A stretch of 23,366 nt of DNA from a virus. The stretch spans positions 1 through 23,366 of the IMG/VR virus record IMGVR_UViG_3300024346_000530; one strand, written 5' to 3'. The number at the start of each line of letters is the position of its first letter. Within the stretch, counting starts at the first letter, position 1. The notes under the pieces are model-generated. The model searched no databases and was not told where the DNA came from. It saw only the letters and a list, made by a program, of their open reading frames with translations. Below are positions 1 to 23,366 of the stretch, in pieces. Both the position numbers and the translations under genes were made by a program.

Positions 1-2084
1 TCTCCTCCATCTCTATAAGCTCCTGTAAAATCTATCCCAACATATCTTTCTATATAAGATTCAATTGCAGACGCGTGAGATTGTTTTACATCTTCAGATG
101 TGTTAGGTATTCCTCCAAGTTCGCGTTCAGTTTTTGATAATTTGTTATATTGTTTATCAGGTCTATTTAGACAATAATGTCTATACCCTCTATTTTTAAA
201 ATGATAAAGCAATCGAGGTTTATTATTCTCAATTAGAATTGGCATACCGTAAAACACACAAGCCATAAGAACTGCCTCGAAGAATATCTCAGCAGTCTGA
301 GGTCTTGCTATGTATTCTAAAAAAAATTCATTTGAAGGAGCTTCATCCATATTGAATTTAGTAAGACCGTGTAAAGAACCATTAGACCCTCTTCCTGAAA
401 CCACCGCTGATATATCGTAACTATCGCACCCGAAAGACCCTATATGTTCATTTCCCGGATATTTCATTCCATTTCTTAAATGTATATTATTCTGTAAATG
501 TTTTGCAGGGGTCCAACTTACTAAAAATCTTCCTCTTGAATCAGGAGTAAATATGACTTGACTGTCCTTTATACCATCTTTCCAATGAAAAGAACCACGT
601 GTTGTAAAGTGTTCTTTTATAAGAGTATCGTTGTAGTCTATTTGTTGGTATATTTTAGTAAGACTAAATAGAGATTGTTTGCTTTCGTCTCTAAATGCGT
701 GTGATTCTGTTCTTGGGAACTGACGATAAAATTCATTTAATGCATCAGCATCATTTTTAAGAGAATCAACTTCATTCTCCCAATAATCAATAGCACCCAT
801 ACTAATAATTCCACCATCAACTCCCGTAATTGGAACTTCAGGCGCTCTGAATACAGGCATACCGTATATATCAATAAAGCCCTCCATATTCCACTCCATA
901 GGAATAAATAGACCATACAGCCCACTTTTTGTTTGACCATTGGCATTACGATTAGTAACTACTGAATCCTCAAACATATCTTTATAATTCTGACCTCCTT
1001 TAGATAATGCATTAGATGTCGAACCCATCATACACTTACCAATAATTTTAGATCCCAATCTTAAACAAGTTTTAGTTACTCGCCAATTTTCTTTAATGTT
1101 CTGTGGCTTAGTCCATTTAGCACTTTCATCGTGAGCTAATAATAATAATTTTTCTCCATCATAAGAGTTGTCGTCTGTGTTCTTCCAATCTATTGATGTA
1201 TCTAACCCTTCTATGATTTCATTTTCGGTGTCGTACATATTTTTCTTTGTAATCTTAGATGCCGGTACACGGAAAGACAATTCAGTCTTTGGTTTATCCA
1301 TACCATCCATAATAGGTTTAAAGAAAAAAGGAAGTCTGCTATTAATTGGAACTACCTTATCGGTAAACATCTTCTTGGCATCCGAACCTGTTTTTGACAA
1401 AATACCAACCCTTGCATCACGAGCAAGAGTTCCTATATTAATACATTCAGATGAAGACATAAAAGAAAACCCTGAACGTCTAATTTTTAAATATATCATA
1501 CCAAAACTTCTTTGGTCAGCGCGACAGGCTTCCCAAAAAATCCAAAATATTCTATTAGCTTCTCTAAAATCAGGATAACCAATATCAATACTTGCCCATT
1601 GAAGATACATATAGTGAGAACCTGTTATGTATGTAGGAACTCCATTGTTCATAAACCATATACCATTCTCTCTGCAATCAAATTCGTTTTCAATATAATC
1701 AACCCATCTATCTTTAAAATCAGATGGCATTTCATTCCATTGAAATATTGATTGTATTCTTGAAAGTTGTTTTGGAAGAGACTGTCTTTCCCAGTGTTGG
1801 TCAGATTTTATAGTACTTCTTTTAATACAATTTTTTGGAGTTGGAGGTAGTGCAATGTAAAGACCTGCTATATTTATAACATCTTCTATTTGCCCTGTTT
1901 TAGATATTATAATAACATCATATTGGTCATTATAACCATACACCCAAGATTTATTACCATTCTTTTTTGTAATGGCATTTTTAGGTATATAGTCTTTGAC
2001 TACAGTGTATAAACTATTTAGACCTTCTTTCTGCAAACCCTTGTTTTGTATCAGTTTTACTTCCTCCTTTTTCTGCCATTTCAA
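1..2084 (-). CDS. terL: Terminase large subunit, C-terminus cut by window edge
   Basis: This is the ATPase-nuclease of the DNA packaging motor, which pumps phage DNA into the prohead and cuts it. The minus-strand frame is open from about 2100 to the left edge. Visible motifs are an atypical Walker A region RRSGFSFMSSSE (about 1446-1481), Walker B LLLLAHDE (about 1125-1148), a coupling motif GSTSNA (about 1010-1026), and a GCDSYD stretch (about 415-435) that fits the first acidic residues of the RNase H-like nuclease. The stretch NNGVPTYITGSHYMYLQW is typical of Bacteroidetes-phage terminases as I know them. The first in-frame ATG is too far in, so the start is a non-ATG codon: TTG at 2082-2084 or TTG at 2034-2036. 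A clear AGGAGG lies between them. The gene overlaps the end of the upstream gene. Confidence 0.92.
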   Translation of the reverse strand, partial: MKWQKKEEVKLIQNKGLQKEGLNSLYTVVKDYIPKNAITKKNGNKSWVYGYNDQYDVIIISKTGQIEDVINIAGLYIALPPTPKNCIKRSTIKSDQHWERQSLPKQLSRIQSIFQWNEMPSDFKDRWVDYIENEFDCRENGIWFMNNGVPTYITGSHYMYLQWASIDIGYPDFREANRIFWIFWEACRADQRSFGMIYLKIRRSGFSFMSSSECINIGTLARDARVGILSKTGSDAKKMFTDKVVPINSRLPFFFKPIMDGMDKPKTELSFRVPASKITKKNMYDTENEIIEGLDTSIDWKNTDDNSYDGEKLLLLAHDESAKWTKPQNIKENWRVTKTCLRLGSKIIGKCMMGSTSNALSKGGQNYKDMFEDSVVTNRNANGQTKSGLYGLFIPMEWNMEGFIDIYGMPVFRAPEVPITGVDGGIISMGAIDYWENEVDSLKNDADALNEFYRQFPRTESHAFRDESKQSLFSLTKIYQQIDYNDTLIKEHFTTRGSFHWKDGIKDSQVIFTPDSRGRFLVSWTPAKHLQNNIHLRNGMKYPGNEHIGSFGCDSYDISAVVSGRGSNGSLHGLTKFNMDEAPSNEFFLEYIARPQTAEIFFEAVLMACVFYGMPILIENNKPRLLYHFKNRGYRHYCLNRPDKQYNKLSKTERELGGIPNTSEDVKQSHASAIESYIERYVGIDFTGAYRDGG

Positions 2085-2298
2085 TGTTTTCTTTTTCAGC
2101 TTCTATTCTATTGAGAATCTCAAATGCATCAAATATAGCTAACTTTTTTGTAGCCGCTGCGTTTTTTAACTTATCGGCAGCCAAGTCATCTCCTTCCATA
2201 TCAGGATTCAAGATAGACTCTTCTGCAACTTTAATAAGTTCCAATACTGCCTTATGTCCGGCAGCAATAATTTTTAATTTTGTTTCTTTAGCTGTCAT
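2014..2298 (-). CDS. Small helical protein before terL, putative small terminase subunit
   Basis: A 94-residue, charged and mostly helical protein. The middle part (LAADKLKNAAATKKLAIFDA, about residues 39-58) is a strong amphipathic helix of the kind seen in short proteins just upstream of terL in Bacteroidetes phages. Position and size fit a DNA-recognising small terminase subunit, but no helix-turn-helix is obvious, so this is an inference from context. Its 3' end overlaps the probable start of terL by about 70 bases, so the two are likely co-translated. It begins 4 bases after the oxygenase gene ends. Confidence 0.75.
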   Translation of the reverse strand: MTAKETKLKIIAAGHKAVLELIKVAEESILNPDMEGDDLAADKLKNAAATKKLAIFDAFEILNRIEAEKENIEMAEKGGSKTDTKQGFAERRSK

Positions 2299-2302
2299 AC
2301 GA

Positions 2303-2869
2303 TTATCTATAAAACATTACATACACCATTCTACCTTCTTTCCAACCCGTGTTTGGGTATTTACTATGAAAGTAATTAGAAGGATACATAAGAGCACGAT
2401 TAGGTCTGTAACCAACTACAGAATGTAAATCCCAATTATCTAAGTTATTTGCTTCGTCTGAAAGAAACCTATCAGCTTCTTCGTTAGATACATCTAAAGG
2501 CATCTCGTATCCTACATCCTTATGTCTCCAAAAAGCAGTTCCGTGGAGCCCTTCTTTTGTAGAAGGAGAGATGTATAGCACAAGTGCTCTTTCGGGTCTA
2601 ATATCGCCTACCTTTGAGTCTGCGTGGATTCTCCAATCAGTATCGAACTCTTCGGTTGCTACTCTAAAGAAACCTAACAAGCATTCTCTTTTAGTTTTGT
2701 CTATATCACTTAATTTTTCAATAATAAAATTATCAAATTCTTTACTGCTATATTGAACCCAAAACTTTTTGTCTCCAACTTCAACCTCTTGAAATTGATT
2801 ACTTGCTAATCCATTATAAATAGAGTTATAAATATCTTCTTCCAAAAAATTGTCTATAATATTTATCAT
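2303..2869 (-). CDS. 2-oxoglutarate/Fe(II)-dependent oxygenase
   Basis: A 188-residue protein of the prolyl-4-hydroxylase-like double-stranded beta-helix class. Enzymes of this class use 2-oxoglutarate and O2 to hydroxylate proteins or small molecules. Visible evidence is the HxD iron motif (WRIHADS, H82 and D84), the distal iron histidine H168 in YFHSKYPNTGWKEGR, and R180 spaced to bind the 2-oxoglutarate carboxylate. All three iron ligands are present, so it is likely active. It lies between the terminase genes and a frameshifted gene. Its ATG overlaps the stop codon of that gene's minus-one frame (ATGA), which implies translational coupling. The target is unknown; a virion or host protein is possible. 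Confidence 0.88.
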   Translation of the reverse strand: MINIIDNFLEEDIYNSIYNGLASNQFQEVEVGDKKFWVQYSSKEFDNFIIEKLSDIDKTKRECLLGFFRVATEEFDTDWRIHADSKVGDIRPERALVLYISPSTKEGLHGTAFWRHKDVGYEMPLDVSNEEADRFLSDEANNLDNWDLHSVVGYRPNRALMYPSNYFHSKYPNTGWKEGRMVYVMFYR

Positions 2870-2988
2870 AGCTTCATTGTTATTTGATGGTCATACATAC
2901 GATAGAGCTTCTCTCCTTCTATAGTAAACTCATATTCACTATCGGGAGAAAAACAAACATAATCTCCTTCTTTAATTCCTTTACCTAA
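2866..2988 (-). pseudogene. Minus-one-frame continuation (3' part) of the 2985-3428 gene
   Basis: This frame has no start codon of its own before its last dozen residues. It encodes LGKGIKEGDYVCFSPDSEYE, then FTIEGEKLYRMYDHQITMKL and a stop. The KEGDxVxF and final ITMxL pattern resembles the end of a chaperonin-10 barrel. The TGA (2866-2868) overlaps the ATG of the oxygenase gene as ATGA, the coupling seen elsewhere in this genome, which supports this as the true end of the gene. The break lies at the TTTT run at 2987-2990; one extra T would restore one 187-residue frame. It may be a sequencing or homopolymer error, a real mutation, or programmed minus-one frameshifting. Confidence 0.65.
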
Positions 2989-3428
2989 AAGGATTCATTT
3001 GGATAAACCATTTGCCCCATTAAAGGTTCTTCTGCACAAAATTTCTCTATATAGTATTCTGTAGCAGAAATAGGTCTAACAAAGCAATACTTATCATAAG
3101 CATTCCAAGTAGAACCTTTTTTATACATAAAGAATTGGTCTATGTCTATAAAGAATAAGTCATCTTTAAAGAAACTCTTGCCACTTTTTTGACGACCTCT
3201 CATATCATTGTAATACTTGAATGCGTTGTGGTGTACAAGAAGGGTGTCTCCTATTGATATAGGACCACTATAACCTATGGGAAGCTCGATAACATCTGCA
3301 TATCTATTAGAAAACTTATGGTCTTCTTCTGAAGTACTAACTATAAAATCAGTTACTCCTATGTCTTTTGTATTATCATAACGCTTTCCATTCATAGGTT
3401 TTACTATGAAGTAGAATGGAGATTTCAT
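2985..3428 (-). CDS. Conserved-looking phage protein, 5' part of a frameshifted gene
   Basis: The zero-frame product is 147 residues, beginning MKSPFYFIVKP and ending PNESF at a TAG. It contains GDTLLVHHNAF, a beta-rich stretch with the GD-turn seen in chaperonin-10-like barrels. I recall this protein type near the terminase in Bacteroidetes phages, usually longer. Here the reading stops early and continues in the minus-one frame for 40 more residues (next entry). Its ATG overlaps the previous stop by one base (TAATG). Function is unknown; a GroES-like fold is a guess from sequence pattern only. Confidence 0.8.
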   Translation of the reverse strand: MKSPFYFIVKPMNGKRYDNTKDIGVTDFIVSTSEEDHKFSNRYADVIELPIGYSGPISIGDTLLVHHNAFKYYNDMRGRQKSGKSFFKDDLFFIDIDQFFMYKKGSTWNAYDKYCFVRPISATEYYIEKFCAEEPLMGQMVYPNESF

Positions 3429-3655
3429 TAAAAGTCTATATTAAATTCGATTGAAATTGGAATAGCAAAGGTAAACTCTTTCCATAGAACTACCTCTTCT
3501 TTTTTATTAATAATGTAAATTAATACGTTTCCCGTTTCTAATTGTCGTTTAATATGATGAATCTCGTTTGAATCTCCGAGAATTTTTTGACCTATTATGT
3601 AGTGCATTGCACCACTCTTATAGTCAGGTCCGATTGATATTTTTCTTATATCCAT
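3428..3655 (-). CDS. Hypothetical small protein (75 aa)
   Basis: Not recognised. It looks beta-rich, with alternating hydrophobic residues in NVLIYIINKKEEVVLWKEF (about residues 43-61), and no membrane segment. The start is preceded by AAAATCAAATCAA, a leader shared exactly with groEL and the gene at 18198. Its stop overlaps the next ATG (TAATG), so it probably heads the coupled chain 3428, 2985, 2303, 2014, terL. Confidence 0.7.
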   Translation of the reverse strand: MDIRKISIGPDYKSGAMHYIIGQKILGDSNEIHHIKRQLETGNVLIYIINKKEEVVLWKEFTFAIPISIEFNIDF

Positions 3656-3666
3656 TTGATTTGATT

Positions 3667-6111
3667 TTATGCATTTATAACATTACGTTTTGATAATTCG
3701 CATCCGTAATTTTTAAAAGATACTGCACCTGTTGCAGCAGTATTGTTCCCCATCCATATTGCAGCGTGATGATTCACACCTGTATTATAATCTGAGGCTA
3801 TAGTCAGTACACTTGTAGTAGTAGTAACACCTGTTGAGTTTACGACTTTTGTTAATTGAATATTTAATGCGGCAACTCCTGATGTTTTCCAAATTCTTAT
3901 TCTATATGTACAGGCAATATCTGTTCCTAAGAAACCTGAACCTAAATCAAGAGATGACGCAGTACCCGTAGCATCATTCCATATAAAGAATAAGTTAGCA
4001 CTTCCTTGTAGTTTAGCTACACCTACACTATTTATCATAGATGTAGGCTCTATATTTGTTGGAGTTGCTGTGGCGTACATATTTGAAAGTCCTGCAAAAA
4101 ACCTTTGAGCTGCATTAGTAGTATTGATTCTAAATCTATATGAGAAATCAAAAGTAAAGTTTACTCCAAGAAAAGCTGTATTACCAAAGTTAGTTCCAAA
4201 GAAAGCTGTTACAGAACTAACCGCTGTTGCGGTTTGAAATAACTGCCCCATTGGGTTTTCGGACAAAGCAGTATTTGTACCTGTAACAAGAAGAGTACCT
4301 CCAACACGAAGATTATCCCAAAGAACATTAGTATCAGAAGGTAATAAGTAACCATACTGATTAACCATAAACTTGTTATACATAAAGTTGGTATCATCAA
4401 TAGTAATCTGAGGTGTTGTGGTTGGATTTGTTACAACTACAGTCTGACTTGGATTAACCATAACCGCACTTACACTTGTAACATCAGTAGCCGGAACATT
4501 AATCCATTTTAACCCCGTTGCTTCTGCACTGTCAGCAGATAAAATCTGACCATTTGTTCCAACAGGTAATCTTGCATCTACCGTACTAAATGTATATAAA
4601 TCTCCCTTAGTAGTAAGAGGAGATGCAAATGTAGAAACAGATATTGTACCATCTATCGCTACATTAACTCCTGACCCTATTTTTACGCCTCCTAATATAC
4701 TTGAAGTAGCAATAGGTAAAATATATGAGCTTCCTATAGTAACAGAGCCATCTGCCATTAAGTATTCAAGGTTAGTTCCTCCATCTTTCACAAATGAACC
4801 TCCTTTTACAGCACCTATTAATCGAGTTGATGTAATCGTAGTATGACCTATTGTTGTAGTATTATCTCCCTCTCCAACAGCATTTGCACCAATCACAATT
4901 TCATTTGTTGAAGATGTGTTTAGTGATTTTGAGTTGAATCCTATAAATATACTTTCATTTGCTGTGAGTAAGTTTCCTGCTGAAGAGAACCGACCGGCAT
5001 CTCTACCCAAAGCTGATACATAACTTGCCTCAGCATTTAATAATGAAAAATTACCAACAATAGAGTTATAGCTTCCTGCAACACTTGCTCTCAATGCTTC
5101 TTGACCAAGAACAGTATTAAATGTACCTGTTTGGTTAACAAACATTGTTTCAGCTCCAATCGCAGTGTTTTTATCAGATTTACTATTAAGTAAGGCTCTA
5201 TATCCTATAGCTGTGCTAAAATTACCAATTATATTAGTTTGTAGCGTTCCATATCCTAAAGATACATTTCCAATACCTGTCGTTGAAAGATATTGAGAGA
5301 ACATACCAACAGAAGTATTGTTGTTACCACTTATATTGGTATATAATGAAGCATATCCAACAGCAGTATTTCTTGCTGCTATTGTATTACCTACTAAAGT
5401 AAAAGCTCCTACACCTACATTACCAAATCCTATAGTATTTGCTCCTAATGTTAAAAATCCTAATGCTGTGTTATTAGACCCGGTTCCTGTTCCTTTACCA
5501 AGTCTTAAAGTATTTATGAAAATATCTTGATTGGCAGTATCTCCTACAGATACAACATCTCCTAAAGTCGGAGTTGCATAAGCAGGGGTATTTACCCATA
5601 TTATACCGGTTGCTGTTTTAGAAAGAAATTGTCCTAATGTTCCAATGAATCCTAATTCATCTTGTATGTTACCGGGAATTATTTTTGTTGAGGTAATATC
5701 CCCAATAAGAGTAATGTTTTGAGTTGCAGTGTTTCCTGCGTTTAATACAGCCTGAAGAGTGTCAACGGGAATATTTACCCAATTAATACTTGAGGTTCCT
5801 TTACTAAGAACTTGAAAAGTCAAACCTTGACTTCCACTTGTGTCCTCAATATTTATAGGCTTGATTAATGTGGTAGTAATAGTTCCTGTAAGTGTAATAT
5901 TCTGAGTAGCAGTATTACCTGTGTTAAGTACAGCTTGAAGTGATGCAGCAGGAAAGTTAGCTGAGAATAATTGTAACAAATCCGCTAACGAAAAGTTTTT
6001 AGTCGCAAGCGGAGTCGGAGATGGTACAGGTCTAATAGCTTCTGTACCTATCAGCCTATCACTTAATAATAAGGGGTTATCCGCTGATGGGTAAGTAGAT
6101 ATTTTTGCCAT
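3667..6111 (-). CDS. Large tail-fibre or adhesin-like protein with YadA-type head repeats
   Basis: An 814-residue protein, probably a trimeric host-contact fibre. The N-terminus MAKISTYP is shared with the next fibre gene and probably anchors to the virion. Residues about 55-175 hold two copies of a unit starting LQAVLN(T/A)GNTATQNITL. Residues about 205-385 hold repeats of about 20-25 residues with cores such as NTAVGYASL, STAIGYRALL and NTAIGAETM, the pattern of left-handed beta-roll heads in trimeric adhesins and fibres. The C-terminal roughly 240 residues, beta-rich with few charges, are the probable receptor-binding part. No chaperone-type peptidase domain is visible at the end. Confidence 0.85.
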   Translation of the reverse strand: MAKISTYPSADNPLLLSDRLIGTEAIRPVPSPTPLATKNFSLADLLQLFSANFPAASLQAVLNTGNTATQNITLTGTITTTLIKPINIEDTSGSQGLTFQVLSKGTSSINWVNIPVDTLQAVLNAGNTATQNITLIGDITSTKIIPGNIQDELGFIGTLGQFLSKTATGIIWVNTPAYATPTLGDVVSVGDTANQDIFINTLRLGKGTGTGSNNTALGFLTLGANTIGFGNVGVGAFTLVGNTIAARNTAVGYASLYTNISGNNNTSVGMFSQYLSTTGIGNVSLGYGTLQTNIIGNFSTAIGYRALLNSKSDKNTAIGAETMFVNQTGTFNTVLGQEALRASVAGSYNSIVGNFSLLNAEASYVSALGRDAGRFSSAGNLLTANESIFIGFNSKSLNTSSTNEIVIGANAVGEGDNTTTIGHTTITSTRLIGAVKGGSFVKDGGTNLEYLMADGSVTIGSSYILPIATSSILGGVKIGSGVNVAIDGTISVSTFASPLTTKGDLYTFSTVDARLPVGTNGQILSADSAEATGLKWINVPATDVTSVSAVMVNPSQTVVVTNPTTTPQITIDDTNFMYNKFMVNQYGYLLPSDTNVLWDNLRVGGTLLVTGTNTALSENPMGQLFQTATAVSSVTAFFGTNFGNTAFLGVNFTFDFSYRFRINTTNAAQRFFAGLSNMYATATPTNIEPTSMINSVGVAKLQGSANLFFIWNDATGTASSLDLGSGFLGTDIACTYRIRIWKTSGVAALNIQLTKVVNSTGVTTTTSVLTIASDYNTGVNHHAAIWMGNNTAATGAVSFKNYGCELSKRNVINA

Positions 6112-6128
6112 TTCATTTTATTTAATTA

Positions 6129-6977
6129 TTAAACAACAATTCTAAGTTCTCCTGTTGCTGTTTTATAAATAAAATCAACAGCAAGACCTCCTGAAACAGC
6201 GGCAGCGTTATTTGCGTAAATAGGTAAACTTTGAGCTTGAATCTTTCCAATTGTAAGCAAAGCGGTTCCTACCGCTGACTCTGACTTTGTAGCTATTCCT
6301 GTCGTACCTCCTGCTGATGCATATACAGCTATACCTCCATAGGTTCCTGCTTGCAATCCAATACCTGCATAAGCACCTGTAAATATACCTCTGTCTGTTG
6401 CCAAAAGACCACCGTTTGATGCTTGCAGTACAGTTCCTGAGTTTGAATAAATTTCTGTATTTCCTTCGCTTCCTACACGAAACTTTATATTATCAGAAGC
6501 AGGAGATATTATTCTCTTTCTAAATTCTAAAAAGTTTCCACTGTGCGAATCCTCACTATTAATTTTAATACCTACTGAAGCACCTGAATCTCCAAATAAA
6601 TCCCCATAATAACATACGTTATCAAGAAGATGTGCTTGAACATTTACCCCACAAATAGAGCCGGGAGTGGTTGATGGAACTTGTCCATTTATTTGAATCA
6701 ATAACCCATCAGGAGAATATGCAGGTTGAGTTTGAGCCGGCACGTTGATTATTACAGGAGCCGGAACACCTGTCGAAGTACCGTAGTCAAATGTCTTTGA
6801 ACCGGTTACTGTCTGTGCTCCAACAATTGTTACAAATTGATTAGTAGTAGTAGCAAGAGTAATTATGTCTGATAAAAGATAATTCTTTGTCATTAACAAA
6901 TCACTAATGTCTGTTCCAATAACATAATCTCCTAATTGTGGAGGAGTTGGTTGCGGGTATGTACTAATCTTTGCCAT
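6129..6977 (-). CDS. Second tail-fibre-like protein with the same N-terminus
   Basis: A 282-residue Gly, Ala, Thr and Ser-rich beta protein. Residues 1-8 (MAKISTYP) match the 814-residue fibre exactly, followed by a similar layout (GDYVIGTDI versus SDRLIGTEA, then a KNF/KNYLLSD stretch). After about residue 120 it has short beta-helix-like repeats (GIFTGAYAGIGLQAGTYGG). The ending TGELRIVV is common in phage fibres and appendage proteins. It lies just upstream in the same transcript. It could be an alternative fibre or an adaptor using the same virion socket. Confidence 0.8.
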   Translation of the reverse strand: MAKISTYPQPTPPQLGDYVIGTDISDLLMTKNYLLSDIITLATTTNQFVTIVGAQTVTGSKTFDYGTSTGVPAPVIINVPAQTQPAYSPDGLLIQINGQVPSTTPGSICGVNVQAHLLDNVCYYGDLFGDSGASVGIKINSEDSHSGNFLEFRKRIISPASDNIKFRVGSEGNTEIYSNSGTVLQASNGGLLATDRGIFTGAYAGIGLQAGTYGGIAVYASAGGTTGIATKSESAVGTALLTIGKIQAQSLPIYANNAAAVSGGLAVDFIYKTATGELRIVV

Positions 6978-6982
6978 TTCTT

Positions 6983-7219
6983 TTAGTCTGTTTTATGAGT
7001 TACTTCTCCGGTTTGGATGTTAATTACTGCATCTGCACCGTACTTTTCAATTAATTCTTTTTCGTGTGCTGAAAACTGAATCTTCAACCCTTCGATGTGG
7101 TTTAGGATTTGTAGTTTTTGTAACTCTACATCTCCAATAGCCATTTTTGCTTTATTAAACTCTGAGTTTAATTCTTGAATTTTTGTTAATTCTTCCTGTG
7201 TTACTTGTTCGTTTGCCAT
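6983..7219 (-). CDS. Small coiled-coil protein (78 aa)
   Basis: Residues about 8-60 are a continuous charged helix with heptad-like leucine and isoleucine spacing, ending in a polar tail (INIQTGEVTHKTD). A coiled-coil oligomer is likely. Proteins like this often sit beside fibre genes in Bacteroidetes phages; I cannot name a function. It is the first gene after a promoter box at 7252-7259 and lies 5 bases before the second fibre gene. Confidence 0.75.
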   Translation of the reverse strand: MANEQVTQEELTKIQELNSEFNKAKMAIGDVELQKLQILNHIEGLKIQFSAHEKELIEKYGADAVINIQTGEVTHKTD

Positions 7220-7251
7220 TTTAATTTAATTTTATTTGATTATTAATTATA

Positions 7252-7259
7252 CAAAGATA
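7252..7259 (-). promoter_or_regulatory. Bacteroidetes-type -7 promoter box (TATCTTTG)
   Basis: The minus strand reads TATCTTTG, an exact TAnnTTTG match, about 33 bases before the ATG of the coiled-coil gene. No TTG is seen 17-23 bases upstream. It would drive the coiled-coil and fibre genes as a separate transcript. Confidence 0.45.
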
Positions 7260-7267
7260 TGAAAAAA

Positions 7268-7630
7268 TTACATTTCATTTCTTCTTAATACTCTTTCGAG
7301 TTTTCTCTCTATTTTTTTAGGGTTTGTAATGGTTCTTGTTCTGTCTGCACCTCTGTTTGTTTTAACATCAATCTGCATCGTACTATTGCCATCTTTATCC
7401 CTAATAACATTGTACTGCTTAAACTTTTGTTTACCATTCTCCTTGTCGGTTTGTTTTGTAAACTGAGCAGAACTTGACCCATCAGATGAATCTATAGTTA
7501 CCTTTTCTTTGTTTAATGCGGAATACTTCCCATTTATTTGCTTCTCTCTTGATTCCATAACGCTTTGAACTCTGTCAGTTATTGGCTCAGGAGTTGGTGC
7601 TAATGGTGTATCGGGTCTTTTAATTGCCAT
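7268..7630 (-). CDS. Small protein with N-terminal RPDTPL motif (120 aa)
   Basis: It starts MAIKRPDTPLAPTPEP, a motif shared with the next gene and with genes at 12668 and 12345. The rest is polar and basic, with a beta-rich middle (KFKQYNVIRDKDGNSTMQID) and a strongly basic C-terminus (KKIERKLERVLRRNEM). No membrane segment is seen. The basic tail could touch DNA. Function unknown; the shared head suggests docking on a common partner, perhaps in the virion. Confidence 0.75.
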   Translation of the reverse strand: MAIKRPDTPLAPTPEPITDRVQSVMESREKQINGKYSALNKEKVTIDSSDGSSSAQFTKQTDKENGKQKFKQYNVIRDKDGNSTMQIDVKTNRGADRTRTITNPKKIERKLERVLRRNEM

Positions 7631-7632
7631 AA

Positions 7633-7884
7633 TTACTTATTTTTATTAGTCATTCCAAATTTCTTACGTATTTTATCTGCCTCACTTAACATTTCAAATG
7701 TTTTTCCATTTTCCATATAATGAGTTTTATAAAACTCTCCTTCTTCTTTAGTTAATCTTTCTTTTCTAATTCTTGGGTCATTTTTCATTGAATCCATTAC
7801 TTCTTTTTCAGATTCAGAAAACTGACTGTAAGGTTTAGGTATTGGAGTATTTGCTAATGGGGTATCGGGTCTTTGAATTGCCAT
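7633..7884 (-). CDS. Small protein with N-terminal RPDTPL motif (83 aa)
   Basis: It starts MAIQRPDTPLANTPIPKP, near-identical at DNA and protein level to the start of the neighbouring 120-residue gene. The rest differs: a charged helical segment (residues about 24-75) ending in lysines. This looks like a head-motif duplication attached to unrelated bodies. It starts 5 bases after the spanin gene ends. Function unknown. Confidence 0.75.
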   Translation of the reverse strand: MAIQRPDTPLANTPIPKPYSQFSESEKEVMDSMKNDPRIRKERLTKEEGEFYKTHYMENGKTFEMLSEADKIRKKFGMTNKNK

Positions 7885-7889
7885 AGTTA

Positions 7890-8357
7890 TTAGAATAAAG
7901 TTCGATTGATTTTTCTATAAGTATAGTATGCCAATGCAATAAGCAATAGAATCAAAAGCCACCAAAAATAAATAGTATAGTTTGCTTTTTTGTCGATGTC
8001 TTTTTTGAATACTTTAACAGCAGCAGCTTTTTTTACCTTGGCTTTAATTAAGACCTTTTCAGACACTTTTATTTTTGTATTATCTACTAAGACATTTTTT
8101 GTTTTTTTATACCTTAGCTTTACGTTCTTGTACTTCTTACCATCAACTTCAATAACTTTTGCTGTGTCAATTGGAGTTATCTCTAATTCATCAGTATTTG
8201 TTACAATGCTGACATTATTATCTTGGGTTGCTACCGTTTCCTGCTTCGTTACAGAAACACTATCTGTCTTTACCACAGTATCGACTTTATCTACATTAAC
8301 TTTTCTTGCAGCACAAGAAGATAAAAGTAAAATAATTAATATAAGTATTTTTTTCAT
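7890..8357 (-). CDS. Probable unimolecular spanin (lipoprotein with C-terminal membrane anchor)
   Basis: A 155-residue protein that probably fuses the outer and inner membranes in the last step of lysis. It has a lipoprotein signal (MKKILILIILLLSSC, cysteine at residue 15), a long polar charged middle that would span the periplasm, and a C-terminal membrane segment at about residues 127-147 with a short basic tail. An outer-membrane lipid plus inner-membrane helix in one chain is the layout of one-piece spanins such as T1 gp11. An upstream in-frame ATG (8367-8369) adds MELL, but the ATG at 8355-8357 gives a normal signal peptide and the TAATG junction typical of this operon. It follows holin and endolysin genes. 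Confidence 0.75.
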   Translation of the reverse strand: MKKILILIILLLSSCAARKVNVDKVDTVVKTDSVSVTKQETVATQDNNVSIVTNTDELEITPIDTAKVIEVDGKKYKNVKLRYKKTKNVLVDNTKIKVSEKVLIKAKVKKAAAVKVFKKDIDKKANYTIYFWWLLILLLIALAYYTYRKINRTLF

Positions 8358-8629
8358 TAACAGTTCCATTTTTTTAAGGCTAACGCTTTTCTTGTTGGTT
8401 CTCCATTTGGTTTCTTCATAGCACCTTCCATTCCTCCCATACGAGCACAGAAAGACTTTCGTCTATTAGCATCTTTGCTTCCTGCCTTTAACTTAGATGG
8501 CTTTGTTGTTACAGCCATCTTTAATTTACTTCCCGGATTAGCAGCTCTATAACTTGCTACACCTTTAGCATTTAATCCTCCTGATTCAGACTTTCCTTCT
8601 TTTCTTGTCCAAGCTGCTGTCTTTGCCAT
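8357..8629 (-). CDS. DUF6321-like small basic protein (90 aa)
   Basis: The pattern MAKTAAWTRKEGK, GGLNAKGVASYR, SFCARMGGM and C-terminal TRKALALKKWNC matches what I know as the DUF6321 family of small phage proteins. It is basic, with two cysteines near the C-terminal half that could bind a metal or be incidental. Function unknown. It sits inside the lysis cassette between endolysin and spanin, coupled to the spanin by TAATG. Confidence 0.85.
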   Translation of the reverse strand: MAKTAAWTRKEGKSESGGLNAKGVASYRAANPGSKLKMAVTTKPSKLKAGSKDANRRKSFCARMGGMEGAMKKPNGEPTRKALALKKWNC

Positions 8630-8634
8630 CTTAA

Positions 8635-9138
8635 TTATATTTTTGGATATGTAATTCCATTATCAGTAATGATAATTCCTTTGTCAACTCTTGCTTTTAG
8701 AGTCTTCCAATCAAATCCATAATCGTGTTGAAAATGTGGTGCATCTTTGAAAGTTTTCCAATCTGCTCCGCATTCCCAACCTTTTGATTTAAAAAAATCA
8801 GTTACCTCTTTCCAATCAGCAATAGTATCTTTATCAAAGTCTCTGATTTGAGAATAACTCGCCTCTTCAAAGGTTCCATTCCCATCATTATCATAAAGCA
8901 ATACAATATCAAATGCCAATCCGTAATTATGAATTGACTGACCTCCTTTTGCATTAGTAATCTTTGGTCTTTGATTATAGAGCTTGTCCTGAAGAGCATT
9001 GCTTCTAAATACATAAGCAAATCTCAAACGAGCCCCTTTTCCTAAAAGATTATTAGCTTCTCTATAATCTTTAAGCATTTTATCCCTAAGTTTTGGATGT
9101 GCTTCTTTGATTCTGTCGATTGTTATCTTGTCTTCCAT
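8635..9138 (-). CDS. Endolysin, M15-type zinc peptidase
   Basis: A 167-residue peptidoglycan peptidase of the D-Ala-D-Ala carboxypeptidase / L-Ala-D-Glu endopeptidase class, which cuts the cell-wall peptide for lysis. Zinc-binding residues are visible: H70 and D77 in SIHNYGLAFD, and H135 in DAPHFQ with the upstream acid D132. R45 in the FRS motif is the usual substrate-side residue. There is no signal peptide, so it needs the holin encoded just upstream. The junction with the holin is TAATG. Confidence 0.9.
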   Translation of the reverse strand: MEDKITIDRIKEAHPKLRDKMLKDYREANNLLGKGARLRFAYVFRSNALQDKLYNQRPKITNAKGGQSIHNYGLAFDIVLLYDNDGNGTFEEASYSQIRDFDKDTIADWKEVTDFFKSKGWECGADWKTFKDAPHFQHDYGFDWKTLKARVDKGIIITDNGITYPKI

Positions 9139-9572
9139 TATTCTTTTATTTCTCCTATATCGGTTTTTAATTCTTTTGCTCTAAGAAATGCTTTTTTAAG
9201 TAATTTCCAAAGGTCAACATTAAATGTAGCCTCTATGTTCTCTTTGATTGAAACTAACTCTATAAAAATTAAAAGTATTGCACATATTTTAGTAAACATA
9301 TATGTGAAGCCAAATGCAACTTGAATAAATTCATTCAAAAGGTATTTATCAATTACATAAAGAACCATTATACATATCTCGTATAATGCCATCTTAGAAA
9401 TTATGTTTGATAAAACTCGGCTCCGAATACTACTCCACCCTTTTAACTTCACGCTTTTAAAAATACCTGTGAAAGTATCAAGAACAATAGCAGCTCCAAC
9501 AGCTATTAACAACCCATATATGGGTATAAATAAAAGTATCAAAGAAGATACTATGTAGTTTAAATATTTCAT
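9138..9572 (-). CDS. Phage holin
   Basis: A 144-residue membrane protein with three or four helices (about residues 8-31, 58-75, 85-107) and a charged C-terminus. The motif LDTFTGIFKSVK (residues 31-42), then SSIRSRVLSNIISKMALYE, fits the DxxTG loop of the Phage_holin_4 family. It would release or activate the endolysin at lysis time. It is directly upstream of and coupled to the endolysin gene. Confidence 0.85.
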   Translation of the reverse strand: MKYLNYIVSSLILLFIPIYGLLIAVGAAIVLDTFTGIFKSVKLKGWSSIRSRVLSNIISKMALYEICIMVLYVIDKYLLNEFIQVAFGFTYMFTKICAILLIFIELVSIKENIEATFNVDLWKLLKKAFLRAKELKTDIGEIKE

Positions 9573-9706
9573 TATCTTCCTTGTCCTTTGTACGACTTAA
9601 CGTAATTCTTACTCGATTTTAATGTGCTCGTTTTTGTCTTAGCGGCTACGCCCGACTTTTTTGGTTTTGCTTGATAAGCACTCTCTTGTTGTTTAACTTT
9701 AGCCAT
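9572..9706 (-). CDS. Very small basic protein (44 aa)
   Basis: Begins MAKVKQQESAYQ and ends YKGQGR, rich in Lys, Ser and Thr, with no membrane segment. Support comes from exact one-base TAATG junctions on both sides (9704-9708 and 9570-9574), which make a gap-free chain with the holin gene. The composition resembles disordered nucleic-acid-binding peptides. Function unknown. Confidence 0.6.
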   Translation of the reverse strand: MAKVKQQESAYQAKPKKSGVAAKTKTSTLKSSKNYVKSYKGQGR

Positions 9707-10644
9707 TAGCAGTCATCATTTGGTGTGTAACAATAATAAGTTTTTACTTCAGGAATTTCTCTAAGGAAGTAAGGAAAACTACAACCATCATCACTACTAT
9801 AAGCTATAGTATTTGCAAAAGTAATAGATGATATTATATTTTCTATTACTACATAATTAAAACTATCTTCAGGGTCATTGTAAATAACAAAATCTCCTAA
9901 ATCAAAAGTGTCTTCAGCCGCTAAATTATAAGTGGATATTGGAATATCTCCACTAACATATAGATTTCCTGAACTATTATCTGATTCATAATAAATTTGA
10001 ATATTATATGTATAATTTAATGCATTAAGACCCATTGATGTAAGGTTTTCAGGTCCGGAATTAGAACCTTCTAAGCGAAGTACAATATTTTGTGAATCTG
10101 CAATAAGAATAGGTTCAAAATTAATATTAGATGTAAAACAATTTCCACCTTGATTAGCTCCTATAGCAGTTATTGAAATTTCGTCTCCCTCATTATACGT
10201 AATATCGGTTATAAACCCAAAACCTGCCCCTTGACCTGTTTCAAAAGTAACCATATCGCCATAAATAAATGTACCTGCTGGATAAGCTTGTGAAACAAAA
10301 CTACCGTATTGCGAAGAGCAATCATTTACAAAATATCTTTCACTACAATAAAAAAGTTCAGCAATATAGCCACCTCCTTCATTTAAGTAATACACCTCAT
10401 TACCATTTTTATAGAATCCTTCATTTGCTGTGCTTGTAAGTTCTATATCATAAAATATCTGACTACCAACATCTAAAGTACTACTAAGACTATATATTTC
10501 TGTTTCATCAATTAAATTATCACACGAATACGCTACACTAACATTAGAATATTGTAAATAAAAAACATATACAACAGGCGGTGGCACAGGCGTACCTCCG
10601 CTATTGCTACTTGAGCCAATACTATTTGCTATAGCTATATACAT
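9706..10644 (-). CDS. Beta-rich virion-like protein (312 aa)
   Basis: Acidic and rich in Tyr, Ser and Asn, with about ten cysteines scattered through it and a C-terminus YYCYTPNDDC. After a Gly/Ser/Pro hinge (SSSNSGGTPVPPP, about residues 11-23) the body looks like repeated beta-sandwich material. This composition is common in Bacteroidetes phage surface proteins and fibres; no precise family is recognised. The many cysteines are unusual for a phage protein and suggest an exposed, disulfide-bearing part. It lies 1 base after the 168-residue gene. Confidence 0.7.
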   Translation of the reverse strand: MYIAIANSIGSSSNSGGTPVPPPVVYVFYLQYSNVSVAYSCDNLIDETEIYSLSSTLDVGSQIFYDIELTSTANEGFYKNGNEVYYLNEGGGYIAELFYCSERYFVNDCSSQYGSFVSQAYPAGTFIYGDMVTFETGQGAGFGFITDITYNEGDEISITAIGANQGGNCFTSNINFEPILIADSQNIVLRLEGSNSGPENLTSMGLNALNYTYNIQIYYESDNSSGNLYVSGDIPISTYNLAAEDTFDLGDFVIYNDPEDSFNYVVIENIISSITFANTIAYSSDDGCSFPYFLREIPEVKTYYCYTPNDDC

Positions 10645-10645
10645 A

Positions 10646-11152
10646 TTACCAAAGTGCTAAAATACTTGAAGCAATAGTCTCTGACGACCATACTTTAATA
10701 ACATTTACAGGAATGAATGTTCCTGCCTGAACATTTGCAAATAAAACTATATCATTACCACTCGTAGTAACCTTTAGGTCTCCCGCATTACCAACATATA
10801 AAACAGCTCCTTGATTAAATAATCCTGTTTGAGAACCATTTTGATATATAGTATAGTTCTCAGGTCCACCTGTTCCAAGATTTACATTTAGTAATAAAGT
10901 AGTAGCATTAACAACTTCAACAATAGTAACAGCAGTAGGGATGCTTGTTATATACACTACATCTCCCGGATTTACTTTATACTGAACACCTGTTGGAGTA
11001 GTTACAATAAAACTTGCATTCGTATCAATCAATTGATTTGTAACTGCACTTGTTGTAACTCCCGAAATTAGTACATTTGGTGTTGGAAGATTTGCATCAT
11101 TAGAAGGCAGTACTTGTATTGCTCTCGATGGTTGTAATTTTGGTGTTGGCAT
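10646..11152 (-). CDS. Virion structural protein, beta-rich (168 aa)
   Basis: The N-terminus PKLQPSRAIQVLPSNDANLP is a pattern I associate with structural proteins of several marine and Bacteroidetes phages. The body (VNPGDVVYITSIPTAVTIVE, then DIVLFANVQAGTFIPVNVIKVW) is a string of beta strands consistent with a decoration, spike or appendage protein. No catalytic motif. It is cotranscribed with the cysteine-rich protein after it. Confidence 0.75.
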   Translation of the reverse strand: MPTPKLQPSRAIQVLPSNDANLPTPNVLISGVTTSAVTNQLIDTNASFIVTTPTGVQYKVNPGDVVYITSIPTAVTIVEVVNATTLLLNVNLGTGGPENYTIYQNGSQTGLFNQGAVLYVGNAGDLKVTTSGNDIVLFANVQAGTFIPVNVIKVWSSETIASSILALW

Positions 11153-11157
11153 AATTT

Positions 11158-11313
11158 CTATATTTTATAAAATGTTTTGTTTATTAATAACTTTGGATTA
11201 TTCAATTTTTTCTTTCTTTCCGCACAAGGAACGCAATCTTTTCCAACAAGTGCTTTAATTCCTGTAGCTGTAGTAATTTTTTCTATTGTATCTCCTAATC
11301 CTTGTGATTTCAT
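11158..11313 (-). CDS. Small conserved-looking Cys-containing protein (51 aa)
   Basis: The sequence MKSQGLGDTIEKITTATGIK, followed by KDCVPCAERKKKLN, matches a recurrent tiny protein type in Bacteroidetes phages (SxGLGDTIEKxTxATGIK plus a Cys pair and a basic end). The CVPC pair could bind metal or form a redox site. Function unknown. It lies 5 bases before the 168-residue structural gene. Confidence 0.75.
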   Translation of the reverse strand: MKSQGLGDTIEKITTATGIKALVGKDCVPCAERKKKLNNPKLLINKTFYKI

Positions 11314-11336
11314 TTTGTAAAGGTATTAAATTTTAT

Positions 11337-11444
11337 TTACTTTTTCTTTGTAGTCTTACTTACGTTACCTTTTAGAAACTTCATCTTTCCATCTAACGAT
11401 TTCTTAGACTCGTACTGCTTTGCTTTTTCAATTACTTTTTTCAT
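11337..11444 (-). CDS. Very small basic protein (35 aa)
   Basis: Begins MKKVIEKAKQYESKK and ends VSKTTKKK, almost all Lys, Ser and Glu. It fills most of the gap between the candidate structured RNA and the 51-residue gene and starts just after the U-tract of that RNA. Not recognised; acceptance rests on position and on similarity in style to other tiny basic proteins here. Confidence 0.45.
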   Translation of the reverse strand: MKKVIEKAKQYESKKSLDGKMKFLKGNVSKTTKKK

Positions 11445-11467
11445 CTCTAATAGTTTTAAAATATAAA

Positions 11468-11751
11468 AAACCAAGGTCCTAACAAAAAATCGGGCACGTT
11501 TCCGTGGAGCCCCCACTTATAATCTCTAACCTACCCATTAAGTGGGCGATACGGTATGCTATTAATAAGATAGACAGTTGACTCTTGTCTAAAGATTTTG
11601 TCAGGGTAACTCATTCAAATCACTTAGGTCTTCCAACCTTACGCCATTCCTTTATTCAAGTATATGGTGGCACTAAAAGTCATACAATAATTACTTATGC
11701 TCATTGCCGACAGTCAGTAATGCTATTTAGCGAATTACTTTACCTTGGTTT
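11468..11751 (-). ncRNA. Candidate structured RNA with 10-bp closing stem and U-tract end
   Basis: No minus-strand gene fits here. A perfect 10-bp pairing closes the element (AAACCAAGGT 11468-11477 with 11742-11751), and on the minus strand its 3' side runs into TTTTTT, like an intrinsic terminator. Inside are hairpins at 11716-11739 (6 + 3 bp), 11571-11591 (TAGACA/TGTCTA), 11512-11546 (CCCACTTA/TAAGTGGG, 8 bp) and 11495-11506 (CACG-GAAA-CGTG, a GNRA tetraloop on the minus strand, with GGG/CCC flanks). A further helix 11641-11646 with 11668-11673 uses G-U pairs that work only on the minus strand. I see no group I intron, tmRNA or RNase P core. Confidence 0.65.
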
Positions 11752-11759
11752 ATTTTTTA

Positions 11760-11969
11760 TTAAACAGGACTGCGAAAGTCTCTACTTGGGTGTCCGGTAG
11801 GAGTTACTTCAGGAACAGGTTGTGTTTCAGGATTTAGTGGAACTTCTTGTTCTACCTCTTCAGTTTCTACCTCTTCAGTTGCTACCTCATCGTTATTCTC
11901 TAATGCATCAATGATTGCATCTTTAATTACTTCTGCCTCAGCATCAGATATTTTTTTAGGTCTTCCCAT
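11760..11969 (-). CDS. Small acidic protein with basic GRPKK head (69 aa)
   Basis: The N-terminus MGRPKKISDAEAEVIKDAI has an AT-hook-like GRPKK followed by a short helix. The middle is very acidic (TEEVETEEVEQE) and the end is proline-rich (VPEVTPTGHPSRDFRSPV). Probably mostly disordered. Function unknown. Its stop codon lies 8 bases before the closing stem of the candidate RNA. Confidence 0.65.
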   Translation of the reverse strand: MGRPKKISDAEAEVIKDAIIDALENNDEVATEEVETEEVEQEVPLNPETQPVPEVTPTGHPSRDFRSPV

Positions 11970-11987
11970 TTTTTTTAAATTTAATGA

Positions 11988-12161
11988 TTAACAATAAGGA
12001 TTGCTCCCTTTCATTCCTTTTCCTGAAGCAGCTTTTGTAACTTTACGAGTTACATTGTTACCATCTGCTTTTATTTTTATACCTGAGCTTGCAACTGAAG
12101 TGCTTGGCATCTGCATACGAGATGAACCCGGTAAGTTCGGAGTATCTTTTTCTTTAGCCAT
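11988..12161 (-). CDS. Tiny protein with LPxSSRMxMP motif (57 aa)
   Basis: The N-terminal part KDTPNLPGSSRMQMP parallels ATPGLPASSRMKMP in the next gene, then a basic Ser/Lys-rich tail ending GSNPYC. Both genes start MAK. The shared head and the TAATG junction at 12159-12163 support a real gene. Function unknown; the motif arrangement echoes the RPDTPL family nearby. Confidence 0.65.
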   Translation of the reverse strand: MAKEKDTPNLPGSSRMQMPSTSVASSGIKIKADGNNVTRKVTKAASGKGMKGSNPYC

Positions 12162-12319
12162 TATTTCTTTTTAATTGCTGATTTAACGATTCCTTTCATT
12201 GCTCCTTTTACAGCTCCTTTTGCTGCTCCTTTAAGTGCTCCTTTAATTGCAGGTTTTGCTGCTGCCATAGGCATCTTCATTCTTGATGATGCTGGTAATC
12301 CCGGTGTTGCTTTTGCCAT
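12161..12319 (-). CDS. Tiny lysine-rich repeat protein (52 aa)
   Basis: After MAKATPGLPASSRMKMP, the rest is a four-residue repeat of the form x-x-Lys-Gly/Ala (ALKGAAKGAVKGAMKG). This gives a long helix with regular GxxxG spacing on one face and lysines on the other. Glycine-zipper membrane insertion or histone-like DNA binding are both possible. The coding DNA is correspondingly a 12-bp repeat. Its start is preceded by ACTAAATCAAA, in the style of other starts here. Confidence 0.65.
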   Translation of the reverse strand: MAKATPGLPASSRMKMPMAAAKPAIKGALKGAAKGAVKGAMKGIVKSAIKKK

Positions 12320-12344
12320 TTTGATTTAGTGTTTGTGTTAATAA

Positions 12345-12662
12345 TTATGCTTCTGTTGTTTTTTGTCTTCCTGTTGTTGATGCAAACGATGCCAATCCTG
12401 AAAGTCTTGAGCCTTCTCCTCCTGCAATAGATCTTTTTTGTCTGCTTCTTTCTGCTCTTGCCGCATCAACTACTTTTTGAGATGCATTTAGAGACGCTTG
12501 TCTTGCAGCACTTCTTGTATTAATATCAGACAATGCTGATTTTAAATCAGTAACAGGCGCAGTTGGGTCAGGACTTTCTCCTAACGGAGTATCAGGTCTT
12601 GTTTGATATACCTTAGCGGCATCTGCTTTTCTTTCTTCTTTAGTTTTTTTTACTATTCCCAT
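12345..12662 (-). CDS. Small helical protein with internal RPDTPL motif (105 aa)
   Basis: A basic N-terminus (MGIVKKTKEERKADAAKVYQ) precedes TRPDTPLGESPDPTAP, so the motif here is internal at about residue 22. A long Ala, Arg and Ser-rich helix follows (about residues 38-77), then a short tail. Probably an elongated helical protein. Function unknown, but it belongs to the motif-sharing group. Confidence 0.7.
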   Translation of the reverse strand: MGIVKKTKEERKADAAKVYQTRPDTPLGESPDPTAPVTDLKSALSDINTRSAARQASLNASQKVVDAARAERSRQKRSIAGGEGSRLSGLASFASTTGRQKTTEA

Positions 12663-12667
12663 AATTT

Positions 12668-12883
12668 CTATTGTTGAGGTGTTTCAGGCGCGGCAGGTGC
12701 GGTAGGTGCGGCAGGCGCCATTGCTTTTATTTTATCTATAGCATTATTCGCTGTTTGCTCAAATTTTGTAGCAGGTTTTTGTTGAGGAATCATTCCCATT
12801 TGCGGAGCTGCTTGTAATCCTGAGCTAACAGGTTGCGGTTCCGGTGTAGCCGCTAACGGAGTGTCGGGTCTTTGCATTGCCAT
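12668..12883 (-). CDS. Small Pro/Ala-rich protein with RPDTPL motif (71 aa)
   Basis: It starts MAMQRPDTPLAATPEPQP, then a Gln/Pro linker, one short helix (FEQTANNAIDKIKAMA) and an Ala-Pro-rich C-terminus (APTAPAAPETPQQ). Likely largely disordered. The DNA of its first 30 bases is nearly the same as that of the genes starting at 7630 and 7884, showing duplication across 5 kb. Function unknown. Confidence 0.7.
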   Translation of the reverse strand: MAMQRPDTPLAATPEPQPVSSGLQAAPQMGMIPQQKPATKFEQTANNAIDKIKAMAPAAPTAPAAPETPQQ

Positions 12884-12886
12884 ATA

Positions 12887-13120
12887 CTAAATTTTTGGTC
12901 CTCGTTGAAACCTTGCTTCAGGAGTAGGAGATAATGGATAATCTCTACCATTTGGTTTTGATTCTTTTGGGCTTACAAAATTTTTAACCGCATCAATTGC
13001 TTTACCACCGTAGTATTTTATTACTTTTAATCCGTCAGTATTAGCTTCTCTTGAACCTGCATCAGTACTTCCTCTAAAATCAGGTTTTTCTTCTTGTTTC
13101 TTTTTTTTAGGTTGTTGCAT
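12887..13120 (-). CDS. Small basic protein, first gene of the small-protein cluster (77 aa)
   Basis: The lysine/glutamine-rich start MQQPKKKKQEEKPDFRGSTD is followed by a short helix (IDAVKNFVS) and an end RDYPLSPTPEARFQRGPKI whose YPLSPTPE resembles the DTPLxxTPxP motif of its neighbours. It is led by a promoter box at 13152-13159 on the minus strand, so it may head the whole small-protein, lysis and structural transcript. Function unknown. Confidence 0.7.
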   Translation of the reverse strand: MQQPKKKKQEEKPDFRGSTDAGSREANTDGLKVIKYYGGKAIDAVKNFVSPKESKPNGRDYPLSPTPEARFQRGPKI

Positions 13121-13141
13121 AATTTCTTATTTTTAAATTGA

Positions 13142-13149
13142 TAACTTTG
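13142..13149 (+). promoter_or_regulatory. -7 box TAACTTTG for the lone plus-strand gene
   Basis: Exact TAnnTTTG match 24 bases before the ATG at 13174. A TTG at 13115-13117 lies 24 bases upstream, just outside the usual 17-23 spacing. It sits back to back with the minus-strand box, so the two genes probably compete for or share regulation. Confidence 0.45.
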
Positions 13150-13151
13150 TA

Positions 13152-13184
13152 CAAATGTATAAAAAAAAATTAAATGAAATCAAA
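13152..13184 (-). promoter_or_regulatory. Promoter TTTG-N21-TACATTTG driving the leftward small-protein operon
   Basis: The minus strand carries TTTG (13181-13184), a 21-base spacer and TACATTTG (13152-13159), fitting the flavobacterial consensus TTG-N17-23-TAnnTTTG. The upstream box lies inside the start of the divergent plus-strand gene. About 31 bases separate the -7 box from the ATG at 13120. Confidence 0.55.
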
Positions 13185-13614
13185 TCAAGATGATTACCTA
13201 AAATATTGGAGAGTAATTCGCCAATTTGCAAAGATTAAATATGAACTAACTCAGGCTGACTTAGATATGTTATTGTTCCTGTACTCTGAAAAGTATTTCG
13301 GAAGAGATAAGTTTGATGAGTTTGATAGCCTTTTAGGTTGGGATGTAACTCGTTTCTTTACACTTCAAAAAGATGGATGGATTGTAAAATTTAGAAATAG
13401 AGTTGGTAATAGAAAAGCTCTATATCAATTGACAATTAAATCAACAAGAATGATTCAGTCAATCTATAGAAAACTAAGCGGGGAAGAAATCCCCGTTAGT
13501 AATTCTAATAATAAAATGTTCTTAAAGAACGTATCATACTCAGATAAAGTTTATCGCGATATGATTATTGAAATGAATAAGATTATAAAACAACAACGAC
13601 ATCCCTCTCGGTAA
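13174..13614 (+). CDS. Winged-helix-like protein, lone plus-strand gene in a minus block
   Basis: A 146-residue protein. Residues about 8-95 show the helix-helix-helix then DGWIVKFRNR turn-wing and KALYQLTIKSTRMI helix order of a MarR-like winged helix. I recall similar proteins (LLFLYSEKYF, then SGEEIP) in Bacteroidetes phages. It could be a DNA-binding regulator of the flanking late operons, supported by its isolated orientation and own promoter. Its 3' end overlaps the groES 3' end by 32 bases tail to tail, so the two transcripts could interfere. A strong hairpin lies within its coding sequence at 13473-13500. Confidence 0.8.
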   Translation: MKSNQDDYLKYWRVIRQFAKIKYELTQADLDMLLFLYSEKYFGRDKFDEFDSLLGWDVTRFFTLQKDGWIVKFRNRVGNRKALYQLTIKSTRMIQSIYRKLSGEEIPVSNSNNKMFLKNVSYSDKVYRDMIIEMNKIIKQQRHPSR

Positions 13615-13840
13615 TAATCGTGTACTGCTTGTCATCAATTATCATTGTAAATCCGTGAGCCTTATCGTAGTAGATGTCATCATCTTTCTTGATATGTGGT
13701 ACATCAGTACCGCTTTCTACTACTAAGCCACGCTTGTAACGCATCTGATTCATATCTTCTCCTGAGAGAAACAATCCTGATTCTGTTTTCAACTCTTCAT
13801 CAATGGTCTTGATGACAATGTATTTACCTATTGGTTTCAT
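13583..13840 (-). CDS. groES: Co-chaperonin GroES (chaperonin 10)
   Basis: The lid of the GroEL chamber. At 85 residues it is about 12 shorter than bacterial GroES. Visible: the N-terminal strand MKPIGKYIVIK, the mobile loop ESGLFLSGED (residues 20-29) with the hydrophobic L-F-L that plugs into the GroEL apical domain, KRGLVVESG, and KKDDDIYYDK matching the GD-turn region. The C-terminal strand RDVVVVL fits the fold. The shorter loops may widen or change the chamber lid. It is the last gene of the groEL operon, in the reverse of the usual bacterial order (groES before groEL). Confidence 0.87.
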   Translation of the reverse strand: MKPIGKYIVIKTIDEELKTESGLFLSGEDMNQMRYKRGLVVESGTDVPHIKKDDDIYYDKAHGFTMIIDDKQYTIITERDVVVVL

Positions 13841-13850
13841 ATTTTATTTT

Positions 13851-14081
13851 TTATAGTCCAAATTTTTTAATGTCTTCTATGAATTTTCTTTTATCCCCAT
13901 CCTTAGGGTATAATGCTATATCTACATATCCGGTTCCCCTTCTATGATTCAATGCCTCAGCCTTGAAATCTTTAAACATTGGATTCTCATCCAACAATCC
14001 TTGACACTCTTCCAAGTCTGCCATACCGGATTGATTTAATCCATAAATTTCTATCGTAACGTAGTCAATCCCTCTTATCAT
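13851..14081 (-). CDS. Hypothetical protein in the chaperonin operon (76 aa)
   Basis: Not recognised. It looks like a small alpha/beta fold: strand YVTIEIYGL, helix ADLEECQGLLDE, strand TGYVDIALYP, helix DKRKFIEDIKKFG. No catalytic motif. It overlaps the membrane gene before it by 17 bases and ends 10 bases before groES begins, so it is probably cotranslated with the chaperonins. Confidence 0.7.
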   Translation of the reverse strand: MIRGIDYVTIEIYGLNQSGMADLEECQGLLDENPMFKDFKAEALNHRRGTGYVDIALYPKDGDKRKFIEDIKKFGL

Positions 14082-14286
14082 AATTTTTCGATTCGTCTTT
14101 CCAATTTAACCAAAAGCCAACAGCTACTATTATGTTCATTCCCATCGATGCTGCTATCTCGATAAGGTCGTGATAAATATTTACCGTTAGGTGTACGTGC
14201 CCTACCATCCAAAATGGTATTGATAGGTTACACGCCACCCATATCACAGTAAACCTTATGAACTCTTTAGTCTTGTGCCACCTCAT
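14065..14286 (-). CDS. Small membrane protein in the chaperonin operon (73 aa)
   Basis: Two likely membrane helices (about residues 10-28 and 45-60) with a short connector and charged ends. Not recognised. Its start overlaps the groEL stop by 20 bases, so its translation depends on groEL. A membrane protein between groEL and groES is odd and might tether or serve as a client of the chaperonin; that is speculation. Confidence 0.65.
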   Translation of the reverse strand: MRWHKTKEFIRFTVIWVACNLSIPFWMVGHVHLTVNIYHDLIEIAASMGMNIIVAVGFWLNWKDESKNYDKRD

Positions 14287-15883
14287 AAGAACGAGCTAAC
14301 GTAATTATGGCGTTAGTGCTCAAGATTGTTACAGCTACACTCACTGCATTCTGTAATGCTGAACGTGTTACTTTCAGTGGGTCAATTACCCCCATCTTAA
14401 TCAAGTCGCCATACTCTCTTGTCTTTATGTTTAGACCTTCTCCCGGACCTGCTCCATTAAGAGGATAATCATCTATAAGATTCAATCCTGCATTACTTAG
14501 TATTTGAAAGAATGGAGCTTTAAGAGCTTCGTTCATTATCATTCTTGCTGCAAAATGTTCTTCTGTCTCTCCTTCAAGACCATCTAAAAAACTTTCTTCA
14601 AAAAGAGCCTTTCCTGCACCCGGAAGAATCCCTTCCTCGAGTGCAGAACGTACTGCACAAACAGCATCATCGACTCTATCAAATAACTCTTTCTGTTCCA
14701 AATCTGTCTGTCCACCTACGAAAATTACCCCAATTCCACCCGTTAATGACGCTATTCTTTCTAAAATAAAGTCCTTATCGTGCTTCTTTATGGCGTTTTT
14801 ATGGGCATCCCATAGCTGATTTACCCTTTCTTCAATAGCTTTTTGGTCTAATCTAATGTCCGATTTGATGATAACGGTCTTATCCTTGCTAACAATTACC
14901 TTAGCCGCGTGCCCAAGGTCTCCGTAATTGATAATACTCAGGTCATCTCCGGTCTTTTCACTGAAGTATGTAGCGCCAACACTGATAGCGATGTCATACA
15001 TCAACTCGTGCTGCTTGTATCCGAAGCTCGGAGGGGGAACCGCGCATACTTTTATGTTTCCTTTGACAACATTTGCCGCCAAACTATTGATTAAGTTCTG
15101 ACCACAAGGAGAAATGATTAACAGTTTTTTTCCTTCTTGTACAATTGGTTTCAATATGTTCTCAATCTGAAGGATATTGGTAATCTCCATATCAGCAACC
15201 ATAATCATAACATCTTCAAAGACACATTCGTCTTTCTTAGAATCATTTATGAACATAGGACTCAAGTAACCTCTGTCGAATTTCAATCCTAACGTGGTCT
15301 CAGCATAGGTCTCATCGTTCTGACTCTTCTCTACTGTAACAATACCTGTCTTACCAACGTCTTTGTACACCTCTGAGATAATCTTCCCTATCTCTCTATC
15401 GTTATTTGCAGATATACTTGCAACATCTACCAACATCGCGCTTGTTACTCTTTTGCTTTTCTTCTTTAACTTATCCACCACCTTGTCGCTTAAGTCCACC
15501 AAGTTTCTCAATACCTCAGTACGATTTAAACCTGACTCTATGTGCTCAAGTCCACTCAACACAAATGCCTCAGTAAGCACAATAGCAGTTGTTGTACCAT
15601 CTCCGGCTGAGGTAGCAGTCTTCTCAGCTGCCTCCTTCATCATCTTAACCGCAAGGTTCTCACTTGGGTCCAATAAGTCGATTGATTTGGCAACAGTTAC
15701 ACCATCTTTGGTTACAGTGATACCGTGAGTATGGCTTGGGGATTCAATTAGCACAGGATTACCTCCCGGACCTAATGTACTCTTTACAGCTCTTGACATT
15801 TTTACAACACCACTGACTAATTTCTTTCTACCTACTTCTCCAAAACATAAATCCTTGGGAGAATAACCTTGATTTTCTAACAT
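14267..15883 (-). CDS. groEL: Chaperonin GroEL, phage-encoded
   Basis: A 538-residue group I chaperonin subunit that folds proteins in an ATP-driven chamber. Nucleotide-site motifs are intact: LGPGGN (37-42), KDG with D60 (hydrolysis, equivalent to E. coli D52), GDGTTTA (94-100, D95), and VDDAVCAVRSALEEGILPGAG with D406 (equivalent to D398). The apical domain has FDRGYLSP (202-209) and the region around 261-303 matches. It ends ARSYEVAQD with no Gly-Gly-Met tail, and PPPSFGYKQ replaces the usual KAPGFGDRR. The sequence is clearly divergent from host GroEL, so this is an established phage version rather than a recent copy. It starts at ATG 15881-15883 after AAAATCAAATCAA. Confidence 0.95.
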   Translation of the reverse strand: MLENQGYSPKDLCFGEVGRKKLVSGVVKMSRAVKSTLGPGGNPVLIESPSHTHGITVTKDGVTVAKSIDLLDPSENLAVKMMKEAAEKTATSAGDGTTTAIVLTEAFVLSGLEHIESGLNRTEVLRNLVDLSDKVVDKLKKKSKRVTSAMLVDVASISANNDREIGKIISEVYKDVGKTGIVTVEKSQNDETYAETTLGLKFDRGYLSPMFINDSKKDECVFEDVMIMVADMEITNILQIENILKPIVQEGKKLLIISPCGQNLINSLAANVVKGNIKVCAVPPPSFGYKQHELMYDIAISVGATYFSEKTGDDLSIINYGDLGHAAKVIVSKDKTVIIKSDIRLDQKAIEERVNQLWDAHKNAIKKHDKDFILERIASLTGGIGVIFVGGQTDLEQKELFDRVDDAVCAVRSALEEGILPGAGKALFEESFLDGLEGETEEHFAARMIMNEALKAPFFQILSNAGLNLIDDYPLNGAGPGEGLNIKTREYGDLIKMGVIDPLKVTRSALQNAVSVAVTILSTNAIITLARSYEVAQD

Positions 15884-15908
15884 TTGATTTGATTTTTAAT
15901 TATTACTT

Positions 15909-15916
15909 GCAAATAT
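15909..15916 (-). promoter_or_regulatory. -7 box TATATTTG of the groEL operon
   Basis: Exact TAnnTTTG on the minus strand, 25 bases before the groEL ATG, giving a short leader. No TTG at the usual spacing; the region upstream is AT-rich. The heat-shock inverted repeat of bacterial groE genes (CIRCE) is not seen. Confidence 0.5.
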
Positions 15917-16051
15917 AATACAATAAATTCTAATTAAGCCCTCTTTTGAAAAAAAGATGCGATAGCAAAACAATAATTATGTACAAAACTACCAATATTA
16001 TAATAGCGTTGTTGTTATTTGGTTGTTGGTCCGAAGTTGTCATCGTGTCGA

Positions 16052-16234
16052 ATGTCGATTTTATGTTTTCCCTACTCTCTCTTAGAAAATACTATACTAC
16101 TACTATTTTTTTGACTATAAAACTTACTCTTTTTTGACATTATCGACATTAAAAGAATAAAGTATTAATAATCAATTAGTTATAAAAATTAAGTTGTCGC
16201 AAAAACAACAGAAAATATAACCGGTTATGTCGAT
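16052..16234. repeat. Three ATGTCGAT octamers and a palindrome upstream of groEL
   Basis: The stretch 15917-16245 between groEL and the next gene has no convincing gene. It carries ATGTCGAT at 16052-16059 and 16227-16234 and its reverse complement at 16142-16149, about 85-90 bp apart. The last copy abuts a perfect 12-bp palindrome ATAACCGGTTAT (16217-16228). Protein-binding sites for control of groEL or for replication are possible. Confidence 0.4.
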
Positions 16235-16245
16235 TAATAATAAAA

Positions 16246-16276
16246 AGAAACCCACATTTAAAAATGCAGGCTTTCT
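16246..16276 (-). terminator. Intrinsic terminator after the 77-residue gene
   Basis: An imperfect hairpin pairs AGAAA (16246-16250) with TTTCT (16272-16276), CC with GG, and CATT with AATG. On the minus strand it is followed by a T-rich run (TTTTTATTATT). It closes the monocistronic 16291-16524 transcript and insulates groEL. Confidence 0.6.
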
Positions 16277-16290
16277 TTCTTGGGTTTTGA

Positions 16291-16524
16291 CTAATCACAC
16301 TCTCCCATCTCAGACATCATTTCTCCCATAGCAGTTCCTCTTGCTACAATAGAAATCTTCTCAGCAGTCTTCATAGCTTTCTTTACTTGAGCCGCCTGTG
16401 CAATACCACTCTGTCCATCAGGTCTGTTGTTAATCAACATACCATCTTTAATAGTTAAACCATCAAAAGACCCTACGTTCTTCTGTTGGTAAATACTGTT
16501 TCTTAAATTTAAAGGTTGTTTCAT
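16291..16524 (-). CDS. Hypothetical protein (77 aa), monocistronic
   Basis: Begins MKQPLNLRNSIYQQKNVG and ends GTAMGEMMSEMGECD. A helix with AAQVKKAMKTAEKISIVARG lies in the second half. Not recognised. An upstream TTG could extend it by 9 residues but would lie inside the promoter box at 16549-16556, so the ATG at 16522-16524 is preferred. With its own promoter and terminator it is a stand-alone unit at the edge of the divergent switch region. Confidence 0.7.
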   Translation of the reverse strand: MKQPLNLRNSIYQQKNVGSFDGLTIKDGMLINNRPDGQSGIAQAAQVKKAMKTAEKISIVARGTAMGEMMSEMGECD

Positions 16525-16548
16525 CTTATACGTATTTAAAGTGAGCAA

Positions 16549-16556
16549 CAAAGATA
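16549..16556 (-). promoter_or_regulatory. -7 box TATCTTTG for the 77-residue gene
   Basis: Exact TAnnTTTG on the minus strand, 24 bases before the chosen ATG. No TTG at normal spacing. The sequence upstream of it leads into the GT-rich repeat field. Confidence 0.5.
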
Positions 16557-16692
16557 GTGAATTTTATTAGGTGGGTGTAGTGTTTGGGTAGTACATAGGT
16601 TTGGCGTTGAGGTACCCCAACCGGAAGTCGTTTTATTTTTGATGGGGGGGGTTGTTGTTTGAAATTCCCTTTGCCGTTTTTTTGGCTTTTTT

Positions 16693-16889
16693 GGTTCTGC
16701 CGTTGGTTCGGTTCGGTTCGTTGGTTCTGCCGTTGGTTCTGCCGTTGGTTCGTGGTTCGTGGTTCGTGGTTCGTGGTTCGTGGTTCGTGTTGGTTCTGCC
16801 GTTGGTTCTATTCTATTCTATTCGGTTCTATTCTATTCTATTCGGTTCGGTTCTGCCGTTGGTTCGTGGTTCTGCCGTTGGTTCGGTTC
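16693..16889. repeat. GT-rich tandem repeat field built on GGTTC
   Basis: About 200 bp almost free of A outside the TTCTA part on the plus strand, made of mixed units starting GGTTC. There are six copies of GGTTCTGCCGTT, six perfect head-to-tail copies of the 7-mer GGTTCGT (16747-16788) and two copies of a 20-bp unit GGTTCTATTCTATTCTATTC (16804-16843). A run of eight Gs lies just upstream (16644-16651). The regular GG spacing could form two-layer G-quadruplexes. It lies between divergent promoters. The open frames through it give only repeat peptides, so I treat it as non-coding. Confidence 0.85.
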
Positions 16890-16903
16890 ATTCCAACGCA
16901 AAA

Positions 16904-16943
16904 AACCCTATTAAAAACCTTTGCGAACCCTATTAAACAAAGG
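16904..16943 (+). repeat. Direct repeat AACCCTATTAAA x2 with CCTTTG/CAAAGG inverted repeat
   Basis: AACCCTATTAAA occurs at 16904-16915 and 16926-16937, exactly 22 bp (two helical turns) apart. CCTTTG (16918-16923) pairs with CAAAGG (16938-16943). The arrangement resembles iterons or operator pairs beside the GT-rich field. Confidence 0.5.
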
Positions 16944-17037
16944 ATAAACACGCAAATACTATTTAGAACCATTATAAACTACATTTTTTTTACTTTGTAA
17001 CTCCTTGATAATCAACGCTTTACAAAATAATTTCAAA

Positions 17038-17087
17038 ATAATGTATTATTTTTGTAATTTATTTGTAATAATGTACTATATTTGTAA
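17038..17087 (+). promoter_or_regulatory. Duplicated promoter box, 20-bp direct repeat at 30-bp spacing
   Basis: ATAATGTATTATTTTTGTAA (17038-17057) and ATAATGTACTATATTTGTAA (17068-17087) match at 18 of 20 bases and are offset by exactly 30 bp. Each contains a TAnnTTTG box (17047-17054 and 17077-17084). The second has a TTG 22 bases upstream (17052-17054), within flavobacterial spacing. It probably drives the 122-residue gene rightward; the repeat may also be a binding site for a regulator on one DNA face. Confidence 0.65.
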
Positions 17088-17168
17088 AAGAATTGTAAGG
17101 GAAACGAGCAATTTCAGGCATATTGCCGACCTAACTCGCTGAAAATCAGCAAATTAAATTAAAATGTT
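17088..17168 (+). promoter_or_regulatory. Hairpin-containing leader before the 122-residue gene
   Basis: The leader of about 80 bases can form GCAAT/ATTGC (around 17109-17127) and GCTGA-AAA-TCAGC (just before the A-rich start region). It has no U-tract, so it is not a terminator. A translation-control or RNA-stability role is possible. Confidence 0.35.
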
Positions 17169-17537
17169 ATGATTAAAAATGTAAAAGTTACCGAAAATGC
17201 TACAAAAGTAGTTAGATTATCATTAGTAGATAGAAAAGCTATCTTAACAAGTAAAGAGAACAAAAGCACTTTTGATTTTGTTAAACTCGCAAATGTAACG
17301 GACAAACTCGAAAATAAAACGGCATCGAGAGTTTACAAAAATTGTATTTCAAGTCCTGAAATTAAGAACATTTTAGGCACAAGCAAAATTCCAACCTTTG
17401 CCGAATTTTTGACAAAGTTACCTATTAAGCCCCATTATTCAAATTGGGTTGGTTTCTTAACCTTTGCGAAATTCAATGTTAAGGCAAATTTAGCCGTAAA
17501 AATTGCAAAGCAAAACAAAAAAGAGGCTAAAAAATAG
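17169..17537 (+). CDS. Small basic hypothetical protein (122 aa), first rightward gene
   Basis: Lysine-rich (ends KIAKQNKKEAKK), with short strands at the N-terminus (VKVTENATKVVRLSLVDRK) and helices later. No family recognised. The strongest promoter signal in the window lies directly upstream, and the gene is set apart from the rightward operon by about 660 bp. It could be an early protein acting on host or phage nucleic acid; that is inference from charge and position. Its stop codon lies inside a hairpin. Confidence 0.75.
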   Translation: MIKNVKVTENATKVVRLSLVDRKAILTSKENKSTFDFVKLANVTDKLENKTASRVYKNCISSPEIKNILGTSKIPTFAEFLTKLPIKPHYSNWVGFLTFAKFNVKANLAVKIAKQNKKEAKK

Positions 17538-17540
17538 CCT
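17517..17540 (-). terminator. Hairpin AGGCTA-A5-TAGCCT with U-tract on the minus side
   Basis: A perfect 6-bp stem (17524-17529 with 17535-17540) is followed, when read on the minus strand, by six Ts (17517-17522) and more T-rich sequence. This fits termination of a leftward transcript coming from 17.5-18.0 kb. In the plus direction it covers the stop codon of the 122-residue gene and lacks a good U-tract. Confidence 0.5.
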
Positions 17541-18020
17541 ATTTAGAACCATTCTAAATAAGGGGTGTGCGTGTGCCTTGCAAATAGCGAAAATTTGCAC
17601 CCCTCAAAATAAGGTATGTAATACACTAAATACAATTTGCCGAAATGGTATGAGCGAAATGCTTATAAATTGTAATAACGTGCAAAAATTACGGACATAG
17701 CGAGAGTACAAAGAAAATTTGCCTCAATGGGAATATATTGTATATTAAATAAATTAGCACTTTATTTATTCGCTTATGATAATAAAAAATGTATTAAGCA
17801 GGACTAACAAACTTGTTTACAAATGTAAATTATAGCAATTTACGTACGTGGTTTTTTTGTACATTTTTTGTCCATAGGGTTACACGTGTAAAGTATAAAG
17901 ACTACACAAAAGAGGTAACACATAAGGGTACGTATATAAATAGACGTGATTGACCTTTATAGTAGAAAAGCCAAACAAGGCAAAAATGTATTTACAAATG
18001 TAAACAAAGATAGACAAACC
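17541..18020 (+). ncRNA. Candidate non-coding RNA or long 3' UTR rich in hairpins
   Basis: About 480 bases without a credible gene, ending at a strong terminator. The clearest element is a three-way junction at 17631-17674: an 8-bp closing stem TACAATTT/AAATTGTA holds two hairpins, GCC-GAAAT-GGT and TGAGC-GAAAT-GCTTA, with identical GAAAT loops. Upstream, GCAAAT/ATTTGC nested in GGGGT/ACCCC forms another hairpin (about 17562-17604). Downstream, TAAATAAA/TTTATTTA pairs (17746-17768) and GTAAAT/ATTTAC pairs (17825-17843). AT-rich DNA gives chance hairpins, so only the three-way junction and terminator weigh much. A leftward transcript is also possible. Confidence 0.4.
17816..18004. promoter_or_regulatory. 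Three operator-like palindromes nTTACAnnTGTAAA
   Basis: TTTACAAATGTAAA occurs identically at 17816-17829 and 17991-18004, and GTTACACGTGTAAA at 17879-17892 (core TTACACGTGTAA is a perfect 12-bp palindrome). They share the half-site TTACA/TGTAA, as expected for a dimeric repressor. The two identical copies also contain TACATTTG on the minus strand, a -7 box, so they may instead mark leftward promoters. The last copy lies 17 bp before the terminator. Confidence 0.5.
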
Positions 18021-18048
18021 AAGCCACTTCAATCGAGGTGGCTTTTTT
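18021..18048 (+). terminator. Strong intrinsic terminator
   Basis: AAGCCACTTC (18021-18030) pairs with GAGGTGGCTT (18035-18044) over 10 bp including one G-T pair, with an AATC loop. It is followed by a T6 run (18043-18048). It ends rightward transcription before the tRNA-like element and the downstream operon. Confidence 0.85.
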
Positions 18049-18116
18049 ATATACAACTAAGTGAATGAGTTCCTTAAAACTTGTGGCGAAATCCCACGAA
18101 AATAAGGTGGAATTAT

Positions 18117-18166
18117 TGCATAGCTATTGGAGTAGTTTATGAGGTTCAATCCCTCACTATGCACAA
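18117..18166 (+). ncRNA. tRNA-like fold without an anticodon arm
   Basis: A 7-bp acceptor-type stem TGCATAG/CTATGCA (18117-18123 with 18157-18163) encloses a D-arm-like hairpin CTA-TTGGAG-TAG (18124-18135, loop with the invariant GG), a 4-base linker TTTA where the anticodon arm would be, and a canonical T-arm TGAGG-TTCAATC-CCTCA (18140-18156). The T-loop fits the tRNA consensus. The 3' end reads A-CAA rather than CCA. It may be a tRNA remnant with a deleted arm, a processing signal for RNase P, or a tRNA mimic. Just upstream, CCAC (18094-18097) can pair with GTGG on either side (18083-18086 or 18107-18110). Confidence 0.55.
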
Positions 18167-18197
18167 CGTAATATTGCGTTAATCAAAATCAAATCAA

Positions 18198-18377
18198 ATG
18201 AGAAATCGAATTAAAGTAAAGGTCAATGTGCAAGATGCCATTGAGCAAATCGAATGTGAAATCAAATCATATTCAAAAGCAATTAAGGCAGTAATGTTAT
18301 TGCACGAGGTTGCGTATCAAGATGCGAAAAGAATTTTAGAAAGAAGATTAACTAACCGATTATCATTTAAAAACTAA
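18198..18377 (+). CDS. Hypothetical helical protein (59 aa)
   Basis: Begins MRNRIKVKVNVQDAIEQIE and ends RRLTNRLSFKN. Mostly one long helix. Not recognised. The start is preceded by AAAATCAAATCAA, identical to the leaders of groEL and the gene at 3655. It is the first gene of the rightward chain; no clear promoter box is seen between the terminator at 18048 and this start. Confidence 0.65.
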   Translation: MRNRIKVKVNVQDAIEQIECEIKSYSKAIKAVMLLHEVAYQDAKRILERRLTNRLSFKN

Positions 18378-18382
18378 TTAAG

Positions 18383-18454
18383 ATGGCAAAGTTAGTATGG
18401 AGTTTTATCAGTTTGAAATTATTCGGCAATCAAAAAAATGTATTTAAAGTATGA
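18383..18454 (+). CDS. Possible 23-residue peptide
   Basis: Reads MAKLVWSFISLKLFGNQKN and then VFKV. It starts 5 bases after the previous stop, and its TGA overlaps the next ATG (ATGA), as for other genes here. A short hydrophobic peptide; it may be only a coupling leader for the next gene. Confidence 0.35.
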   Translation: MAKLVWSFISLKLFGNQKNVFKV

Positions 18455-18594
18455 GAAACGCAATCAATTTTATAGTGGCGTCAATAATTTTATTGGCGAA
18501 CAACGACAGAACCTTTACAATAGGGTTGGTGTTTTTAGTAGTGTTCAATATCGTGGTGTCAATGGCTAAAAAGTATAACGAAACATTCAAGTAG
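18451..18594 (+). CDS. Small membrane protein (47 aa)
   Basis: Two hydrophobic segments (about residues 5-16 and 22-39) with a polar NNDR turn, then a basic end (AKKYNETFK). Not recognised. Tight spacing on both sides (ATGA upstream, one base to the next ATG) supports translation. Confidence 0.55.
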   Translation: MRNAINFIVASIILLANNDRTFTIGLVFLVVFNIVVSMAKKYNETFK

Positions 18595-18595
18595 T

Positions 18596-18751
18596 ATGCG
18601 AACAGAGATAACAGATATATCAAAGTGGTTGTATATGTATAACAATCCAAAGAGCGAACACGAATTTAATAGAGCGTTCGCTCATCTTAAAAAAGTCCAC
18701 GATAAGTATGGCACAATAGACTTAAGTATAATCAAACAATTAATCAAATGA
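18596..18751 (+). CDS. Hypothetical small protein (51 aa)
   Basis: Helical, with aromatic patches (ISKWLYMYNNPKSEHEFNRA). Not recognised. Its TGA overlaps the start of the following lipoprotein gene (ATGA). Confidence 0.6.
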   Translation: MRTEITDISKWLYMYNNPKSEHEFNRAFAHLKKVHDKYGTIDLSIIKQLIK

Positions 18752-18876
18752 AAAATTCAAAATCGTATGCAGTTTTAGTTATCTACATTATTTTATTAAC
18801 CTCAATGCTCGTATCAAGTTGCGCATCAAGATGCAAACAACAGAGAAGGTATTGGTCAACACATAGAGCAGTATAG
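18748..18876 (+). CDS. Tiny predicted lipoprotein (42 aa)
   Basis: A basic start, a hydrophobic stretch (YAVLVIYIILLTSMLVSSC) and a lipobox-like VSSC, then a short basic tail with a second cysteine (ASRCKQQRRYW). It would be lipid-anchored at the cell surface or periplasm. A role such as blocking rival phages or sensing the envelope is imaginable but not shown. It starts within an ATGA overlap. Confidence 0.6.
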   Translation: MKNSKSYAVLVIYIILLTSMLVSSCASRCKQQRRYWSTHRAV

Positions 18877-18878
18877 TT

Positions 18879-19106
18879 ATGGCACTTTACGAAATAGTTA
18901 TGGGTAATCGTTCGGGAGATACGAATTACTCAAGATTAATATTATCAAATGAACCTTTAGATGAGGAAAATATAGATAGTGTATTACATATAGACAGAAG
19001 TTATGGCGAATATGTTTTATCAGTAAGTATAGCTACAGTATCTATAAACTCTTGGGACGAAGAAGAAGAAAAAGAATTAATTAATATTAGAAAACAATTA
19101 TTATAG
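18879..19106 (+). CDS. Hypothetical acidic protein (75 aa)
   Basis: Begins MALYEIVMGNRSGDTNYSRL; acidic, with a strand pattern in YGEYVLSVSIATVSI and a charged helix DEEEEKELINIRKQ at the end. Not recognised. It starts two bases after the previous stop (TAGTTATG). Confidence 0.65.
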   Translation: MALYEIVMGNRSGDTNYSRLILSNEPLDEENIDSVLHIDRSYGEYVLSVSIATVSINSWDEEEEKELINIRKQLL

Positions 19107-19108
19107 TT

Positions 19109-19423
19109 ATGGAAAAAGTATATCAAATTAATATGTACGAACACGATGGGTGCGATGGTTATGATTGCAGAACATTGGGCATATTTACAAATGAAGACAT
19201 AGCAAAGGGTATCGTTATTAAGTTCGAGAAGGACTTGGAAGACAAGCTATGTGAGTTGTATGCAGAAGAAGAATTGTACGAAGGCAACAAAAAATATGTA
19301 TATAACAATGGAGCATTTATTTGTATGAACCCTGACTTCTTATCAATAGAGGGAGAGATACGAGAGCTTCAAAGAACATCATACGAGATACGAGAAATTA
19401 TTATCAATCAATTATTTAATTAA
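19109..19423 (+). CDS. Hypothetical acidic protein (104 aa)
   Basis: Begins MEKVYQINMYEHDGCDGYDC. The pattern resembles small phage proteins with a strand, a helix (NEDIAKGIVIKFEKDLEDK), a hairpin (KYVYNNGAFI) and a C-terminal helix. Four cysteines lie in the first two thirds. Not recognised. The same TAGTTATG junction sits upstream. Confidence 0.65.
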   Translation: MEKVYQINMYEHDGCDGYDCRTLGIFTNEDIAKGIVIKFEKDLEDKLCELYAEEELYEGNKKYVYNNGAFICMNPDFLSIEGEIRELQRTSYEIREIIINQLFN

Positions 19424-19425
19424 CT

Positions 19426-19755
19426 ATGAACACACAAAACTTTTTAGATGCGTTAGACAAATTAACTTTTGTCAAGTACGAAGACAAGACCCTGCATACG
19501 GCAGAGGGTTTTGAGATTAGCTATTCGCTTGAATTAATAGGTGTAACAATGCCGAATATGCCAATACAATTTCTCCTTAAAGTAAGGAAGGACAATACCC
19601 ACGTTGAGACTTGGGGTTGTGATGGCAATGAAAGTGTAGTGTTGGCAGTAAAGTGGTGGCAAAAAAAGGAATGGGATATTTACTTAGCTGACAATGAGAG
19701 CGAGGACGAAAAAAGAAAAGAATTGAAGAAAGAATTTAAACAACTAACGCAATGA
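19426..19755 (+). CDS. Hypothetical protein (109 aa)
   Basis: Begins MNTQNFLDALDKLTFVKYED. A beta-rich middle (SYSLELIGVTMPNMPIQFLL) and a highly charged helical C-terminus (NESEDEKRKELKKEFKQ). Not recognised. Its end overlaps the next start by four bases (ATGA). Confidence 0.65.
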   Translation: MNTQNFLDALDKLTFVKYEDKTLHTAEGFEISYSLELIGVTMPNMPIQFLLKVRKDNTHVETWGCDGNESVVLAVKWWQKKEWDIYLADNESEDEKRKELKKEFKQLTQ

Positions 19756-19964
19756 CAGACATTAGACATTATTCAGACCAAGAACTTAGCTTATTGTTTC
19801 TAAACGATGAGGGATTGTACAAAGAATTAATGAGAGCAGTGAGAAGAACTGACTTTACTATTGTAAAGGAACTGTGTGATGAATTATTCATATACACTGA
19901 AGACCAATTAGAAGATTTGGCAGACACATTTAACGATGAATTAATAGAGTACGAACAAGAATAA
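19752..19964 (+). CDS. Hypothetical acidic helical protein (70 aa)
   Basis: Begins MTDIRHYSDQELSLLFLNDE and has a second helix EDQLEDLADTFNDELIEYEQ. All-helical and very acidic. It could be a small binding protein; function unknown. Coupled to the previous gene by ATGA. Confidence 0.65.
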   Translation: MTDIRHYSDQELSLLFLNDEGLYKELMRAVRRTDFTIVKELCDELFIYTEDQLEDLADTFNDELIEYEQE

Positions 19965-19976
19965 AACTATCACACT

Positions 19977-20390
19977 ATGGAAACAAAAACAATTAACTCG
20001 TGGATGTACGAAAAAGTACGTATTAAAGAAGAGTACATCAAAACTGAATTAGATATTAATGAAGATGCATCTACTTATGATGACGATGGAAACATTGTCG
20101 AAGAAGTGTATTATGAATACGATTACATAGATACCCCAAACGGACTAAACGGAGTTTATGGAGATAGAGCGAGGGAAATATTCGATGTTAAGTATAACTG
20201 TTATGGTGTAGATTTATATGGTAAAGGGTGTATGAATATTGATATTGAAAAACTTCCTGAGCCAACGCATCTAATAGTAATAGGAAATAGACAAAACGAC
20301 TACCCATATATGTGGGATGCCAAGTACTTCGAGGTAGTAACTACCGAAACAACAACAATCTATGTAACTGACAAAAAATTTAATCAATAA
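19977..20390 (+). CDS. Hypothetical acidic protein (137 aa)
   Basis: Tyr- and Asp-rich (VEEVYYEYDYIDTPNGLNGV), with a hydrophobic strand THLIVIGNRQNDYPYMW near the C-terminus and a Thr-rich end. Not recognised. The Tyr/Asp style is similar to the N-terminal part of the amidoligase two genes downstream. Confidence 0.65.
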   Translation: METKTINSWMYEKVRIKEEYIKTELDINEDASTYDDDGNIVEEVYYEYDYIDTPNGLNGVYGDRAREIFDVKYNCYGVDLYGKGCMNIDIEKLPEPTHLIVIGNRQNDYPYMWDAKYFEVVTTETTTIYVTDKKFNQ

Positions 20391-20393
20391 ACT

Positions 20394-20636
20394 ATGGACT
20401 ACACAGAATTTAAGGAAGAATTAGACCACGATGTATATGACAAGGTCTATGAAGTATTGAAGAATGACTACAACAAGTTACTCCAATGCTTTCACGTATG
20501 GGTAGATGTAAATCGTTACTACGATGTACCAACACCCGAAGATTGTAGAGACTTCTATGATTGGAATAGCTTAGTCTATTGCACAATAGAGAACTCGCAT
20601 CTTACTCAACACATATTTGATTTTAACTTAGAATAA
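20394..20636 (+). CDS. Hypothetical acidic protein (80 aa)
   Basis: Begins MDYTEFKEELDHDVYDKVYE; about a quarter of residues are Asp or Glu, with many aromatics. The charge would allow DNA mimicry or partner binding, but no family is recognised. It lies 3 bases after the previous stop and 23 bases before the amidoligase gene. Confidence 0.65.
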   Translation: MDYTEFKEELDHDVYDKVYEVLKNDYNKLLQCFHVWVDVNRYYDVPTPEDCRDFYDWNSLVYCTIENSHLTQHIFDFNLE

Positions 20637-20659
20637 TTATTAACTAAATTTTTTACATT

Positions 20660-21871
20660 ATGGGATTATCAGAATTAAGAATACTTTACGGAGTATTAGA
20701 CGACAACCGAGAGAGCATAGAGTATGCGTTACAAAGTATCAAAGAGGGTTTAATTACCATTGATGACTTCGACAATGGCGATTGGTTCAAAGATGGCAAT
20801 CGTTTCTATGGTGGAGACGAGTACGTTCAAGACTATTATGGAAATGTATTGCAGAGAGACAATGCTTTCTATTGTCAAGGCGAAGATGATTGGTTCAGCG
20901 ATGAAGATGCAGTCGTTGTGTACGAGCATAGAAGTGAGATCACGTATAGTCGTAGGTGGGCAGAAGGTAATTGCGACTTGAATGAGTATCGTGGCGAATA
21001 CTACGATAGCGATGCGTTATCTTATCACGAGCTTGTGTACGTTGAAGACGAGGGCGAGATATGGAGAGAAGATGATGCGTACTACCACGATGGCGATGGT
21101 TACTATTCGTATCCTGCTGATGAGAAAGAAACATACGTCAGAGAGTATCACAATGGTAGCTATAAATCTAAGACCTTCGATGGCAAGTCCAAGTATTCTA
21201 TTGGGTACGAGATTGAGAAAGAAGACGAAGATGTATTAGAGAGTATAGACATTGATGACTTTGAATGTCAAACGGATTACAAGTGGCGTAAAGAAAAAGA
21301 TAGTAGTCTTGATAGCCAATCAGGATACGAGCTTATCAGTCCTACATTTGAGTTCGACATTGATAAAATCTTTGAGCATATCGAGGGCAACGACAACCTT
21401 GTCAGACATATCAATGCAAAAATATCCCCGAGATGTGGTGGTCATATCCACTTATCAGAGAAAGGATTGAATGGCAATCAGCTATTCGACAAGCTCAAGG
21501 GTTACACACCTTTGTTCTATGCCTTGTACTATGGTAGGGTTGACAAGACTTACTCTAAAGGTAAGAGTAACAAAGACCTTGAGCGAGACAATGAGAAGTA
21601 CCAAGCTATCAAGATACATCACGATAGGATTGAGTTCCGTATCATCAGTGCAGTACCTAACATCACTACACTTAAGTGGCGAACAAAATTACTTATGATG
21701 ATTTTGCAACACCCTACTGACGACATCATCAGGGCGTACTACAACGTAGATACCAAGTTCACTAAGTTACTCAAGCAAACTTACTCCGATGAGAAGTTAT
21801 TGGTACTTAAGCAGAGGTTCGTAGATTTCACAATAAAATTTGAAGGATTAGATATTAACGATAAAAAATAA
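20660..21871 (+). CDS. Amidoligase-family enzyme (glutamate-cysteine-ligase-like fold)
   Basis: A 403-residue protein. The C-terminal domain (about 175-390) carries the family motifs: GYEIE (E184, E186), KDSSLDSQSGYELISP (D214, D218, E224), CGGHIHLS (259-266, H262 and H264) and RIEFRIIS (R323, E325, R327). Such enzymes use ATP to join an amine or ammonia to a carboxylate, making amide or peptide bonds. The N-terminal part (about 35-165) is an unusual Asp, Tyr and Trp-rich region with repeated patterns like GDEYVQDYYGNVLQRDNAFYC. All core motifs are present, so it is probably active. It is followed 5 bases later by a glutamine amidotransferase, suggesting ammonia supply. The substrate is unknown. 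Confidence 0.85.
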   Translation: MGLSELRILYGVLDDNRESIEYALQSIKEGLITIDDFDNGDWFKDGNRFYGGDEYVQDYYGNVLQRDNAFYCQGEDDWFSDEDAVVVYEHRSEITYSRRWAEGNCDLNEYRGEYYDSDALSYHELVYVEDEGEIWREDDAYYHDGDGYYSYPADEKETYVREYHNGSYKSKTFDGKSKYSIGYEIEKEDEDVLESIDIDDFECQTDYKWRKEKDSSLDSQSGYELISPTFEFDIDKIFEHIEGNDNLVRHINAKISPRCGGHIHLSEKGLNGNQLFDKLKGYTPLFYALYYGRVDKTYSKGKSNKDLERDNEKYQAIKIHHDRIEFRIISAVPNITTLKWRTKLLMMILQHPTDDIIRAYYNVDTKFTKLLKQTYSDEKLLVLKQRFVDFTIKFEGLDINDKK

Positions 21872-21876
21872 TAATT

Positions 21877-22695
21877 ATGTGTATAGCAATATTAAATACA
21901 AAGAAAGGTGGCAGACTACCTAAAAGTCAAATTCAAAACTCTTGGGATAACAACGATATGGGTTCGGGATTGTTATGGAATAAAGATGGCAAGTTAAATG
22001 TATTCAAGTCGTATGACTATGACGATTACCTTGAGAAGTATAACGAGTTACGTGATGACAAGTCCATTGGCAATATCGTACTACACTTCCGTATCGCTAC
22101 GAGTGGGTACAATGGAGAGCATAACTTACACCCATTCCTTGTCAGTGATGACTTAGGGTTCGTGCATAACGGTATCATCAAGGGATTAGGTAACAAGACA
22201 TTCTCTGATACCTCTGAGTTCAATGATATACTCAAAAAGTACAAGCATAACTTCCTCACGTGTGAGGTTAGTAAGTTCTTCATATCAGAGTACATAGGGT
22301 ATAGCAAGTTAATCTTCTTGGATAGCAAGGACAAGTACACCATCATCAACGAGGAGTTGGGCAAGTGGTCAAGTGGTAATTGGTACTCGAATGACTCATA
22401 CAAGCAGTACAATGACTTCAAGTATTATGGCAATCAAAAGGTTTATACTAAGACAGCTGCTGCAAAATCTACCTACTCATTTGATGACTTCAATAAGATT
22501 GATGAGTGGGATGAAACACTTAACACAGACTTATTAGACGAGTGGGATATGTATGATTACTTGTGCGACATATATGGATTAGACCCGAATGATGATGCAT
22601 CGTTCAATGACTTAGAGACTTATATGGGATTGAACAACGTAGAGACCATTACAGAATTATATAATTTAATATCAAACGACTATAACACATTTTAA
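21877..22695 (+). CDS. Class II glutamine amidotransferase (Ntn hydrolase)
   Basis: A 272-residue protein that should release ammonia from glutamine using its N-terminal cysteine. Cys2 follows the initiator Met (MCIAILN). HFRIATSG (70-77) with R72, NLHPF (83-87) and FVHNGII (95-101) match the glutamine-binding and oxyanion motifs of class II amidotransferases, and SDTSEF (110-115) supplies the usual aspartate. Only the glutaminase domain is recognisable; the C-terminal roughly 80 residues are acidic and helical, with no synthase domain attached. The ammonia is therefore probably passed to a partner, most simply the adjacent amidoligase. This part of the gene looks higher in GC than the small genes around it. 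Confidence 0.88.
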   Translation: MCIAILNTKKGGRLPKSQIQNSWDNNDMGSGLLWNKDGKLNVFKSYDYDDYLEKYNELRDDKSIGNIVLHFRIATSGYNGEHNLHPFLVSDDLGFVHNGIIKGLGNKTFSDTSEFNDILKKYKHNFLTCEVSKFFISEYIGYSKLIFLDSKDKYTIINEELGKWSSGNWYSNDSYKQYNDFKYYGNQKVYTKTAAAKSTYSFDDFNKIDEWDETLNTDLLDEWDMYDYLCDIYGLDPNDDASFNDLETYMGLNNVETITELYNLISNDYNTF

Positions 22696-22706
22696 ACTAT
22701 CATCTT

Positions 22707-22856
22707 ATGGAAGACGTAACAAGGTTTTACGAATGGCTTGTCAAAATGAAAAGCGTTCACTTGGCAGACAACAAGCGTATGAATAGAGCATACCGGATTG
22801 TCTATGAAAATAATCAACAACTTAAAACAGAGAAAAAATGTACACAATCTATTTAA
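22707..22856 (+). CDS. Hypothetical small basic protein (49 aa)
   Basis: Begins MEDVTRFYEWLVKMKSVHLA; helical and basic. Not recognised. It overlaps the start of the next gene by 19 bases in another frame. Confidence 0.5.
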   Translation: MEDVTRFYEWLVKMKSVHLADNKRMNRAYRIVYENNQQLKTEKKCTQSI

Positions 22857-22984
22857 ACTATCGGGATAACAACGAGGTGCTAACAAGCACCTCTTCCCTT
22901 TACAGAGCAAAGAAACTATGCAATCAATTAGCCAAGGAGTGTGGAGATAACTTCATCGTGTGGTACAAAAAAGTAGTACAATGA
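22838..22984 (+). CDS. Hypothetical small protein (48 aa)
   Basis: Begins MYTIYLNYRDNNEVLTSTSS, then a helix (YRAKKLCNQLAKECG) and a strand (NFIVWYKKVV). The order strand, helix, strand is typical of tiny phage early proteins. Its TGA overlaps the next ATG (ATGA), which supports it. Confidence 0.6.
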   Translation: MYTIYLNYRDNNEVLTSTSSLYRAKKLCNQLAKECGDNFIVWYKKVVQ

Positions 22985-23286
22985 TAAACGATACTAACCA
23001 CATACAAAAACTCATTGAAGACAGAGTAGATGAGACGATCCAATTATTTGCTGAAGATATAACTAAGCGAATAGAAAAATTCTTATTTGATAATGGCACA
23101 GATAGACATTGTAGGTTTTATCAAATATACGAATGGCACAATGGAAAGCCTGTCGCTTATACACCAATAAGCACAGATGTATATTGTGAGACATTACAAT
23201 ACATCATCGCCAAAACAGTAAAGGATAAGATGGTTGAACGAGATACAAAATTCTTATTAGATAAAATGAACTCATTAATTAAATAA
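22981..23286 (+). CDS. Hypothetical protein (101 aa)
   Basis: The ATG at 22981 (MINDTNHIQKLIEDRVDE) is preferred because it overlaps the previous stop as ATGA; an in-frame ATG at 22960 would add seven residues inside that gene. Helical at both ends, with a Tyr-rich strand (CRFYQIYEWHNGKPVAY) in the middle. Not recognised. Confidence 0.65.
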   Translation: MINDTNHIQKLIEDRVDETIQLFAEDITKRIEKFLFDNGTDRHCRFYQIYEWHNGKPVAYTPISTDVYCETLQYIIAKTVKDKMVERDTKFLLDKMNSLIK

Positions 23287-23290
23287 AACT

Positions 23291-23366
23291 ATGATAACAT
23301 TATGTATTATGCCTAACTTTAAAGGCACAAGAAAAGAACAAGTTAAATCATTTATGGTTTGTCTAT
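23291..23366 (+). CDS. Start of a further gene, cut by the right edge
   Basis: The reading MITLCIMPNFKGTRKEQVKS is open to the window end. It starts 4 bases after the previous stop, after AAAACT, like other starts in this operon. Too short to identify. Confidence 0.45.
   Translation, partial: MITLCIMPNFKGTRKEQVKSFMVCL

Follow-up and report, generated by a model that had tools for sequence, protein, structure and literature searches.

The packaging RNA (pRNA) of phi29-type phages is a phage RNA with branched helices. The expression platforms of riboswitches and attenuators are folded RNAs in which the closing helix adjoins a U tract. GOLLD and ROOL are phage-encoded, non-coding RNAs with an elaborate fold and no known function. 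In GOLLD, the 3' part is conserved and the 5' part is less conserved (PMC12286853).

A 284-nt region on the minus strand of a phage DNA of 23,366 nucleotides (IMG/VR record IMGVR_UViG_3300024346_000530; "the window" hereafter refers to this whole stretch) has features in common with all of them. It appears to encode a real, conserved and uncatalogued RNA. Like the pRNA, it is a phage RNA with branched helices; like riboswitches and attenuators, it is folded and its closing helix, P1, adjoins a U tract; like GOLLD and ROOL, it is phage-encoded, elaborately folded, non-coding and without known function, and, as in GOLLD, its 3' part is conserved and its 5' part less so.

The differences are the following. 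The RNA is longer than the pRNA, has no Rfam match, and lies within a late operon, with no sign of a link to the terminase. Whereas riboswitches and attenuators sit in leaders, it is found at the 3' end of an operon, it matches no ligand-binding family, and P1 would itself be the terminator stem. Many GOLLD members exceed 800 nt, and, unlike GOLLD and ROOL, the RNA has neither an accompanying tRNA gene in the window nor any sign of forming oligomers. The locus also resembles the intrinsic (Rho-independent) terminator of a sister phage, L002 (labels of this type designate related contigs), in its position between equivalent genes, its 10-bp outer stem and its U tract. However, the L002 terminator is a 19-bp hairpin with a 4-nt loop, while here the inner stem and loop are replaced by 264 nt of folded RNA. 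Fold predictions and the comparison of related phages lead us to propose, with a probability of about 60%, that this structured non-coding RNA makes up the folded 3' end of an operon transcript, in which P1 and the U tract would act as the terminator stem.

Boundaries and predicted fold

Read 5' to 3' on the minus strand (11751-11468), the RNA starts with AAACCAAGGT and ends with ACCTTGGTTT, and is followed by TTTATATTTT. Because the first and last letters pair and the U tract comes next, the 10-bp terminal helix and the U tract are real. The preliminary description had indeed reported a perfect 10-bp pairing running into six U, and its coordinates are exact (AAACCAAGGU...ACCUUGGUUU, then UUUAUAUUUU). 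Three of these six U sit within the P1 stem, and the outer A-U pairs, which overlap the U tract, are weak. The inner seven pairs have probabilities of 0.94–1.0, in longer transcripts too, and deleting P1 costs 12 kcal/mol. P1 and UUUAUAUUUU thus show one mark of an intrinsic terminator, a stable stem that leads straight into a U tract, but P1 encloses 264 nt instead of the short loop of a compact hairpin.

The MFE of the window RNA is −77.4 kcal/mol, compared to −64.1 ± 4.8 kcal/mol for dinucleotide shuffles (z −2.75, 1/200; z −2.84, 1/300 in a repeat run), and the plus strand folds less well (z −1.45 and −1.22). The homologous copy in the contig L089 reaches −95.1 kcal/mol (z −5.74, 0/200 shuffles; z −5.62 in a repeat). 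When P1 is left out, the inner 264 nt barely rise above chance in the window copy (z −1.3), as opposed to z −4.8 in the homologue.

One two-domain architecture is predicted for both copies: a three-way junction closed by P1 connects domain A (the 5' half) and domain B (the 3' half; Table 1). The helices P2 and P3 of domain A have pair probabilities of about 0.97 in L089, but of 0.1–0.4 in the window copy, where they form in a minority of states. Among the internal hairpins described earlier, the one with a GAAA tetraloop is part of the MFE structure, whereas the 8-bp stem CCCACUUA/UAAGUGGG is perfect but lies outside it; since forcing this stem costs 2.5 kcal/mol, it is an alternative fold. 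The GAAA hairpin and the GA-UUUUUU that follows could form a weaker first terminator within the RNA.

Table 1. Features of the RNA locus in the window (P, helix; letters a to f, hairpins)
Feature	Position	Strand	Remarks
Flavobacterial-type promoter, TTG...TACATTTG (−33/−7)	13152..13183	−	heads the operon ending at the RNA
Upstream gene, 69 aa	11760..11969	−	conserved copies in L001 and L002; in L089, the C-terminal part
Structured RNA, 284 nt, bounded by P1	11468..11751	−	fold z −2.8; homologue L089:7107-7387
P1 5' arm, AAACCAAGGU	11742..11751	−	common to the plain terminator of L002
Domain A: P2 11738-11731/11613-11606, P3 11728-11722/11623-11617	11606..11738	−	consensus fold, pair probabilities, both copies
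Domain A hairpins	a 11719-11671, b (variable) 11667-11644, c 11639-11626	−	consensus fold
Hairpin b, variable	11644..11667	−	18-nt loop in the window, GGGG-UUCG-CCCC in L089
Domain B: P4 11605-11594/11491-11478	11478..11605	−	consensus fold, pair probabilities, both copies
Domain B hairpins	d 11591-11571, e 11569-11516, f 11512-11492	−	consensus fold
Hairpin f, GAAA loop, then GA-UUUUUU	11484..11512	−	fold −9.4 kcal/mol
P1 3' arm, ACCUUGGUUU	11468..11477	−	common to the plain terminator of L002
U-rich tract UUUUUUAUAUUUU, terminator-like, 3' of P1	11458..11470	−	from the sequence; first three U belong to P1
Downstream gene, 35 aa, ATG at 11444	11337..11444	−	homologues in L001, L002, L014, L018, L020, L027 and others

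The region had been described as devoid of a credible minus-strand gene, which holds: the six frames of both copies are stopped, or broken between the copies, and none of them is a conserved reading frame. A 27-aa ORF in domain B (MSYPDKIFRQESTVYLINSIPYRPLNG) is open in both copies, and its two differences alter amino acids (I to N and I to K). The 59-aa GTG ORF (11516-11337) which overlaps the 3' end of the RNA is probably the 35-aa downstream gene, because the homologues of that gene start at the ATG at 11444.

The homologous copy and the search for others

An exact scan of IMG/VR with a 19-base motif returned three contigs from separate metagenome records, all of which carry the RNA at the equivalent place in a sister phage lineage, with the fold retained. 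The three count as one independent sequence because L089 and L090 share 99.99% identity across 8.1 kb; only two distinct RNA sequences are known, that of the window and the L089 type. The identity of the L089 copy to the window is 91% across the surrounding 348 bp. It is unevenly distributed: the 3' half of the RNA and the 30 nt beyond it are 99% identical (172/174) and domain B differs at 2 positions only, while the 5' half is 81% identical. The surrounding 500-bp tiles are mostly 73–94% identical (one is at 63% and one has no match). The likeness of the 3' half would fit constraint, which would be strong on domain B, a recent exchange of the cassette, or both. At 99% identity, the 3' halves carry almost no covariation information.

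When the MFE structure of the window copy is imposed on L089, four of the seven changed pairs are kept, and three pairs are broken, compared to 9.8 expected with random placement of the same substitutions (P about 0.0005, z −3.5). In the reverse test, with the L089 structure imposed on the window, six pairs are broken and 11.1 are expected (P about 0.01). The control tiles from the same phage pair (n = 36) have a mean z of −0.34 and a lowest value of −3.43, so the RNA is the extreme value, though by a narrow margin. In the stem of hairpin b, a C-G pair of the window is replaced by U-A in L089, with both sides changed. All seven changed pairs are kept in the RNAalifold consensus, three of them through double changes, in a fold for whose derivation the two copies themselves were used. 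As the sample amounts to two sequences, the covariation is thin, and the pair-preserving changes are good support for the fold, short of proof. The comparison with relatives which the preliminary description had called for thus shows a fold kept through substitutions in L089, in two distinct sequences only.

The preliminary description did not assign the RNA to a known class, in agreement with Rfam and ARAGORN. Rfam gave no match when the whole window was searched with E up to 1, and only chance matches, far below the gathering scores, for the window RNA and its homologue with E up to 10; neither copy matched GOLLD, ROOL or any other Rfam covariance model. No tRNA-like domain, tmRNA or tRNA was detected in the RNA by ARAGORN or Rfam.

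Further copies were equally elusive. The blastn search of phages and plasmids returned short chance matches only, and a match in the Polaribacter phage Danklef was discarded (25 nt of AT-rich spacer, without the P1 3' arm). Exact scans of IMG/VR with four motifs found real copies in the same three contigs only; the motif matches in L092, L093, L096-L099 and L121-L123 are coincidental and mostly within coding sequence. Scanning genome contigs with one exact motif gave no match, and the per-domain covariance models found no new copy in the related loci or in the whole related contigs. Covariance models also found none in about 690 sampled Bacteroidota genomes, including Flavobacteriaceae, a weak negative for want of a positive control. 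Within the reach of these searches, the RNA is restricted to one small phage clade.

A separate match concerns the contig of L026 (L105, IMG/VR 3300020045_018958), which has an endolysin family in common with the window. Its positions 1344-1570 match the Rfam permuted tmRNA model (59.7 bits, gathering score 47) just downstream of an HNH-like frame, with a tRNA-Leu at 441-536. ARAGORN made no tmRNA call, and the region is a candidate phage-encoded permuted tmRNA.

The operon and its 3' end in related phages

The phage is related to phages of Flavobacterium and Cellulophaga, with flavobacteria-like hosts; its terminase is 44% identical to that of Flavobacterium phage elemoA and 76% identical to that of an uncultured Manatee Spring podovirus. 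Related contigs occur in both bacterial and archaeal metagenome bins, which give no certain host information.

The consensus of flavobacterial promoters is TTTG/TANNTTTG (PMC6847099). The promoter of this type in the window is followed by six small genes and then by the RNA, which begins 8 nt past the last stop codon, that of the 69-aa gene. The element also heads the operon in L001, L002, L011 and L089, where the spacer is one T longer. No promoter with the flavobacterial consensus was found directly ahead of the RNA. Past the RNA, a minus-strand element at 11311-11330 (TTTAATACCTTTACAAAATG) is conserved ahead of the next gene in L001, L002, L003 and L089 (TAATAYCTTTACAMAATG) and could serve as a weak promoter or in translation. 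The late region also encodes, on the minus strand, GroEL (14267-15883, 538 aa, Pfam Cpn60) and GroES (13583-13840, 85 aa, Cpn10). Several small proteins encoded at 7268-7884 and 12345-12883 (minus strand) have an N-terminal RPDTPLAxTP-like motif, as if a single short leader were repeated over the late genes.

In L002, the equivalent two genes flank a plain intrinsic terminator (AAACCAAGGTTACTAATAACATTTTATTAGTAACCTTGGTTTTT), whose outer 10 bp are those of P1 (AAACCAAGGT/ACCTTGGTTT). In L001, they flank an unrelated terminator hairpin with a T run, and seven more distant phages have a 96-aa gene between the homologous neighbours. This gene (MADKSKMQCNRP..., L027:783-1070) is highly conserved, with homologues in L003, L014, L015, L018, L020, L035, L036, L109, L115 and L095; the window and the 10–12 kb stretches of L001, L002 and L089 yielded no copy of it. 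One fixed site therefore alternates between a plain hairpin, an unrelated hairpin, a structured RNA and a protein gene in related phages.

The 10 bp shared with L002, between the same gene pair, indicate that the RNA corresponds to a terminator stem whose loop contains about 264 folded nucleotides. Either this inner RNA was gained by the window and L089 lineages, or it was lost in L002. The site thus offers a clean before/after comparison of a terminator with and without a large folded RNA, gained or lost, and it lends itself to testing directly if such a stem can close over 264 nt of intervening structure. It also provides a candidate RNA family for phages of Bacteroidota.

Possible origins and roles of the RNA

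According to the model that we favour, transcription from the promoter at 13183 would proceed leftwards via the six small genes into the RNA, whose two branched domains would be held by P1 in the three-way junction. Since P1 directly precedes the U tract, finishing the fold would finish the terminator stem. The RNA would then halt or throttle transcription towards the genes for tail and lysis, and could persist as a compact, exonuclease-resistant 3' end or as a released RNA. The equivalent stem and U tract of L002, between the same genes, and the other terminator hairpin of L001 argue for this model, as do the homologue with its retained fold, the pair-preserving changes, the lack of a conserved frame and the conserved promoter upstream. 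On the other hand, a 264-nt loop is atypical for an intrinsic terminator, and the stem may close too slowly; the weak outer pairs of P1, the thin covariation and the near-chance folding of the window copy without P1 also speak against the model. The RNA is probably produced together with a gene, as the folded tail of their common transcript. The stable phage RNA of about 284 nt that had been postulated is structured, non-coding and on the minus strand as described, but, given the terminal helix shared with the L002 terminator and the position at the operon 3' end, it is likelier to be terminator-embedded and co-transcribed than to be an independent gene with a promoter of its own. The roles in packaging, virion assembly or host control suggested for it are unsupported; a trans-acting or particle role is conceivable.

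More tentatively, the RNA could be an autonomous small RNA cassette that acts in trans on the phage or its host, P1 and the U tract being merely its own 3' end, and that moves between phages via recombination at the terminator. Such movement would fit the 3' half and its next 30 nt being far more alike in the window and L089 than most of the nearby DNA. It would also fit a distribution that is out of step with overall relatedness, in that L001 lacks the RNA although it is closest to the window across most of 8–11 kb; the elaborate fold, too, would suit an autonomous RNA. An autonomous cassette is harder to reconcile with an upstream gene only 8 nt away, with the lack of a flavobacterial-consensus promoter immediately 5' of the RNA, and with the failure to find another copy in the related records or in the sampled Bacteroidota genomes, which are weak negatives. 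It is doubtful that the RNA represents a new family of autonomous, late phage RNAs of about 284 nt, a terminator-lodged cassette spreading between phages and functioning in trans or in the form of an RNA particle.

Some mobile elements, e.g., class C group II introns, land in terminator hairpins. The site being a plain hairpin in L002, a decayed element (an intron, an insertion-element-derived repeat or similar) might have landed in the terminator loop and been kept passively. We consider this unlikely: Rfam matched the RNA to no intron or ribozyme, the RNA lacks an ORF, evident inverted ends and a second copy in the related records, and its structure is kept despite substitutions, with a nearly invariant 3' half. 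A group I or II intron was rejected, the familiar core motifs being absent by eye and Rfam silent. It is very improbable that ordinary intergenic DNA, or a dead gene, folds in this way by chance. The window copy alone, at z −2.8, and the 96-aa gene at this site in distant relatives could suggest it, but the homologue folds at z −5.7 and the changes preserve pairs. Likewise, the RNA resembles the 96-aa gene no more than chance (best E 0.58), and was rejected as a decayed form of it.

Elsewhere in the window, the minus-strand control tiles at 16218-16651 preserve pairs nearly like the RNA (z −3.43 and −2.43), and this region, beside a low-complexity stretch, is a possible second structured region.
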